From Phreatobacter aquaticus (GTDB lineage: Bacteria; Pseudomonadota; Alphaproteobacteria; Rhizobiales; Phreatobacteraceae), in NCBI RefSeq assembly GCF_005160265.1, contig NZ_CP039865.1:4302828-4366827 (forward strand): 64,000 nucleotides of DNA, written 5' to 3'. Under the pieces are notes generated by a model that was given only the letters and a program-made list of their open reading frames with translations, was not told the origin of the DNA and ran no database searches. A program made the position numbers and the translations under genes. This document shows, piece by piece, positions 1 through 64,000 of this stretch (the stretch's first letter is position 1; every line of letters begins with the position of its first letter).

Positions 1-91
1 CCAGCACCATGGGCGGATTGATCAGCACAACCAGCATCGTGAAGAACAGCACGATCTTGGACGCAGTGATTTGCATGGCGACCCCGCGCAT
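1..91 (-). CDS. Partial membrane protein, N-terminus only
   Basis: The minus strand opens with ATG at 91 (alternative in-frame ATG at 76) and reads about 30 residues before the left edge. The visible part is MRGVAMQITASKIV followed by a hydrophobic stretch ending in NPPMVL, as expected of a signal anchor or first transmembrane helix. A purine-rich GGGGAGG lies upstream of the start at roughly 100-110. The rest of the gene is outside the window, so the family cannot be named. Confidence 0.45.
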   Translation of the reverse strand, partial: MRGVAMQITASKIVLFFTMLVVLINPPMVL

Positions 92-281
92 TGTCGTCAG
101 TGCCTCCCCTAAGGGGACGCTAGACGGGCGGCCGCTAAGGCGCGGTTGAGGCGGGTGGTGCATTTCGCCGGCGAAACGCCAGCAAATCTCGGTCAAACTG
201 GCGGAAATGGGAGAGGCTTGTGGTCACATCCGGGGCCAAGCCTCGACTCGGCCTGAGTCGCCGCGCTAGACAGACACCCGC

Positions 282-366
282 GCGCACGTGGTGGAACCGG
301 TAGACACACGAGACTTAAAATCTTGCGCCTTCGGGCGTGCCGGTTCGAGTCCGGCCGTGCGCACCA
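282..366 (+). tRNA. tRNA-Leu (anticodon UAA)
   Basis: The seven-base acceptor arms at 282-288 (GCGCACG) and 356-362 (CGTGCGC) pair fully. They are followed by discriminator A363 and an encoded CCA at 364-366. The D arm begins GTGGTGGAACCGGTAGAC, the anticodon loop is CTTAAAA with UAA at positions 34-36, the long variable arm (TGCGCCTTCGGGCGT) is typical of class II leucine tRNAs, and the T arm contains GGTTCGAGTCC. The 85-base length fits a class II tRNA. Confidence 0.97.
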
Positions 367-385
367 CCCCCGACGTCGCTCAGCC

Positions 386-466
386 CTACCCCGCCATCTC
401 CGGCGCGCGCGCGTAAAGTTCCGTGAACACGGCGAAGCCGGTGAGCCATATCAAGGCAAGCGTCAT
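386..466 (-). CDS. Candidate 26-residue membrane microprotein
   Basis: Just downstream of the tRNA, the minus strand carries an ATG at 466 preceded at good spacing by AGGGGG, a strong ribosome-binding site. The frame runs 26 codons to TAG at 386. The product begins MTLALIWLTGFAVF, one short hydrophobic helix, followed by a small charged tail ending in PEMAG. No function can be assigned. Support is the ribosome-binding site plus a helix of sensible composition in a stretch with no other gene; chance occurrence is possible. Confidence 0.33.
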   Translation of the reverse strand: MTLALIWLTGFAVFTELYARAPEMAG

Positions 467-610
467 GCGGTCCCCCTGGCCCGGCGGCGGAATCAGTGCT
501 CCCGCGTTGCCGTTCCCGAAGGCTGATGACGGCCCCCGCCCCTGTCAATCACCAATCCGTGATCGTGGTATTCCGCTAGGGGTGCTGTCCCCAGCGGCCT
601 GCACCGCGCC

Positions 611-949
611 TCAGGGCTGCTGACGCTTCAGGAAGGCGATGAGGTCGATCACGTCGCGATGCGAGGGCGAGAAATCGGGCATGGTCCGGTGCGGACGCGA
701 CAGGAAGTTGAACAGCGCGTTTTCCTCCAGCCATTCGGGCTTGGCGGCGATGCGATCGAAGGGCGGCGCCACATCCGTGCCACGGCTCTGCCCGCCCGAG
801 ATGACATGGCAGCTGGTGCACCAGCGATCGGCGAATCTCGCACCCTTCACGGGATCGGGGGCCTGCGCCGCGGCCGGTGCGGCCATCGCAAGCACGACGG
901 CAAGCGCCAGTCCCGCGGCATCAATCGGCAACATGAATCTGGTCAGCAT
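611..949 (-). CDS. Small secreted cytochrome c family protein
   Basis: A 112-residue protein with an N-terminal signal peptide of about 29 residues ending AAPAAAQ, so the mature form is periplasmic. A single c-type haem site, CTSCH, lies at about residues 44-48. A candidate methionine ligand is in RTMPDF near residue 93, followed by a C-terminal helix with DVIDLIAFLKR, typical of class I monohaem cytochromes c. The start at 949 was chosen because GGAGGA sits seven bases upstream and the signal peptide begins there; a longer reading to 1021 lacks this. It is transcribed divergently from the DUF3617 gene. It probably shuttles electrons, but the partner is not visible here. Confidence 0.85.
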   Translation of the reverse strand: MLTRFMLPIDAAGLALAVVLAMAAPAAAQAPDPVKGARFADRWCTSCHVISGGQSRGTDVAPPFDRIAAKPEWLEENALFNFLSRPHRTMPDFSPSHRDVIDLIAFLKRQQP

Positions 950-1061
950 GAGACGTCCTCCGAAGCCCCATAGTGCGGGCGACCTGCGGAGGCCGCCTTG
1001 CGCTCGCGCAAGCACATCCATCCGCCGGCCCCCGCCGGCTAAAGCCCTTCATGAGGTTGCC

Positions 1062-1610
1062 ATGCGCCTGTTCGCCCTTGCCGTTGCCGTTCTCGGCGCC
1101 ACCCCCGCTTTCGCCCAGGTCGAGCTGCCCCAGCGCCGGGCGGGACAGTGGGAGATCACCATGACCACCGGCGAAGGCTCCGCCGCAACCGAGTTCAAGA
1201 CCACTGCCTGCACCGATGCCGGAGCCGAGCGCGCCATGATGGCCATGGGCACCGGCATGATGGGCCAGATGTGCCAGCGCAACGATATCCGCCGCGACGG
1301 GCAAGGCTATCTGATGGAATCCGACTGCCAGATGGGCCCCATGCGCGTCGTCTCCACCACCCGCATCACCGGCGATTTCCAGTCCGCCTACCAGATGCGC
1401 ATCGAGGGCCAGGTCACCGGCACGCCGGGCGCCGCCCAGCAGAAGACGGTGACGATCCAGAGCGCGCGCTTCGTCTCGGCCACCTGCACCGGAGGCCTCG
1501 TGCCGGGTGACATGCTGCTGCCCGGCGGCCAGAAGATGAACGTGCTGAACATGCCGGGCCTTGGCGGCGCGGGCGCACCGGCCGGTGGCGCGAACCGCCG
1601 GCAGCCCTGA
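1062..1610 (+). CDS. DUF3617 domain secreted protein
   Basis: A 182-residue protein with a 19-residue signal peptide (ends PAFAQ). The next segment, LPQRRAGQWEITMTT, matches the opening of DUF3617 proteins, periplasmic proteins of unknown function described by a phrase such as R.G.WE. It contains four spaced cysteines (in TACTD, QMCQR, SDCQM and ATCTG), consistent with two disulfides, and a methionine-rich patch around residues 65-75. The C-terminus is glycine/proline rich. The start at 1062 is where the signal peptide begins, although the frame is open further upstream. No function is known for the family. Confidence 0.75.
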   Translation: MRLFALAVAVLGATPAFAQVELPQRRAGQWEITMTTGEGSAATEFKTTACTDAGAERAMMAMGTGMMGQMCQRNDIRRDGQGYLMESDCQMGPMRVVSTTRITGDFQSAYQMRIEGQVTGTPGAAQQKTVTIQSARFVSATCTGGLVPGDMLLPGGQKMNVLNMPGLGGAGAPAGGANRRQP

Positions 1611-1707
1611 GGGCAGCGCGAAGGCGTCCTTCGAGGCACGGCTGCAATCCGCGACAGGACACGGTCGAAGGCGTCAGATGCAGGCGACAGAAACAACAGC
1701 GGGCCCG

Positions 1708-1815
1708 CCCCCTCCCACCACGCAGGTGGGGGGAGGGTTGGGGTGGGTGGAACAGGCGCGCTATCATCCGAGAGGCCCCCCACCCTATCCCTCCCCCGAA
1801 GACGGTGGGAGGGGA
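1708..1815. repeat. Intergenic repeat family B, copy 1
   Basis: This G/C-run repeat begins CCCCTCCCACCACGCAGG and ends with GAAGACGGTGGGAGGGGATG. Its ends are roughly complementary (CCCTCCCAC against GTGGGAGGG), so the transcript could form a long imperfect hairpin. A second copy with the same layout is at 3597-3704. The spacing and internal phrase CTCCCCCGAAGACGG are shared between the two. It does not encode a protein. Confidence 0.7.
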
Positions 1816-1904
1816 TGTGATGGGCCCGGCCGTTAGATGCGGCTGTCGGTCGAGCGTGGCGATAGCCAGCCCTCCCCACCTCATCCTGGCAGTGTTTCTC
1901 CCCA

Positions 1905-2019
1905 CCTCGTCCTGAGGCGCGAGGCGAAGCCGAGCCTCGAAGGACCTTTGCCTTCGCGCCAATGGGAAGACGTCCTTCGAGGCCCTTGTCGCTTCGCTCA
2001 AGGGCACCTCAGGATGAGG
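1905..2019. repeat. Intergenic palindromic repeat family A, copy 1
   Basis: Two arms face each other: the left arm starts CCTCGTCCTGAGGCGCGAGG and reads to CCTCGAAGGAC; the right arm starts GTCCTTCGAGG and ends CACCTCAGGATGAGG. Each arm is itself partly palindromic. Similar elements occur at 3404-3520 and as separated arms at 27973-28013 and 28087-28127. This is a REP/BIME-like intergenic element. The whole 1611-2093 gap holds copies of families A and B and no convincing gene. Confidence 0.75.
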
Positions 2020-2093
2020 AACGGTTGGAATCCGCCACGGCAGGACATCGAACCCGCCATGGCATTCGCTGAACGCAAAACCGGCGCAGTGCC

Positions 2094-3257
2094 TCACCGC
2101 GCGGGGATATGCTCCGCCGTGCGCATGCCGGCAGGACCCGTCTCGAACGGCAGGCGGGCGATCTCGCGCAGGCGCCGGCCCGACAGCTCGAACACCTGGA
2201 TGTCGCGGGCCACCATGTTCTGCACCATCAGGCGGCGGCCATCGGCCGACCAGACGATGCCCTGCGACCACTGGCCGATGGGGGCTACCGCGATCTGCTC
2301 CAGCTGGAAGCCGCGGATACGATAGACCATCACCGAGCCCCGCTCGGCGAAGAACGGCGAGGTGCGCGGCTTGTTCGAGCCGTTCATGGTGAGCACCGCC
2401 ACAAACCGGCCGTCATGGGACATCTTGATCCCTTCCGGCGTCTGCCCGACCGACACCGTGTTGACCACGCGCGGCGGATTGGCCCGCACATCGATCACGC
2501 TCACCGTGTCGGCATCGCCGCCGCCAATGCCGATATTGGCCACGACAGCGACGTCGCCACGCGAGCCGACATCGATGCCATAGGGCCTGAGACCGGCATT
2601 GAGATCGCGCCGCGTATAGGTGACGGTCGAACCCTCGATGGAGAGCACCGAGATCTTGTGGTCATTGTCGCGGGTGACCAGCGCCATGCGCCCGTCGCGG
2701 GTGAAGACCGGCAGGCTCGGGCCGGAATTGGCCTCGCCCAACGCGATCTTCGGGCCGACAGTGACGGTCTTGCCGGCAATGGTCAGCACCGACACCGTGC
2801 CCTCGGAGCGATTGGCGACCAGCGCCAGCGTGCCGCTCGGGCTGATCGAGACGCCGGCCGCGCCGCGGCCCACTTCCAGCGTCGCGATCACGGCCGGCGG
2901 ATTGGCCTTCAGATCGATCACCGAGACGCGGTTGTCGGGGATGGTGGCGCGCGGATTGGCCGGGTCGATCCGCATGGCGGAGGTGACCAGCGCCAGGCTC
3001 TCGTCGGGCGTGATGGCGACCGATTGCGGCGGGCCGACCACGCTGGTGGGGGCAAGGACCGTTGCCACCACGCGAGGCGTGCCGCGGGCGAAATCGATGA
3101 TGGCGACCGAATCCGGCGTCGGATTTTGCTGAACCTGCGTCACGCCATCGACGAGACGGACCTTGCCGTCATTGGCCGACAGCGCGAGCTGCGCCGAGGC
3201 CGGTGCGATGCCGGCCAGCGACAGCGCCGTGGCCGCGAAAAGTGCGGATCTGAACAT
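2094..3257 (-). CDS. YVTN-type beta-propeller secreted protein
   Basis: A 387-residue protein with a signal peptide of about 22 residues (ends GIAPASAQ), therefore periplasmic or secreted. The body is a series of about 40-residue repeats of the kind VSVIDLKANPPAVIATLEVG followed by GxxxSPSGTLALVANRSEG, characteristic of the YVTN/lactonase-like seven-bladed propeller family. Repeated phrases of the type VIDxRANPPRVV and SxDGRxAxV are easy to see. Family members bind or hydrolyse diverse small molecules; no catalytic assignment is possible from sequence. A good AGGGAGGAATAG ribosome-binding site precedes the start. Both flanks carry repeat families A and B in mirrored order. Confidence 0.85.
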   Translation of the reverse strand: MFRSALFAATALSLAGIAPASAQLALSANDGKVRLVDGVTQVQQNPTPDSVAIIDFARGTPRVVATVLAPTSVVGPPQSVAITPDESLALVTSAMRIDPANPRATIPDNRVSVIDLKANPPAVIATLEVGRGAAGVSISPSGTLALVANRSEGTVSVLTIAGKTVTVGPKIALGEANSGPSLPVFTRDGRMALVTRDNDHKISVLSIEGSTVTYTRRDLNAGLRPYGIDVGSRGDVAVVANIGIGGGDADTVSVIDVRANPPRVVNTVSVGQTPEGIKMSHDGRFVAVLTMNGSNKPRTSPFFAERGSVMVYRIRGFQLEQIAVAPIGQWSQGIVWSADGRRLMVQNMVARDIQVFELSGRRLREIARLPFETGPAGMRTAEHIPAR

Positions 3258-3403
3258 CTATTCCTCCCTGATGCGGCACTGACGGCCGCTTGACCGAGGG
3301 TGAGGCTAGACCGGATGGGAGGCTGCGACCATCCGTTGAAGTCGCGAGGCAGGGGGGAGCATCCGATCCCTGAACAGGCTCGTCTCGCGCGCTCCCTCCT
3401 CAC

Positions 3404-3520
3404 CTCATCCTGAGGTGCGAGGCGAAGCCGAGCCTCGAAGGACTCCTTGAAACCTGCTCAAGCAGGAAGACGTCCTTCGAGGCCTGTTCGCTAACGCTCG
3501 CAGGCACCTCAGGATGAGGA
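3404..3520. repeat. Intergenic palindromic repeat family A, copy 2
   Basis: The element starts CCTCATCCTGAGGTGCGAGG and ends CACCTCAGGATGAGG, with facing arms sharing GCCTCGAAGGAC and GTCCTTCGAGGC. It is a near match to the copy at 1905-2019, except that the centre differs (CCTTGAAACCTGCTCAAGCAGG here, containing its own small palindrome CCTGCTcaAGCAGG). Confidence 0.75.
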
Positions 3521-3596
3521 AGGGAGAGGTTCGCGCTTAGCTTGGTCTCACACGTATCCCCCACGACGCACTCCCCCAACAGCAGCGCGGCTCAAG

Positions 3597-3704
3597 CCCC
3601 CTCCCACCACGCATGTGAGGGGGGGGGTGGGGTGGGGGGAATGGCCCTCTCTTCCGAGATACCCCTAAGCCTGTCCCTCCCCCCGAAGACGGAGGGAGGG
3701 GATG
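3597..3704. repeat. Intergenic repeat family B, copy 2
   Basis: It starts CCCCCTCCCACCACGCATG and ends GAAGACGGAGGGAGGGGAT, in the same orientation and with the same internal layout as the copy at 1708-1815. It contains an unusually long run of G residues near 3618-3627. The 3258-3758 gap contains this copy and family A copy 2 and no convincing gene. Confidence 0.7.
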
Positions 3705-3758
3705 AGGTTCCCGAGGGCGGCGCCATCGCGCTCAGGGGGGTGTCGAAAGCCCCGCCCC

Positions 3759-5000
3759 TCACGCCTTATGCCGGTAGATCCAGTCATAGGACGAGACCAG
3801 ATGCTTGCCGCCCATCAGCCGGATCGCGGTGTCGCGGGCAAAGCCCAGCGGCCCGTCGAGGTGATAGATACGGCCATTGACGCGGGCGCCGCGCTGCACC
3901 GCCGCCACCCGCGCACGCCGCGCCGCCTCGTAGCGGCGGAAGGCCGCCGCGAGATCACCGGGTGTCGCCTGAACCTCGCGCGCCAGCACCGCGGCATCCT
4001 CGATCGCCATGGCCCCGCCCTGGGCGAGAAAGGGCAGCATGGGGTGGGCGGCGTCGCCCATCAGCGTCACGGCCCCCTCGCCCGGCCCGAACCAGGTGTC
4101 GCGGTCGCCCAGCGGCCAGGTGAGGAAGCTGTCGGCGGCAGCGATCAGCGCGCGGGCCGGCTCGGCCCAGTTGCGGAAGCGCCGGACCAGCACCATCTTG
4201 TCGCCCGGACCCGACCAGCTTTCTCCGCTGGACGGATCCGACAGGATGGCGACCAGATTGATCAGCCGCCCGGCCTTGACCGGGTAGTGGACGAGATGGG
4301 CGCCGGCGCCGAGCCACAGGCCGACGCGGTCGCGGGGAATGCCTGGCGGGGCGGTATCGACGGGCACGGTCGCCCGCCAGGCGGTGCGCGAGCGGTTATG
4401 CGGCAAATTTTTGTCGCCAAGGGCTTTGCGGGCCGCCGACCACAGGCCATCAGCCCCGACAAGGGCGGAAACAAGCCGTTTCTCCTGAGCTGAGACGGCA
4501 TCGGAGCCGGACGGAGGGCTCTCTCCTGTTCCGGATAAGCTCCGCTCCAGAATCAGCGAAATGCCGGATTCCAGGGGGGTGGCCGAGACCAGCCGGAGGC
4601 CGGTTTCCAGACTGATCGCCGGCTCGTTCCGGCAGGCCTGGAGCAGCACCGCCTGCAGGTCGGCGCGATGCACCACCCACCAGGGCGCGCCATAGGCGGC
4701 CTCGATCTCAGGGCCGAGCGGGCCCGAGGCCAGCACCGCGCCGCTGCCGCCTGCGCGCACGTCCATGCCGGCTGGCGTCACGACGAGCGGCGCGAGCGCA
4801 TCCCGGAGGCCGAGCCCGATCAGCACGCGGCTGGCATTGGGGGTGAGCTGGATGCCGGCGCCGACCTCCTCGAGGACGGCCGATTGCTCGATCAGCGAGA
4901 CCGGGTTACCGGCGCGGGCCAGCGCTAGGGCGGCGGTCAGGCCGGCAATGCCGGCGCCTGCTATGGCGATCCGTGGCGCATCGGCCATCGGGCGCGCCAT
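3759..5000 (-). CDS. FAD-dependent monooxygenase, UbiH/salicylate hydroxylase type
   Basis: A 413-residue flavoprotein of the group A aromatic hydroxylase family. The dinucleotide-binding GAGIAGL is at residues 15-21, followed by the ADP-ribose contact E39. The DG motif appears as VGADGLWS, and the FAD-binding GDAAHPMLPFLAQGG closes the domain. These enzymes use NAD(P)H and O2 to hydroxylate aromatic rings. The aspect PNASRVL near residue 54 is typical of salicylate or 3-hydroxybenzoate hydroxylase-like members, but the substrate cannot be read from sequence. The start codon overlaps the stop of the upstream zinc-finger gene by one base (TGATG), so the two are co-transcribed. Confidence 0.87.
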   Translation of the reverse strand: MARPMADAPRIAIAGAGIAGLTAALALARAGNPVSLIEQSAVLEEVGAGIQLTPNASRVLIGLGLRDALAPLVVTPAGMDVRAGGSGAVLASGPLGPEIEAAYGAPWWVVHRADLQAVLLQACRNEPAISLETGLRLVSATPLESGISLILERSLSGTGESPPSGSDAVSAQEKRLVSALVGADGLWSAARKALGDKNLPHNRSRTAWRATVPVDTAPPGIPRDRVGLWLGAGAHLVHYPVKAGRLINLVAILSDPSSGESWSGPGDKMVLVRRFRNWAEPARALIAAADSFLTWPLGDRDTWFGPGEGAVTLMGDAAHPMLPFLAQGGAMAIEDAAVLAREVQATPGDLAAAFRRYEAARRARVAAVQRGARVNGRIYHLDGPLGFARDTAIRLMGGKHLVSSYDWIYRHKA

Positions 5001-5248
5001 CAGACGGTCGCGGGCATCTCGACAAGCGCGCCCGGGGGATCGGACTGGTCGTCATGCAGCTTGGCGTCGAACTTGTAGAGCGTCGAGCAGTAGGGGCAGA
5101 CGATCTCGGTGTCGGAGCCCATGTCGAGATAGATGTGCGGGTGGTCGAAGGGTGCCCGCGCGCCCATGCAGTTGAACTCCTTGACCCCGACATGGACCAC
5201 GGCAACGCCCTGGTCATTGGCGAAATGGGGAATGGCGTGGTGGGCCAT
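5000..5248 (-). CDS. Zinc-finger protein, CHCC/NDUFS6-like
   Basis: An 82-residue protein carrying C27, H36/H38, C51 and C54 (motifs FNCMG, DHPHIYL and VCPYC). This is the metal-ligand pattern of the zf-CHCC family that includes the mitochondrial complex I subunit NDUFS6 and small alphaproteobacterial proteins. It has no signal peptide or membrane segment and is probably cytoplasmic. It lies immediately upstream of, and overlaps by one base, the flavin monooxygenase gene. In the family, the bacterial role is usually taken to be related to respiratory complex I, but that is by homology only. Confidence 0.82.
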   Translation of the reverse strand: MAHHAIPHFANDQGVAVVHVGVKEFNCMGARAPFDHPHIYLDMGSDTEIVCPYCSTLYKFDAKLHDDQSDPPGALVEMPATV

Positions 5249-5317
5249 GATGCGATCCTTCAGCTGATGGCGCGGACCATAAGAGGTTGAACGGACGAAG
5301 GGAAGCGGCGGATCGGC

Positions 5318-5935
5318 TCAGCCGAACAGCCAGACCGCGCCGGCCAGGATGCCGCCCACGATGGTCATCACCAGCAGGGTCGCGAAGATGCCGATGACAT
5401 GGCCCGCCGCGACCAGGAACCCGTCTTCCTCGAGCAGGCCGACCGACATCACCACCAGGGCGACGCCCGGCGGGAAGTTGCCGATCCACGACAGCGGAAG
5501 TGCCAGGATGACGCCGAGCAGCAGGAACATGGCGCCGAGCAGCGCCCGCATGACGCCGTGCGTCATGAACAGCGCGCGGGGCTTGGCAACCGATTCCAGC
5601 CTGAGGATCCAGGGGATGGTGCGATCGATCATCGAGGCGGTCTCGGCACGCGGCAGGCTCTTGGCCGCCACGAACTCGGGCAGCCACAGGCTCTTGCGCC
5701 CGATCAGCATCTGCAGACCGACGACCGCGATCACCACGCCCGAGATGGTCGAGACGCCGGGGATCATCGGGATGATGTTGGGCAGCGCGAAGATCAGCGT
5801 CAGCAGGCCAAAGGCGCGGTCGCCGAGCGCCTGCGTCAGTTGTCCCAGCGGAATGCCGTCGCCTTCGCCAAGGGTCTTCAGGGCGAGGAAGACATCGGAT
5901 GTCTTCAGGCTCGGTGACTGATCGGTGCCGTCCAC
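5318..5935 (-). CDS. ExoD family membrane protein, copy 1
   Basis: A 205-residue protein with the ExoD layout: a cytoplasmic N-terminal part (DVFLALKTLGEGDGIPLGQL), a conserved RAFGLLTLIFALPNIIPMIPG stretch split over the first hydrophobic segment, and four to five further membrane helices. ExoD was first described in rhizobia for exopolysaccharide production, and mutants are alkali sensitive; its biochemical role is unknown. A paralogue of similar length lies directly upstream (5970-6593) on the same strand with a 34-base gap, suggesting a tandem duplication in one operon. Confidence 0.85.
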   Translation of the reverse strand: MDGTDQSPSLKTSDVFLALKTLGEGDGIPLGQLTQALGDRAFGLLTLIFALPNIIPMIPGVSTISGVVIAVVGLQMLIGRKSLWLPEFVAAKSLPRAETASMIDRTIPWILRLESVAKPRALFMTHGVMRALLGAMFLLLGVILALPLSWIGNFPPGVALVVMSVGLLEEDGFLVAAGHVIGIFATLLVMTIVGGILAGAVWLFG

Positions 5936-5969
5936 GGCTGCTCCTTGGAATCCGGTTCTGACGGCCGGA

Positions 5970-6593
5970 TCAGAAGAAGATCGCCAGCGCGCCTGCCAGC
6001 ACCGTATAGCCGATTCCAGCCCCGATCATCGTGGCAAGTGCGGCCAGCAGGAATCCGCAGATGACCAGCACGCCGTCACGCTCCGTGAGGCCGAGGCCGA
6101 ACACGCAGAGCGCCAGGCCCTGCGGCATGGAGCCGATCCATGGGATCGGCACGAGGATCAGCAGAACCGCCAGGATCAGCACGGCAAGTCCCACCACGCG
6201 GCGCGCCGTGGGGCCGGACGCCAGGACCAGCCGGGGCCTTGTCACGGTCTCGATGCGGGTGAGGAAGGGCATGGTGCGCTGGATCACGGCAGTCAGCTTG
6301 GCACGCGGCAGTTCGGTGCGCGCGATGCGCGCCGGCAGCCAGGGCACTTCGCGGCCAATGAACATCTGCACCGCCAGCATGATCAGGACGATGCCCGTGA
6401 TGATCGGCAGGCCGGGGATCGGCAACAGGTTGGGCAGACCGAACAGGATCAGCGACAGGCCGAAGGCACGGTTGCGCAGCGCCGCCATGAGGTCGCCAAC
6501 CGTCACCTTGCCGAGAAGCTCGGCATGGGTGGTGGATTGCGCCGCCAGGATCGAGGCGATGATCTGCGAGGTCTTCTGCGGCGACGTGGTCAC
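5970..6593 (-). CDS. ExoD family membrane protein, copy 2
   Basis: A 207-residue protein paralogous to its downstream neighbour. It shares NRAFGLSLILFGLPNLLPIPG, the phrase QMFIGREVPWLP, and the TRPRLVLASGPTARRVVGL segment before the C-terminal helices. The N-terminal segment is a soluble helix containing VTVGDLMAALRNR. The two copies differ enough (roughly a third to a half of residues match by eye) to be an old duplication. As with other ExoD proteins the molecular activity is unknown. Confidence 0.85.
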   Translation of the reverse strand: MTTSPQKTSQIIASILAAQSTTHAELLGKVTVGDLMAALRNRAFGLSLILFGLPNLLPIPGLPIITGIVLIMLAVQMFIGREVPWLPARIARTELPRAKLTAVIQRTMPFLTRIETVTRPRLVLASGPTARRVVGLAVLILAVLLILVPIPWIGSMPQGLALCVFGLGLTERDGVLVICGFLLAALATMIGAGIGYTVLAGALAIFF

Positions 6594-6694
6594 ATGGGGG
6601 TCCGATACGCGACGGGACGCGGACCATAGGAGCTATCGCGTCAGGTTTCCACGTTCGTGATGTCAAATCGCCTGCGACGTTTCAATGCAGGCCC

Positions 6695-6994
6695 TCAGTG
6701 CAGCCGCATCAATGTCCGCGCCACGGCGATCTCGCGCGGGCTGACGAGACAGGACGAGGTCACCCGCACCGAGTGCAACCGACCGTCCAGCGAGCGCTCC
6801 CAGAAGTCGAGGAAGCGCTGCAGGGTGGGGAAGTATGGCGCCTGGTCGAAGTCCTGCCAGACATAGGTCTGCAGGAACAGTGGATGATCCGGCATCCGGT
6901 ATAGGATCTCGGCCGTGGTGAGCGAATAGCCTTCGATCAGCCGCATGAAGTCGGGGTCGACGGGCGACGGCACATGGGATGCGGATGCAAGCAT
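6695..6994 (-). CDS. usg: Usg family protein
   Basis: A 99-residue protein whose core LIEGYSLTTAEILYRMPDHP, VWQDFDQAPYFPTLQRFLDF and EGxLHSV-like segment are hallmarks of Usg, a small conserved alphaproteobacterial protein often found near tryptophan genes. Its function is not established. The start at 6994 is supported by GAGGA six bases upstream; longer in-frame starts at 7096 or 7225 would add a non-conserved tail. No trp gene is near here. It is divergent from the BcsS-like gene. Confidence 0.85.
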   Translation of the reverse strand: MLASASHVPSPVDPDFMRLIEGYSLTTAEILYRMPDHPLFLQTYVWQDFDQAPYFPTLQRFLDFWERSLDGRLHSVRVTSSCLVSPREIAVARTLMRLH

Positions 6995-7181
6995 GACAGT
7001 CCTCGTGACAAGGTTGATCTGACGCTGCTCGTCGACGACATGGACTGACGCTGGTGGCGCTGTCGTGCTCCGATCCCGCAATTGAGCGCTTGCCATGGTT
7101 GATGATCGGTTAACGCGGCGTGCCGCGATGATGACTTGCGCGCCATCCGGCAAGCAACCGAGGTGATTCGGCGCGCACGGC

Positions 7182-7916
7182 ATGCAGAAATGGCCCATGC
7201 GGTTGTGGCTTGCGAGCAGTTGCATCCTCTGGGTATGCGCCGGATGCGGCGCGCTGGCGGACGAGGTGGAGAAGCCCCCCGCCCCGACCGCGCTCGCCTA
7301 TGCCGAATTCGGCGGCACGTTCGATGGCGCCCATGTCTCGTCAGGCGTCGACTTCACACTTGGCCAGCCGATCGATGCGCGCGGGCTCATCGTCCGCATC
7401 GGGGGCAACACCGGCTGGTCGCGCTTCCAGATCGATCCGGCCATCGCCTTCAAGGTCTCCGAGGTCTCCCAGTCGGGCCGCCTGATGCTTGGCTGGCGCG
7501 AAACCGGGTCATGGGGCACGGTGACGGCCTTTGCCGGCGTCGGCATCGAATCCCGGCGGCTGATCCCCAATCTGATCGATCCGCAGACCGGCACGCGGGC
7601 CGGCCCGGCCTTCGCCATCGATGCCTGGCTGACGCCGTTCGATCGCGTCGCGGTCCAAGCCTATCTCGGCACCACCACCGCCTTCGGTGCGTGGACGCTG
7701 AAGATCGCGCCCGGCTACCGGGTCGCGGCCAATGTCCATGTCGGACCGGAGATCACCTGGAGCCGTCACCATGGGTCGGAACGGCTGCGCGTCGGCGGCC
7801 ATGTGACGGGTTTGCAGGTCTTCGCCTACGGCATCCGCCTGTCCGGCGGCTACGCCCAGGATCGCGGCGGAAGGGGCGGCGCCTATGCGGCCCTCTCCCT
7901 CTGGCACCGCTACTAG
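7182..7916 (+). CDS. BcsS-like cellulose-associated outer-envelope protein
   Basis: A 244-residue protein with an N-terminal signal peptide (MRLWLASSCILWVCAGCGAL; the internal AGCG could be a lipobox). The remainder alternates hydrophobic and polar residues in short strands, as in a small outer-membrane beta-barrel. The final part (HVGPEITWSR, GGHVTGLQVF, RLSGGYAQD, GGAYAALSLWHRY) resembles the C-terminal pattern GPE...GxHxTGL...xSxGY..D...GxYxxL of the BcsS family, which accompanies alphaproteobacterial cellulose synthesis genes. No bcsA or bcsB is present here, so it would be an orphan copy. The start could also be the ATG 15 bases downstream. Confidence 0.6.
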   Translation: MQKWPMRLWLASSCILWVCAGCGALADEVEKPPAPTALAYAEFGGTFDGAHVSSGVDFTLGQPIDARGLIVRIGGNTGWSRFQIDPAIAFKVSEVSQSGRLMLGWRETGSWGTVTAFAGVGIESRRLIPNLIDPQTGTRAGPAFAIDAWLTPFDRVAVQAYLGTTTAFGAWTLKIAPGYRVAANVHVGPEITWSRHHGSERLRVGGHVTGLQVFAYGIRLSGGYAQDRGGRGGAYAALSLWHRY

Positions 7917-9494
7917 CTAGCGCAACGGCCCGATATCGGGGAAGCCATCGCCGATCGGATCGGCCACCTTGAACAGGAACAGCGTATCGACATAGCTGCC
8001 GCCAAAGACGGCGATGAGCGGCATGCGCCAGTGCCGCTCGACGCTGCCGGCACGCTCAACCGACCGGAAACGCGCTCTCAGTGCCGCCAGCACCTGCGCC
8101 TCGCGGCGGTTCTCCGCCACGACCAGGATCGGCCCGCGCCGCAGCAGAGCGACATCCGGCGTTGGTTCCATCAGGTAGCGCGCGCGCTCGTTGAGCTGCA
8201 CGACAGGGGGAACGCTCGAGCCGTAGTACCGCAGTTGCGCATTGAGTGTGTAGGACCCAACCCCGATAGCGACGGCGCCCTGTTCCACCGCCGCCTTCTC
8301 CAGCTTGGCCGCGACATCCGCCCAGCCGGACAGCTGGCTGGTCGGATCGGCGGCAAGCGGCACGATGCGCCAGGCGGCATGGGCCATCACCAGAAGCCCG
8401 AGCACCACGCCGACGACGACGCTGCCGCGCATCGAGATTGTCAGCGCGATGCGGGCGGGGCGCCATGCCGGCAGCTTCAGCGCGCCGATCACCGCGGCCG
8501 TGATCGAGGCCGGCAGCAGGCAGGCTGTCCAATTGCCCTGGACGCGGTCGAACAGCCCATACCAGACGAGGTAGGCGACCAGCGGCAGCGTTGTGGCAGC
8601 CAACAGCACCTCGCCTGCGGCCCGGTTCCGGACCGCATCGCGCACCACCACCCAGAGCCCCCAGAGCACCAGAAGGCCGATCAGCGGCGTCAGCAGGGCC
8701 GCCTGCCCGGCCACGAACTCCGGCACGAAGCGCGGATCGAAGGCCTGCGGGACGGCACGACCGAACTGTTTGGTCAGCGAAGCACCGCCCGCGCTGACAT
8801 TCCACCAAAGCGTCGGCGCCATCACGGCAAGACAAACCGCACCGCCGGCATAGGTCCAGGGCGAGGCGAACCAGCGCCGGAGCTCGGGAACGACCGCAAG
8901 CCAGATCAGAACCCCGAGACCAAGGAAGACGGCCGTGTACTTGGAGATGAAGGCAAGGCCGATGGCGAGACCGATGGCAATCCACCAAGCCCCCCTGCCC
9001 GTCCGCCACAGTTCGACCAGCGCCAGTAGCGCTAGCGTCCAGAACAGCACCAGCGGCGTGTCCGGGGTCACCAGCATGCTGCCGGCACCGAGAAACAGTG
9101 TGCCCTGAACGAGAGCCGCTCCGGCCAGCGCCGCGCGCATGCTTCCGGTCAGCCGAAACACCAGCCGCCAGACGCCGAGGCTGGCGAGGGCCCCGAGCAG
9201 GACCGCAATCCAGCGGATGCCGAGCTCGCTGTCACCGAACACGGCGGTGGATGCGCGGATAAGGACGGCAACCATCGGCGGATGGTCGAAATAGCCAAGC
9301 GCGAGATTGCGCGACCAGATCCAGTAATAGGCCTCGTCGGCGGCAAGGCCGAGTGCGCCTGCGGCCCAGAACCGGATGCCGCTGAGCAGTGCCACCAGCA
9401 TGACGACACCTGCGGCGCTGCTGCCCCAGATGGGCCGCGGAAACGCGTCGGGCGATGGGTCAGCGGCGCCAGACAAGGGCGGACGAGGCGGCAT
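7917..9494 (-). CDS. Glycosyltransferase family 39 membrane protein
   Basis: A 525-residue protein with about ten membrane helices. The first periplasmic loop contains ADEAYYW followed by YFDHPPM, the catalytic-acid signature of the ArnT/PMT-like GT39 family, which transfers sugars from polyprenyl-phosphate donors to lipids or proteins on the periplasmic side. The C-terminal third is a soluble domain. It overlaps the upstream GT2-GtrA gene by 35 bases. That gene type makes and flips undecaprenyl-phosphate sugars, so the pair probably forms a donor-synthesis and transfer module. The acceptor is unknown. Confidence 0.88.
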   Translation of the reverse strand: MPPRPPLSGAADPSPDAFPRPIWGSSAAGVVMLVALLSGIRFWAAGALGLAADEAYYWIWSRNLALGYFDHPPMVAVLIRASTAVFGDSELGIRWIAVLLGALASLGVWRLVFRLTGSMRAALAGAALVQGTLFLGAGSMLVTPDTPLVLFWTLALLALVELWRTGRGAWWIAIGLAIGLAFISKYTAVFLGLGVLIWLAVVPELRRWFASPWTYAGGAVCLAVMAPTLWWNVSAGGASLTKQFGRAVPQAFDPRFVPEFVAGQAALLTPLIGLLVLWGLWVVVRDAVRNRAAGEVLLAATTLPLVAYLVWYGLFDRVQGNWTACLLPASITAAVIGALKLPAWRPARIALTISMRGSVVVGVVLGLLVMAHAAWRIVPLAADPTSQLSGWADVAAKLEKAAVEQGAVAIGVGSYTLNAQLRYYGSSVPPVVQLNERARYLMEPTPDVALLRRGPILVVAENRREAQVLAALRARFRSVERAGSVERHWRMPLIAVFGGSYVDTLFLFKVADPIGDGFPDIGPLR

Positions 9495-10566
9495 AGTTGA
9501 ACACCGCGCCCATCAGCGCGCCGGCAAGGCCCGACAGCCACCAGGCGGCGTGGCCGGCATAGAGCCAGCTGGCAACGCCGACATTGGCGAAGGCGCCGAG
9601 GCTGCAGACGGCATAGAACAGCAGCAGGCCAACGAGGAGCTTCGTGCCGCGCAGCCGTGCGTCGCGATAGGTGATCTCGTTGTTGATCAGGAAGTTGGTG
9701 GTCATCGCGACAAGCGTCGCCACCGTCTGCGACCACTCGAACCTCAGGCCGGTCCCGAGCATCACATAGAGCACGGCCAGGTGGACCAGCACGCCGCTGG
9801 CGCCAACCAGCGCGAAGAAGATGAAGCGCAGCGGCACGATGCCGCCGGACAGCTTGTGGATGAGGAAGCCCAGATAATCGAGCGCCACCTTGGCGTCGAG
9901 CTTGCTCTCCCCGTGCACCCGCTCGCGGAATACATAGGGCACCTCGGCAACGCTCGGTGTGGTTGGCACCGAGGCTGCGATATCGGCGAGGATCTTGAAG
10001 CCAGAGGTCGCGAGTTTCGGCGCGATACCCTCGATCAACTCGCGCCGGACCATGAAGAAGCCCGACATCGGATCGGAGAGCGGCGCCTTCAGGATCATCG
10101 CCGACAGCCTGCGTCCGAGGTCCGAGATCGCGCGCCGGATCGGCGTCAGGCCCTCGTCCTTGGAGCCGCCATCGATGTTGCGGCTGGCCACCACCAAGTC
10201 ACGCCCCGCGCGGATATGATCGAGCATGGCCGGGAGGATGGTCTCATCGTGCTGGAGATCGGCATCCATCACCGCCACCACGGGCGCGGATGAGGCCAGC
10301 ATGCCCTCGATACAGGCGCCCGCAAGCCCACGGCGTCCGACGCGGCGGATGCAGCGCACGCGCGGATCGCGGCGGGCAAGTTCCTTGGTGACGGCCGAGG
10401 TGCCATCGGGACTGTCGTCGTCGACGACGATCATCTCCCAGGCGATGCCCGCGAGTACGCGATTGAGCCGGGCGGCAAGCTCCGGCACATTGTCGCGTTC
10501 GTTGAAGCTTGGGACCACCACCGTCAGTTCGGCGGGGGCCAGGAGGATCGCAGCGGTTTCGCTCAT
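9460..10566 (-). CDS. GT2 polyprenol-phosphate sugar synthase fused to GtrA domain
   Basis: A 368-residue protein. Residues about 12-230 are a family 2 glycosyltransferase (VVVPSFNERDN, VDDDSPDGT, MDADLQHDET and DPMSGFF), as in dolichol/undecaprenyl-phosphate sugar synthases. The C-terminal about 120 residues form four membrane helices of the GtrA family, including LINNEITYRD and the closing FNYAASSALVWRR, thought to aid flipping of the lipid-linked sugar. The start at 10566 is where conservation begins, although no strong ribosome-binding site is visible. It works with the overlapping GT39 gene downstream. Confidence 0.88.
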   Translation of the reverse strand: MSETAAILLAPAELTVVVPSFNERDNVPELAARLNRVLAGIAWEMIVVDDDSPDGTSAVTKELARRDPRVRCIRRVGRRGLAGACIEGMLASSAPVVAVMDADLQHDETILPAMLDHIRAGRDLVVASRNIDGGSKDEGLTPIRRAISDLGRRLSAMILKAPLSDPMSGFFMVRRELIEGIAPKLATSGFKILADIAASVPTTPSVAEVPYVFRERVHGESKLDAKVALDYLGFLIHKLSGGIVPLRFIFFALVGASGVLVHLAVLYVMLGTGLRFEWSQTVATLVAMTTNFLINNEITYRDARLRGTKLLVGLLLFYAVCSLGAFANVGVASWLYAGHAAWWLSGLAGALMGAVFNYAASSALVWRR

Positions 10567-10601
10567 GTGGCCGGGGTGATAGACCCCGCTCCGCAATGGG
10601 G

Positions 10602-11264
10602 TCAAGCGCCGGCGCGGGGACCGACGATGGTCGAGACCGCATAGCCGCGCCACAGATCCGCCGCCTTGACCGTCCTGCCCTCATCCTGCGCCGCAATCGC
10701 CAGCACGCCGCGGAGTTCGGACCGGGGTTCGACGGAGAAGCTGCGGAGCCAGGCGCGAAGCGCCCGACCGAACCAGCCTGGCAGCCCGTCCTGCTCGCCG
10801 AAATCGACGATGTGCAGCCGGCCGGCCGGCGCCGTTGCGGCGAGCGCGCGGTCGATGGTCTCGCGCCAGGGCGGGATCATCGATAGGGTGTAGGAACAGA
10901 ACACCCGGTCGAAGGCGCTCTCGCCAAACAGCGCTTGCGGGTCGAAGGACGCGGCATCGGCCTTGGCCAAGTGGATACGCGAGGTGAGCCCTGCCCTTTC
11001 TACCGCCACCCGCGCCTCGCCCAGCATCACGTCGCTGATGTCGAAGCCGAAGAGCCGCGCATGGGGATAGGCCCGGGCCGCCCGGATCAGGTTCCGCCCG
11101 GTGCCACAACCGACCTCAAGGATCGAGCCACCTTCCGGTGGCCGCAAGTCGGAGATCAGCTGGTCGCGACCGAGCAGGTAGTACTTGCGGGTCAGGTCGT
11201 AGAACCCGACCTGCCAGCGATAGATCCGGTCCATGTGACCGGCAGCATCGACGGCCATCGTCAT
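10602..11264 (-). CDS. btaB: BtaB, homoserine-lipid N-methyltransferase
   Basis: A 220-residue class I SAM-dependent methyltransferase: motif I is ILEVGCGTGRN, then FGFDISDVML for the ribose-binding acidic residue, and SYTLSMIPPW in motif IV. The N-terminal HMDRIYRWQVGFYDLTRKYY is characteristic of BtaB, which adds three methyl groups to diacylglyceryl-homoserine to make the betaine lipid DGTS. Its ATG overlaps the stop of btaA (ATGA at 11261-11264), so the two are translationally coupled. Identity rests on both motifs and the strictly adjacent btaA. Confidence 0.88.
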   Translation of the reverse strand: MTMAVDAAGHMDRIYRWQVGFYDLTRKYYLLGRDQLISDLRPPEGGSILEVGCGTGRNLIRAARAYPHARLFGFDISDVMLGEARVAVERAGLTSRIHLAKADAASFDPQALFGESAFDRVFCSYTLSMIPPWRETIDRALAATAPAGRLHIVDFGEQDGLPGWFGRALRAWLRSFSVEPRSELRGVLAIAAQDEGRTVKAADLWRGYAVSTIVGPRAGA

Positions 11265-12511
11265 GCGCCGGTGAACTCGTAGAGATGGAACCCGCCATAG
11301 ATCGACGACCGGTCGCGCGCGGTCATCTCGCGGCAACGATCCTCGTCATAGCTGAACTGGCCCAGCAGGTCGGGATCGAGGCGGCCGGGGAGCAGACTCT
11401 CGACCGCCGCGGTGCGGAAGATCACCCGCGCGCCGGGCTTAGCGGTACGGACGATCTCCCGCCACAGCCGGTTCAGAACCTCATCGGTCATCCAGTCCTG
11501 CGCATCGAGAAGGACATAGGCATCCCGCGAGCGATCCGGGCATTCGGCGAGATGGTCGATGAGATTGGCGTGCAGGACCTCGACGCGATCGGCCCTCACC
11601 CTGACGGCCGCGAAATGCTCGGCCAGCAGATAGGGCGGGACCGAAGCGCCGCCCGGCGCGTAGGTCCGGCCAAAGGCCTGCCAGGCGAAGTAGTTGTCAT
11701 GGATCGGGAAATCGCAGGCGAGCCGCTCCAGCCGCTGGACCAGCACGTCTTCCATGCCAGCACCGGGGCGGGCCGCCGACAGGAGCGCGCGGTATTGGGC
11801 GGGCGGGATGCCGAGGCCATAGAGCGAGGCGGGGTTGCTGACCAGCCACCTGACCAGCCGCGATCCGAAGACCGGGCGCATCTCGCGCTCGAAGATCGCG
11901 CGCTGCTCGGCAAGCGAGGTCGCATCGACCAGCCGGCGCGGATTGCGGCCATGCAGGCGGGCTACCGCATGGCCCGTGCCGATCATCCAGCCGAGCAGGC
12001 CCTTCTTGTAGATGTTCCGGCCGAACTGGCCGATGCGGCGGCGCCCAGCGAGGTCGCGACGGTCCCAATAGGCCCGCGTCGCATCGTCCAGATGGGCCCG
12101 CAGGTGGCGCTCATAGGCGCGGATGTTGCCGTGGTCGTCAGCCTTGCCGAAGAACTGGAAGAAGGCGGTGTGGTCCGGCAGATGGCGCACGGCGGCGATC
12201 TTGAGGCGGTTCAGCGCGACGTGGTTCTCGTTGAGGTCGACTGCGGTGATCCGAGCGGGATTGGCTGTCAGATAGCTCAGGATGTTGCATCCGCCGGACG
12301 CGATGGCGACGACATGATCGCCCGGCCCAAGCCTGAGCGCTTCCATGTCGATCACCGGGTCTTCCCAGATCTGCGGATAGACCAGGCCCGAGAACATGCG
12401 CGTGAACAGCCGTTCCTGGAGCCCCGAGCGGCTGAGGGCGCGGTGTCGGGTGACGGCACGTGCCAGGTTCTGATGCGTTGCCCGACGCGTCTCGCTCGCC
12501 GCCATCGTCAT
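11261..12511 (-). CDS. btaA: BtaA, SAM:diacylglycerol 3-amino-3-carboxypropyl transferase
   Basis: A 416-residue DUF3419 protein. The nucleotide-binding region reads VVAIASGGCNILSYL followed by ITAVDLNENHVALN, and the N-terminal YPQIWEDPVIDMEAL and IYKKGLLG are typical of BtaA. BtaA moves the aminocarboxypropyl group of SAM onto diacylglycerol, the first step of betaine-lipid synthesis; BtaB completes it. In Rhodobacter and Sinorhizobium these genes allow phospholipids to be replaced when phosphate is scarce. The start at 12511 has GGGAGC six bases upstream. A candidate Pho box lies at 12582-12599. Confidence 0.92.
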   Translation of the reverse strand: MTMAASETRRATHQNLARAVTRHRALSRSGLQERLFTRMFSGLVYPQIWEDPVIDMEALRLGPGDHVVAIASGGCNILSYLTANPARITAVDLNENHVALNRLKIAAVRHLPDHTAFFQFFGKADDHGNIRAYERHLRAHLDDATRAYWDRRDLAGRRRIGQFGRNIYKKGLLGWMIGTGHAVARLHGRNPRRLVDATSLAEQRAIFEREMRPVFGSRLVRWLVSNPASLYGLGIPPAQYRALLSAARPGAGMEDVLVQRLERLACDFPIHDNYFAWQAFGRTYAPGGASVPPYLLAEHFAAVRVRADRVEVLHANLIDHLAECPDRSRDAYVLLDAQDWMTDEVLNRLWREIVRTAKPGARVIFRTAAVESLLPGRLDPDLLGQFSYDEDRCREMTARDRSSIYGGFHLYEFTGA

Positions 12512-12581
12512 GTTTCGCTCCCGATTCGAAAGTGCATCCGATCCGGGTAGGCTGGCCGTGTGACGGGAGAGCAAAGGTCTC

Positions 12582-12599
12582 GTGAAACACCCGTGACAA
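12582..12599 (-). promoter_or_regulatory. Candidate Pho box upstream of btaA
   Basis: On the minus strand this reads TTGTCAC-GGGT-GTTTCAC: two seven-base half sites with the same spacing (seven plus four) as the PhoB consensus CTGTCAT-N4-CTGTCAT. One half matches six of seven when C is allowed at the end, the other five of seven. It begins 70 bases upstream of the btaA ATG. Phosphate control of btaA is known from related bacteria; its operation here is inferred from position and match. Confidence 0.5.
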
Positions 12600-12665
12600 A
12601 GACAATCGATCTCGAGGGACAGAGTTCGAGAGAACCGATATCTAAACTTGATTCTATTTTTGCAT

Positions 12666-12804
12666 CAGAGGGTTAAGCTGAACCCTTAGGGTAAATATCG
12701 CCTATCGGTTGCCCTACCCCGGCGCGAGGGCTAACAGGAAAACAACCACTCTGTGTCCACGGAGCGTGTTTTCTGGCCCCGGCTTCTGCCGGGGCCTTTT
12801 TCTT
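12666..12804 (+). ncRNA. Candidate intergenic structured small RNA
   Basis: In the gap between btaA (leftward) and the molybdopterin gene, the plus strand can fold into three consecutive hairpins. They are GGGTT-AAGCTG-AACCC near 12670-12685, an extended hairpin at 12737-12774 (GGAAAACA pairing with TGTTTTCT around an inner CTCTGT-GTCC-ACGGAG stem), and a perfect nine-pair GC terminator stem at 12775-12796 followed by TTTTTCTT. No coding frame on this strand fits. The 5' end is approximate and no clear promoter was identified. Family unknown. Confidence 0.5.
12775..12804 (+). terminator. Rho-independent terminator of the small RNA candidate
   Basis: GGCCCCGGC, loop TTCT, GCCGGGGCC, then TTTTTCTT: a perfect nine-base stem with a U tract on the plus strand. 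No plus-strand protein gene is upstream in this gap, so it most likely ends a short non-coding transcript. Confidence 0.8.
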
Positions 12805-12851
12805 GAGCCCAGCCGGCATTGACCATAGCGGCTGCGCGTCAAGATTTGCCG

Positions 12852-14465
12852 TCACTCCGCGTCGAAGAGCCCACCGGCAGCCGCCAGCGCTTCCGGCGTG
12901 TCGACATCGAGATGGACCCCGTCACCATCGACATGCACCTCGGCAATCGCTTCCGGCGCTGCCGCGAGAATGGCGCGCCCACCCTGGTCGCCACTGACGC
13001 GCCCAAGCTCGGCAAAGAACCGCCGCCCCCACAGTACCGGATTGCCGCGCCGCCCGTCGGCGATCGGCACGACCACATGATGGCCATGCGCCGGATCGAA
13101 GGCCCGGACCAGCCCGGCCACCAGCGCGGATGACACACGCGGCATGTCGCCGAGCAGCACGACGGCGGCATCCACGCTGTCGCCCAGCGCCGCAATGCCG
13201 GTGCGCAACGAGGTCGAAAGCCCCTCGGCAAAGTCCGGATTGTGGACGAACCGCACTGGCAGGCCAGCCAGTGCCGCCTCGATCCGCTCCGCCTGATGGC
13301 CGGTCACCACCACGATCTCGTCGAGGCCACCATCGCGGGCCGCCTCCACCGCGCGGCGGACCAGCACAACGCCGTCCATCGTGGCCAGCAGCTTGTTCGG
13401 ACCGCCCATGCGGGTGGACCGGCCAGCCGCCAGAACGAGGCCGGCAATGCGCGGCTTCGGCGGTGCCTCCGCCAGGCCTTCGCGCGGCTGCGGTCGCGAC
13501 ACGATCTCCATCAGGAGCCCCCCGACCCCCATGCCGGTCACATCCTCGCGCGTCACATCGAGACCGGCCAGCAGACGCATCAGCACCCAGTCGAAGCCGT
13601 TCTCCTTCGGCGAGCGGGCGCAGCCCGGGGCCCCGATCACCGGGATATCACCGAGTTTGCCGATCATCAGGAGATTGCCGGGATCGACCGGCATGCCGAG
13701 ATGCTCGACCCGCCCGCCTGCCGCCTCCAGCGCCGCCGGTATGACGTCGCGCCGGTCGGCGATGGCGGAAGCACCGAACACCAGGATCAGGTCCGCGCCC
13801 TCGGCCACAGCCCTGACAATGGCCGACGCGAGTTCCGCCGAATCGTGAGCGACGCGATGGTCGGCGACGATAGCGGCATCCGCTGGAGCCAGCCGTGCGG
13901 CCGTCACCTTCAGCGTCTTCTCGACCACCTTCGCCGGCAGGCCCGGCAGCAGTGTCGAGATTACCGCCACCCGCCGCAGTCGAAACGGCTGGACCCGCAC
14001 GAGGTCACCATCCTCTGTCGCGCGGATCACCGTTTCGGCAGCGACGGCATAGGGAATGATCTTGACGGTTGCGATCATCTCGCCGGGTTCGACCACCGCG
14101 AAGGCTGGCAAGGTCGCGAGTGTAATCGCTTCGTCAATCCGGTTCAGCCGGTCGATACTGGCGCGCTCGACCACCAGCACACCGGCGACCTCCGCGAAGA
14201 GATTGGACCTGCCGGTGAAGGCCTCGTCGACGCGCACCCCAGGGCCCGCCACCGCAAGGGCGATCCCCCCGGCCGCCGCATCCTCGGGGATGTCGTCGGG
14301 TTCAGCCAGCGCGACCGTCACGGTCTCGACGCCCGCAGTCCTCATCGCGTCAATCTCGGCCTGCGAGATCAGCGTGCCCTTCTTGAGCACAAGCCCGTCC
14401 GTGCGCACCGCATGGGCGACGACGCCGCCCAGCGCCTCGCCGACCGGGACGGGCCCGAACCTCAC
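12852..14465 (-). CDS. Molybdopterin-binding protein fused to MobA-like nucleotidyltransferase
   Basis: A 537-residue two-domain protein. Residues 1 to about 330 resemble the MoeA/MogA molybdopterin-binding fold, with GVETVTVAL and the later DLILVFGASAIADRRDV segment. From about residue 345 the MobA/MocA nucleotidyltransferase begins with GLVLAAGRSTRMGGPNKLL and continues with LGDMPRVSS and GRRGNPVLWG. Such proteins cytidylate the molybdenum cofactor for XDH-type enzymes. The GTG start at 14465 overlaps the stop of the XdhC gene (GTGA), so the two are coupled. It belongs to the maturation block for the molybdenum hydroxylase encoded at 21.6-25.4 kb. Confidence 0.85.
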   Translation of the reverse strand: MRFGPVPVGEALGGVVAHAVRTDGLVLKKGTLISQAEIDAMRTAGVETVTVALAEPDDIPEDAAAGGIALAVAGPGVRVDEAFTGRSNLFAEVAGVLVVERASIDRLNRIDEAITLATLPAFAVVEPGEMIATVKIIPYAVAAETVIRATEDGDLVRVQPFRLRRVAVISTLLPGLPAKVVEKTLKVTAARLAPADAAIVADHRVAHDSAELASAIVRAVAEGADLILVFGASAIADRRDVIPAALEAAGGRVEHLGMPVDPGNLLMIGKLGDIPVIGAPGCARSPKENGFDWVLMRLLAGLDVTREDVTGMGVGGLLMEIVSRPQPREGLAEAPPKPRIAGLVLAAGRSTRMGGPNKLLATMDGVVLVRRAVEAARDGGLDEIVVVTGHQAERIEAALAGLPVRFVHNPDFAEGLSTSLRTGIAALGDSVDAAVVLLGDMPRVSSALVAGLVRAFDPAHGHHVVVPIADGRRGNPVLWGRRFFAELGRVSGDQGGRAILAAAPEAIAEVHVDGDGVHLDVDTPEALAAAGGLFDAE

Positions 14466-15142
14466 GCGATCCCCTGGCGCCAGGCCTGGATCACCTCGGC
14501 CATGATCGACACGGCGATCTCGGTCGGCGTGATCGCCCCAATGGCAAGCCCGATCGGCGCCTTGATCCGGGCGATCGCCTCGGCCGATGCCCCCTGCCCG
14601 CCGAGCCGCTCGACGCGCTTGGCATGGGTCTTCCGGGAGCCGAGCGCGCCGATGTAGAAGCAGCCCTTCTCGAAGGCATGGAGCAGCGCCGGGTCGTCGA
14701 TCTTCGGATCGTGGGTCAGGGCGATGAAGGCCGTGTAGCGATCGACCTTCAGCGGCGGCAGGGCGACATCCGGCCACTCGGCATGGATAGACACGTCGGG
14801 AAAGCGGTCGGCTGTGGCAAAGGCGGTGCGCGGATCGATCACGACGGGCTCATAGCCGAGCGAGCGCGCCAGCGGGATCAGCGCCTGGGTGATGTGGACC
14901 GCGCCGATCACCACCATCTGCGCCGGCGGCACCTGCACTGTCAGGAAGGTGCGCGTGTCGGGCACCAAGCCGCTCCGCCCGGTGCGGATCGCCGCACGAA
15001 TGGCCTCGGCCAGCGGATCGTCGGCCAGGCGATCGGCTGTCACCACGCGGCCGGGCATCTGGCCGTCGAGATCGGTGACCAGAACCGCGGCCTGACGCGC
15101 CGCGCGCGCCGCATTCAGCGCCGAAAGGAGCGCGATATCCAT
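14462..15142 (-). CDS. XdhC family protein, C-terminal Rossmann-domain half
   Basis: A 226-residue protein. After an N-terminal segment (RTFLTVQVPPAQMVVIGAVHIT) comes a Rossmann-like half with DPRTAFATADRFP and AFIALTHDPKIDDPAL, and the closing IGALGSRKTHAKR typical of the XdhC C-terminal domain. XdhC binds molybdenum cofactor, promotes its sulfuration and inserts it into xanthine-dehydrogenase-type enzymes. Here XdhC is split in two; the N-terminal half is the next gene upstream (15142-15465), overlapping this one by one base. Confidence 0.88.
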   Translation of the reverse strand: MDIALLSALNAARAARQAAVLVTDLDGQMPGRVVTADRLADDPLAEAIRAAIRTGRSGLVPDTRTFLTVQVPPAQMVVIGAVHITQALIPLARSLGYEPVVIDPRTAFATADRFPDVSIHAEWPDVALPPLKVDRYTAFIALTHDPKIDDPALLHAFEKGCFYIGALGSRKTHAKRVERLGGQGASAEAIARIKAPIGLAIGAITPTEIAVSIMAEVIQAWRQGIA

Positions 15143-15465
15143 CAGGCGACCTTCTCGACATAGACGGCAATGCGGCCGCCGCAGGACAGGCCAACACGCC
15201 AGGCGGTTTCGTCGGCAACACCGAATTCGAGCAGCTTGGCCTTGCCGGAGCCGATCACGTCGAGCGCTTCGGTGACGACCTCGCCTTCGACGCAGCCGCC
15301 CGACACCGAGCCGAGGAACGTGCCATCCTCGTCGATCACCAGATGCGATCCGACCGGTCGCGGCGCCGAGCCCCAGGTCTCGACGACGGTTGCCACAGCA
15401 ACCCCCTTGCCGGCGCGGGCCCAGGCCTCGGCCTTGCCCAGAATGTCGTCTTCGGATGCGAGCAT
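15142..15465 (-). CDS. XdhC/CoxI family protein, N-terminal domain only
   Basis: A 107-residue protein equivalent to the XdhC_CoxI domain: VVETWGSAPRPVGSHLVI followed by GSVSGGCVEGEVV and the cysteine-containing GLSCGGRIAVYVE. The paired cysteines in SGGCVE and LSCGG are candidate molybdenum-cofactor ligands in the family. The start at 15465 has GGGAGGG upstream; extending further would add non-conserved residues. It is coupled to the C-terminal half downstream. Confidence 0.88.
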   Translation of the reverse strand: MLASEDDILGKAEAWARAGKGVAVATVVETWGSAPRPVGSHLVIDEDGTFLGSVSGGCVEGEVVTEALDVIGSGKAKLLEFGVADETAWRVGLSCGGRIAVYVEKVA

Positions 15466-15524
15466 CGGACCCTCCCTCGGGATGTCAGCCAAGATAGGCG
15501 CGGCGAGGCCATTCCGCGAGGGGA

Positions 15525-16715
15525 TCAGGCGGCCTTCAGCCACAATCTCGGATCATGGGAGCGATCCGTCCGGCGCGCATCGAGGGCCGTGACCAGATCG
15601 GCGATCGCCGCGATGGTGTGGACGGTGCGGAACTCGTCGACATGGGGCAGCAGCGCCCGGATCCCCTGGGCCTTCGCCTCGAACCCGTCGAAGCGCAGCA
15701 GCGGGTTCAGCCAGATCAGCCGCCGGCACGAGCGGTGCAGGCGATCGGCCTCGCGGGCGAGATCGCTGGAGCCATCGCGCTCCAGCCCGTCAGTGACCAG
15801 CAGCACCACCGCGCCGCCGGTCAGCACCCGGCGCGACCAGAGCTTGTTGAAGGCCTGGATCGAGGGCGCGATGCGCGTGCCGCCCGACCAGTCCTGCACG
15901 CCAGCGGTGCAGGCCGCCAGCGCCTCATCCGGGTCCTTGGCCTTCAGCATGCGGGTGATGTTGGTCAGCCGCGTGCCGAAGGTAAAGGCATGAACCTGCT
16001 GGCGTTTCTCCATCAGGGCGTGGATGAAGTGCAGCATGATGCGGGTATACTGGCTCATCGAGCCGGAGATGTCGCAGAGCACCACCAGGGGCGGATGCTT
16101 CTCCTTCGGCGCCCGCCGGGCGAGATCGATGATCGCCCCGCCGCCACCGATCGAGCGGCGCAAGGTGCGCCTGAGATCGATTAGCCGCCCCTTCGGATCG
16201 GGCGCCAGCCGGCGCGTTGGCACCGCGTCATCCGGCAGGACAAGAGCCGCAACCTGCTGTTTTGCCTCGGCAATCTCGGCCGCCGTCATCTGCGCGAAGT
16301 CCTTGCGCTGCAGGACCTCGACATCCGAGACAGTGAAGCTCGCATCAACCTCCAGCTCCGGCCGTTCCACCTGCTGGGGCTCGGCATCGTTGAAGAAGGC
16401 GTCCTGCAGCCTGAGCGAGACCGGGTCCGGCTGTCCCGGCGGAGCCGGAGCGACAGGCATCAGGATCGAGAGCAGCTTCTCCATCAGATGCCGCTTCTTC
16501 CAGAAGATTTCGAACCCGTCGTGGAACAGGAGCGAGTGCTCCTTCCGCCTCACGAAGACCGAATGGAGCGTCCAGTAGAAGTCCTCGCGCGACCCGATGC
16601 CAGCAGCTTCAACGGCCTGGATCGCATCCAGCACCGTTCCGGGCCCGACCGGCATGCCCGCCCGCCGGAGCGCCCGGCCGAAATGCGCAATATTTTCTGC
16701 CAGCGCATGGGCCAT
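15525..16715 (-). CDS. CoxE-like VWA domain protein
   Basis: A 396-residue protein in the von Willebrand A group found with molybdenum hydroxylases. The MIDAS motif DxSxS is intact in LCDISGSMSQYTR, with later T and D positions in GGTRIAPS and LLVTDGLERDG. The N-terminus (HFGRALRRAGMPVGPG, FYWTLHSVFVRRKEH) is typical of the CoxE subfamily. CoxE partners with the CoxD AAA ATPase to mature the active-site metal of aerobic CO dehydrogenase; here they probably serve the enzyme encoded at 21.6-25.4 kb. It starts one base after the CoxD-like stop. Confidence 0.87.
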   Translation of the reverse strand: MAHALAENIAHFGRALRRAGMPVGPGTVLDAIQAVEAAGIGSREDFYWTLHSVFVRRKEHSLLFHDGFEIFWKKRHLMEKLLSILMPVAPAPPGQPDPVSLRLQDAFFNDAEPQQVERPELEVDASFTVSDVEVLQRKDFAQMTAAEIAEAKQQVAALVLPDDAVPTRRLAPDPKGRLIDLRRTLRRSIGGGGAIIDLARRAPKEKHPPLVVLCDISGSMSQYTRIMLHFIHALMEKRQQVHAFTFGTRLTNITRMLKAKDPDEALAACTAGVQDWSGGTRIAPSIQAFNKLWSRRVLTGGAVVLLVTDGLERDGSSDLAREADRLHRSCRRLIWLNPLLRFDGFEAKAQGIRALLPHVDEFRTVHTIAAIADLVTALDARRTDRSHDPRLWLKAA

Positions 16716-16716
16716 G

Positions 16717-17634
16717 TCAGCGTTGCGCCCTCACCTCGTCGAGGATCGCCTTGGCTTCCACGCCCTGCAACTTGGCGATGTCGTCCTGATACTTCAAGAG
16801 CACGCCCAGCGTGTCGGTGACGGCCTGCGGATCGAGGCCGACGGCATCGAGTTCGGTCAGTGCGGTGGCCCAGTCGATCGTCTCGGCAACGCCCGGTACC
16901 TTGAACAGGTCGCTCTTCCTCAGCCGCTGGACGAAGGCGACGATCTCGCGGGTCAGCCGCTCCGGCGCGCCCGGCGCCTTGGCGCGCAGGATCGCCAGTT
17001 CGCGGGCCGCATCGGGATAATCGACCCAGTGATAGAGGCAGCGGCGCTTCAGCGCGTCGTGGATCTCGCGGGTCCGGTTCGACGTCACGATGACGATCGG
17101 CGGCTGCGCCGCCTTGATGGTGCCGAGTTCCGGCACGGTCACCTGGAAATCCGACAGAACCTCCAGCAGGAAGGCCTCAAAGGCCTCGTCGGTGCGGTCG
17201 AGCTCGTCGATCAGCAGGACCGGCGGGCCGCGCACATCGGGCTCCAGCGCCTGCAGCAACGGCCGCTTGATGAGATAGCGCTCGGAGAAGATGCCGGCCG
17301 ACAGCCGCTCCTTGTCGACCGATCCCTCGGCCTCCGCCATCCGGATCTCGATCATCTGGCCGGCGTAGTTCCACTCGTACACAGCCGCCGCGACATCGAG
17401 CCCCTCATAGCACTGAAGGCGGATGAGGTTGCGGCCCAGCGTCTTCGCCAGAACCTTGGCGATCTCGGTCTTGCCGACGCCCGCCTCGCCTTCGAGCAGC
17501 AGCGGGCGGCCCATCTTTAGGGCCAGGAACAGCACGGTCGCCAGCGACCGGTCGGCCACGTAGTCGCCGCTGTTGAGCAGGGCAAGGGTTGCGTCGATGG
17601 AGGCGGGAAGCGGGATGGGACGGGCAGCGGTCAC
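16717..17634 (-). CDS. CoxD-like MoxR AAA ATPase
   Basis: A 305-residue AAA+ ATPase with Walker A GEAGVGKTE, Walker B VLLIDELDR and sensor region IVIVTSNRTRE. The MoxR-type lid follows. It is first in the maturation block and directly upstream of the CoxE-like gene. CoxD proteins are chaperone-like ATPases that complete the copper-molybdenum or molybdenum site. The start was taken as GTG at 17634, which gives the usual short lead-in before PASIDATLALL and has GGAG nine bases upstream; ATG at 17664 is the alternative. Confidence 0.85.
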   Translation of the reverse strand: MTAARPIPLPASIDATLALLNSGDYVADRSLATVLFLALKMGRPLLLEGEAGVGKTEIAKVLAKTLGRNLIRLQCYEGLDVAAAVYEWNYAGQMIEIRMAEAEGSVDKERLSAGIFSERYLIKRPLLQALEPDVRGPPVLLIDELDRTDEAFEAFLLEVLSDFQVTVPELGTIKAAQPPIVIVTSNRTREIHDALKRRCLYHWVDYPDAARELAILRAKAPGAPERLTREIVAFVQRLRKSDLFKVPGVAETIDWATALTELDAVGLDPQAVTDTLGVLLKYQDDIAKLQGVEAKAILDEVRAQR

Positions 17635-17881
17635 GAAGGCACTCCGGCGGGATCGCCCCAGCATAGCGCAGGACACGCATCGCGCGAGAGGGGGTGAAGA
17701 GAGGGAGGCCTGCGGAGCGATGGGGAGTAGGATGGTCTTGGGACCGGGACAGCCGATGGCGCGCCAAGCTCCCTCCCCGCTTGCCAGGAGGGTTGGGGTG
17801 GGGTGACGGGCCTAGACGCCTGCGCGCGAAATCGCCGGGACAGAGCCCTGCCCCGGCGATCCGCTTGCCGATGTGAGACGC

Positions 17882-18418
17882 TCAGATCGCGGCGAGCCTG
17901 CCTTGCCACCGGTCCTTCAGGCCCAGCCAGGCAATGGTCAGACCCCGCCCGAGGAACATGCCACCGAGCAGCCCCGTCACCGCACTGCGAGCGACAAGGA
18001 ACAGCGGATCCGCGGTGAGGCCAGGCGAGATGGCGATTGCAACGGCCGAGGCGTAGCGGCTGGCGAAAATGCCGATGATCAACATCAGGGACACCCATTC
18101 GCCCGGAACGTGAATGGTCATCGGGCGTTCGCCGGGCTTGGCGCCGGAGTGAAGGCCGTTCCAGCGGCCAATCCCTGCCCCCAGCGCCAGGGCGATGGCC
18201 CAGGCGGCAACGGCTTCGGGCCGAATGTTTCCGGCGAACATGAAGGACAGGCTGGTTGCCGTCATGGCAAGCGGCAGGATCAGGGCGCGCCACACGCCAA
18301 TTGTCCGGTCCCTTGTGTTCATGTATCCGAGAAACAGGACGAGGCCGAGAAGGCCCCAAACCCAGAGTGGCGTTCCACGGATGATGCCGGAAATGAAGGC
18401 GGTCGTCGTTGCGGTCAT
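17882..18418 (-). CDS. DUF6622 family membrane protein
   Basis: A 178-residue protein of about five membrane helices. The N-terminal IIRGTPLWVWGLLGLVLFLG followed by NTRDRTIGVWRALILPLAM and the later PGEWVSLMLIIGIFASRY match DUF6622 membrane proteins. Their function is unknown, though they are often next to LytTR-type regulators. It is divergent from such a regulator here (18545-19333), so the two may share a control region of about 125 bases. Confidence 0.78.
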   Translation of the reverse strand: MTATTTAFISGIIRGTPLWVWGLLGLVLFLGYMNTRDRTIGVWRALILPLAMTATSLSFMFAGNIRPEAVAAWAIALALGAGIGRWNGLHSGAKPGERPMTIHVPGEWVSLMLIIGIFASRYASAVAIAISPGLTADPLFLVARSAVTGLLGGMFLGRGLTIAWLGLKDRWQGRLAAI

Positions 18419-18544
18419 GGGGGTCAGGCTCCAGTCAAGCCAGCCCGAAGCGGCCGGCGGATGGATCGTCAGATGGCCTGGTCCCTGCCGCCGGAAAACA
18501 GTCTTTTCGCGAACCGACATGGATCATTCGTGAACGACAGCACC

Positions 18545-19333
18545 ATGACGTTCGCGCTTCGTCGATGGCGGGCGATCGTTCTGAGCCGCCGGAGCCTGGC
18601 TTTCGCCGCCATCCTCGCCGTGACGGTGACGGTTGTCGCACCGTTTGGCACCGGCGAGCGCATGGGCCCGGCCCTGCGACTTCTCTATTGGTGCGCGATC
18701 GTGGCAAGCCATGCGGCAATCGCAATCTTCATTGTCGTGGCGGTGTCCTACGCCTTGCGGCCAAGGGTCGACCTCAGATGGGCGCGCCTGCTGGCCGCAG
18801 GATGTGCGGCCGCCCTGCCGCTCGCGCTGGTTCAGACGGCACTGGCCCGTCTGTTGGGCGGCATGCCGCTGACTGTATCGACAATCGCGGCAACCTCCTT
18901 TTCAACCCTGGTGATCACTCTCGCCGTCACGACAATTGTCGGCCTCCTGCAGGACGACAGCAGTTCGGCCGGCACGCCGGCCACCGACATGCCAGCGCGC
19001 CCGGCCATGCGCGCCGTTGCGTTTCTGGAACGCCTGCCGCCCTCCATCGGCCGGGATCTGGTCAGCTTGTCGATGCAGGATCACTATATCGACGTGCGAA
19101 CAGCCAGGGGCAGCACGCTCGTGCTCTTGCGGTTTTCAGATGCGGTCAGGGAACTGGACGGGGCTGACGGCCTGCAGATCCACCGCTCGCATTGGGTCGC
19201 AAGGAGTGCGGTCGCGCGACTGCACCGCGACGAGGGGCGCCTGCTTGTCGAACTCTTGGACGGACGGCGTCTGCCGGTCAGCCGGTCCTTTGCGGCAGCC
19301 GTGCGCGGCGCTGGATTTCCCGAAGCGCCCTGA
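18545..19333 (+). CDS. Membrane-anchored LytTR-type transcriptional regulator
   Basis: A 262-residue protein. Four hydrophobic segments occupy roughly residues 15-140. The C-terminal about 100 residues form a LytTR DNA-binding domain: SMQDHYIDVRTARG, RFSDAVREL, IHRSHWVARSAV, and the closing GRRLPVSRSF. A GTG at 18530 is an alternative start. There is no receiver domain, so activity must be controlled through the membrane part, as in the LytTR regulatory system class with a membrane inhibitor. The divergent DUF6622 gene is a candidate for the target or partner. Confidence 0.82.
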   Translation: MTFALRRWRAIVLSRRSLAFAAILAVTVTVVAPFGTGERMGPALRLLYWCAIVASHAAIAIFIVVAVSYALRPRVDLRWARLLAAGCAAALPLALVQTALARLLGGMPLTVSTIAATSFSTLVITLAVTTIVGLLQDDSSSAGTPATDMPARPAMRAVAFLERLPPSIGRDLVSLSMQDHYIDVRTARGSTLVLLRFSDAVRELDGADGLQIHRSHWVARSAVARLHRDEGRLLVELLDGRRLPVSRSFAAAVRGAGFPEAP

Positions 19334-19338
19334 AGAGC

Positions 19339-20187
19339 TCAGTTGGACGCGCGCCGGGTCGTCGCCTGGCCGGGATCGAGCGCCAGGCGCGTCGCCTGCG
19401 CCGTGCCCGTGCCATAGCCGGTGGTCAGCGTGATCTTGGCCGGCAGCAGAGCCCGCGACCCCGTCACCGGCACAAGAATGACCTCGGCCGAGCGCCGCCG
19501 CGCGGCCTGGATGTCGCTCCTGTCGGCGCGGTATCCGGCGACCGGCTCGAAGCGCACGCGGCAGACGGCGGCATCGCCCTTGTAGCCGGCAATATCGACC
19601 GGCCGCGTCTCGACGAAGGAATAGATCAGGTCGAAGCGCACCACGCCGTTATAGATCCGGCTCACCCGCTGGTCGCAGGCCCCTGCCCCGACCACAGGTC
19701 CCGAGCCCGAGGCGATGAAGATGCCCGCCGACAGGGGATCCAGCACGCCGCGCAGATGCGCTTCCGTCACCGGGGTTGCCCGCGTATGCGGCGGCTTGTC
19801 GGGATTGCGCACGACGGACCGCACATTGCCGCCGGCCATCCCGATATCGGTGGTTTCCACCTTGCCGCCGGAATTCACCTGAATCTGGAACGATGTCGGC
19901 ACCGCCTGCGCGCCGGCGACGCGGCCCTGGGCGACCGCGGTGCCAGTGCCGCCGGCAAACATCGCGGCAATGCCGGTGACGCGGGCGTTCAGCGTGGTGC
20001 GGTAGTTCGCCCCGTCGGTGGTGGTCGAGACCATCTGTCCCGAACCGATCGAGAGCCCCAGAAAGCTCACGGAATAGTCCGCCGAGACCTCGCCGTTGCG
20101 CAATGTCACCTGCTGGGCGCTGGCGGCTGCGCCCCCCAGAGCCAGAAGGGCGGCGGCGATCGGTACAGGAAGCAGGCGAACTGTCAT
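19339..20187 (-). CDS. DUF3108 domain secreted protein
   Basis: A 282-residue protein with a 25-residue signal peptide (ends AAASAQ). It matches DUF3108: the first strand region VSADYSVSFLGLSIGSG, a double-glycine loop, RTTLNARVTGIAAMF, and the conserved C-terminal ITLTTGYGTGTA. DUF3108 proteins are periplasmic or outer-membrane-associated and have no known activity. It carries two cysteines (GACDQR, AAVCRV), compatible with one disulfide. Confidence 0.78.
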   Translation of the reverse strand: MTVRLLPVPIAAALLALGGAAASAQQVTLRNGEVSADYSVSFLGLSIGSGQMVSTTTDGANYRTTLNARVTGIAAMFAGGTGTAVAQGRVAGAQAVPTSFQIQVNSGGKVETTDIGMAGGNVRSVVRNPDKPPHTRATPVTEAHLRGVLDPLSAGIFIASGSGPVVGAGACDQRVSRIYNGVVRFDLIYSFVETRPVDIAGYKGDAAVCRVRFEPVAGYRADRSDIQAARRRSAEVILVPVTGSRALLPAKITLTTGYGTGTAQATRLALDPGQATTRRASN

Positions 20188-20343
20188 GGACAAGGCCTCG
20201 CGTCGGGGGAGCGCAACGGAAATGCCGAAGCAGCTTCGGCGTGAATCCCCATCATGCGGGCTTGCTTGGCAAGATTGCGGCAAGCCATGGCCATGCCCGC
20301 ACTCAAATGTCGAAGCGTCGATCACGGTTGCGGCAACGCCACC

Positions 20344-20994
20344 TCAGCGGATCAGGGCGCGGACCAGCAGGCGGCCGCCGAAGAACACGAAGAGCGCGCC
20401 GACCGATCCCTCCAGAACTCGGCGGAACCGCTGGTAGAACTGCCGGACCGCGGCGCGCTGGAACAGCCAGGCGATCAGTCCGAGATAGAGCGCGTTGCAG
20501 CCGATCATGATCACGAGGGCGACGAGGCCGGTGGCGACCGAGGCACTGAGGATGCCCGAGACGGCGAAGATACTGGTGATGAAGATGATCGCCTGCGCGT
20601 TCGACACGGCCGTCACGAAGCCGACGCCGATCATGCGGAGCGCACCTGCCGGCGCCTCCGCGAGGTTCGATCCCGCTGCAGGCGAACTGGAGACGGCCAG
20701 GCCGCGGACAATTAGCCGCAGGCCGAAATAGACGAGATAGAGCGCGCCGAAAATCGTCACCGCCAGCCTCAGCCAGGGGAAGGCCTCGAGCAGCGCCGCC
20801 CAGCCGAGCAGGGCAAAGGCGGCGAGCAGCAGGATGCCCGAGAGATTGCCGAGGATCGCCAGCGCCACGTCGCCGGCGGGCCTTGTCACGGCCAAATGGG
20901 TCACCATCAGCGAATTCGCGCCCGGTGTTGGCACGATTGCCAGCCACATCAGGGTGAAAGTCCAGAGCACGCTGGCATCGAGCGCAAGGGTCAT
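20344..20994 (-). CDS. LysE family exporter, copy 1
   Basis: A 216-residue protein with about six membrane helices and the LysE/RhtB opening TLMWLAIVPTPGANSLMVTHLA, which carries the conserved PGPN-like (here PTPGAN) motif. Members export amino acids such as lysine, threonine or homoserine lactones. The start at 20994 gives the usual short N-terminus before the first helix. A second, separate LysE protein lies at 35984-36610. The substrate cannot be told from sequence. Confidence 0.83.
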   Translation of the reverse strand: MTLALDASVLWTFTLMWLAIVPTPGANSLMVTHLAVTRPAGDVALAILGNLSGILLLAAFALLGWAALLEAFPWLRLAVTIFGALYLVYFGLRLIVRGLAVSSSPAAGSNLAEAPAGALRMIGVGFVTAVSNAQAIIFITSIFAVSGILSASVATGLVALVIMIGCNALYLGLIAWLFQRAAVRQFYQRFRRVLEGSVGALFVFFGGRLLVRALIR

Positions 20995-21218
20995 TGTCGT
21001 GAATCCAGCGGGAGATGAGTGCATTTTACGTTGGGTCACCCCCGATGACCAACGCATCTGATCGCATCTCTGACCCTCGCCCTGGAGCCCGAGGGATTGA
21101 TTGACGCGTCGCAACAAATTTCACAAAATTCGCGCGATTTTTTGTTAAAAGGTCCGTGCTAGCGCTCTGTCTTGGCGTTCCTCCACCCTTGGTCTGATTC
21201 ATGGAAGGCGGCGCAGGC

Positions 21219-21581
21219 ATGCGCAACAGCACGATTTTGACCACTTTCCTGGTTGCGGTCTGCCTCGGGCTTGCCGTGCTGGTCCTGTTTTTCCCCAGTC
21301 AGGTCGATCAGGTCGTCAGCAGTGCACGGGCCTACATGAACCCGAAACACGCTGACATCGTGAGGCTGGAATATACCGCCGCCGACCCGTCACGCGCTCG
21401 CGGCTGGCAGTCGATGCGCAGCTACGGCACGGCCGAGGAATGCCTTCCCGCGCTGACCCGCGACTATTCGCGCGATCTGACGATCCAGGGGCCGATCGGC
21501 ATGCTGCGCTGCGTCGCCTACCGCAAGACCGGCGAATTGGTTCAGGTGCTGAAGATTCATCAACCCAGTCCGGCCAGATAA
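21219..21581 (+). CDS. Single-pass membrane protein of unknown function
   Basis: A 120-residue protein with one N-terminal helix (TFLVAVCLGLAVLVLFF) and a soluble, positively charged tail. The tail has two cysteines (EECLPAL, MLRCVAY) that could pair if periplasmic. GGAAGG lies upstream of the chosen start, and an earlier in-frame ATG is 18 bases upstream. No family is recognised. Confidence 0.6.
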   Translation: MRNSTILTTFLVAVCLGLAVLVLFFPSQVDQVVSSARAYMNPKHADIVRLEYTAADPSRARGWQSMRSYGTAEECLPALTRDYSRDLTIQGPIGMLRCVAYRKTGELVQVLKIHQPSPAR

Positions 21582-21596
21582 TCCGCGCCACGCGCG

Positions 21597-21625
21597 AAAA
21601 AGCCCGGAAGATCGCTCCTCCGGGC
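21597..21625 (-). terminator. Terminator of the molybdenum hydroxylase operon
   Basis: On the minus strand GCCCGGA, a ten-base loop and TCCGGGC form a seven-pair stem followed by TTTTT at 21597-21601. It sits just after the stop codon of the FAD-subunit gene (21651), the last gene of the leftward operon. Confidence 0.7.
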
Positions 21626-21650
21626 CTTCATCATTGTGATTTCCGCAGGA

Positions 21651-22442
21651 TCAGGCGGCGGCAACAGCGCGCTTGGCCATGACACCGACCAGATGGGCGC
21701 GATATTCGGGCGACGCATGGATATCGCCGTTGAGATCGGCGGCATCGGTCGCAACCCCATCCAGCGCCTTGGCGTTGAAGCGCTTGGACAGCGCCTCTTC
21801 CATGGCCGCGTGGCGGAACACGCCACCCGAACCGGCACCCGTCACGGCGACACGCACCGCGCGGCCTTTCTTGGCGACGAAGACACCGACCAGCGCATAG
21901 CGCGAGGCGGGATTGGGGAACTTCACATAGGCCGCCTTGCCCGGAACCGGGAAAGCGATCTTGGTGATGATCTCGTCTTCGTCGAGCGCGGTCGAGAACA
22001 TGCCGGCGAAGAACTCGTCGGCCGCAATCTTGCGCTTGTTGGTGTGGACGGTCGCGCCCAGCGCCAGGACGGCAGCCGGATAGTCGGCGGCCGGGTCATT
22101 GTTGGCGAGCGAGCCGCCGATCGTGCCGCGATGGCGGACATGCGGGTCGCCGATATTGCCGGCGAGCGAGGCGAGCGCCGGAAGGGCTGCCTGCACGACG
22201 GGCGAGTTCGCCACATCCGCATGGGTCGTCATGGCGCCGACCACGATGGTGCGGCCCTTTTGCTCGATGCCCGACAGGCCTGCGCCGGCGAGATCGATCA
22301 GCGTCTTCGGGCTCGCGAGCCGCTGCTTCATGGTCGGGATCAGCGTGTGGCCACCGGCCAGGAGCTTCGGATCCTCGGCCTTCTTCAGGAGCGAGACGGC
22401 GCCGCGGACAGTTGCGGCCTTGTGGTACTTGAAAGGATACAT
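21651..22442 (-). CDS. CoxM-like FAD-binding subunit of molybdenum hydroxylase
   Basis: A 263-residue medium subunit of a xanthine-dehydrogenase-type enzyme. The FAD-binding signatures AGGHTLIPTMKQRL and GTIGGSLANNDPAADYP are both present, and the N-terminus YHKAATVRGAVSLL matches the CoxM subfamily. It forms the FAD site that passes electrons on from the iron-sulfur clusters of the small subunit. It is the last of three co-directional genes, 17 bases after the large subunit stop. Confidence 0.92.
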   Translation of the reverse strand: MYPFKYHKAATVRGAVSLLKKAEDPKLLAGGHTLIPTMKQRLASPKTLIDLAGAGLSGIEQKGRTIVVGAMTTHADVANSPVVQAALPALASLAGNIGDPHVRHRGTIGGSLANNDPAADYPAAVLALGATVHTNKRKIAADEFFAGMFSTALDEDEIITKIAFPVPGKAAYVKFPNPASRYALVGVFVAKKGRAVRVAVTGAGSGGVFRHAAMEEALSKRFNAKALDGVATDAADLNGDIHASPEYRAHLVGVMAKRAVAAA

Positions 22443-22459
22443 GAGTTCCTCCTCAAACC

Positions 22460-24823
22460 TTACTCGGCCGCCTTGGCCGTCTTCGCGAGTTTCTGGATGA
22501 CCTGCCAGATGGCCTGGGGGGTCGCGGGCATCGGAATGTCCTCGGTGCCGAGGGCGTCCGTCAGGGCATTGATGACGGCGGGCGGAGCGGCGATCGCGCC
22601 GGCCTCACCGCAGCCCTTGATGCCGAGCGGGTTGGACGGGCAGGCCGTCACCGTCATCCCGACGTCGAAGGACGGCAGGTTGTCGGCACGCGGCATGCAA
22701 TAGTCCATGTAGGAGGCGGTCACGAGCTGGCCGTCAGGGTTGTAGATGGCGCCTTCCATCAGCGCCTGGCCGACACCCTGGGCGATGCCGCCATGGACCT
22801 GCCCCTCGACGATCATCGGGTTGATGACATTGCCGAAATCGTCGACTGCCGTCCATTTCACGATGGTCGACACGCCCGTATCGGTGTCCACCTCGATCTC
22901 GCAGATATGGCAGCCGGCGGGGAAGGTGAAGTTGGTCGGATCGTAGAACGATCCCTCCTTCAGCCCGGGCTCCAGCTCCTGCGGATTGAACTTGTGGGCG
23001 ATATAGGCATTGAGCGCGACAGTGCCGAAATCGACCGTCTTGTCGGTGCCCTTGACCGTGAAATGGCCGTCCTTGAACTCGATATCGGCTTCCGCCGCCT
23101 CAAGCACATGGGCTGCTACCTTCTTGGCCTTGGCCTCGACCTTGTCGAGCGCCTTGGAGATCGCCGACATGCCGACCGCGCCCGAGCGCGAACCGTAAGT
23201 GCCCATGCCGAACTGCACCTTGTCGGTGTCGCCATGGACGATCGAGACATTGTCGATCGGGATGCCGAGACGGGCCGAGACCAGCTGGGCGAAGGTCGTC
23301 TCATGGCCCTGGCCGTGGCTGTGCGATCCGGTGAGCACTTCGACCGTACCCACTGGATTGACTCGGACTTCCGCCGATTCCCACAAGCCGACGCCGGCGC
23401 CGAGCGAACCCACCGCCTGCGAGGGTGCGATGCCGCAGGCCTCGATATAGGTGGAATAGCCGAGACCCCTGAGCTTGCCGCGGCGGGCGGCTTCCCGGCG
23501 GCGCTTGCCGAAGCCCTTCACGTCGGCCATGTCCATGGCCTTCAGGAGCGACGCCTTATAGTCGCCGGCGTCATAGGCCATGATCACCGGCGTCTGATGC
23601 GGGAACTTCGAGACGAAGTTGCGCTTGCGGAACGCCGCCGGATCCATGCCGAGCTCGCGGGCGCATTTCTCCACCAGCCGCTCGACCACGAAGGTCGCTT
23701 CCGGCCGCCCTGCCCCACGATAGGCATCGACCGGCGCGGTGTTGGTATAGACCGCATCCACCTCGGCATAGATGGCCGGGATGGCGTACTGGCCCGACAA
23801 GAGCGTCGCGTAGAGATAGGTCGGCACCGAGGACGCGAAGGTCGAGAGATAGGCGCCCATATTGGCGATGGTCTTGACCCTCAGACCCGTGATCTTGCCA
23901 TCCGCATCGGTGGCAAGTTCCGCGTGGGTGACGTGGTCGCGGCCATGAGCGATCGCCAGGAATTCCTCCGTGCGATCAGCCGTCCACTTGACCGGACGGT
24001 TCACCTTGCGGGCGGCCCAGAGACATACCGTCTCCTCGGCATAGACGAAGATCTTCGAACCGAAGCCGCCGCCGACATCGGGAGCGATGACGCGCAGCTT
24101 GTGCTCGGGCGCGATCCCCAGAAACGCCGACATGATCAGCCGCGCCACATGCGGGTTCTGGCTGGTCGTGTGCAGCGTCAGCTGGTCGTTGCCGGAATCA
24201 TATTCACCGATCGCCGCCCGGGGCTCCATCGCGTTGGGCACGAGGCGGTTGTTGATGATGTCCATGCGGGTGACGTGCTTGGCCGCCTTGAAGGCTGCCT
24301 CCGTCGCCGCCTTGTCGCCGATATGCCAGTCATAGACCGTGTTGCCGGGGATCTCGTCATGGACGAGCGGCGCGCCCTTGGCCTGGGCCTTGGCAGTGTC
24401 GGCATTGGCAGCAAGCACGCCGTAGTCGACGACGATGGCTTCCGCCGCGTCCTTGGCCTGCGAGAGCGTCTCGGCGATTACCACCGCGACGTGGTCGCCG
24501 ACATAGCGCACCTTGCCGCGCGCCAGAACCGGGTGCACGCCGGACTTCATCGGCGTGCCGTCCTTGGAATGGATCATCCAGCCGCAGATCAGGCCGCCGA
24601 CGCCGGACGTGTCCTCGCCCGAGAAGATACCGACCACGCCGGGCATGCCCGAGGCCTTGGAAATGTCGATCTTCTTGATGGTGGCGTGGGCGTGGGGAGA
24701 GCGGAGGAAATAGGCGTGGGTCTGGCCGGGACGGTTGATGTCGTCGGTGTACTGGCCTTTGCCGGTGATGAAACGATGGTCTTCCTTGCGACGCACGGCG
24801 GCGCCGATTGCAGTCACGGTCAT
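22460..24823 (-). CDS. CoxL-like molybdopterin-binding large subunit, form II
   Basis: A 787-residue catalytic subunit. The active-site loop reads AYRGAGR at about residues 367-373, the signature of form II enzymes; true CO dehydrogenases of form I carry AYxCSFR with a cysteine. Other family landmarks: GKGQYTDDI at the start, GGGFGSK in the cofactor-binding region, QGHETTF and, near the C-terminus, KGCGEAGAIAAPPA containing the conserved catalytic glutamate. The likely reaction is hydroxylation of an aldehyde or heteroaromatic, with CO oxidation unproven. It lies between the 2Fe-2S and FAD subunits. Confidence 0.92.
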   Translation of the reverse strand: MTVTAIGAAVRRKEDHRFITGKGQYTDDINRPGQTHAYFLRSPHAHATIKKIDISKASGMPGVVGIFSGEDTSGVGGLICGWMIHSKDGTPMKSGVHPVLARGKVRYVGDHVAVVIAETLSQAKDAAEAIVVDYGVLAANADTAKAQAKGAPLVHDEIPGNTVYDWHIGDKAATEAAFKAAKHVTRMDIINNRLVPNAMEPRAAIGEYDSGNDQLTLHTTSQNPHVARLIMSAFLGIAPEHKLRVIAPDVGGGFGSKIFVYAEETVCLWAARKVNRPVKWTADRTEEFLAIAHGRDHVTHAELATDADGKITGLRVKTIANMGAYLSTFASSVPTYLYATLLSGQYAIPAIYAEVDAVYTNTAPVDAYRGAGRPEATFVVERLVEKCARELGMDPAAFRKRNFVSKFPHQTPVIMAYDAGDYKASLLKAMDMADVKGFGKRRREAARRGKLRGLGYSTYIEACGIAPSQAVGSLGAGVGLWESAEVRVNPVGTVEVLTGSHSHGQGHETTFAQLVSARLGIPIDNVSIVHGDTDKVQFGMGTYGSRSGAVGMSAISKALDKVEAKAKKVAAHVLEAAEADIEFKDGHFTVKGTDKTVDFGTVALNAYIAHKFNPQELEPGLKEGSFYDPTNFTFPAGCHICEIEVDTDTGVSTIVKWTAVDDFGNVINPMIVEGQVHGGIAQGVGQALMEGAIYNPDGQLVTASYMDYCMPRADNLPSFDVGMTVTACPSNPLGIKGCGEAGAIAAPPAVINALTDALGTEDIPMPATPQAIWQVIQKLAKTAKAAE

Positions 24824-24909
24824 GGCGAATCTCCCTCAAGGAGCGCTCGAGACAATGTGGAATGCGGTTCAGACAGACGTGAACGGGCCTTGGCAGGCCG
24901 CGCCGGCCG

Positions 24910-25404
24910 TTACTCGGCAGCCTGACGGGCCGGCGCCTTGCCGGTCATCGCCTGGGCTCCGGCTTCGACAGCCTTCACGATGTTGTGGTAGCCGGTGCAG
25001 CGGCAGATATTGCCCTCCAGCTCCTCACGAATCGTGTGCTCGTCGACCGCGCCCTTGCGGTTCACGATGTCGATCGCCGACATGATCATGCCCGGCGTGC
25101 AGAACCCGCATTGCAGTCCGTGATGCTCGCGGAAGGCCTCCTGCATGGGATGGAGCTTGCCGTCCTGGGCGAGCCCCTCGATGGTGACGACACTGGCGCC
25201 ATCGCACTGCACCGCAAGCGTGGTGCAGGACTTGACTGCCTTGCCGTCGACATGGACCACGCATGCGCCGCACTGCGAGGTATCGCAGCCGACATGGGTC
25301 CCGGTGAGGTGGAGATTTTCGCGCAAGAGCTGTACCAGCAGCGTGCGCGCATCGACGTCGGCCGTGACCGAGCGTCCGTTGACCGTCAGGGTCACCGTCG
25401 GCAT
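24910..25404 (-). CDS. CoxS-like (2Fe-2S) small subunit
   Basis: A 164-residue protein with both 2Fe-2S clusters: the plant-type N-terminal one in [13 protein letters not shown] plus a further cysteine in SCTTLA, and the C-terminal one in CGFCTPG and CRCTG. It relays electrons from the molybdenum site to FAD. The start at 25404 has GAGGGAGGAA upstream. It is the first gene of the operon small-large-medium. The divergent pcaD gene begins about 250 bases away. Confidence 0.93.
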
Positions 25405-25652
25405 GGGCGTTCCTCCCTCAAAAGCGATCGCAAACTGGCACTTTCGGCCGATTATTGATGCGACCGCTCGGCTTTCATCACCGGAAACCCTATGTTTTCG
25501 GCTCAAATGTAGTTTGGACCTGTTCCGAACTGCGCGTCAAGCGGCCATGAGGCCCATCCGTATGCGGCCGCCAGCATGGCTGGGTCTCTTCCACAAGCGG
25601 CCTCCTCCGTCCTAAGGTCAGCGTCAAAAGACCACCGGGAGCCGCCACGTCC

Positions 25653-26432
25653 ATGCCCTTCTTCACAACGTCCGACGGCCTGAAACTGCGCTACGAGGAC
25701 ACGGGCGGCAGCAAACCCGCGCTCATTCTGTCCAATTCGCTCGGCACGCGGCTGGAAATGTGGGACCGCCAGATGCCGGCTCTCTCGGCGATCCGCCGGG
25801 TCATCCGCTACGACAAGCGCGGCCATGGCCAGAGCGAGGTGCAGGTCGGGCCGACGAGCTTTGCCCGCCTCACCCTCGACGCGATCGAGCTTCTCGACCA
25901 TCTCGGCATCGCCAAGGCCGACTGGTGCGGCCTATCGATGGGCGGCATGAGCGGCATGTGGGCGGCGACCCACCATCGCGACCGCTTCGACAAGGTCGTT
26001 CTCTGCAATACCGCCGCCTCGATGCAGCCGCCGGACCTGTGGAATCAGCGCATCGCCATCGTCAAAAAGGACGGGCTGTCCTCGCTCATCCCCTCCATCG
26101 TCGATCGCTGGTTCACCAAGCGCTTCCAGACCGCCGAAAAGGCCGCCGTCGCCGAGATCGTCGAGATGCTGAACACCACGCCGCCCGAGGGCTATGCCTC
26201 GGCCTCGGCCGCCATCCGCGACATGGACCAGCGCGAGCCGATCCGCTCCATCACCAATCCGGTCCTGGTCATTTCCGGCACCCATGACGGCTCGACCCCG
26301 CCGGCCCGCGGCCGCGAGATCGGCGATGCGATTCCCGGCGCGCGCTATGTCGAGCTCGATGCCGCCCACCTCTCCAATATCGAAGATGAGACGGCGTTTA
26401 CCGCCGCGCTCACGAGCTTTCTGAAGGGATGA
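25653..26432 (+). CDS. pcaD: 3-oxoadipate enol-lactonase
   Basis: A 259-residue alpha/beta hydrolase. The nucleophile is in GLSMGGM, the acid in SGTHDGSTPP and the histidine in LDAAHLSNIE. The N-terminal GLKLRYEDTGG and LSNSLGTRLEMWD are typical of PcaD, which opens 3-oxoadipate enol-lactone to 3-oxoadipate in protocatechuate/catechol breakdown. It is coupled to pcaC by an ATGA overlap. The remaining pca genes are not within the window. Confidence 0.88.
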   Translation: MPFFTTSDGLKLRYEDTGGSKPALILSNSLGTRLEMWDRQMPALSAIRRVIRYDKRGHGQSEVQVGPTSFARLTLDAIELLDHLGIAKADWCGLSMGGMSGMWAATHHRDRFDKVVLCNTAASMQPPDLWNQRIAIVKKDGLSSLIPSIVDRWFTKRFQTAEKAAVAEIVEMLNTTPPEGYASASAAIRDMDQREPIRSITNPVLVISGTHDGSTPPARGREIGDAIPGARYVELDAAHLSNIEDETAFTAALTSFLKG

Positions 26433-26824
26433 ACGCCATGGACGAGAAGGAACGTTTCGAGAAGGGTCTGGCGGTGCGCCGCGCCGTGCTGGGCGATGCC
26501 CATGTCGACCGGTCGCTGGCGTCGCGCGACAGCTTCACCACCGAATTCCAGGACCTCATCACCCGCTACGCCTGGGGCGAGATCTGGACCAGGCCCGGCC
26601 TCGATCGCAAGACGCGCAGCTTCCTGGTGCTGGCCATGACCGCCTCGATGAGCCGCTGGGAGGAGTTCCGCCTCCATTGCCGGGCTTCCTTCGCCAATGG
26701 CGTCACCACCGACGACATCAAGGAGGTCTGCCTTCAGATCGCCATCTATGCCGGCGTTCCCGCTGCCAACACGGCGGTGAAGGAAGCGAAGGAAGTCTTC
26801 GCGGAACTGGGCATCAAGACCTGA
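26429..26824 (+). CDS. pcaC: 4-carboxymuconolactone decarboxylase
   Basis: A 131-residue protein of the carboxymuconolactone decarboxylase fold: VLGDAHVDRSLASRDSF, a region rich in TRPGLDRKTRSFLVLAM, LHCRASFANGVTTDDIKEV and QIAIYAGVPAANTAVK. It removes CO2 from 4-carboxymuconolactone to give the enol-lactone used by PcaD. The ATG at 26429 overlaps the pcaD stop. A second in-frame ATG is nine bases downstream. Confidence 0.92.
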   Translation: MNAMDEKERFEKGLAVRRAVLGDAHVDRSLASRDSFTTEFQDLITRYAWGEIWTRPGLDRKTRSFLVLAMTASMSRWEEFRLHCRASFANGVTTDDIKEVCLQIAIYAGVPAANTAVKEAKEVFAELGIKT

Positions 26825-26886
26825 GGGGGCAGACGAGCACCGGCCGCTTCCGCTTGCGCTGAGCCGGCCCTTTCTGAGGGCTTGCC

Positions 26887-26909
26887 GAAGCCGCAATCTT
26901 GCGGTCTTC
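26887..26909. terminator. Possible bidirectional terminator
   Basis: GAAG-CCGCAA-TC-TTGCGG-T-CTTC forms a ten-pair hairpin with one bulge in the gap between the convergent pcaC and membrane-protein genes. There is no long T run on either side, so support is structural only. Confidence 0.4.
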
Positions 26910-26918
26910 GCGCTTTCC

Positions 26919-27419
26919 CTATTCGAACCGGCGTTCCCCTTCGGCGCGTTCGCCCAGGACAGCCAGCAGACTGGCCGCAAGCGCCATCGCCAGAGGCCAG
27001 ATCGCGCCAATCACCTGCTTGGCGTGTCCGCTGGCGACGCCCGCCGCTGCCATCACGCCGAGACCGGCCAGCGCCATGGCGAGGCCCATGGCCAGCATCG
27101 CCGTGCCGGGAATGCTGTCATCGCTGTCGAGACTGCGCATCTCGTATAAGGCTGCGGCAAGAAAGGCCGCGATGGTCAGTTCCAGGCAGCCGACGAACGG
27201 CAGGAGCAGGTAGAGCTTCAGGATCGGCCAACCCATGCCCGAGAAGATCTGCGCCATATGCGGCTCGATATTCGTGCCGATCGCGCGGAACAGCCAAAGT
27301 TTGGTGGGAACGAAGAGCCGCAGCAGCCCGTCGACAAGGAAGCACAGACCCCAGCCAATGGCGAGACAATGGGCAAGATTACTTGGCCGGCTTACGAACC
27401 ACTTGTGCATGTCATGCAT
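26919..27419 (-). CDS. Membrane protein of unknown function
   Basis: A 166-residue protein with about four membrane helices (GWGLCFLVDGLLRLFV, PFVGCLELTIAAFLAAALYE, a glycine-rich MALAGLGVMAAAGVASGH and PLAMALAASLLAVLG) and a charged tail. It overlaps no neighbour and has no recognisable domain. Starts at 27419 and 27410 are equally possible. It converges with pcaC. Confidence 0.6.
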   Translation of the reverse strand: MHDMHKWFVSRPSNLAHCLAIGWGLCFLVDGLLRLFVPTKLWLFRAIGTNIEPHMAQIFSGMGWPILKLYLLLPFVGCLELTIAAFLAAALYEMRSLDSDDSIPGTAMLAMGLAMALAGLGVMAAAGVASGHAKQVIGAIWPLAMALAASLLAVLGERAEGERRFE

Positions 27420-27530
27420 CCCGCATCCCAAAGACTGGGAATTATGGGACAGAACTGAACACAAGCGGTGTCAGGGACACAATCGAAAGGCTTTGTTTAC
27501 CTTAAGACGCGGCGGCGGACTTTCCGCGCG

Positions 27531-27944
27531 TCAGATGTCGGCGAAGATCTCCAGAAGATTGCCGTCGGGATCGCGGAAGAACAGTGTCCGGTGGCCGAAC
27601 GGCTGGTCTGTCGGCGGCTCCAGCAGCGCAACGCCATGGCTGACCAGTTCGGCCGCGCAGCGGTCGACATCCGGGGCCTCGACCTTGAACGCGAGTTGTA
27701 GGGAGGCACTCCCCCGAGGCGTCGGCGGGTCGCCTGCCACCCGCGACGGCTGCGCCAGCGTCAGGATGTTGCCGCCCACACGATATTCGATCCAGCCGGG
27801 CGAGAGTTCGCGCTCCAGCGGAAAACCGAGGATCCGCTCGTAGAAGTGGCGCATCGCGCCCATGTCACGGACGAAGACGACGGTGTAGTCGATCGCCTTG
27901 ATGCCACGGAAGGCCGATGGATGGGACGCGGCTGGTTCGCTCAC
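27531..27944 (-). CDS. VOC (glyoxalase/bleomycin resistance) family protein
   Basis: A 137-residue protein of one VOC domain: IDYTVVFVRDMGAMRHFYE at the first strand, LGFPLERELS, then WIEYRVGGNIL and RTLFFRDPDGNLLEIF at the metal-ligand glutamate. The GTG start at 27944 was chosen because AGGAGG lies seven bases upstream; the frame stays open further upstream only by running into the intergenic repeat. The substrate is unknown. Confidence 0.85.
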   Translation of the reverse strand: MSEPAASHPSAFRGIKAIDYTVVFVRDMGAMRHFYERILGFPLERELSPGWIEYRVGGNILTLAQPSRVAGDPPTPRGSASLQLAFKVEAPDVDRCAAELVSHGVALLEPPTDQPFGHRTLFFRDPDGNLLEIFADI

Positions 27945-27972
27945 GATGGGCCTCCTGCTGAAGAGGGAAAAG

Positions 27973-28013
27973 GTCCTTCGAGGCTCGGCTATGCCTCGCA
28001 CCTCAGGATGAGG
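27973..28013. repeat. Repeat family A, separated arm
   Basis: GTCCTTCGAGGCTCGGC to CACCTCAGGATGAGG, the right-arm form of family A. The opposite arm is at 28087-28127, separated by 73 bases of unrelated sequence rather than the 10-40 bases of the copies at 1.9 and 3.4 kb. Confidence 0.65.
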
Positions 28014-28086
28014 TGGGGCGAGTGCTGACCGGTCCTCGTGAGAAGCAGGAGAGTTCGGTCCTCTCGCTAGCGCGAATCCAACCACA

Positions 28087-28127
28087 CCTCATCCTGAGGT
28101 GCGAGCCGCAGGCGAGCCTCGAAGGAC
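28087..28127. repeat. Repeat family A, separated arm
   Basis: CCTCATCCTGAGGTGCGAG to CCTCGAAGGAC, the left-arm form, in the opposite orientation to the arm at 27973-28013. Together they form a loose inverted pair between the VOC gene and the flavin reductase gene. Confidence 0.65.
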
Positions 28128-28162
28128 GCTCTTCTACAACCTGCCCAGAAACGGGAGCTCGT

Positions 28163-28693
28163 TCAGTCGCGGGGAATATCCCGGTAGGCCCGGCCGAAAT
28201 AGGCGAGCGCCGCGCCCTCCCCGCCGACCCGAACCGCCTCGACCTTGCCGATCACGACGAGATGGGTGGCGATCGGGCGCGCCTCGACGACACGGCAGTC
28301 GAAGCTTGCCAGCGCCGTCTCGAGGATCGGCGCGCCGGTTGTCAGCGTGGTCCAGCGGCCCTCGCGGAACCGCTCGGAGCCCTTTTGTCCGCGCCGGCCG
28401 GCAAAGGTCTCGGCGAGATCGCTGGCGCCAGCGGCAAGCGCATTGATGGCAAACACGCCATTGGCCTCGATCAGCGGGCCATTGGTCGATTGACGGTTGA
28501 TGCAGAACAGCAGCGTGGGCGGGTCGTCGGAGACCGAGGCAACCGCGATCGCCGTGAAGCCGCTCGAGCCAGCCGGCCCCGCGGTGGTGATGACATGGAC
28601 GTGGCCGGCGACCTGCGCCATGCCGTTGCGATAGGCCTCGGGCGTTGCGCCAAGTCCAACCGCTGCGAATGCTTGATCCATTCCGCCGTCCAT
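28163..28693 (-). CDS. Flavin reductase family protein
   Basis: A 176-residue HpaC/FMN-reductase-type protein: GHVHVITTAG, FTAIAVASVSDDPPTLLFCINR (the FMN-binding strand), GVFAINALA and LASFDCRVVEA. Such proteins supply reduced flavin to two-component monooxygenases. Start 28693 has GGGGA five bases upstream; ATG at 28681 is an alternative. No partner oxygenase is adjacent. The 313 bases upstream, to livH, contain no gene that could be supported. Confidence 0.87.
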   Translation of the reverse strand: MDGGMDQAFAAVGLGATPEAYRNGMAQVAGHVHVITTAGPAGSSGFTAIAVASVSDDPPTLLFCINRQSTNGPLIEANGVFAINALAAGASDLAETFAGRRGQKGSERFREGRWTTLTTGAPILETALASFDCRVVEARPIATHLVVIGKVEAVRVGGEGAALAYFGRAYRDIPRD

Positions 28694-29006
28694 GGAGATC
28701 CCCGATATCTCGCCTGATATAGGCGCCCGCCCGCATCCCCGCAAAGACCGGCAGGGCTGCATGCGAGGAAAACCCTGACATGGCGCGGGTTAAGGCTTCG
28801 CGAGCCGGCATGATTAACAAGCCTGTGCTGCGGCATCGCGACGGTTGAAAAAACTCCAATCGGCCATTGTCGCTTGCGTCAACGCTTGCTACCCATTTCA
28901 TCACGCCCGTTCGGAAGGCACTTCAACCGCGCATCAGTCGTGGAGCCTCGAGACCAGGGTGCGGCGCTCCTTCGGCGCCGAGGGGATATGAAGGGGTGGT
29001 GTCGGC

Positions 29007-29924
29007 ATGGAAGTCTTCTTCCAGCAGCTGATCAATGGGCTCACGCTCGGCTCGATCTATGGGCTCATTGCCATCGGCTACACGATGGTCTTCGGCATTA
29101 TCGGCATGGTGAACTTCGCCCATGGCGACGTGTTCATGGTGTCTTCGTTCATAGCGCTGATCGCGCTGATGGTGGTGACCACCTGGCTCGGCGTCGGATC
29201 GGTCCTGCTGGCGCTGCTGATCGTGCTCATCGTCTCGATGGTGTTCACCTCCCTGATCAACTGGACCATCGAACGCATTGCCTACCGGCCGTTGCGTGGA
29301 TCGTTCCGGCTCGCGCCGCTCATCTCCGCAATCGGCATGTCGATCCTGCTGATGAACTTCGTCCAGGTCGCCCAGGGTCCGCGCAACAAGGCCGTCGACC
29401 CGATCCTGAACACCGTCCTGATCCTCTACAATGACGGCACCTATGCGGTGACCCTGTCCTACAAGCAGATCCTGATCGCCGTGGTCACCGCCGTGCTGCT
29501 GACTGTCTTCTGGTGGGTGGTCGCCAAGACCCCGCTCGGGCGGGCACAACGCGCCTGCGAACAGGACCGCAAGATGGCGGCCCTCCTCGGCGTCGATGTC
29601 GATCGCACGATCTCGATCACCTTCATCATGGGCGCGGCGCTCGCCGCCGTCGCCGGCACGCTCTACCTCGTCTATTATGGCGTGGTGAACTTCGCCGACG
29701 GCTTCACGCCGGGCGTCAAGGCCTTCACGGCCGCCGTGCTTGGCGGCATCGGCTCGCTGCCGGGCGCGGTCCTTGGCGGCCTGCTGATCGGCCTGATCGA
29801 AACCTTCTGGTCGGCCTATTTCTCGGTCGAGTACAAGGATGTCGCCGCCTTCTCCATCCTCGCGATCGTGCTGATCTTCATGCCCCAGGGCATTCTCGGC
29901 CGCCCCGACGTCGAGAAGGTCTGA
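29007..29924 (+). CDS. livH: Branched-chain amino-acid ABC transporter permease LivH
   Basis: A 305-residue membrane permease with the LivH opening QQLINGLTLGSIYGLIAIGYTMVFG (shown here split), conserved RAQRACEQDRKMAALLGVDVDRTI loop, and VLGGIGSLPGAVLGG before the last helices. It pairs with LivM to form the membrane channel. First gene of the operon livH-livM-livG-livF-DUF6867, followed by livK. Confidence 0.94.
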   Translation: MEVFFQQLINGLTLGSIYGLIAIGYTMVFGIIGMVNFAHGDVFMVSSFIALIALMVVTTWLGVGSVLLALLIVLIVSMVFTSLINWTIERIAYRPLRGSFRLAPLISAIGMSILLMNFVQVAQGPRNKAVDPILNTVLILYNDGTYAVTLSYKQILIAVVTAVLLTVFWWVVAKTPLGRAQRACEQDRKMAALLGVDVDRTISITFIMGAALAAVAGTLYLVYYGVVNFADGFTPGVKAFTAAVLGGIGSLPGAVLGGLLIGLIETFWSAYFSVEYKDVAAFSILAIVLIFMPQGILGRPDVEKV

Positions 29925-29927
29925 GCC

Positions 29928-31319
29928 GTGACAGACATTCCCGCCGCTGCCAGTCCGTCCCGCGTATCGGCCGCGCTGAAGGACGCTTTCTTCTCCGGCC
30001 TGATCGCCACCGGCGTGTTCGGCCCGCTGATCGGCTTCAAGACCGTTCAGGACATGCAGAACCGGCTGGTTCTGGAAAACCGCTGGGGCCTGCTGGCGAT
30101 CATTGTCGCCCTGGTGGCCGCCGGGCGATTCCTGATCTCGCTCTATTCCACCCGCGCGCGCAGCGACCAGCCCAAGGCGGCCTCCACCTTCGTGCTGCCG
30201 AAGACCGTCCGGGACGGCCTGCCGGCCGCCGGCCTCGTGGTCCTCTTCATGTATCCGCTGATGATCTATTCGGTCACCGGTGGCTCCGGTGCGCTGAAAT
30301 GGATCGACAATTTCGGCATCCAGATCCTGATCTACATCATGCTGGCCTGGGGCCTGAACATCGTGGTCGGTCTCGCAGGCCTGCTCGACCTCGGCTATGT
30401 CGCCTTCTACGCGGTCGGCGCCTATGCCTATGCGCTGCTCGCCACCCAGGTGATCCCCGCGACCTTTCCCGTGCTCGGCCCCTGGGCCTTCTGGGTCTGC
30501 CTGCCGGTAGCGGGCATCCTCGCCGCCATGTGGGGCGTGCTGCTGGGCTTTCCGGTGCTCAGGTTGCGCGGCGACTATCTCGCGATCGTGACGCTCGCCT
30601 TCGGCGAGATCATCCGGCTCGTGCTGATCAACTGGAAGGAATTCTCCAACGGCTACGAGGGTATCTCGACCATCCCCCGGCCGACCTTCTTCGGCACGCC
30701 GTTCAACGCCTCCGATACCGGATTTGCCGCAGTCTGGGGGCTGGAATTCTCGCCGGTCTACCGGACGATGTTCCTCTATTACGTCATCGTCTGCCTGTCG
30801 CTGCTCACCGCCTGGGTGTCCATGAGGCTGCGACACCTGCCGGTCGGGCGCGCCTGGGAGGCGCTGCGCGAAGACGAGATCGCCTGCCGTTCGCTTGGCA
30901 TCAACACGGTCAACACCAAGCTCACGGCCTTCGCCATCGGCGCCATGTTCGGCGGCTTCGCCGGCTCGTTCTTTGCCGCGCGTCAGGGCTTCATCTCGCC
31001 CGAGAGCTTCACCTTCATGGAATCGGCGACGATCCTTGCCATCGTGGTGCTGGGCGGCATGGGCTCGCTGCTGGGCACGGCCATCGCCGCCGTCGCCATG
31101 ATCGGCGGCACCGAGCTCCTGCGCGAGCTCGACTGGATGAAGGCGATCTTCGGCAACGACTTCGATCCCGTGCAGTACCGCATGCTGATCTTCGGCTTCG
31201 CCATGGTGGCGATCATGATCTGGAAGCCGCGCGGCTTCGTTTCCACCCGCATGCCCACCGCCTTCCTGAAGACGCGGCGGCTCGTCTCCTCCGCCCACGT
31301 CAAGGAGGGCCATGGATGA
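29928..31319 (+). CDS. livM: Branched-chain amino-acid ABC transporter permease LivM
   Basis: A 463-residue permease longer than the usual about 300-350 residues because of an N-terminal extension of about 130 residues with two extra helices. The core matches LivM: GLNIVVGLAGLLDLGYVAFYAVGAY, the EEx loop WEALREDEIACRSLGIN, and VVLGGMGSLLGTAIAA. The start is GTG, four bases after the livH stop. Long LivM variants of this type occur in alphaproteobacteria. Confidence 0.92.
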   Translation: MTDIPAAASPSRVSAALKDAFFSGLIATGVFGPLIGFKTVQDMQNRLVLENRWGLLAIIVALVAAGRFLISLYSTRARSDQPKAASTFVLPKTVRDGLPAAGLVVLFMYPLMIYSVTGGSGALKWIDNFGIQILIYIMLAWGLNIVVGLAGLLDLGYVAFYAVGAYAYALLATQVIPATFPVLGPWAFWVCLPVAGILAAMWGVLLGFPVLRLRGDYLAIVTLAFGEIIRLVLINWKEFSNGYEGISTIPRPTFFGTPFNASDTGFAAVWGLEFSPVYRTMFLYYVIVCLSLLTAWVSMRLRHLPVGRAWEALREDEIACRSLGINTVNTKLTAFAIGAMFGGFAGSFFAARQGFISPESFTFMESATILAIVVLGGMGSLLGTAIAAVAMIGGTELLRELDWMKAIFGNDFDPVQYRMLIFGFAMVAIMIWKPRGFVSTRMPTAFLKTRRLVSSAHVKEGHG

Positions 31320-32149
31320 GCGATCCGATCCTCACCGTCGAACATCTGACCATGCGCTTCGGCGGCCTCGTCGCCGTCAACGACCTGTCGTTCGAAGCCC
31401 GGCGCGGGGAGATCACCGCGGTCATCGGCCCGAACGGCGCCGGCAAGACCACCGTGTTCAACTGCATCACCGGCTTCTACAAACCGAGCCAGGGTCGCAT
31501 CACCATGCGCCGCAAGTCCGGCGCGGAGCATCTGCTGGAGCGCCTGCCCGACTTCCGCATCGCAGCCGAAGCCCATGTGGGGCGGACCTTCCAGAACATC
31601 CGGCTGTTCTCCGGCATGACGGTTCTGGAGAACCTCTTGGTCGCCCAGCACAATGTGCTGATGAAGGCCTCCGGCTGGTCGATCGGCGGCATTCTGGGCC
31701 TGCCCGGCTATGGAGCGGCCGAGCGCCACGCGACCGAGAAGGCCGCCTACTGGCTCGACAAATGCGGCCTCACCGACCGTGCCGACGATCCCGCCGGCGA
31801 TCTCTCCTATGGACCCCAGCGCGCGCTGGAGATCGCGCGCGCCATGTGCACCGAACCGGAACTGCTCTGCCTGGACGAGCCCGCCGCCGGCCTCAACCCG
31901 CGCGAATCCGCAGTCCTCAACACCCTGCTGCGCTTCATCCGCGAGGAGCATGGCACCTCGCTGCTGCTGATCGAACACGACATGAGCGTGGTGATGGAGA
32001 TTTCCGACCATGTGGTCGTGCTCGACTACGGCACCAAGATCTCCGACGGGACGCCGGCTGAAGTCCGCGAGGACCCCAAGGTGATCGCCGCCTATCTCGG
32101 CGTCGACGATGACGAGGTCGAGAAGGTGGAAGCGGAGGTCGGCCTGTGA
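31316..32149 (+). CDS. livG: Branched-chain amino-acid ABC transporter ATPase LivG
   Basis: A 277-residue ABC ATPase: Walker A GPNGAGKTT, Walker B LLCLDEPAAGL, signature LSYGPQR, and the LivG-type GRTFQNIRLFSGMTVLEN segment. Its ATG overlaps the livM stop as ATGA. It drives uptake together with LivF. Confidence 0.93.
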   Translation: MSDPILTVEHLTMRFGGLVAVNDLSFEARRGEITAVIGPNGAGKTTVFNCITGFYKPSQGRITMRRKSGAEHLLERLPDFRIAAEAHVGRTFQNIRLFSGMTVLENLLVAQHNVLMKASGWSIGGILGLPGYGAAERHATEKAAYWLDKCGLTDRADDPAGDLSYGPQRALEIARAMCTEPELLCLDEPAAGLNPRESAVLNTLLRFIREEHGTSLLLIEHDMSVVMEISDHVVVLDYGTKISDGTPAEVREDPKVIAAYLGVDDDEVEKVEAEVGL

Positions 32150-32868
32150 CCGAACTTCTGACCGTCCGCGGCGTCGAAACCTTCTACGGCTCGATCCAGG
32201 CCTTGAAGGGCATCGATATCGACGTCCAGTCCGGCGAGATCGTCACCCTGATCGGCGCCAATGGCGCCGGCAAGTCGACCCTCATGATGACCATTTGCGG
32301 CAGCCCGCAGGCCCGGCGCGGCCAGATCATCTATGACGGGCAGGACATCACGCGGATGCCGACCCACGAGATCATGCGGCGCGGCATTGCCCAGTCGCCC
32401 GAGGGCCGGCGCATCTTCGCCCGCATGTCGGTCTTCGAGAACCTGCAGATGGGCGCGGCCCTGACCGATCAGAAACATTTCGCCGACGACCTTGAGAAGG
32501 TCTTCGCGCTGTTTCCCCGGCTGAAGGAGCGGCGCGACCAGCGCGGCGGCACACTGTCGGGCGGCGAGCAGCAGATGCTGGCAATCGCCCGCGCGCTGAT
32601 GTCGCGGCCGAAGCTCCTGCTGCTGGACGAGCCTTCGCTCGGCCTCGCACCGCTGATTGTCGCTGGCATCTTCAACGCCATTCGCGAGCTCAACCGGGTC
32701 GAGGGGCTCACCGTCTTCCTGGTCGAGCAGAACGCCTATCACGCGCTGAAGCTCGCCCATCGCGGCTATGTGCTGGTCAATGGCACCGTCACCATGCAGG
32801 GCACGGGCAAGGAATTGCTGGCGCGCGAGGAAGTGAAGGCAGCCTATCTCGAGGGAGGCCGGCACTGA
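32146..32868 (+). CDS. livF: Branched-chain amino-acid ABC transporter ATPase LivF
   Basis: A 240-residue ABC ATPase: Walker A GANGAGKST, signature LSGGEQQ, Walker B LLLLDEPSLGL, and the LivF hallmark GIAQSPEGRRIFARMSVFEN. The GTG start overlaps the livG stop (GTGA). It is followed without a gap by the DUF6867 gene. Confidence 0.94.
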   Translation: MTELLTVRGVETFYGSIQALKGIDIDVQSGEIVTLIGANGAGKSTLMMTICGSPQARRGQIIYDGQDITRMPTHEIMRRGIAQSPEGRRIFARMSVFENLQMGAALTDQKHFADDLEKVFALFPRLKERRDQRGGTLSGGEQQMLAIARALMSRPKLLLLDEPSLGLAPLIVAGIFNAIRELNRVEGLTVFLVEQNAYHALKLAHRGYVLVNGTVTMQGTGKELLAREEVKAAYLEGGRH

Positions 32869-33440
32869 TGGGCGCAACCGCAACCACCATCGCCTGGGTC
32901 ATTTTCGGATCGATCTTCGCGATCGCCGGCCTGGGTGCGCTCTTCAGCCGGAGCAAGCCGTACGCCGAGTGGCACCCGCTCATTCGCGCCGCCGTGGTCA
33001 TCTCCGTGCTGCGGCTCGTCGCCTCAGTCGTCTACTATTTCGTCGAGACCGCCCTGACGCCACTGCGCGGCATCCTGTTCGAGGAGCCCTCCCCCTGGTT
33101 CTTCGTGCTGGTGACCCTGGTCATCGGCGGCTGGCTGGCCTTCATGACCGGCAAGGCCTGCGCGGAGACCTGGCGCGATGTCCCGCAGACCGTGGTCTAT
33201 GTCCTGGTCCTTGGCCTGGCTGTCCGCTTCGTCCATTTCGCCCTGTTTCACGGCACCCTGTTCTCGGCCCGCTTCTACATCGCCGACACGGTGCTGCTGA
33301 TGATCATCGCGCTGGCCGCCTGGCGCGCCACGCGCACCCGCATGATGACCACACAATATTGGTGGCTCTACCAACGCACTGGCCCGTTCAGCTTCGCCGA
33401 GCGGCCGGCCCCGTTGTCCTCCCCTCCGGGACAATCCTGA
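32868..33440 (+). CDS. DUF6867 family membrane protein in the liv operon
   Basis: A 190-residue protein with about five helices. The central LVIGGWLAFMTGKACAETWR and the adjacent RFVHFALFHGTLFS and MTTQYWWLYQRTGPFSF match DUF6867, a family of alphaproteobacterial membrane proteins nearly always encoded in branched-chain amino-acid transport operons. The N-terminal about 60 residues are an extension. The start overlaps the livF stop by one base. Function unknown; a transport accessory is likely from context. Confidence 0.8.
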   Translation: MGATATTIAWVIFGSIFAIAGLGALFSRSKPYAEWHPLIRAAVVISVLRLVASVVYYFVETALTPLRGILFEEPSPWFFVLVTLVIGGWLAFMTGKACAETWRDVPQTVVYVLVLGLAVRFVHFALFHGTLFSARFYIADTVLLMIIALAAWRATRTRMMTTQYWWLYQRTGPFSFAERPAPLSSPPGQS

Positions 33441-33573
33441 TAGCGAGCAGGAAATGATTGGACGGGCTGACAAGTCGCACGAAACGGTGTTCGATCTGGT
33501 CCAGGGGCGACAATCTCGCTCTTCAACCGGGGCGTCCAGCCACTCGTGCCCCCCCTCTTCGGAAGGATGAGAG

Positions 33574-34692
33574 ATGAAGAACAAGATGATCGCCGGGCTG
33601 ATGCTCGGCATGGGACTGGTCATGGCGGTACCCGCCTCGGCCCAGATCCGTCTCGGCGTCGCAGGACCGATCACCGGTCCGAACGCCGCTTTCGGTGCGC
33701 AGCTGCGCAATGGCGTCGAACAGGCCGTTGCCGACATCAATGCAGCCGGCGGCATCCTCGGCCAGCAGATCACGCTGGCCGTTGGTGACGACGTCTCCGA
33801 TCCCCGCCAGGGCGTGAACGTTGCCAACAAGTTCGTCGGCGACGGCATCCGCTTCGTGGTCGGCCACTTCAATTCCGGCGTCACCATGCCGGCATCCGAA
33901 GTCTATGCCGAGAACAACATGGTGTTCATCACCCCCTCGGCGACCAATCCCCGCATCACCGAGCGCAACCTCTGGAACGCGTTCCGCACCTGCGGCCGTG
34001 ACGACCAACAGGGCGCTGTGGCCGCGGCCTATCTGCGTGCCAACTTCGCCGGCAAGCGCATCGCGATCGTTCACGACAAGACCACCTACGGCAAAGGCCT
34101 CGCCGACGAGACGCAGAAGGCGCTCAACGCCGCCGGCGTCAAGGAAGTGATCTACGAGGGCGTCAACACCGGCGAGAAGGACTTCTCGGCGCTGATCTCC
34201 AAGCTCAAGGCAGCCAATGTCGACATCGTCTACTGGGGTGGCCTGCACACGGAAGGCGGCTTGATCGTCCGCCAGATGCGTGACCAGGGCGTCACCGCGC
34301 CGCTGATGTCGGGCGACGGCATTGCCGACGACGAGTTCGCCGCCATTGCCGGTCCCGGCGCCGTCGGCACGCTCATGACCTTCCCGCCGGACCCGCGCCG
34401 TCGTCCGGAAGCCGCCGCCATCGTCGAGCGCTTCCGTTCGGTCCGCAAGTTCGAGCCGCAGGCCTACACGCTCTACAGCTACGCTGCGGTGCAGATCTTC
34501 CAGCAGGCGGCCATTGCCACCAACTCGCTCGACCCCAAGAAGATCGCCGAGTACATGCGCTCGGGCGTCACCTTCAAGACGGTCATCGGCGACATATCCT
34601 ACGACAAGAAGGGTGACATCACCCGCGCCGACTACGTGACCTACACCTGGCGCCGTGGCGCCGACGGCAAGGTCACCTATACCGAGAACTGA
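33574..34692 (+). CDS. livK: Branched-chain amino-acid substrate-binding protein LivK
   Basis: A 372-residue periplasmic binding protein with a signal peptide of about 24 residues (ends PASAQ). The fold begins IRLGVAGPITGPNAAFG and includes GDGIRFVVGHFNSGVTMPAS and VDIVYWGGLHTEGGLI, typical of the Leu/Ile/Val-binding family. It delivers substrate to LivHM. The ribosome-binding site is GGAAGGA and a strong terminator follows at 34737. Confidence 0.94.
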   Translation: MKNKMIAGLMLGMGLVMAVPASAQIRLGVAGPITGPNAAFGAQLRNGVEQAVADINAAGGILGQQITLAVGDDVSDPRQGVNVANKFVGDGIRFVVGHFNSGVTMPASEVYAENNMVFITPSATNPRITERNLWNAFRTCGRDDQQGAVAAAYLRANFAGKRIAIVHDKTTYGKGLADETQKALNAAGVKEVIYEGVNTGEKDFSALISKLKAANVDIVYWGGLHTEGGLIVRQMRDQGVTAPLMSGDGIADDEFAAIAGPGAVGTLMTFPPDPRRRPEAAAIVERFRSVRKFEPQAYTLYSYAAVQIFQQAAIATNSLDPKKIAEYMRSGVTFKTVIGDISYDKKGDITRADYVTYTWRRGADGKVTYTEN

Positions 34693-34736
34693 GACTGACG
34701 CGGCGGGTTTGCCTGCCGTTCCAGACGACTATCGAG

Positions 34737-34766
34737 CCCCGTCCGGAGTGATCCGGGCGGGGTTTT
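34737..34766 (+). terminator. Rho-independent terminator of the liv operon
   Basis: CCCCGTCCGGA, loop GTGA, TCCGGGCGGGG, then TTTTC, ending the liv transcription unit 44 bases after the livK stop. Confidence 0.85.
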
Positions 34767-34818
34767 CGTTGGGGGGTTTGAAAAGAGGTCCAGCCCGATG
34801 GGGCCGGGCGCAATTCTT

Positions 34819-34986
34819 CACCTCTCCCCGTTGGGGAGAGGTCGATCCGAGCGCATGCGAGGATCGGGTGAGGGGGCGAGTTCGGCGTGGTGAGGACGGT
34901 GCCGCCGCAGCTCAAGCGACGAGCATTCGTCCCCTCACCCGCCCTCGGCTTCGCCTCAGGCGACCTCTCCCCAACGGGGAGAGGTG
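34819..34986. repeat. 168-bp element bounded by 26-bp perfect inverted repeats
   Basis: The outer 26 bases at 34819-34844 (starting CACCTCTCCCCGTTGGGG) are the exact reverse complement of 34961-34986. Each end also contains its own palindrome CTCCCCGTTGGGGAG. Inside are the quasi-palindromic GGGTGAGGGGGCG and CCCCTCACCCGCC. It lies between the livK terminator and ccdA and has no coding frame of interest. This resembles a REP or MITE-like element. Confidence 0.7.
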
Positions 34987-35066
34987 AAGATCGCGCCCGG
35001 TCGCCGGTCGCAGAACGTCAAAGACAGGCCGGGTGGGCTCGCGGCAGCGCAAGCACTCGCCTCACC

Positions 35067-35798
35067 TCACCCGAACTTCGACAGGCCCGGGAACGTCTCG
35101 AGGATCCAGAAGGCGAAGCTGCTCATCTGTCCGGTGAGAAACGCGATGCCGGTGGCGACCAGCAGCACGCCCATCACCACTTCCACCATGCGCAGGCGGT
35201 GGCGCACGGCCGCCGCGAAGCGCAGGAACGGCTTGATCGCCACCGCCGCGACAATGAAGGGAATGCCGAGGCCTGCGGAATAGGCGGCCAGCATGGTCGC
35301 GCCCTTCACCACCGTGGTTTCGGACGCTGCGACCGCCAGGATCGCTGCCAGCACCGGGCCGATGCAGGGCGTCCAGCCGAAGGCAAAGCACAGCCCCATG
35401 ACATAGGCGCCAACCGGACCAGATCGCGGCTGATGCTCCAGCTTCGCCTGGCGGTAGAGCATGGGAATGCGGAACAGGCCGACAAAATGCAGGCCCATGA
35501 CGATGATCACCACGCCGGCAACCATCGACAGCGTGGCGGAATGGACGCGTACCACCTGCCCGATCACCGAGGCCGAGGCCCCGAGCGCGATGAACACCGT
35601 GGAAAATCCCGCGACGAAAACCAGCGCCAGCAGCACGGCGCGTTTCACCAGCGAGGGATTGGCCTCGGCGCAGGTGAGATCGTCGAGGGTCGCTCCCGTC
35701 AGATAGACGAGATAAGGCGGCACCAGCGGCAGAACGCACGGCGACAGAAAACTGACAAGGCCCGCGATCAACGCCGCGGTATAGGTGACTTCGGGCAT
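35067..35798 (-). CDS. ccdA: CcdA-type cytochrome c biogenesis / thiol transfer protein
   Basis: A 243-residue protein with six membrane helices. The two conserved cysteine sites are SPCVLPLVPPY near residue 20 and FGWTPCIGPVL near residue 120, which shuttle reducing equivalents from cytoplasmic thioredoxin to the periplasm for haem attachment to cytochrome c. It stands alone here; the cytochrome c at 0.6 kb is far away. Confidence 0.92.
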   Translation of the reverse strand: MPEVTYTAALIAGLVSFLSPCVLPLVPPYLVYLTGATLDDLTCAEANPSLVKRAVLLALVFVAGFSTVFIALGASASVIGQVVRVHSATLSMVAGVVIIVMGLHFVGLFRIPMLYRQAKLEHQPRSGPVGAYVMGLCFAFGWTPCIGPVLAAILAVAASETTVVKGATMLAAYSAGLGIPFIVAAVAIKPFLRFAAAVRHRLRMVEVVMGVLLVATGIAFLTGQMSSFAFWILETFPGLSKFG

Positions 35799-35983
35799 TC
35801 CAATTCCGCCTGGGAACCCGCCGGACCACCTGTGACGCCAAGACCAGGCGGCACAAGGGTCCCTTCCCTTCCGTCTATCGCGCCAATGCGCGGACCGGAA
35901 GCGGTCAAATCAAATACTCGCACAGCCGTGATCCCGCGTGAGAATCAGCTCGCCCTGAATGCCGTGCCCGTGAACGACCGGCT

Positions 35984-36610
35984 TCAGTTGCGCGCGGCCT
36001 GCAGCGAGACGGTGGCAACACCCGCGCCGATCAGCAGGGAGCCACCGACCCGGTTGAAGATCGTAATGGTCATTGGGTTTCCCACCATCGTGCGGGCGCG
36101 CGAGGCGATCAGCGCATAGCCAAAGGCATTGGTGAAGGCGACGGCGAGGAATGTGGTCTCGAAGATCGCCATCTGGACCCAGAAATCGCCGGCGGGATCG
36201 AGGAATTGCGGCAGGAAGGCTACGAAGAAGGTGATGCTCTTCGGGTTGAGCGCCGTCACCAGCCAGGCGTGGGCGAGCATTCTCGCCTGAGAGGCGCTGT
36301 CGCGCCGGGGCTCCGCATCAAGGGCACCGCCGGCGCGCCAGAGCTTGATGCCGAGATAGATGAGATAGGCCGCACCGATCCACTTCAGCACGGTGAAGAC
36401 GGTGGCCGATGCGGCGAGCAGCGCGCCGACCCCCAGCATGGAGAGCGTCATGGCGGTGAAGTCGCCGAGCGCCACGCCGGTCGCCATGGGCAAGGCGACG
36501 CGCCAGCCGCGACCCAGCGCATAGGACACGACCAACAGGATGGTGGGCCCGGGAATGACGCAGAGCACGATGGAGGCAGCGGTGAAAGCAAGCCAGGCTT
36601 CGATCGTCAT
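35984..36610 (-). CDS. LysE family exporter, copy 2
   Basis: A 208-residue protein with the LysE signature IVLCVIPGPTILLVVSYALG, the middle VFTVLKWIGAAYLIYLGIKLWR and the conserved ALNPKSITFFVAFLPQFLDP loop. It has about six helices. It is distinct from the copy at 20344-20994, which lacks the full NPK.xxFF loop. The substrate is unknown. Confidence 0.88.
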   Translation of the reverse strand: MTIEAWLAFTAASIVLCVIPGPTILLVVSYALGRGWRVALPMATGVALGDFTAMTLSMLGVGALLAASATVFTVLKWIGAAYLIYLGIKLWRAGGALDAEPRRDSASQARMLAHAWLVTALNPKSITFFVAFLPQFLDPAGDFWVQMAIFETTFLAVAFTNAFGYALIASRARTMVGNPMTITIFNRVGGSLLIGAGVATVSLQAARN

Positions 36611-36792
36611 GGCGATTTCTCCAAAAATTCAACGGACATTATAAACGATTTCCGGAAATGCGTCGAAATAGATCTGGCCCCGGGACGATCCGAAAGAGAT
36701 GGTTAACCATACGCGCGGGCTCACCGGGCAGGCCCCGTAACATCCGCTCGCCATCACTCGAAACCAGCCTGAACGCCCATGGAGCGCCTCGC

Positions 36793-37032
36793 ATGGTCCA
36801 GATGATCAATGGCTACCCGTGCCAGAACTGCACCGACATCAGCCTCGCCAAGCGCGGCCTGAACCCGGAAAACCCGACCAACGATCCGGTGAAGACAGAG
36901 GAACTCGCCCTGCGCAAGGGGTTTCCTTCGACGTCCGATGCAGACAAGGACCGGGTGAACGGCGCCGAGGCGAGCACACAGCAGCGCTCCCGCGCTCCGG
37001 GTACCGGCATTCTGGTCGATTTCGACGCCTGA
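36793..37032 (+). CDS. Small cysteine-containing protein of unknown function
   Basis: A 79-residue protein starting [22 protein letters not shown]. The pair CQNC near residue 10 suggests a metal or redox site. It is hydrophilic and has no membrane segment or signal peptide. The start at 36793 has GGAGCG eight bases upstream. It stands alone between two minus-strand genes. Confidence 0.5.
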
Positions 37033-37036
37033 GCGC

Positions 37037-38296
37037 TTAAGTCCAGCGTTCCGCCGAATAGGGCGCGAGATCGATGAAGGGCGGTTCGCCGGCCATTGCC
37101 GAGAGCAGCGCCTTGGCGGTGGCGGGGCCAAGCGTGAAGCCCCAATGGCCGTGGCCGAAGGCGAACCACATGCCCTCGTGGCGGCGGGCGGCCCCCAGGA
37201 TCGGACGCGAATCCGGCGTGGCCGGCCGGCGGCCCATCCACGGCTCCGGCTCGACAGGATCGCCGAGATCGAACAGGTCCGAGCTCGCCCGGCGCGCGCG
37301 CTCCAGTTGGACCGGGGTCTTCGGCGCATCGCGATCGGCGATCTCGACGCCCGTGGTCAGCCGGATCCCCTGCTCCATCGGGCAGAGGACGTAACCGACA
37401 TCCTCGTCACAGATCTGCCGGTTGAGGAAGCCGTTGCCCTTGGCCTTGAAATGCTGGTGGTAGCCGCGCTTCACGCCAAGCGGGAACCGGTAGCCGAACT
37501 TTGCGACCAGATCGGCCGACCAGGGCCCCAGCGCGATGACAACCTGGCGGGCAGTGACGGCACCCTCCTCGGTCTCGACCCTGTAACCGCCCTGCACCTG
37601 GGCAAGTGTCATGGCATCGCCCTTGGCGAAGCGGCCGCCGGCCGCGACGAAGGCCGCCGCATAGGCCTTGGTGACGGCGCCCGGATTGGACACGGTATCG
37701 GCCTGCTTGCACCAGATGGAGCCGGCGAAATTGGGCTTCATGTGCGGCTCGAGTTCCAGCGTCTCTTCCCGGGTCAGCAGTTGGTTGTCGATGCCATATT
37801 CGGCGGACAGTTCGAGACGGCGCTTCTGCGCAGCCAGGCTCTCCGGCTTGCGGTAGATTTCCAGCCAGCCGGTCTGGCGAAAATAGCGCTCGGCCCCGGC
37901 AATACCGGCAAATTCGCGATGCGCCGCGACGGCCTGGGCGAAGAACGGCCGCATGGTGCGCGCCGTATCCTCAAGCTTGTCGGGCGCCGACCAGCGCCAG
38001 TAATCGAGCATCCAGCGCGCCACCTTCGGCAAGGCGGAGGGGTGATAGTGCGAGGCGGTCTCGCCATTCAGCGCATGTTTGAACAGGGTGGGAATGTCGC
38101 GCGGCATGGCAACTGGGAACAGGTTGCCGCCATCGACCACGCCGGAATTGCCATAGCTCGTCTCCTCGCCCGGCTCCCGGCGATCGACCAGCACCACATG
38201 CAGGCCGCGCCGCCGCGCCTCCAGCGCCGCCGAAGATCCGACCATGCCGGCCCCAAGCACCAGCACATCGTAGACCATACCCTGATTGCTGCTCAT
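37037..38296 (-). CDS. DadA-like FAD-dependent amino-acid dehydrogenase
   Basis: A 419-residue FAD oxidoreductase of the DAO family. The FAD-binding [17 protein letters not shown] is at about residues 14-30, followed by [15 protein letters not shown] and, at the C-terminus, [12 protein letters not shown]. Relatives oxidise D-amino acids or other amines. Alternative starts at 38278 and 38308. The start at 38296 has only a weak ribosome-binding site. Confidence 0.85.
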
Positions 38297-38428
38297 CGCC
38301 CCGACCATTGCCAATTCCACAGGCCAACTTTGGACCCGACGCAGCAGAACCCGCAAGGGTTTGGCTGCCCCTCATTGCCCGCGCACCTCGCCCCGTGCTA
38401 CCCGGCCAGCCAACAGGAGTCCCTATCC

Positions 38429-39109
38429 ATGCAGCCCATTCTGATCGCCCCGTCGATCCTGGCCTCCGACTTCTCGAAGCTCGGCGAGGAAGTGCGCGCG
38501 GTCGACGCGGCCGGCGCCGACTGGATCCACCTCGACGTGATGGATGGTCATTTCGTGCCCAACATCACCTTCGGGCCCGACGTGGTGAAGGCGCTGCGCC
38601 CGCACACAAGCAAGGTGTTCGACGTCCACCTGATGATCCAGCCGGCCGACCCCTATCTGGAGGCCTTCGCCAAGGCCGGCTCCGACATCATCACCGTCCA
38701 TGCCGAGGCAGGCCCCCATCTGCATCGCTCGCTGCAGGCGATCCGGGCGCTTGGCAAGAAGGCCGGGGTCTCGCTCAATCCCTCGACACCGGAATCGGTG
38801 CTGGAATATGTCCTCGACCTCACAGACCTGATCCTGGTCATGACGGTCAACCCGGGCTTCGGCGGCCAGGCCTTCATCACCTCGCAGGTGGAGAAGGTCG
38901 CGCGCATCAAGCAGATGATCCAGGGCCGCGACATCCTGATCGAAATCGATGGCGGTGTGACGCCCGAGACCGCGCCGAAGGTCGCCGCAGCCGGCGCCGA
39001 CGTGCTGGTGGCAGGCTCGGCCGTGTTCAAGGGTGGACCCGCCCATTATGCCCGTCAGATCGCGGCGATCCGTGAGGCGGCGGAGGCTACGCGCGGCCTG
39101 ATGGTCTGA
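38429..39109 (+). CDS. rpe: Ribulose-phosphate 3-epimerase
   Basis: A 226-residue TIM-barrel enzyme: [34 protein letters not shown] with the metal-binding HxDxMDxxFVPN, HAEAGPH and [13 protein letters not shown], then [12 protein letters not shown]. It interconverts ribulose-5-phosphate and xylulose-5-phosphate in the pentose phosphate pathway. Start 38429 has AGGAG eleven bases upstream. Confidence 0.96.
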
Positions 39110-39223
39110 CCGCCCGGAAAGGCCCCGCAGGCCCGGATTCGGGCGCCTTTCACACGGCAAGTCGGTGTTAACATAAGTCGGCTATCGTGACCGCTCGCTG
39201 AACGGCAGGGCTCTCACGGCAGG

Positions 39224-41383
39224 ATGACGATGGACGTGCCGGACGCGCTCCCGCGGAGGCCCAGTGCCAGGAGCGGCCGGTTTTCCTGGCGGCCCTCGAC
39301 GGTGTGGCATCTCGTCGGCCCGATGATCGGCGTGATCGTGTGCGGCGTCGCGGCCGTCTGGCTGTACCTGCCGGATGCGATGCAGGCGGCAGCCCTGGAC
39401 GCCGCCTTTCGCAGCAACATCGAAGTTGCCGAACAGATCAAGATCACGCGCGGCTATTACACGCAGAACGTCGTCGCGAAGGCGACCGCATCCGGCGCCC
39501 TCACCCCGAGCGCCCACCATGTCGGCGATCCCGGCGCGATCCCCCTGCCCGCAACCTTTGTTCAGGACATTTCCGCGCTCCTTGCCCGCAAGGACACCAC
39601 GCTCTCGCTGGTCAGCCCCTATCCGTGGCCACATCGCGCGGACCGCGAGATGGACCCGTTCCAGCGGCAGGCCTGGGATGCCTTCCAGGCCGACCCGCAG
39701 GCTGTCATCTCCCGGACCGAACTCCGCGGCGGCCGCCGCGTCCTGAGGGTCGCTGTGCCGGACCGGATGACGACGGAGGCCTGCGTCGCCTGTCACAACA
39801 GCGATCTCCACTCCCCCCGCGTCGGATGGCAGCTCGGCGACGTGCGGGCGGTGATGGAAGTCACCCGCGTCATCGAGCCCTATCTTGCAGCCGCCGAAGG
39901 ACGCTCGCGGACCATCCTGTTCGCCATCGCCGGCATTGCCGTGGTGGTCATCATCGTGATGATGGCGATTGCCACCGTTGTGGCGCGCTCGGTGCGCGGC
40001 AAGCAGGAAGTCGACCAGCACGTCCTGTTCCTGGCCCATCACGACGCGATGACCGGGGCGCTCAACCGGAGTCGGTTCGTCTCCCTGTTGCGGGAGCGCA
40101 CCGTCCAGTCGCCCAAGGCGCCCCGCACGCCCGACATCGCCCTGCTTTATGTCGACGTTGACCGGTTCAAGGAGGTCAATGACCGCTTTGGCCACGCGAC
40201 CGGCGACATGCTGATCGAGGCCGTCGTCGCCCGCCTGCGCACCTTGCTGCGCCATGACGACCTGATCGGGCGCGTGGGTGGCGACGAATTTGTCATCGCG
40301 CGTCTCCGCGAGGTTGATGAACCCCGCGCCCTGCAACTGGGCGGCGCGATCGTCGCTGAACTGGAACGCCCCTTCCTGCTCGCGAACCACACCGTCAACG
40401 TATCTGCCAGCGTCGGTGTCAGGGTCGGCACGGGCCCGATCGAGGATCTTCTGCGCGCGGCCGATATCGCACTCTACCGGGCCAAGAGTTCGGGCCGCAA
40501 TCAGGCCGTGCTGTTCAGCAAGGACATGCAGGACGAATTGGCGATCCGCCGCGACCTTGAGACAACGATCCGCGACAGCAGCCTCTACAACCGGTTCGAC
40601 CTCTATTTCCAGCCGATCCACGATGGCGCCGACCGCCGCCTTCACGGCTTCGAGGCGCTGCTCCGCCTGCCGCTGCCCGGCGGCGGTTTCGTCCCGCCCA
40701 GCGAATGCATCCGCATCGCCGAGGAAATCGGCACGATTGGCGCCATCGGTGCCTGGGTCCTGAACCAGGCCTGCTTGGCTGCCGCGCGCTGGCCGGATCA
40801 CCTGTCCGTCTCGGTCAATCTGTCGGCTCTGCAATTCGCGCCCAGCCCGGCCGGCGACGGCTTGATCGTCGACATCGTGCGCAGCGCGCTTGCCACCAGC
40901 GGCCTCAGCCCCCATCGGCTGGCACTCGAAATCACCGAGACGGTCCTCATGGAGAAGACCGACGACGTCATCGGCCAGCTCCATGGCCTGAAGGCGCTCG
41001 GCGTGACGCTCGTGCTGGACGATTTCGGCACCGGCTATTCCAGCCTCAGCTATCTCTGGAAACTGCCCTTCGAGCGGGTGAAGATCGACCGCTCGTTCGT
41101 CGCCGCGCTGAATGAACAGAGCCAGTCCGCGGCCCAGATCATCGCGACCATTCTGGCCTTGAGCCACTCGCTGGGCATGCGCGTGACAGGCGAAGGCGTG
41201 GAGAACGAGGAGCAGGCGCGCTTCCTGGCCAACCTCCACTGCGACCAGCTGCAGGGTTTCCTGTTCGGCCGCGCCATGCCGCAGACCGAACTGGCGGGCT
41301 ACATGCTCGAATGGTTCATTGCCGAACATCTGGCCGATCACCTCAGCCTGTCGGCCGAAAGCCCGGTCGCGGCGATCGCCTGA
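39224..41383 (+). CDS. Haem-domain GGDEF-EAL cyclic-di-GMP signalling protein
   Basis: A 719-residue protein. After a first helix (about residues 30-50) comes a periplasmic domain of the DUF3365/Tll0287-like type containing a c-type haem motif CVACH at residues 187-191, then a second helix (about 225-250). A GGDEF domain follows with the intact VGGDEF at about residues 351-356 and a YVDVDRFKEVNDRFGH region, then an EAL domain with FEALLRL at about 476-482 and the loop DDFGTGYSS. Both catalytic motifs look intact. It should sense a redox state or small gas in the periplasm and set cyclic-di-GMP. No partner is adjacent. Confidence 0.9.
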   Translation: MTMDVPDALPRRPSARSGRFSWRPSTVWHLVGPMIGVIVCGVAAVWLYLPDAMQAAALDAAFRSNIEVAEQIKITRGYYTQNVVAKATASGALTPSAHHVGDPGAIPLPATFVQDISALLARKDTTLSLVSPYPWPHRADREMDPFQRQAWDAFQADPQAVISRTELRGGRRVLRVAVPDRMTTEACVACHNSDLHSPRVGWQLGDVRAVMEVTRVIEPYLAAAEGRSRTILFAIAGIAVVVIIVMMAIATVVARSVRGKQEVDQHVLFLAHHDAMTGALNRSRFVSLLRERTVQSPKAPRTPDIALLYVDVDRFKEVNDRFGHATGDMLIEAVVARLRTLLRHDDLIGRVGGDEFVIARLREVDEPRALQLGGAIVAELERPFLLANHTVNVSASVGVRVGTGPIEDLLRAADIALYRAKSSGRNQAVLFSKDMQDELAIRRDLETTIRDSSLYNRFDLYFQPIHDGADRRLHGFEALLRLPLPGGGFVPPSECIRIAEEIGTIGAIGAWVLNQACLAAARWPDHLSVSVNLSALQFAPSPAGDGLIVDIVRSALATSGLSPHRLALEITETVLMEKTDDVIGQLHGLKALGVTLVLDDFGTGYSSLSYLWKLPFERVKIDRSFVAALNEQSQSAAQIIATILALSHSLGMRVTGEGVENEEQARFLANLHCDQLQGFLFGRAMPQTELAGYMLEWFIAEHLADHLSLSAESPVAAIA

Positions 41384-41434
41384 CCGGCGCGTCGATTCAG
41401 TCCTCGTCAACCGAAGGCGCACTATCATCGCGCC

Positions 41435-42061
41435 ATGGCGCAAGGGGCAGCGATTCTCGGTCGGGACGGCGAGGCGAACGGCGGTGCCGGACGCGCGCCA
41501 CGCAAGCGTGCGCCCAAGGGGGCCGGCGCCAAGGCGCAGGCGGCCAGGGCACAGCCGAAGCGCACGGGCCACAGGGACCTGCCGCGAGACCAGAAGCCCT
41601 GGACGACCGCCATCACCATGAGCTTCTGGATCGCGCTCGTCGGTGCGCTCGCGGCCAGCACAACCACACTGATGGCCGGCCATGCCCCGTCCTGGCGCAG
41701 CCTTGCCGTCGTCTTGCTCCAGTCGGTGCCGCTCTGGCCCGGTTTCGCGCTGTTCTGGCGGACCTTGGACGCCTGCCGTCACCACTCTTCGACGCTGCCG
41801 CTGACCTTCTGGCTGGGCATCGCCTTCATCGGCTCGTTCGCCGTCATGCTGGCCTTCCCGGGCCTGGTCTTCGCCATCCATGCCCGCTCGGCCGCCTATG
41901 CCGAGGATTTCGACGGCGAGATGCAGCTCGTCCACCACATCTACGGCACGGCCTATGCGCTGGCGCTCTATGTCTCGACAGCTTTCCGTCTCTGGTGGCC
42001 CTGGGGCGCGGCCTTGCCCGCCCTGATGACCGTCCTCTTCTGGCGCTCCTCCCGGCGCTGA
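41435..42061 (+). CDS. Membrane protein with basic N-terminus
   Basis: A 208-residue protein. The first about 55 residues are lysine/arginine/alanine rich (KRAPKGAGAKAQAARAQPKR), then four helices alternate with short loops. The basic tail could bind nucleic acid or phospholipid. No family is recognised. It is 51 bases from the GGDEF-EAL stop and could be co-transcribed. Confidence 0.65.
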   Translation: MAQGAAILGRDGEANGGAGRAPRKRAPKGAGAKAQAARAQPKRTGHRDLPRDQKPWTTAITMSFWIALVGALAASTTTLMAGHAPSWRSLAVVLLQSVPLWPGFALFWRTLDACRHHSSTLPLTFWLGIAFIGSFAVMLAFPGLVFAIHARSAAYAEDFDGEMQLVHHIYGTAYALALYVSTAFRLWWPWGAALPALMTVLFWRSSRR

Positions 42062-42120
42062 GACGCCACGCTTCCGCCATTCCCTTGGGTAAGTCTGGCT
42101 TCTCTCACGGGAAGCTCGCT

Positions 42121-42825
42121 ATGCGCCTGGCCCTTGTCCTGATCGCCCTCATCCTGTCGCCGGCCGCCATGGCGGCTGATACGGCCAGCACAGCGATCCT
42201 CGGTTTCAGTGCCGACGGCCGCCGCTTCGCCTTCGAGGAATATGGTCGGCAGGACGGCTCGGGCTATCCCTATGCCTCGATCTACCTGATCGATACCGAG
42301 AAGAACGCCTTCGCGGCGCCGCCGGTTCATGTGCGGATCGAGAACGAGGCGGCGACGATCGGCCAGGCACGGCGGCAGGCCGCGACGCGAGCGCGAGCCA
42401 TGCTCGCCCCCATCGCCGAGCCGGGTGAAACCTTCGCCAGCCAGCCCATTGCCGAAATGACGGAGCAGCCGAACCATCTGCGGTTCAGGCTGGGGACCTA
42501 TCTGCCGTACAACGGCGAACCGGTCACAGTGGCGCTGGAGGAGATCAAGATCGCCGAGGGGCCCTATTATCCGATCATGGGGTTCCGGCTGACGCTGCAA
42601 GGCAAGGGCGAGCCGGAGGTCCTGCACGAGGACCGGACCCTGCCCGAGCGCCGCAACACGGCGCTGGGCTACCGGCTCGGCGAGGCGATAGGCTATCGCC
42701 CCGCGCGCGGCCCCGGCCGTCCCGGCGTCGATATCCTGGTGATCATGGTCATGGTCATGCGCCAGGGCTTCGAGGGCACCGATGTCCGCTATATGGCGGT
42801 GACCGCGCCGCTGCCGGCGTCGTGA
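42121..42825 (+). CDS. DUF2259 secreted protein
   Basis: A 234-residue protein with a signal peptide of about 18 residues. It matches DUF2259: ILGFSADGRRFAFEEYGRQD, SIYLIDTEKNAFAAPP, RARAMLAPIAEPG and, near the C-terminus, VDILVIMVMVMRQGFEGTD. Such proteins are predicted periplasmic with unknown function. It lies directly upstream of purB. Confidence 0.78.
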   Translation: MRLALVLIALILSPAAMAADTASTAILGFSADGRRFAFEEYGRQDGSGYPYASIYLIDTEKNAFAAPPVHVRIENEAATIGQARRQAATRARAMLAPIAEPGETFASQPIAEMTEQPNHLRFRLGTYLPYNGEPVTVALEEIKIAEGPYYPIMGFRLTLQGKGEPEVLHEDRTLPERRNTALGYRLGEAIGYRPARGPGRPGVDILVIMVMVMRQGFEGTDVRYMAVTAPLPAS

Positions 42826-42899
42826 GATCAGCTCCGATTGTTCTTCGGTCCCTTCCCTGCTAGACGGCAGCCTTACCCCTTCGGCCGAGGCTTTCCGCG

Positions 42900-44207
42900 A
42901 TGATCCCGCGCTATTCCCGTTCCCAGATGACCGCCATCTGGGACCCGCAGACCAAGTTCCGGATCTGGTTCGAGATCGAGGCCCATGCCTGTGACGCACT
43001 GGCCGAGCTTGGCGTGATCCCGAAGGAATCCGCGGCCAATATCTGGGCCAAGGCGAAGGACGTGACCTTCGACGTGGAGCGCATCGACGCCATCGAGCGC
43101 GAGGTGAAGCACGACGTCATCGCCTTCCTGACCCATCTCGGCGAATTCATCGGCCCGGACTCGCGCTTCGTGCACCAGGGCATGACCTCGTCGGACGTGC
43201 TCGACACCTGTTTCAACGTGCAGCTGGTGCGCGCTGCCGACCTGTTGATCGAGGACACGAAGGCGCTGTTGAAGGCGCTGAAGCGCCGCGCCTTCGAACA
43301 CAAGATGACGCCGACCATCGGCCGCTCGCACGGCATCCATGCCGAGCCGACGACCTTCGGTCTGAAGCTCGCCCAGGCCTATGCCGAATTCGACCGCTGC
43401 CTCGCCCGTCTGGAAGCAGCCCGCGAGGAGGTGCGCACCTGCGCGATTTCCGGTGCCGTCGGCACCTTCGCGCAGATCGACCCGCGGGTTGAGGAACATG
43501 TCGCGAAAGCCATGGGCCTGAAGGTCGAGCCAGTCTCGACCCAGGTCATTCCGCGCGACCGTCACGCCATGTATTTCACCACCCTTGGCGTCGTCGCCTC
43601 CTCGATCGAGCGTCTGGCGACCGAGATCCGCCATCTCCAGCGCTCGGAAGTGCTGGAAGCGGAAGAATTCTTCTCCGAGGGCCAGAAGGGCTCCTCGGCC
43701 ATGCCGCACAAGCGCAATCCCGTCCTGACCGAGAACCTGACCGGCCTTGCCCGTCTCGTGCGCGGCATGGCGCTGCCCGCCATGGAGAACGTGGCGCTCT
43801 GGCACGAGCGCGACATCTCGCATTCCTCTGTCGAGCGCATGATCGGCCCGGATGCGACCGTGACCCTCGACTTCGCGCTCGCCCGCCTCACCGGCGTGAT
43901 CGACAAGCTTCTGGTCTATCCTGAGAACATGCAGAAGAATCTCGACCGGCTCGGCGGCCTGGTCCATTCGCAGCGCGTCCTGCTGGCGCTGACCCAGAAG
44001 GGTGTCTCCCGCGAGGACGCCTATCGCCTCGTCCAGCGCAATGCCATGCCGGTCTGGCGCGGCCAGGGCGACTTCCTGACCTTGCTCAAGGCCGATCCCG
44101 AGGTCTCCAAGGCCATGACGCCGGCCGAGCTGGAAGAGAAGTTCGACCTCGGCTTCCACCTGAAGCATGTCGACACCATCTTCCGGCGGGTGTTCGGGGC
44201 GAACTGA
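42900..44207 (+). CDS. purB: Adenylosuccinate lyase
   Basis: A 435-residue enzyme of the fumarase/aspartase fold. The signature SSAMPHKRNPVLTENLTGL is present, and the early MTSSDVLDTCFNVQL and HGIHAEPTTFG regions carry the substrate-binding Thr-Ser-Ser and His. It releases fumarate from SAICAR in purine synthesis and from adenylosuccinate in AMP synthesis. It is away from the pur cluster at 50-58.5 kb. Confidence 0.96.
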   Translation: MIPRYSRSQMTAIWDPQTKFRIWFEIEAHACDALAELGVIPKESAANIWAKAKDVTFDVERIDAIEREVKHDVIAFLTHLGEFIGPDSRFVHQGMTSSDVLDTCFNVQLVRAADLLIEDTKALLKALKRRAFEHKMTPTIGRSHGIHAEPTTFGLKLAQAYAEFDRCLARLEAAREEVRTCAISGAVGTFAQIDPRVEEHVAKAMGLKVEPVSTQVIPRDRHAMYFTTLGVVASSIERLATEIRHLQRSEVLEAEEFFSEGQKGSSAMPHKRNPVLTENLTGLARLVRGMALPAMENVALWHERDISHSSVERMIGPDATVTLDFALARLTGVIDKLLVYPENMQKNLDRLGGLVHSQRVLLALTQKGVSREDAYRLVQRNAMPVWRGQGDFLTLLKADPEVSKAMTPAELEEKFDLGFHLKHVDTIFRRVFGAN

Positions 44208-44266
44208 TCCTCCCGCCGCCGACGCCCGTTCCTGCCGCCAGTCGCGGTCCAGCCAGAAGTGTTGCG

Positions 44267-44821
44267 ATGCGCACCGCCGACGCCGACATCCTCATCGTTC
44301 CCGGCTACACCAATTCCGGCGACGACCATTGGCAGTCCCGCTGGGAGGCCAAGCTGCCGACCGCGCACCGCGTAGCGCTCGGCGACTTTCACAAGCCCGA
44401 GCGCGACCGCTGGGTCGACAATCTCGCGACCGCCGTCGCCTCCTGCTCGCGCCCGGTGATCCTCGTCGCCCATTCGCTCGGGGTGGTGACAGTGGCTCAC
44501 GCGGCGCCGCTCTTTCCGAAGGGCGTGGTGCGCGGGGGCTTTCTGGTCGGCCTGCCCGACATCGAGCAGCGCGAGCCGGTGCCGAACCTCGACCCGGCCT
44601 TCCTGCCGATCCCGCGCGCGCCGCTGCCCTTCCCCTCCGTCCTGGTGGCAAGCCGCAACGACCCGCACAGCGCCTACGAGCGCGCCGAGGATTTCAGCTA
44701 TGCCTGGGGCTCGGCGCTGTCGGATGCCGGCGAAGCGGGGCACATGAACTCCGACTCCGGCCATGGGCCATGGCCGGAGGGACTGATGCGGTTCGCCGGC
44801 TTCCTCAGGACGATCGGCTGA
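44267..44821 (+). CDS. RBBP9/YdeN-type alpha/beta hydrolase
   Basis: A 184-residue hydrolase: the N-terminal ILIVPGYTNSGDDHWQSRW, nucleophile in VAHSLGVVTVAH, acid in VASRNDPHSAYERA and histidine in GHMNSDSGHGPWPEG complete a Ser-Asp-His set. The substrate is unknown. It follows purB by 59 bases and may share its transcript. Confidence 0.88.
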   Translation: MRTADADILIVPGYTNSGDDHWQSRWEAKLPTAHRVALGDFHKPERDRWVDNLATAVASCSRPVILVAHSLGVVTVAHAAPLFPKGVVRGGFLVGLPDIEQREPVPNLDPAFLPIPRAPLPFPSVLVASRNDPHSAYERAEDFSYAWGSALSDAGEAGHMNSDSGHGPWPEGLMRFAGFLRTIG

Positions 44822-44823
44822 GG

Positions 44824-45036
44824 TCAGCGCGCGACCGTCTGCGCGCGGATGGCGCGGGCGACGAACCAGGCGACCGGGATTGCCAGTGCCACCCCGATAC
44901 CGGCGGCGGCGGGAATGGTCGTCATGCCAAGGTCGTAGAGCGACGGCGTCGCCATGACGACGACCATGAGGGCACCCGCAAGCACCGTCGCGGCGAGCAT
45001 GAACATCAGAATGAAGAGATTGAGCATGGAATCCAT
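44824..45036 (-). CDS. Small two-helix membrane protein
   Basis: A 70-residue protein with two helices: LFILMFMLAATVLAGALMVV and a second ending in IPVAWFVARAIRA. Short proteins of this layout recur in rhizobial genomes; some are mislabelled CTP synthetase in databases. It has no enzyme domain. Start could also be the ATG at 45027. Confidence 0.6.
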   Translation of the reverse strand: MDSMLNLFILMFMLAATVLAGALMVVVMATPSLYDLGMTTIPAAAGIGVALAIPVAWFVARAIRAQTVAR

Positions 45037-45128
45037 CCACCAGGGGCGGGGGTAGGATTCGTATCATCTTATTTTCGCAGATGCGCATTGAGACCGGTCA
45101 ATGACCGGCCTCCGCATGCGGGCAGATA

Positions 45129-45908
45129 TCAGCCGCGCGCGACCTGCAGCGCGTTCTGGGCGCCACCGCGCACCATCAGCGTGTCGTTGACCAGCGTGAT
45201 GAAGCCCCAGCCCTCCGCCGCGAGTTCCTTCGCGCGGGCCGGGCTCGGTGCATAGCAACCGGTGAGCTTGCCGGCCTTGTCAGCCGCCGCCTTGATCTTG
45301 GCGAAGGCCTCCTTGACCACCTGGTTGTTCGGGTCGAGTTTCTCGCCCTTGAGCAGGGTGATCGACAGGTCGGAGGGACCGGCGAACACGCCGTCAATGC
45401 CCGGAACCGCCAGGATGTCGTCGACCGCGGCCAGCGCCGCCGTGGTCTCGATCATGGCCAGCGTCACCGTCATGGTGTTCGCCTTCTGCAGGTACTCCTG
45501 CTGATCCATGCCGGTCAGCTGCACGAAGCGGTTGCCGCCCCAGGAGCGGTCCCCGAGCGGAGGATATTTCACGGCCGAGGCAAACTTCCTGGCATCTGCG
45601 ACCGAATTGATCATCGGTGCGATGATGATCTCGGCGCCGACATCGAGCAGACGGGCACCATCGCCGAAAGCATCGAGCGCGATGCGCACACCGGCCGGCT
45701 TACCGGCATGGTTGACCGCCGAGATGCCGCGCATGGCCGACAACAGGTCGATGGAAGAGTGCTGCATGTCGAAGGTGACGGCATCGAAGCCCTCGCGCGC
45801 CACCAGATCGGCGAGCAGCGGCTCGGGCATGCTCATCCAGGCCGTGAACAGGCTTTCGCCAGCGCGCAGACGGGCGGCGAGTTCATAGGGCTTCGGTGTC
45901 GTGCGCAT
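45129..45908 (-). CDS. HpcH/HpaI aldolase family protein
   Basis: A 259-residue metal-dependent aldolase: GFDAVTFDMQHSSID, IIIAPMINSVADARKF, ALAMIETTAALAAVDDI with the metal-binding glutamate, and IDGVFAGPSDLSITL. Family members cleave 2-keto-4-hydroxy acids. The start at 45908 has GGGAGGA upstream. No pathway genes are adjacent, so the substrate is open. Confidence 0.88.
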   Translation of the reverse strand: MRTTPKPYELAARLRAGESLFTAWMSMPEPLLADLVAREGFDAVTFDMQHSSIDLLSAMRGISAVNHAGKPAGVRIALDAFGDGARLLDVGAEIIIAPMINSVADARKFASAVKYPPLGDRSWGGNRFVQLTGMDQQEYLQKANTMTVTLAMIETTAALAAVDDILAVPGIDGVFAGPSDLSITLLKGEKLDPNNQVVKEAFAKIKAAADKAGKLTGCYAPSPARAKELAAEGWGFITLVNDTLMVRGGAQNALQVARG

Positions 45909-46084
45909 GCGGTATCCTCCCGGGGTTTTTTCCAAACTGGCCGGGATCGGGGCGATCCGTCAACGTTCCGGTCCGCGCGTGGCCGGGCTGTGAAATGCAT
46001 GGCTTGCCACGGCCGCAGCAATTCCCAACGCTCTCTTAACGCTTTGCCGCCAAAATCCCGCCTTCAGTTGCGTCAAGGTTCACC

Positions 46085-46972
46085 ATGCGTATCACCTTCG
46101 GTTCGCAGTCCTTCGACCCCCTGGCGGGCATGAGCCACCCTGTTGCCCTCCCGTCCGACCTGCCGAGCCGCGCGCCCGTCGTAATTGTGTTCGATTCCGG
46201 CCTCGGCGGCCTGACCGTCCAGCGCGAGCTTGCCAGGGCCCGCCCCGACGCCCGCTTCGTCTATTGCGCCGATGATGCCGCCTTTCCCTATGGCGCGCTC
46301 TCGGAGGCGCATCTGGTCGCCCGCGTCGGCGCCGTGATGGAGCGCCTGATCGCCGCCCACCGTCCTGATTGCGTGGTGATCGCCTGCAACACCGCGTCCA
46401 CGCTGGTCCTGCCGCACCTGCGCGCCCGCTTCGCCCTGCCCTTCGTCGGCACCGTGCCGGCGATCAAGCCGGCCTGCGAGCAATCCGCGAGCCGGATGGT
46501 CAGCGTGCTGGCAACGCCTGGAACAGTTGCCCGCGACTATACGAAAGCGCTGATCGCGGAATTCGGTCGCGGCTGCTCTGTGACGCTGGTGGGCGCGACC
46601 CGGCTCGCCGGCCTCGCCGAGGCGGTGATGCGCGGCGAAGCCCCGGACGATCAGGCGATCGCGGCCGAGATCGCCCCCTGCTTCGTCGAGGAGGACGGCG
46701 CCCGCACCGATACGGTGGTGCTGGCCTGCACCCATTATCCGTTGCTGACCGAGGCCTACCGGCGTCTCGCGCCCTGGCCGGTGACCTTTCTCGATCCGGC
46801 TCCGGCCATTGCCCGCCGGCTGACGCAGATCCTCGGACCTGCCCGCGGGTTTGACATTCCAGCCCCGGGCGTGGCCTTGCTGACCGGCGGCGCGGCCCAT
46901 TCCGCCCTGGCACCGGTCTTTTCCGGCTTCGGCTTCGGCGAAACCCTGATCGAACCGCTGCCGCTTCATTGA
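46085..46972 (+). CDS. murI: Glutamate racemase
   Basis: A 295-residue enzyme. The catalytic pair of cysteines is in VIACNTAST and LACTHYPLL; the substrate-binding VFDSGLGGLTVQREL and YCADDAAFPYG follow. It makes D-glutamate for peptidoglycan. It runs on the same strand as rpsD, 176 bases downstream. Confidence 0.94.
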   Translation: MRITFGSQSFDPLAGMSHPVALPSDLPSRAPVVIVFDSGLGGLTVQRELARARPDARFVYCADDAAFPYGALSEAHLVARVGAVMERLIAAHRPDCVVIACNTASTLVLPHLRARFALPFVGTVPAIKPACEQSASRMVSVLATPGTVARDYTKALIAEFGRGCSVTLVGATRLAGLAEAVMRGEAPDDQAIAAEIAPCFVEEDGARTDTVVLACTHYPLLTEAYRRLAPWPVTFLDPAPAIARRLTQILGPARGFDIPAPGVALLTGGAAHSALAPVFSGFGFGETLIEPLPLH

Positions 46973-47012
46973 CATCGTGAGGGCGGGTCTGTAAGGACGC
47001 CGCTTCCCAGTT

Positions 47013-47044
47013 GGTCGCTCACCCGAGTGACCGGCCGGGTTTTT
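47013..47044 (+). terminator. Possible attenuator or terminator in the rpsD leader
   Basis: GGTCGCTC-ACCC-GAGTGACC forms an eight-pair hairpin; overlapping it, ACCCG can instead pair with CGGGT just before TTTTT. The two structures exclude each other. It may end murI transcription or attenuate rpsD. Confidence 0.35.
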
Positions 47045-47148
47045 ACGCACCCGCGATCGGATCTTGCGTCCGGTCTGTCGTCTCCCCATCCGGGGATGAA
47101 GAGGAGGGCGCGTTTCCTGTCGAAAGACAAAAACAAAGGGAACACGCG

Positions 47149-47766
47149 ATGTCGAAGCGTCATGCTGCGAAATACAAGATCGACCGCCGGATGGGCCAGA
47201 ATATCTGGGGTCGTCCGAAGAGCCCGGTCAACAAGCGCGAATACGGCCCCGGCCAGCACGGCCAGCGCCGCAAGAGCAAGGTCTCGGACTTCGGCACCCA
47301 GCTGAAGGCCAAGCAGAAGCTCAAGGGCTATTACGGCAACATTTCCGAGAAGCAGTTCCGCGCCACCTATACCGAGGCCGTCCGCGTCAAGGGCGATACC
47401 GGTGAGAACCTGATCGGCCTGCTCGAGCGCCGCCTGGACGCGGTGGTCTACCGCGCCAAGTTCGTGCCGACCGTGTTCGCCGCGCGCCAGTTCGTCAACC
47501 ACGGCCACATCAAGATCAATGGCCGCCGCGTCAACATCCCCTCCTACAAGGTCAAGATCGGCGACGTGATCGAGATCAAGGAGGCCTCGCGCCAGATGGC
47601 TCTCGTGATCGAGGCCTCCCAGTCGGGCGAGCGCGACACGCCGGACTATCTCGAGGTCGACCACGGCAAGATGACCGTCAAGATGTCGCGTATCCCGACG
47701 CTGACGGAAGTCCCCTACCCCGTGCAGATGGAACCCTCGCTGGTCGTCGAGTTCTATTCGCGCTGA
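47149..47766 (+). CDS. rpsD: 30S ribosomal protein S4
   Basis: A 205-residue ribosomal protein: [30 protein letters not shown], the S4 RNA-binding [28 protein letters not shown] region, and the typical basic tail. It binds 16S rRNA early in 30S assembly. The start at 47149 has AAAGGGAA upstream. In many bacteria S4 is a translational autoregulator. Confidence 0.98.
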
Positions 47767-47795
47767 TCTCTCGGGCTTCTGCCCGGACAGACGAC

Positions 47796-47822
47796 AAGGC
47801 CGCCCTCGGGCGGCCTTTTTTG
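47796..47822 (+). terminator. Rho-independent terminator of rpsD
   Basis: AAGGCCGCC, loop CTC, GGGCGGCCTT then TTTTTT, 30 bases after the rpsD stop. Confidence 0.88.
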
Positions 47823-47870
47823 TTGGTGCGGTGGGTTAAAGCTTGCTCTGCCGATCGTCTCTCCGACGCC

Positions 47871-48485
47871 TCACGGCGTCTCGCGATCGATCGGCCAGTG
47901 CTTGAACACGTCCGTCGCCTCACAGCGCGCGCTGTGGGCGGCAAGCGCCGGGAAGGCATCCGGCGCCACCACGTCGGGGATGGTGAAGCGGATGAAGCCC
48001 CAGGCGACCGCAGCACCGATGGCGCCATGGGTCCACGGCTCCGGTGCCTTGCCGAACGTGTCAGCCGCCATGACATCGAGCGCCGCCAGTGCCTCGTGCA
48101 ATTGCTCTCCCACCCGCTCGAGCCAGGGCTGATAGCGGATCGCCTCCGGCCGCTTGCGCTCGTACTCGATGGCGATCGCCTTTTCGCAGGTGACGATGGC
48201 GAGCGCCGTTGCGCGAAGGTCGGTCACCCGCGCCCTGGCGTCCTTCGGCCTCAGGCTGCGGCCCGCGACATCCTCGATATGTTCGATGATCAGCTGCGAT
48301 TCCATCAGCACCGTGCCGTCGTCGGCCACCAGGCTCGGCGCCTTGATCAGCGGATTGATGGCCCGGAACCGGTCCATATGCCGGAACACCGAGACCGACT
48401 GGTGCTCGAACGGCACACCGAGGATCGTGCCGGCGATTGCCGCGCGGCGGACATAGGGACTGTCGAGCATTCCGACGAGCAGCAT
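47871..48485 (-). CDS. Glutathione S-transferase family protein
   Basis: A 204-residue GST. The N-terminal thioredoxin fold reads MLLVGMLDSPYVRRAAIAG with the catalytic-site serine in SPYVRR, followed by KAPSLVADDGTVLMESQ. The C-terminal helical domain is present. The start at 48485 has GGAGG upstream. The substrate is unknown. It converges with rpsD. Confidence 0.85.
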   Translation of the reverse strand: MLLVGMLDSPYVRRAAIAGTILGVPFEHQSVSVFRHMDRFRAINPLIKAPSLVADDGTVLMESQLIIEHIEDVAGRSLRPKDARARVTDLRATALAIVTCEKAIAIEYERKRPEAIRYQPWLERVGEQLHEALAALDVMAADTFGKAPEPWTHGAIGAAVAWGFIRFTIPDVVAPDAFPALAAHSARCEATDVFKHWPIDRETP

Positions 48486-48588
48486 GGGGGCCTCCAGGCG
48501 GGTTTCGCCAGAGGGTGCTCGAAACGGGCCCGCTCGACAAATGGAAGTGTCTGATGGGCCGTTCAGGAGAATTGATGAATGGGTGCGC

Positions 48589-49773
48589 TCACCAGGAGCG
48601 GCGCGGGCCATCGTCGATGTGCAGGAGGCCGTTGCGGTAGCGCTTCACGCCACCGAGGTCATGACGCTGCCGCAGATAGGCGAGAACGGCTGCGCCATCG
48701 CCGGAGACGCGGAAATCGGCAGCGCGGCAATCCTTGTGGTAGGAGCCGCGGAACTCGTCGGTCCGCACGAACCTTCCATTGCCGCGATGCGTGGAGCGCA
48801 CGAGGATCGGGCCGAACCGCAGCGCGACATCGTTCAGTGCCCGCCGTACGGGCGCCGGCAGGCAGGCGAGCGGCACGCCCGGATCGGGCATGACGCGCTC
48901 GCCGGCAATGCCGAGATTGCGTTCGACGGCGGCGGCGCCCGGGACGTAGCGCGGCCAGTCAGCCGTGCCGCCCTGGGGCGGCAGCGAGGCGAGGACGGGA
49001 CCGGTCGCGCGCGTCGGCGAGGTCACGACCTGGGGCGCCATGCCGGCAGGCGCGCCAGCGGGGCCGGCGGGAATGACCATCGTGGTCGCCGTGCCGGCGG
49101 ACGACAGCACCACCGGCGTGGATGAGGCGGAGGCAAGCGTCGGACCTGTGCCGGGCACGGGCGACGGCGCGACGGATCCACGAAGCTCGCCAGGGCGGGC
49201 CGGCGGCACAGGCGCGGCAAAGGCGATGGTGCGCTCGGGCAAGGCGGGCGGCTGCGGCGCCGGCTGGGAGGTTGCCGCGGCAATCGCCTCGGCGCCGCTC
49301 TGGCGGTTGGACCGCACATAGGCGCCGGGAATGATCACCTGATCGCGGCGATCGTCGTCGGGATAATCATCGGCGCGGCTGGTCTCGACCGGGGCGGCAG
49401 GCGGCTCGACCACCGGCTGTGCCATGCCCGCAGGCTGAGGGGCGACGACACCGGCTGCAACTGGAGGTGGCGCGGAGGCCTGGGTGATGACGGGCCGGGG
49501 CGCATCGATCGGACGCGGCAGCGGAAGCGGCGCGTGAAGCACCGGCATCGCCGCGGCTGCGGAAGGCACTGTCCCGCCGACGGCGGGCTGAGGTGCGGCC
49601 AGACGTGGCGCGGGAGCGATGAAGGTGGGCGACAGAAGATCGAGCGGCGCATTGGCGGCGCCACCGCTCGCCTGAAATCCAGGACGCTGCTGAGCCACAA
49701 GCGGCCCAACGGTCGCAAGCAGCAGGCCGACGGTCGTCGCAAGCGACCGGGTATGTCGAAAGTGCACGGCCAT
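48589..49773 (-). CDS. Secreted M15-like (YcbK) peptidase with low-complexity linker
   Basis: A 394-residue protein with a signal peptide of about 27 residues. About residues 30-285 are a proline/alanine-rich low-complexity stretch (many PxPAxP and VVxPP segments), followed by a C-terminal domain: RFGPILVRSTHRGN, SYHKDCRAADFRVSG and GVKRYRNGLLHIDDGPRRSW. The pair SxHxxCxAxD and HID resembles the M15 zinc-peptidase motif SxHxxGxAxD, with cysteine in place of glycine. Such enzymes cut or trim peptidoglycan. The long linker could span the periplasm. Confidence 0.75.
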   Translation of the reverse strand: MAVHFRHTRSLATTVGLLLATVGPLVAQQRPGFQASGGAANAPLDLLSPTFIAPAPRLAAPQPAVGGTVPSAAAAMPVLHAPLPLPRPIDAPRPVITQASAPPPVAAGVVAPQPAGMAQPVVEPPAAPVETSRADDYPDDDRRDQVIIPGAYVRSNRQSGAEAIAAATSQPAPQPPALPERTIAFAAPVPPARPGELRGSVAPSPVPGTGPTLASASSTPVVLSSAGTATTMVIPAGPAGAPAGMAPQVVTSPTRATGPVLASLPPQGGTADWPRYVPGAAAVERNLGIAGERVMPDPGVPLACLPAPVRRALNDVALRFGPILVRSTHRGNGRFVRTDEFRGSYHKDCRAADFRVSGDGAAVLAYLRQRHDLGGVKRYRNGLLHIDDGPRRSW

Positions 49774-50005
49774 GCGGCTGGCGGGATCCCTTGCTTGCGA
49801 TCGCTCATGCGATCATGGGCTTGGTCAAATCTGACCTGTCGGCAACACCACGGGCCTATTCCCGGGGTGCCACCACGGACAGGGGAACCGCTGCATGCGA
49901 ACCCCGCTAAGCCGCCTCTCTCGCAACCGAGTGTGGCGAAATCCGGGCGAATGTGACGGCCGTTCGTCGGACCGTCACGTCAGCACAGGATCGGTGCCGG
50001 CCGAT

Positions 50006-50347
50006 TCAGCTGGCGGTTTCGCGCACCGCCACGCCGTTGGTCTTCATCAGCTCAACGAGTTCGCCGGACTGGAACATCTCGCGGGTGATGTCGCAGCCGC
50101 CGATGAACTCGCCCTTGACGTAAAGCTGGGGAATGGTCGGCCAGTTGGAATAGTCCTTGATGCCCTGGCGGATCTCGTCGTTGTCGAGCACGTTCACGCC
50201 TTTGAACGGCACGCCGAGATAGTCGAGAATCTGGACGACCTGGCCGGAAAAGCCGCACATCGGGAACTGCGGCGTTCCCTTCATGAACAGCACGACATCG
50301 CCGGACTTCACTTCGGCGTCGATCTTGGCATGGGCTGGAGTGGTCAT
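50006..50347 (-). CDS. grxD: Monothiol glutaredoxin
   Basis: A 113-residue glutaredoxin with CGFS active site (PMCGFSGQ), KGTPQFP and [19 protein letters not shown]. Monothiol glutaredoxins carry Fe-S clusters, often in a complex with BolA, which is encoded 44 bases upstream on the same strand. It is downstream of bolA and purL. Confidence 0.95.
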
Positions 50348-50391
50348 AGCTGTCTCTCGCTTGGGCGGGGTCAAGGCCCGCCTCCTCCTGA

Positions 50392-50625
50392 TCAGGTAGG
50401 CGCGCTGGTGGTCAGCGCAAGGGCATGCAGCACACCGCCCATATTGCCCTTGAGGGCAGCATAGACGAGCTGATGTTGTTGCACACGCGACTTGCCGCGG
50501 AAAGCCTCGGAGACAACCGTCGCCGCATAGTGGTCGCCGTCGCCCGCGAGATCCTTGATCTCGACGCGGGCGTCCGGAAGCGCTTCCTTGATCATCCGCT
50601 CGATTTCGGCGGCCGCCATCGCCAT
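50392..50625 (-). CDS. bolA: BolA family protein
   Basis: A 77-residue protein with the BolA fold: [19 protein letters not shown], the conserved [20 protein letters not shown] containing the potential Fe-S ligand histidine, and a short tail. It is in the same run as grxD, consistent with a GrxD-BolA complex. It begins 18 bases after purL. Confidence 0.93.
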
Positions 50626-50643
50626 TGTCTGTCTCCTAAGTCG

Positions 50644-52854
50644 TCAGGCCGCGCGCGCCATATAGGCCGGCAGCCACGACTCGAATGCCGTGCTCAAGTC
50701 CTTGATCATCATGGGTTCGTCGCCCGGCAGGGTCAACGCATTCCCGCCGGTCTCGCCGATCCGGGCGAGGAACAGGCCGGCGCCGGCCGCGCGGGTGGCA
50801 AGCTCCTCGACATGGGCCGGCGGCACCACCAGCACATAGCGCGCCTGATCCTCGCCGAACCACAGCGCGTGGGCCGGGACCTCATTGGGAACGGCATCGA
50901 CGGTGATCCCGAGGCCGGCCGCGATCGCCATTTCGGCGAGCGAGACGGCGAGGCCACCGTCGGACACGTCGTGGCAGGCGTTGAGCAGACCATCGCCGAT
51001 CAGGCCGCGCACAAACTCGCCGTGGCGCTTTTCGAGGGCCAGGTCGACTGGCGGCGGAGCGCCCTCCTCCCGGCCGCAGATATCGCGCAGATAGACCGAC
51101 TGGCCGAGCCAACCATCCGTCTTGCCCAGCACGAAGACCACATCGCCGGCGATCTTCGCCGCGATGCCGACGCTCTTGGTGAAATCGGCAATGACGCCGA
51201 CGCCACCAATGGTCGGGGTCGGCAGGATCGCCCGGCCATGGGTCTCGTTGTAAAGAGAGACATTGCCGGACACGACGGGATAGTCGAGGGCGAGGCAGGC
51301 CTCGCCAATACCCCGGATGCAGCCGACAAGCTGCCCCATGGTCTCGGGCTTCTCGGGATTGCCGAAGTTCAGATTGTCGGTGATGGCGAGCGGCGTCGCG
51401 CCAACCGCGGACAGGTTGCGGTAGGTCTCGGCCACCGCCTGCTTACCGCCCTCGAACGGATCGGCCTCGCAATAACGCGGCGTCACGTCGGAGGTCATGG
51501 CGAGGCCCTTCGGCCCGTTCTCGACGCGCACGACGGCGGCATCACCGCCGGGGCGCTGGACCGTGTTGCCGAGAATGATCGAGTCATATTGCTCGTAAAC
51601 CCAGCGCTTGGAGCAGAGCTCCGGCATCGCCATCAGCTTCATCAGAGCCTTCGACGTCGACATGGGCGCCGTCACGCTGGCCGCCTCGATCACCGGCTTC
51701 TTCGGCGTCGGCACATGCGGGCGATCGTAGAGCGGCGCCTCATCGCCGAGCTCCTTGATCGGCAGGTCAGCCTTCACCTCGCCATTGAGCTTCACCACGA
51801 AGCGCAGCGTGTCGGTGGTGTGGCCGATGACAGCGAAATCGAGGCCCCACTTGCGGAAGATGGCCTTGGCCTCCTCTTCCTTCTCGGGCTTCAGCACCAT
51901 GAGCATGCGCTCCTGGCTTTCCGACAGCATCATCTCATAGGCGGTCATGCCGGGCTCGCGGCACGGCACGTTTTCCAGGTGCAGCTCGATGCCGAGATCG
52001 CCCTTGGCGCCCATCTCGACCGCCGAGCAGGTCAGGCCGGCAGCCCCCATGTCCTGGATCGCATTGACGCAATCCCCGGCCATGATCTCGAGGCAGGCTT
52101 CCAGCAGCAGCTTTTCCGCAAAGGGATCGCCGACCTGCACGGTCGGGCGCTTTTCCTCCGCACCTTCGCCGAATTCGGCAGACGCCATGGTCGCGCCATG
52201 GATGCCATCACGACCGGTCTTGGATCCGAGATAGACGATCGGCATGCCGATGCCGGTCGCCTTGGCGTAGAAGATGCCGTCTGTGCGTGCGAGACCGACC
52301 GCCATGGCATTGACCAGGCAATTGCCGTCATAGCGCGTGTGGAAGCCGACCTGCCCGCCGACGGTAGGCACGCCGAAGGAATTGCCATAGCCGCCGATGC
52401 CGGCCACCACGCCCGCCACCAGATGGCGGGTCTTGGGGTGCTCGGGGTCACCGAAGCGGAGCGCGTTCAAGGCCGCGATCGGCCTGGCCCCCATGGTGAA
52501 GACGTCGCGGAGGATGCCGCCGACACCCGTTCCCGCGCCCTGATAGGGCTCGATATAGGAGGGATGGTTGTGGCTCTCCATCTTGAAGACCGCGGCAAGC
52601 CCGTCGCCGATATCGATCACGCCGGCATTCTCGCCCGGCCCCTGGATCACCCAGGGCGCCTTGGTCGGCAGGCCCTTCAGGTGGAGGCGGCTCGACTTGT
52701 ACGAACAATGCTCGTTCCACATGGCCGAGAAGATGCCGAGCTCGGTGAAGGTCGGCTCGCGGCCGATCAGCTCGAGGATGCGCTGATACTCGTCCGGCTT
52801 CAGCCCATGGCTCGCCACCAGGTCCGGGGTGATCTTCGGCTCGTTCGCGGTCAT
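50644..52854 (-). CDS. purL: Phosphoribosylformylglycinamidine synthase, large subunit
   Basis: A 736-residue small-type Pur[16 protein letters not shown], the ATP site [30 protein letters not shown], and the second half with [13 protein letters not shown]. It makes FGAM from FGAR with ATP and glutamine-derived ammonia, needing PurQ and PurS. The start at 52854 fits the family N-terminus; a long upstream open frame is not conserved. Confidence 0.96.
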
Positions 52855-52886
52855 TCCGGGATTCCCAATTGGCGCGAGACCGCGCC

Positions 52887-53276
52887 TCAGATCATTTTCA
52901 GGACGATGGCGATCAGGCTGCCGACGGTAAGCACCGCAACCGCGGCAAACTGGACCATGAAGCCGGTTCCGCGCTTGGACGGATCCTTGGCATAGGACAG
53001 CATGTAGAGGACGCGGCCGACGATCCAGACGAGGCCGAGGGCCACTGCATAGCGGTCGCCGACATAGAGTGCGAAGAGCCAGAGGGGCGCGAGGAACAGC
53101 GGCAGCCATTCCAGCGTGTTCATCTGGACGCGGTAGAGCCGCTCGAACATCTCGTTGCCGGTGACCGCCGGCGCCTTGACGCCGTAGCGCCCACGTGCGG
53201 CGCCCACCTGCAACCCCATGACGAAATAGACGAGCAGCGCGGCGATCGTGACGAGGGCCGTCAGGTTATAGGTCAT
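52887..53276 (-). CDS. MAPEG family membrane protein
   Basis: A 129-residue protein of four helices: [57 protein letters not shown] and the last helix. The residues Arg-x-x-x-Asn-x-x-Glu are those of MAPEG glutathione-dependent enzymes. It is placed between purQ and purL on the same strand, an unusual insertion. Alternative start TTG at 53282. Confidence 0.88.
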
Positions 53277-53289
53277 GGACAACGGATCC

Positions 53290-53988
53290 TCAGGCTGTCT
53301 GCAGGGAGTCGGTCAGGCTCTCGAACAGCGCCCGTCCGTCGGTCGAACCGATCGCCGGATCAACGTGGTTTTCCGGGTGTGGCATCATGCCGAGCACACG
53401 GCGATTGTCGGAGACGATGCCGGCAATGGCGTTCATCGCGCCGTTGATATTGGTCTTGGGCGCAACCACGCCCGATGCGTCGCAATAGCGGAACACGACC
53501 TGCCCTTCGCCCTCGATCCGCTTCAGCGTCTCGTCGTCGGCGATATAATTGCCCTCGCCATGGGCCACCGGCACCTCGATCACCGCGCCGGCATTGTAGC
53601 GGCGCGTATAGGGCGTGTCGGACCGCTCGACCTTGAGGTGAACGTTGCGGGCGATGAACTTGAGCTGGGAATTGCGCATCAGCACGCCCGGCAGGAGGCC
53701 CGCCTCACACAGGATCTGGAAGCCGTTGCAGACGCCGAGCACCAGGCCGCCCTTCGCCGCATGGGCGCGCACCGCATCCATGATGGCGGCGCGGGCGGCG
53801 ATCGCGCCACAACGCAGATAGTCGCCATAGGAGAAGCCGCCCGGCAGGACGACGAGGTCGGTGCCGGCGGGCAGCGCCGTATCGGCATGCCAGACCAGGG
53901 CCGGCTTCACGCCGGATGTCAGTTCCAGCGCATAGGCAATGTCACGCTCGCGATTGGAACCGGGGAAGACGACGACGGCGGCTTTCAT
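53290..53988 (-). CDS. purQ: Phosphoribosylformylglycinamidine synthase, glutaminase subunit
   Basis: A 232-residue class I glutamine amidotransferase. The nucleophile is in [30 protein letters not shown] and, near the end, [11 protein letters not shown] carry the other catalytic-site residues. It supplies ammonia to PurL and is 26 bases downstream of purS. Confidence 0.96.
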
Positions 53989-54014
53989 GGGGCGGGCATC
54001 CTCTCAAGCAGCGG

Positions 54015-54254
54015 TCAGGCGATCTCGATGCGATAGTTCTCGACCACCGTATTGGCGAGCAGCTTCTCGCACGCGGTCTTGATGGCAGCCTCAGCGGCCG
54101 CCTTGTCGGAACCGGTGAGCTCGAGGTCGAACACCTTGCCCTGGCGGACGCTGGCCACGCCGTCGATGCCGAGGCTCTTCAGCGCGCCTTCGATGGCCTT
54201 GCCCTGGGGATCGAGAACGCCGGTCTTCAGCGTGACGGTGACGCGGGCTTTCAT
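54015..54254 (-). CDS. purS: Phosphoribosylformylglycinamidine synthase, PurS subunit
   Basis: A 79-residue protein: MKARVTVTLKTGVLDPQGKAI, LKSLGIDGVASVRQGKVFDLEL and the C-terminal ACEKLLANTVVENYRIE. PurS joins PurL and PurQ in one complex. It starts the purS-purQ-MAPEG-purL-bolA-grxD run. Confidence 0.95.
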   Translation of the reverse strand: MKARVTVTLKTGVLDPQGKAIEGALKSLGIDGVASVRQGKVFDLELTGSDKAAAEAAIKTACEKLLANTVVENYRIEIA

Positions 54255-54405
54255 CGGCGGCGCTCCTGAGGCGGCAGGGTCTGGATGCGCTCCGTCTAGA
54301 CTGTGGCGGCGCAGCAATCAATGCGAAGCACGCGCACAAGGGTGCAAAAGCCTCCTCCGGGGCAGCAAATGTGGAACGGCTGTACCTCCGGCCGCCTGCT
54401 GCCGC

Positions 54406-54933
54406 TCACGGCATCTGCGCCACCAGCATCACGACCGGCAGGAACTGGTCCATATTGGCGCGCGCATCCCGCTCGCGATCAGCCGAACTGACGACACTGA
54501 AGCTGCGGCGACCATCCGAGAAGAGCGTCGCGATGTAATATTGCTCGCTGCCATTGGTGCGGCGGATCAGCTTCACGGTGGTGAAGATCGTGGTGTCGCG
54601 CACCGTCCGCTGGCCGATCTCGACCACTTCGACGGCCCGCAGATTGCCATTGCTCTGTTCCACCATCCGCTGGTTGGTCAAGGCATTGGAGCGCTCGAAC
54701 GACTCGAACGACATCATCGGCCCGTCGCGCTGCTGGCGGTAACTGACGACGGAATTGGTGGCGCAGGTGGCCGCCTGGCAGCGATAGAACACCGTACCCG
54801 TCTCGGCGACATTGCGCTGCCAGCCCTCCGGCGTCACCGCGATGCCCTGTGCCAGAGCCGGCAGGCTGGCGAAGGCGACAACGAGAAGGGCCAGGATCTG
54901 CAGGGTGAATTTCGGCGGGGCGATTCGGCGCAT
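54406..54933 (-). CDS. Secreted protein of unknown function
   Basis: A 175-residue protein with a signal peptide of about 29 residues (ends PALAQG). It has two cysteines (FYRCQAATCATN), giving one likely disulfide, and a series of short strands. It resembles invasion-associated IalB-like proteins loosely but lacks the full cysteine pattern. The start at 54933 has GAGG upstream. Confidence 0.6.
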   Translation of the reverse strand: MRRIAPPKFTLQILALLVVAFASLPALAQGIAVTPEGWQRNVAETGTVFYRCQAATCATNSVVSYRQQRDGPMMSFESFERSNALTNQRMVEQSNGNLRAVEVVEIGQRTVRDTTIFTTVKLIRRTNGSEQYYIATLFSDGRRSFSVVSSADRERDARANMDQFLPVVMLVAQMP

Positions 54934-55015
54934 GGCGGCCTCGGATGATCCAGTTGGCATGACCCGAAGCTCTAAGACCGCAGCGTTTCCGTCCGATGCC
55001 GCCCAACCCAAGCGC

Positions 55016-55981
55016 TCAGCCATAAAGCGCCCGCGCCAGCGCGCCATAGAGTGGGATGCCGGCGATCAGGTTGAACGGGAACGTGACCGCCAGCGATGCC
55101 GTGAGATAGAGGCTCGGATTGGCCTCGGGTAGCGCCATGCGGACGGCCGCCGGCGCAACGATATAGGACGCGCTGGCAGCAAGCGTTGCCAGCACGATCG
55201 CGCCACCGACCGACATGCCGGCAAGGCTGGCCGCGATCAATCCGAGGCATCCATTGACCACCGGCGCGACCAAGGCGAAGACGACGAGCACGGCGCCACT
55301 GCGCCTGAGGTCGGTCACACGCTCCATCGTCTGGATGCCGAGCTCGATCATGAACAGGCAGAGCAGGCCGCGGAACAGATCGACGAACAGCGGCTTCACG
55401 GGTTGCAGCCCGGACGTGCCGACCATCGCGCCGATCGCCATGCCGCCGACCAGCAGCACGATGCTCTTGCCCGAGACGGTCTCGCGGATCACCCGGCTGA
55501 GCGGCTGGCCCGACTGTCCGGCCAACCTGGCACAGGCGAGAGCGACCACGATGGCCGGCACTTCCATGATCGCCAGCAGAGCCGTGACATAGCCCTCATA
55601 GGTCAGCCCGGCCGCATCGAGATAGGCCAGGACTGCGATGAAGGTGACCGCCGAGACCGAACCGTAATGCGCGGCAAGTGCCGCCGCATCGGCCACCATG
55701 AAGCCGGCCAGTCGGCGCAGGACCACGTAGCAGAGGAGCGGGATGAGGCCACCGAGCGCCAGCGCCGCCAGTGCGGGGCGCCACATATCCGCAAAGGGCG
55801 TGCGGGCGAGGTCCGCCCCTCCCTTCAGGCCGATGGCCAGCATCAGATAGATCGACAGAAGCCGGAACACCGGATCGGGGATCCGCAGGTCACTGCGCAA
55901 GGCGGCGGCAAGAGCGCCCAGGACAAAGCAGAGGGTGATGGGCGAGACGAGGTTCGCGAGAACCAGATCGAGATGAACCAT
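55016..55981 (-). CDS. SbtA-type sodium-dependent bicarbonate permease
   Basis: A 321-residue membrane protein with about ten helices. The N-terminal SPITLCFVLGALAAALRSDLRIP, YLMLAIGLKGGADLA and the later AAHYGSVSAVTFIAVLAYL, FMIELGIQTMERV and SASYIVAPAAVRMALPEANPSLYLT match the SbtA/DUF897 bicarbonate transporter family. The start at 55981 has CTGGAGG upstream. It is divergent from a LysR regulator, and an inverted-repeat operator is in the shared gap. It would import bicarbonate with sodium. Confidence 0.85.
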   Translation of the reverse strand: MVHLDLVLANLVSPITLCFVLGALAAALRSDLRIPDPVFRLLSIYLMLAIGLKGGADLARTPFADMWRPALAALALGGLIPLLCYVVLRRLAGFMVADAAALAAHYGSVSAVTFIAVLAYLDAAGLTYEGYVTALLAIMEVPAIVVALACARLAGQSGQPLSRVIRETVSGKSIVLLVGGMAIGAMVGTSGLQPVKPLFVDLFRGLLCLFMIELGIQTMERVTDLRRSGAVLVVFALVAPVVNGCLGLIAASLAGMSVGGAIVLATLAASASYIVAPAAVRMALPEANPSLYLTASLAVTFPFNLIAGIPLYGALARALYG

Positions 55982-56054
55982 GGGGCCTCCAGCCGATGCG
56001 GTGGCCCGGGAATAGCGCCTGCTTTCGATTGAACAAACTACGCAAAACCAATCT

Positions 56055-56074
56055 ATTGAATTGACTATCTCAAT
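56055..56074 (+). promoter_or_regulatory. Candidate LysR operator between sbtA-like and lysR genes
   Basis: ATTGA-N10-TCAAT is a symmetrical site with the T-N11-A pattern of LysR-type regulator boxes. It lies in the 128-base gap between the divergent sbtA-like and lysR genes, 35 bases from the lysR start. Confidence 0.5.
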
Positions 56075-56109
56075 GCTATGATGGCTGGTCTTCCTGGGAG
56101 AGCATCGCC

Positions 56110-57018
56110 GTGCCATCTCCACTTCCGCCCTTCGACTTCGACCTCCTGCGCTCCTTCGTGGCCATCGTCGACAATGGCGGCTTCACCCGTGCGGCAGAGC
56201 GTATCGGCCGGACCCAATCGACCATCAGCCTGCAGATCCGCAAGCTGGAGCAGGGGCTGGGACGGCCGGTGTTCACGCGCCAGGGCATGGGACGCAGCAG
56301 CCAGATCGGTCTCACCCGCGACGGCGAGGTCCTGCTTGGCCATGCCCGCCAGATCCTCAGGCTTGGCGATGAGGCGCGGTCCCGCATCATGGAGCCCGAG
56401 GTGGAAGGCATCGTGCGGCTGGGAACGCCGGAGGATTTTGCCACCTGGCACCTGCCGGACATCCTCGCCCGCTTCGCCCGCAGCCATCCCCGCGTGCTGC
56501 TGGAGGTGAATTGCGACTTCACGGTCAACCTGCTCGATGGCTTCGGCAAGGGGCTCTACGACCTCGTCCTGTTCAAGCGCGAGCCCCAGCGGACAGACGG
56601 ACTGGCAGGCACCGGGGTCTGGCGCGAGGAACTAGTCTGGGTGGCCGATCAGCGGCTGGAACTGCCCGCGTCAGGCGAGGCCCTGCCGCTGGTGCTGGCG
56701 CCGGCTCCCGACATCTATCGGCGGCGCGCGCTCGCAGCCCTCGAGGCCGCAGGCCGGACATGGCGGGTTGTCTTCGCAAGCCCGAGCATGGCCGGCCTTC
56801 AGGCGGCCGTGCGCGCGGGCCTCGGCATCACCGTCATGCCGCGCGAAATGGTACCGGCCAATCTGGTCGTGCTGGGGGCTGCCGACGATGGGTTGCCGGT
56901 TCTGCCCGATGCCGAAATCGTGCTCTATGAGGCGCCGGGCAAGGCCGCGCCGGCGGTGGCCCGTCTCGCCGGCCATATTGTCCAGGCGCTGGGCAGTCAG
57001 GCCGGACGCCGCGTCTAG
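56110..57018 (+). CDS. LysR family transcriptional regulator
   Basis: A 302-residue regulator. The N-terminal helix-turn-helix reads LLRSFVAIVDNGGFTRAAER and TQSTISLQIRKLEQGLG. The C-terminal effector domain is of the usual length. The start is GTG with GGGAG upstream. Divergence from the bicarbonate permease suggests it controls that gene, as LysR regulators do for SbtA in cyanobacteria. The effector here is unknown. Confidence 0.9.
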   Translation: MPSPLPPFDFDLLRSFVAIVDNGGFTRAAERIGRTQSTISLQIRKLEQGLGRPVFTRQGMGRSSQIGLTRDGEVLLGHARQILRLGDEARSRIMEPEVEGIVRLGTPEDFATWHLPDILARFARSHPRVLLEVNCDFTVNLLDGFGKGLYDLVLFKREPQRTDGLAGTGVWREELVWVADQRLELPASGEALPLVLAPAPDIYRRRALAALEAAGRTWRVVFASPSMAGLQAAVRAGLGITVMPREMVPANLVVLGAADDGLPVLPDAEIVLYEAPGKAAPAVARLAGHIVQALGSQAGRRV

Positions 57019-57653
57019 AGATTGGCTTCCGCCGCAGCCTTGGCCGCCATTTCGACAGATGCCGGTCGCTCGCCGATCACCATGACGATCTTCAGCTTGC
57101 CGCGCACTGTCCGCGCCAGAACCGCCGCATGGGCTGCCCGCGCCTGCCCTTCGGCACGTCGGATCGTCAGGACGAAGCCGGACGCCTGCCGGTGCCGCAG
57201 CACCCGGCTCGACGCAGTGACGCGCAGCGGCATGCGCCGTGCGGCGATCGCCGCCGGAACACCGCGGTTGGATGTTGCGACAAGCGCGCGGCGGCGACGA
57301 TTGCCGGCCTCGATCGACCGGACAAGAATCGAGGGATTGGCGAGGGTGCGCGACAGCGCGCGGGCCTCGGCGCCACGCACCTCGACCACGGCAACCGCGA
57401 TCTTCGACGGACAGGCTGCGCCCTCGCACATGCCGACGGCTATCGGCGTCACTGCATCGCGGGTGATCCAGGCGCCGACCGGAACGAACAGCCAGGGGCT
57501 GTCGCCCTGGTCGGGCCCTGGCGCGCGGATTTGCACGCCCTCGACGGCAACGGGCACATAGGCGCAGGAGCCGAGCAGGACCAGCGCCACGAGCGCCACG
57601 GCACAGCGACCAAGTGCCGTCCGCCATCCGCTCGCCGGTACCGCCTCGCTCAT
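57015..57653 (-). CDS. Putative lipoprotein
   Basis: A 212-residue protein. A hydrophobic segment is followed by LVLLGSC with the candidate lipobox cysteine at residue 30. The mature part has two further cysteines in CEGAAC and a positively charged C-terminal half. No family is recognised. It overlaps the end of the lysR gene by four bases on the opposite strand. Confidence 0.6.
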   Translation of the reverse strand: MSEAVPASGWRTALGRCAVALVALVLLGSCAYVPVAVEGVQIRAPGPDQGDSPWLFVPVGAWITRDAVTPIAVGMCEGAACPSKIAVAVVEVRGAEARALSRTLANPSILVRSIEAGNRRRRALVATSNRGVPAAIAARRMPLRVTASSRVLRHRQASGFVLTIRRAEGQARAAHAAVLARTVRGKLKIVMVIGERPASVEMAAKAAAEANL

Positions 57654-57677
57654 ACGCCTGAACCGCCTGCCGCCCAA

Positions 57678-57705
57678 GGAAAACGGGGACCCATGGGCCC
57701 CCGTT
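57678..57705 (-). terminator. Terminator downstream of purC
   Basis: On the minus strand AACGGGGGCCCATGGGTCCC with the matching GTT arm forms a strong stem followed by TTTTCC. It lies 40 bases after the purC stop and just before the lipoprotein gene start. Confidence 0.75.
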
Positions 57706-57744
57706 GGCATATCTGATGCTCGTGCCGAACGGGCAAGGCCGGCT

Positions 57745-58533
57745 TTACTGGACGAGCACCGGGCCGGTCGCCCGCTCGTTCTCGCCCATCACGCCGAGCC
57801 GGCGCGCAACCTCGGTATAGGCCTCGATCAGGCCGCCCATGTCCTTGCGGAACCGGTCGCGATCCATCTTGTCGTTGGACTTGATGTCCCACAGCCTGCA
57901 CGAATCAGGGGAGATCTCGTCGGCGACGACGATCCGCATGATGTCGTTTTCCCACAGGCGGCCGCATTCCAGCTTGAAGTCGATCAGCCGGATGCCGGCG
58001 CCGAGGAACAGGCCCGACAGGAAGTCGTTGACGCGGATCGCCAGCGCGATGATGTCGTCGATTTCCTGGGGCGTCGCCCAGCCAAAGGCCGTGATATGCT
58101 CTTCCGACACCAGCGGATCGTTCAGCGCCTCGTTCTTGTAATAGAACTCGATGATCGAGCGCGGCAGCTGCGTGCCTTCCTCGATGCCAAGCCGCGTCGA
58201 CAAGGCGCCGGCGGCCACATTGCGCACCACCACCTCGAGCGGAATGATCTCCACCTCGCGGATGAGCTGCTCGCGCATGTTCAGCCGGCGGATGAAGTGG
58301 GTGGGGACGCCGATATCGTTCAGCTTCAGGAAGATGTACTCGGAAATGCGGTTGTTGAGCACGCCCTTGCCATCGATCACCTCATGCTTCTTCGCATTGA
58401 AGGCGGTCGCATCGTCCTTGAAGTGCTGAATCAGCGTACCCGGCTCCGGGCCCTCGTACAGGACCTTGGCCTTGCCTTCGTAGATGCGGCGGCGGCGGCT
58501 CATGGGGGTATACCGTGGCTTGAGGAAGTCCAT
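57745..58533 (-). CDS. purC: SAICAR synthetase
   Basis: A 262-residue enzyme: [49 protein letters not shown] and [14 protein letters not shown]. It joins aspartate to CAIR in purine synthesis. The start at 58533 is supported by AGGTGA upstream; an internal ATG at 58503, without such a site, corresponds to the start in some relatives. It is separated from purS by a block of about 3.4 kb. Confidence 0.94.
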
Positions 58534-58815
58534 CTTCACCTGGTTCCGGATTGCCGGTCGGAGGCGTGCGGGGGCGCTCGGCACGAAACGGATGAGGGAA
58601 TCGCGCGCGGGCACCTGAACCCGCTCCTCTCTCCTATCCGATCGTTCGCGAATGCACAACGAACAGGCCCCTGCGGTTTGGGCCTGCGACCGTCTATGCT
58701 CTCGCCAAAGTGGGGTGGCACTGCCTATATGCAATCCGACCGGGGCCTTCCCGTCCATCAATCCCCCGTGTATCGCACGGCACTGTTTCGACGTCAGACA
58801 AGGGACGACACCGCC

Positions 58816-59136
58816 ATGAGCACCTTCGACAAGCGCGAGGAAGGCTTCGAGAAGAAATTTGCCCACGACGAGGAGCTGCGGTTCAAGGCAACCGCGCGCC
58901 GCAACAAGCTGCTCGGCCTGTGGGTTGCCGAGAAGCTCGGCAAGACCGGCGCAGACGCCGACGCCTATGCCAAGGAAGTGGTGATGTCCGACTTCGAGGA
59001 AGCCGGCGACGACGACGTGTTCCGGAAGGTGAAGGCCGACCTCGACGCCGGCAATGCCGGCCAGTCCGAGCATCAGATCCGCCGCACCATGGACGAACTG
59101 ATGGCGCAGGCCATCCAGCAGATCCAGACCAGCTGA
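58816..59136 (+). CDS. DUF1476 protein, F1-ATPase zeta-inhibitor family
   Basis: A 106-residue protein: [34 protein letters not shown] and the acidic helical C-terminus. DUF1476 proteins are the zeta subunit that inhibits F1-ATPase in alphaproteobacteria by blocking rotation. It is divergent from purC, a common arrangement in the order. Confidence 0.9.
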
Positions 59137-59145
59137 ACGGTCTCT

Positions 59146-59168
59146 CGGCCGCCGGGCTCCGGCGGCCG
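59146..59168 (+). terminator. Possible stem-loop after the DUF1476 gene
   Basis: CGGCCGCCGG-GCT-CCGGCGGCCG is a perfect ten-base stem ten bases after the stop. There is no U run, so it may not be an intrinsic terminator. Confidence 0.4.
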
Positions 59169-59284
59169 CACCTGCTTCCCGACGGACGGCGCGCCTCTGC
59201 CCTGCCGAGGCGCCGCTTGCCCTTGCCGCCGCAACGGGGCAAGGAACCTGCCCGCGCCGCCAGGCGCCGACGCGATCCGTCTCG

Positions 59285-60184
59285 ATGGCCGACCCCCAAG
59301 CCACTGCCACTTCGTCCCGCAACACGCTGATCGGCCTGGCCTGCGGCGCCGGCGCGGCGCTGATCTGGGGCGTGCAGGCGGTCGTGTCGCGTCAATCGGT
59401 GGCCGACGGCCTCGGCCCCGTCGACATCACCGTCCTGCGCTTCCTCACAGCGGCCGCCTGTCTCCTGCCCTTCGGGCTCGCCCGGCTGAAGCCCTTTCCG
59501 GTCGGACGCCTCGGCTGGGGGAAATCGCTCATCCTCACTCTCTTCGCCGGCGCGCCCTTCGCGACCGTGCTCGTCGGTGGCTCCACTTACGCGCCAGCGA
59601 TCCACACGATGATCGCCTCAAGTCTCATCCCGGTGGTGACGGCTCTCCTCGTCTATGGCGCCTATGGCGAGACAAGCCCGCGGGCGCGCATCGTCGGTCT
59701 TGTCCTGATCGTCGCCGGCATCGGCCTCGTGGCGGGACAAGGCCTGTTCACAGGGGTTAGCGACGGAGCCTGGCGTGGCGACCTGCTCTTCGTGCTGGCC
59801 GCCACCATGTGGTCGATCTTCGGCATTCTGGCGAAACGCTGGAAAGCCGACGCACTGGACCTGACCATCACGCTGTCGGTCCTGTCGCTGGCGGTGCTGC
59901 CGCTTCTTGCTGTCGCCGTCCCGCTGAAGATGGCAACGGTTGGCGTGGGCGCCATTGCCCTGCAGGCGGTCTACCAGGGCCTGCTGGTCGGCGTTGCTTC
60001 GGTGTTCCTCTACACCACAGCCAATCAGAGGCTGGGGGCCGCGCGCGCCTCGCTCTTCATGCCGCTGGTCCCGGCGATCACCGCCGCGGCCAGCGCCCTG
60101 CTGATCGGCGAATGGCCCTCCACCACCGAACTGATCGGCATGGTGGTGGTCATGACCGGCATGACGGTAGCCATGCGCGCCTGA
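59285..60184 (+). CDS. EamA/DMT family transporter
   Basis: A 299-residue protein with ten helices in two five-helix EamA repeats: the first begins [18 protein letters not shown], the second [20 protein letters not shown]. Such proteins export metabolites or take up small solutes; the substrate is unknown. It converges with the TadG-like gene. Confidence 0.88.
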
Positions 60185-60188
60185 TCGC

Positions 60189-61499
60189 TCACTGGGTCAG
60201 GCGGGCAGTCGCGACGGCCTTCTGAAAGAGGGCGTTCATCGCATCGGCGATGCCCTGGGTCGGGCTCACCTCGAAATAGAGCCCCGGCGACGCACAAGCC
60301 TCCATGCGCGTCGCAATCTCGCTCTGGAATGGCTTGATCCAGGTATTGTACCAGGCGTTGGTCGTCAGCGGCAGGTAGGTCGTGTAGAGCACCGCGATGC
60401 GGATGCCGCGCGCCTTGATCGCCGTGCAGGTCGCCGTATTGATCGGCTCCTGGCAGCGTCCACCGGTCGTCGGCTTGGTGCAGGTGGTCGGATAATAGGC
60501 GTCCGCCACACCGTCCGACACGAAGAACATCACCTTCTGCGGCGTCGCGGCCGTCGAGCCGTCGCCAGGCGTTGCGATCGACAGATTGACCGCCGACAGG
60601 GCGCCGTTGAAATCGGTGCACTGGTCGTTGTTGTAGCCCTGATTGGGGATGGTCATGAGGTCGATATTGGCGGCCGCCGACTTCGCCTGCGACAGGTTGG
60701 CCGTCAGCGCGTTGATCAGCGTGTAGCCGGGCACCGTGCAGGACGAGCCGAAAGTGTAGAGCTGGGTCCGGAACTGGTCATTGACACGCTCCGTCGCCGC
60801 CGCAGTGTCCATCAGCGACTGGGTTGCCTGGCGCACGACATCGATCCGCAGGGTCACGCCGAGCTTCTTCGCCAGCTTGTAATAGTTGCCGGACGGGTCG
60901 GAGAGATCGTGGCAGGCAAAGCCGCATTTGTCGGAGGTGTTGGCCACCATGGTCGAAACGTCGGTCGGCGTCGCGCCGATCCCCATCGACGGTGTGTTGT
61001 CGAGCAGGATGTGGAAATCGATATAGGTCGGCAGGTTGGAATTGGCCTTCACTGACCCGCTGATGGCAATCGAATTGACACCGACAAGCGCCATCAGCGA
61101 GGTCTGAACCTGGGCGGAATAAGTGACCGTCGAGGTGCGCCCGAGGCCGTCGTCGGTCACTGTGATGGCTGAGGACGTCAGGGTCGCGCGGTCGAGCGTG
61201 CCGATATTGGTCTGGAAGGACGCGATCGCCGCGGCCTTGGCGGCAGCGGCGGTGGGCATCACATTCGACGTCTTGACGCCGTTGAGCGCAGCGAGGTCGG
61301 CCGCGGCATCGAGGCGGGCCTTGACCTTGCTGGCATAGGTATAGTCGACGGCCGCGCCGACACCGATCGCCAAGGGTACGAAGGAAAAGGCAAAGAACAC
61401 CGCCACTCCGGCCTGCGAATTCGCGGAGAAGCGCTGCACGGAGGCCGCGAAGCGGCGCAGAACAGGTTGCAATCGAGACAGCATCGAAGAACGGAACAC
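60189..61499 (-). CDS. TadG-like VWA domain protein
   Basis: A 436-residue protein. The N-terminal segment GVAVFFAFSFVPLAIGVGAAVDYTY followed by KVKARLDAAADLAALNG is the TadG/TadE-type anchor. A VWA-like domain starts at about residue 155 with ILLDNTPSMG (a DxTxS version of the MIDAS motif) and includes many paired cysteines (KCGFACHD, TCTKPTTGGRCQ), suggesting disulfides outside the membrane. No tad pilus genes are nearby, so it is an orphan. Confidence 0.8.
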   Translation of the reverse strand: MFRSSMLSRLQPVLRRFAASVQRFSANSQAGVAVFFAFSFVPLAIGVGAAVDYTYASKVKARLDAAADLAALNGVKTSNVMPTAAAAKAAAIASFQTNIGTLDRATLTSSAITVTDDGLGRTSTVTYSAQVQTSLMALVGVNSIAISGSVKANSNLPTYIDFHILLDNTPSMGIGATPTDVSTMVANTSDKCGFACHDLSDPSGNYYKLAKKLGVTLRIDVVRQATQSLMDTAAATERVNDQFRTQLYTFGSSCTVPGYTLINALTANLSQAKSAAANIDLMTIPNQGYNNDQCTDFNGALSAVNLSIATPGDGSTAATPQKVMFFVSDGVADAYYPTTCTKPTTGGRCQEPINTATCTAIKARGIRIAVLYTTYLPLTTNAWYNTWIKPFQSEIATRMEACASPGLYFEVSPTQGIADAMNALFQKAVATARLTQ

Positions 61500-61632
61500 G
61501 GCACAACACCCTTCGGAACCGACTTCCGAACAATGCCCGCCTGTCGTTTAACATTGTCGTAACCCGACGCCAGAAATCACGTCATATCCGGTGAATTCGA
61601 ACTAACTTTACCGGATAGCGCCTTGCCTGGAT

Positions 61633-62829
61633 TCAGATTTCGGCCTCGATCGCCTGTTGCAGCAGGTCGAGCGGCCCCGCACAGTCGCGCTCGACCTCAT
61701 CAGCCTTCATGACGACGACCCGATAGCCGCGTTCGGTCAGCCATGCGCGCTTCACCGCGCGGGCGCCCTCGGCCGCCGCATCCTCGCCGGGCGGATCGAA
61801 ATCGACCACCAGTCTCAGGTCGAACGACACGATGTCGGCGACATGGGGCCCGATCGGGATCGCCCGCTTGAAGCCGCGCCCGGCAAAGCGCCGGTCCTTC
61901 ATCATCTGGTCCCAGAGGATTCGCTCCGCCTCGATCGGGTTGCGCCGGAGCAGCCGGGCAAGGCCGCGCACCGGAGCCTGCCCGCCCGACTTGTCGGCGG
62001 CGGCCTTGGCGAGCAGTGTGCGCAACGTCCCTGCCCGCTCCACATCCAGCGTGCCACTGCGCGCCGAACCCTTCGCTCCCTCGGCAATGGCGAAGATCGC
62101 GCCATGCAGGGTCGCGAGATCCTGCCGGCTTGGGCTCATCCGCATGATGATGTTGCGCAGGTTGGTGACCATGCTGTCGCGCTTCTCGAGCGGCCGGTAG
62201 AATTCGACGCGGTCGAGTTCGCGTTCGACCATCTCGAAGAAGGCGCGGGTCTGCGCCATGCTGGCGGGCTCGGAGCGCTCGACCATCTCGAACGGCAGAT
62301 TGCCCTCATGCGTCTGCGAGAACCATTCATAGCCCAGCACCAGCACGGCTTGGGCCAGGTTCAGCGACGAGAAGTCCGGATTGACCGGATAGGTCAGGAT
62401 CGAATGGGCGAGCGCAACCTCGCCGGCCAGCAGGCCATTGCGTTCGCGCCCGAAGACCACCCCGACCTGTTCGCCGGCGGCAATCCGCGGCCGCATGGCC
62501 GTGACCGCCGCTTTTGGCCCGACAACCGGCTTGACCTGGTCGTGGGCGCGCGCAGTGGCGGCGAAGACGAGGTTCAGATCGTCGATGGCGGCCTCGAACG
62601 TCGGAAACAGCTCGGCCTCATCGAGGATGCGGTTAGCACCCGATGCCGAGGGATAGGCCCGTCCATTCGGCCAGCCGTCGCGCGGCGCGACCAGCCGCAA
62701 CCGCGACAGCGCGAAATTCGCCATGGCGCGCGCTGCCGTGCCGATATTCTCGGCCATCTGCGGCTCGACCAGAATGATGACGGGCGCGCCCTTTTCCTGG
62801 GCGAGGCGGGTGATGTCGATGCCGGGCAT
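61633..62829 (-). CDS. TrmJ-like tRNA methyltransferase fused to DUF559 nuclease-like domain
   Basis: A 398-residue protein. Residues 1 to about 250 are a TrmJ/TrmH-type SPOUT methyltransferase (EPQMAENIGTAARAMANF, VGVVFGRERNGLLAGEV, LNLAQAVLVLGYEW), which would 2'-O-methylate tRNA. From about residue 286 a second domain starts: LLRRNPIEAERILWDQMM, FKRAIPIGPHVADIVSFDLR, VVDFD and GYRVVVMKADEVERD. This is the DUF559 pattern, a PD-(D/E)xK nuclease-like fold. TrmJ proteins usually end near residue 250, so the C-terminal domain is an addition. It is divergent from icd. Confidence 0.85.
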   Translation of the reverse strand: MPGIDITRLAQEKGAPVIILVEPQMAENIGTAARAMANFALSRLRLVAPRDGWPNGRAYPSASGANRILDEAELFPTFEAAIDDLNLVFAATARAHDQVKPVVGPKAAVTAMRPRIAAGEQVGVVFGRERNGLLAGEVALAHSILTYPVNPDFSSLNLAQAVLVLGYEWFSQTHEGNLPFEMVERSEPASMAQTRAFFEMVERELDRVEFYRPLEKRDSMVTNLRNIIMRMSPSRQDLATLHGAIFAIAEGAKGSARSGTLDVERAGTLRTLLAKAAADKSGGQAPVRGLARLLRRNPIEAERILWDQMMKDRRFAGRGFKRAIPIGPHVADIVSFDLRLVVDFDPPGEDAAAEGARAVKRAWLTERGYRVVVMKADEVERDCAGPLDLLQQAIEAEI

Positions 62830-63031
62830 GGTCGTCCTTCGAAGGCGGGCGGCGTCGCTATAGACCGCCTTGGCGCCGATGTCGCGCGCGCCTCATTCTT
62901 TGTGGGCACTTATCGCTGCGCTTCGCGTCTGCTAAGAGGCCCGCGCCAGTCGCGGGCGCACCGGATGTCGAGCGCAGTCCGGATGCACCGAGGCTGAGTC
63001 CCCTCTGCCAATGCGCTCTACAGGCCGAACC

Positions 63032-64000
63032 ATGTCGAAGATCAAGGTCGCGGGCACCGTCGTCGAACTCGACGGCGATGAGATGACCCGCATCATCTGG
63101 GATCTCATCAAGAAGAAGCTCATCCACCCCTATCTGGATGTGAATCTCGAATATTACGACCTCTCGGTCGAACACCGCGACGCCACCAACGACCAGGTGA
63201 CGATCGATTCGGCCAATGCCATCAAGAAGCATGGCGTCGGCGTGAAATGCGCCACCATCACCCCGGACGAAGGCCGCGTGAAGGAATTCGGCCTGAAGGA
63301 AATGTGGAAGTCGCCGAACGGCACGATCCGCAACATCCTCGGCGGCGTGATCTTCCGCGAGCCGATCATCTGCAAGAACGTGCCGCGCCTCGTCCCCGGC
63401 TGGACCCAGCCGATCGTGGTTGGCCGTCATGCCTTCGGTGACCAGTACCGCGCGACCGACTTCAAGTTCCCGACCGCCGGCACGCTGACCATCAAGTTCG
63501 TCGGCGACGACGGCAAGGTGATCGAGCGCGAAGTGTTCAAGGCCCCTGGCTCAGGCGTTGCCATGGCCATGTACAACCTCGACGAATCGATCAAGGACTT
63601 CGCCCGCGCCTCGTTCAATTACGGCCTGGCCCGCTCCTACCCGGTCTATCTGTCGACCAAGAACACCATCCTGAAGCAGTATGACGGCCGCTTCATGGAA
63701 ATCTTCCAGCAGATCTTCGACGCCGAGTTCAAGGCCGAGTTCGACAAGAAGAAGATCACCTACGAGCATCGCCTGATCGACGACATGGTGGCTTCCGCCC
63801 TGAAGTGGTCCGGCGGCTATGTCTGGGCGTGCAAGAACTATGACGGCGACGTGCAGTCCGACATCGTGGCCCAGGGCTTCGGCTCGCTCGGCCTCATGAC
63901 CTCGGTCCTGCTGACGCCCGACGGCAAGACCGTCGAGGCCGAGGCCGCCCACGGCACGGTGACCCGTCACTACCGCGAGCACCAGAAGGGCAAGGAGACC
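63032..64000 (+). CDS. icd: Isocitrate dehydrogenase (NADP+), 5' part
   Basis: The first 323 residues of a monomer-type eukaryotic-like NADP isocitrate dehydrogenase of about 405 residues; the window ends before the stop. [35 protein letters not shown] (substrate-binding serine and arginine), and [15 protein letters not shown] with the metal-binding aspartate are visible, as is [13 protein letters not shown]. It converts isocitrate to 2-oxoglutarate in the TCA cycle. Confidence 0.95.

Follow-up and report, generated by a model that had tools for sequence, protein, structure and literature searches.

The window, a 64,000-nt stretch of the Phreatobacter aquaticus genome, probably carries on its plus strand the gene of a genus-specific, non-coding small RNA (sRNA) of about 60 nt, which would have its own promoter, end at a terminator at 12775-12804 and act in trans. 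The putative gene lies in a conserved unit that is present in one copy in each of the 12 Phreatobacter genomes. The unit consists of an upstream block TTARGSTSAACCNKTAGGGTAAA (at most one mismatch), a TTG 13 bases further along, a hairpin that hardly varies (ACTCYGYGTCCACGGAG), and finally a GC terminator leading into 5-8 T. A candidate small RNA had been proposed here in an earlier note on this DNA, and comparison of genomes supports the proposal well: the unit occurs in 12/12 genomes at the same place, with compensatory changes in the terminator and an upstream element of its own. The features of the locus are as follows.

11261-12511, minus strand: btaA (DUF3419, PF11899, 375.6 bits), divergent neighbour with its start codon at 12511, found in 8/12 Phreatobacter genomes
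12673-12695, plus strand: conserved upstream block TTAAGCTGAACCCTTAGGGTAAA, read as a promoter or activator element; tandem TTARGGT...TAGGGT, 13 bp apart
12709-12714, plus strand: candidate -35 TTGCCC, 13 bases past TAGGGTAAA; TTGTGC, TTGTGT or TTGTCA in relatives; putative -35 role
12732-12737, plus strand: candidate -10 TAACAG, 17 bases past the candidate -35; GATAGA, CATAGA, CAGTGT, CACGGT or CATGGT in relatives
12744-12804, plus strand: proposed small RNA of about 58-61 nt, from 5' AACCACUCUGUGUCCACGGAG... to the U tract; 5' end predicted, 3' end taken from the terminator
12749-12764, plus strand: core hairpin, CTCTG-TGTCCA-CGGAG in the window and CTCCG-CGTCCA-CGGAG in 11 relatives
12775-12796, plus strand: intrinsic terminator stem-loop, 9 GC pairs with loop TTCT; 7-12 pairs across 12/12 genomes
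12797-12804, plus strand: U tract TTTTTCTT; 5-8 T among the 12 genomes, right after the stem or one A later
12852-14465, minus strand: moc, encoding a molybdenum-cofactor NTP-transferase protein (PF12804 and PF00994); convergent neighbour, beside the unit in 12/12 genomes

Conservation and distribution of the unit

An RNA model built from the eight btaA-bearing loci recovered the unit in 12/12 genomes of the genus, including all four Phreatobacter genomes without BtaA. The core CTCYGYGTCCACGGAG has exactly one perfect copy per genome, in 12/12 and always at the locus of the unit; the core search returned five extra matches with one mismatch, against 7 matches at one mismatch or fewer for the backward control. 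The block is likewise present at the locus in one copy in 12/12 genomes with 0-1 mismatch, and four copies with 2-3 mismatches occur elsewhere (backward-pattern controls, 0). The pattern TAGGGTAAA-N13-TTG has 17 matches in the 12 genomes, 12 of them at the unit locus and 5 elsewhere, again with no match in the backward-pattern controls.

Invariant columns make up 15/17 of the core and 16/23 of the block, figures that are in part a product of construction, as both segments were located with patterns allowing few variants; this caveat does not touch the finding that each genome has just one such place, the same in all. Mean pairwise identity is 0.92 in the block vs 0.42 in the 60 bases upstream of it; identity is 67% in the stretch directly after the block and 40-49% in the remaining spacers and flanks. 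Block and core are 52-54 nt apart in 10 genomes; in G003 and G008 the distance is 90 nt.

Outside the genus, the hairpin-plus-T-run pattern was searched for in 397 genomes of the order and in a class sample of 385 genomes, which includes four from the same order. It occurs in 12 of the 397, all Phreatobacter, and is absent from the other 385; in the class sample its one occurrence is the window itself, and it is absent from the other 384. Being exact, patterns of this kind may overlook diverged relatives. Allowing up to two mismatches, the block was found in 11/297 genomes, all Phreatobacter (the window's own block diverges further). Searched in a named genome collection, the exact 22-mer core is found on five contigs (four Phreatobacter MAGs and 'Rhizobiales bacterium Ga0077556'), all of which correspond in length to contigs of genomes placed in Phreatobacter. 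A search of plasmids gave zero matches.

When 101 genomes were searched directly at the DNA level, five matched in addition to the window's own, and each match covered 27-43 bases at the terminator. Of 347 genomes searched with the R1 RNA model, 161 had a match at E <= 1; the best one outside the genus (G208, 38.5 bits) was read and rejected, having only the terminator in common with the unit. The weakest true members, G003 (38.9 bits) and G008 (33.4 bits), score about the same as G208, so that they are counted as members for their exact core, their block and their synteny, not for the score. Together, these searches suggest that the unit is genus-specific: it is kept in all Phreatobacter examined, and none was seen outside the genus. 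Restriction to a genus or family is the rule for sRNAs in Rhizobiales, with 32/39 of the families studied limited to Rhizobiaceae (PMC3927594).

Folding, covariation and the upstream region

On the plus strand, 12666-12804 has a folding energy below all 200 dinucleotide shuffles (z -3.52), and the 67-nt hairpin-plus-terminator part alone has a z of -6.04 (0/200 shuffles as low). In the 12 genomes this part folds below shuffles in every case (z -1.74 to -6.04). The core hairpin appears in the minimum-energy fold in 10/12 genomes when the short form is folded, and in 7/12 plus one partly in the form running from the block to the T run. A terminator scan gave 2 sites vs a shuffle mean of 0.7 (sd 0.9), which proves little by itself; the weight is carried by conservation.

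The earlier note had described a composite hairpin at 12737-12774 followed at once by a perfect GC terminator stem with a U run, on a strand where no protein gene explains the terminator. All of this was found as described. The inner hairpin of the composite structure is 12749-12764, the terminator stem is a perfect 9-bp GC helix (12775-12783/12788-12796) leading into TTTTTCTT, and both btaA and moc lie on the minus strand. Across the 12 genomes the stem sequences are CCCCGGG, GGCCCCGGC, TGCCCTGGATCG, TGCCTCGGATCG and GGCCTCGAAC, all of which pair; the stems have 7-12 pairs, and on the plus strand a run of 5-8 T begins right behind the stem or one A later in 12/12. Thus a GC stem with a U tract, as expected of an intrinsic terminator, is present in 12/12 genomes with its pairing kept.

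In the model-fitted alignment 97.9% of the cells pair vs 93.9% in shuffles, and 8 cells are changed on both sides vs 2.2 in shuffles (0/500 shuffles as high). Every slid control scores lower, and compensatory changes in the terminator also appear in an independent tabulation of the stems. Two of the five covariation measures are not above shuffles, namely double-change pairs (3; 63/500) and further pair types (6; 464/500). All of the covariation falls within the terminator, and the alignment is itself biased towards its structure. No covariation was seen in the core hairpin, where 4/5 pairs never vary among the 12 genomes and the sole change in the stem, C-G to U-G, is in the window's own genome; it is too invariant to be able to show any. 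Base-pairing conserved in relatives, on which the earlier note had made its proposal depend, is therefore borne out by the terminator, and the core hairpin is silent on the point.

The same note counted three consecutive hairpins. The composite hairpin and the terminator stand; the first hairpin, an inverted repeat AGGGTT/AACCCT at 12669-12686 (plus strand), does not. It forms 7 pairs in the window, 6 in G006 and 5 in G010 (both in a shifted register), and at most 4 in the other nine genomes. As this folding is mostly lost while the sequence of the block is conserved, we read the region as DNA: 12669-12686 overlaps the conserved DNA block and is better read as a promoter or activator element than as RNA structure. 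A small protein was also considered and rejected, since the short GTG/TTG frames on the plus strand that overlap the block sit in unconserved flank (1/60 columns invariant).

If TTGNNN is taken as the -35 element and the spacer as 17 nt, the hexamer reached has A as its second base in 12/12 genomes. These -10 candidates match the consensus weakly, and because a sigma-70 consensus promoter scan over 11800-13600 found none, we only infer their -10 role. The implied +1 falls on (C)AAC(C/A)AC right before the core in 10/12 genomes; G003 and G008 have a leader longer by about 36-38 nt. The RNA would then measure 58 nt in the window, counted to the end of its T5 run, against 63-68 nt in nine relatives and 99-100 nt in G003 and G008. 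The -35, -10 and +1 positions form a consistent model with a predicted start site which, if right, leaves the window's outer stem (12737-12745 with 12766-12773) mostly outside the RNA. On a second reading of the promoter, TAAARAT in the block may be the -10 element, giving an RNA of about 100 nt.

Neighbouring genes and independence from btaA

In 12/12 genomes moc is convergent on the unit and the left neighbour is divergent (btaA in 8, a glycosyltransferase gene in 4). The btaA-bearing loci share the order moc-unit-btaA, and in the four genomes without BtaA the glycosyltransferase gene is again on the minus strand. In these 4/12 Phreatobacter genomes btaA and btaB are missing between the glycosyltransferase gene and moc (L050-L053); from the gene order, the betaine-lipid pair btaA/btaB is read as having been gained or lost at the spot where the unit lies.

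The earlier note had raised a link to phosphate from the position of the unit beside btaA. BtaA matches are found in 8/12 Phreatobacter genomes and the unit in 12/12, so the link is not supported: the unit persists in the four genomes that lack a BtaA match, and its place beside btaA is incidental. A PhoB- or btaA-linked element was rejected on the same counts, as it would be expected to occur with btaA.

PhoB controls btaAB in Sinorhizobium, according to the excerpted text of PMC3972451. In seven relatives (L008-L014), GTCAT/TTCAC repeats spaced by 11 bp lie about 60-90 bp upstream of btaA and resemble PHO boxes. Scored against mononucleotide shuffles, these 11-bp repeats beat the shuffles in 7/7 relatives (0-44/500 as high). 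The corresponding repeats in the window (12575-12605, minus strand) are weak and no better than shuffles (224/500 as high).

Proposed mode of action and related RNAs

In all 12 genomes the unit has the layout of a trans-encoded sRNA: it is intergenic, has its own upstream element, putatively a promoter, and its own terminator, and is not the tail of a plus-strand gene. Under the model that we favour, an activator recognising the tandem block probably switches the sRNA on. Transcription of the plus strand would start from a dedicated promoter formed by the block (12673-12695) and the -35 and -10 candidates, and the sRNA (about 12744-12803) would end at the intrinsic terminator (12775-12804). 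Hfq would hold it through the U tail, and action would most likely be in trans, with the invariant hairpin (loop YGUCCA, preceded by single-stranded AACCA) pairing with target mRNAs or binding a protein partner. Hfq is encoded in 12/12 genomes (PF17209 over its cut-off), and the sRNA is probably Hfq-dependent.

Two alternatives deny that the sequence acts as a plus-strand RNA, and we regard both as very improbable. The hairpins could be a feature of the minus strand, as 3'-end structures of the moc mRNA or as a btaA leader, given that moc and btaA are both on that strand with the region between them. With A-C read for G-T, the minus-strand terminator stems equal or exceed the plus-strand ones in length in 10/12 genomes, so that the strand call rests mainly on the T run, which follows the stem on the plus strand only, in 12/12. 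In G005 and G011, however, the stem has 12 pairs on the plus strand vs 6 on the minus strand, the U-G pair of the window's core becomes A-C on the minus strand, and the unit remains where btaA is absent. The core could instead be a DNA operator, because CTCCGCGTCCACGGAG is near-palindromic and invariant. Yet it has one perfect copy per genome in 12/12, always between block and terminator, and the window's C-G to T-G change keeps the RNA pairing but breaks the DNA symmetry.

The remaining alternatives accept the RNA and differ on what it does. That it acts by binding a protein, through titration or as a scaffold, and not by base-pairing is unlikely. On this account recognition by a protein would keep the entire hairpin, along with its stem, from changing, and indeed the stem sequence itself is kept (4/5 pairs invariant in 12 genomes) and the terminator varies freely. 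Against it, no known protein-binding motif was identified in the hairpin, and invariance is also common in the seeds of base-pairing sRNAs. We give somewhat less credence still to an action in cis on moc, either as antisense to its 3' tail or by convergent transcription that curbs read-through from moc into btaA. The geometry is suitable: moc is beside the unit in 12/12 genomes and convergent with it, and the U tract lies about 50 bp from the moc stop. A cis antisense RNA, however, needs no invariant hairpin sequence. Furthermore, 18 moc 3' flanks from other families (18 of the 126 non-genus genomes with a match) contain neither block nor core, with one unrelated loose hairpin (L100), and so moc has no general need of the unit.

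A scan with Rfam 15, which the earlier note had suggested as a check, assigned no family: nothing reaches a gathering cut-off at the unit locus, and five weak matches in the loci of the 12 relatives are all below cut-off. Across the whole window, only a tRNA gene at 282-363 (plus strand) passes an Rfam gathering cut-off. Identity with MmgR/suhB (RF00519) was rejected at 20.9 bits vs a cut-off of 41. In the excerpted text of PMC7143759, MmgR is an Hfq-dependent 77-nt trans-sRNA of Rhizobiales, which the unit resembles in its similar size, in a hairpin followed by a GC terminator and U tail, and in being intergenic and alphaproteobacterial. MmgR/suhB is nevertheless a separate gene elsewhere in the genome, over cut-off in 11/12 Phreatobacter genomes. 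The copy in the window's own genome lies outside the window (G000:C1:192433-192509, 66 bits; L080 1501-1577).

As described in the excerpts of PMC3927594, and compared by description only, RFMSmelB053 of Sinorhizobium is similar in having adjacent hairpins, one conserved in sequence and the last a bona fide terminator; it is multi-copy and wider in Rhizobiales, unlike the unit with its one copy in one genus. SorY (RF02651), anti-hemB (RF02837) and the Betaproteobacteria toxic sRNA (RF02278) are short as well and carry a GC terminator hairpin plus a U tail, but the unit is far below their cut-offs and the alignments lie mainly on the terminator. A search of one library of papers found none mentioning small RNAs in these Phreatobacter bacteria. 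The unit leaves general knowledge of sRNAs unchanged; what it offers is a concrete, single-copy and genus-wide sRNA candidate, with a probable promoter, in freshwater bacteria.

The block, as TTAGGGT...TAGGGTAAA-N13-TTG, also lies upstream of an ORF for a repeat protein, judged by eye to be secreted, in 5/12 genomes (G001, G002, G004, G007 and G009), although these five ORFs look like one gene family and perhaps amount to two independent sightings. The ORF has PAQYG-type repeats and a CETC[YF]R start (L068-L071 near 1501-1523, L127 near 1501), and the one member scanned has no Pfam family. In the window's own genome the exact TAGGGTAAA-N13-TTG form was not seen elsewhere. It is conceivable, if doubtful, that the sRNA and the PAQYG gene form a small regulon in which a single activator would bind TTAGGGT boxes arranged in tandem (13 bp apart) and set at a fixed distance, TAGGGTAAA-N13-TTG, ahead of a weak promoter, with the sRNA as the post-transcriptional arm of a Phreatobacter-specific envelope response. 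The recurrence of the block before a secreted-protein gene gives a direct handle on the regulator and is the best lead to it.
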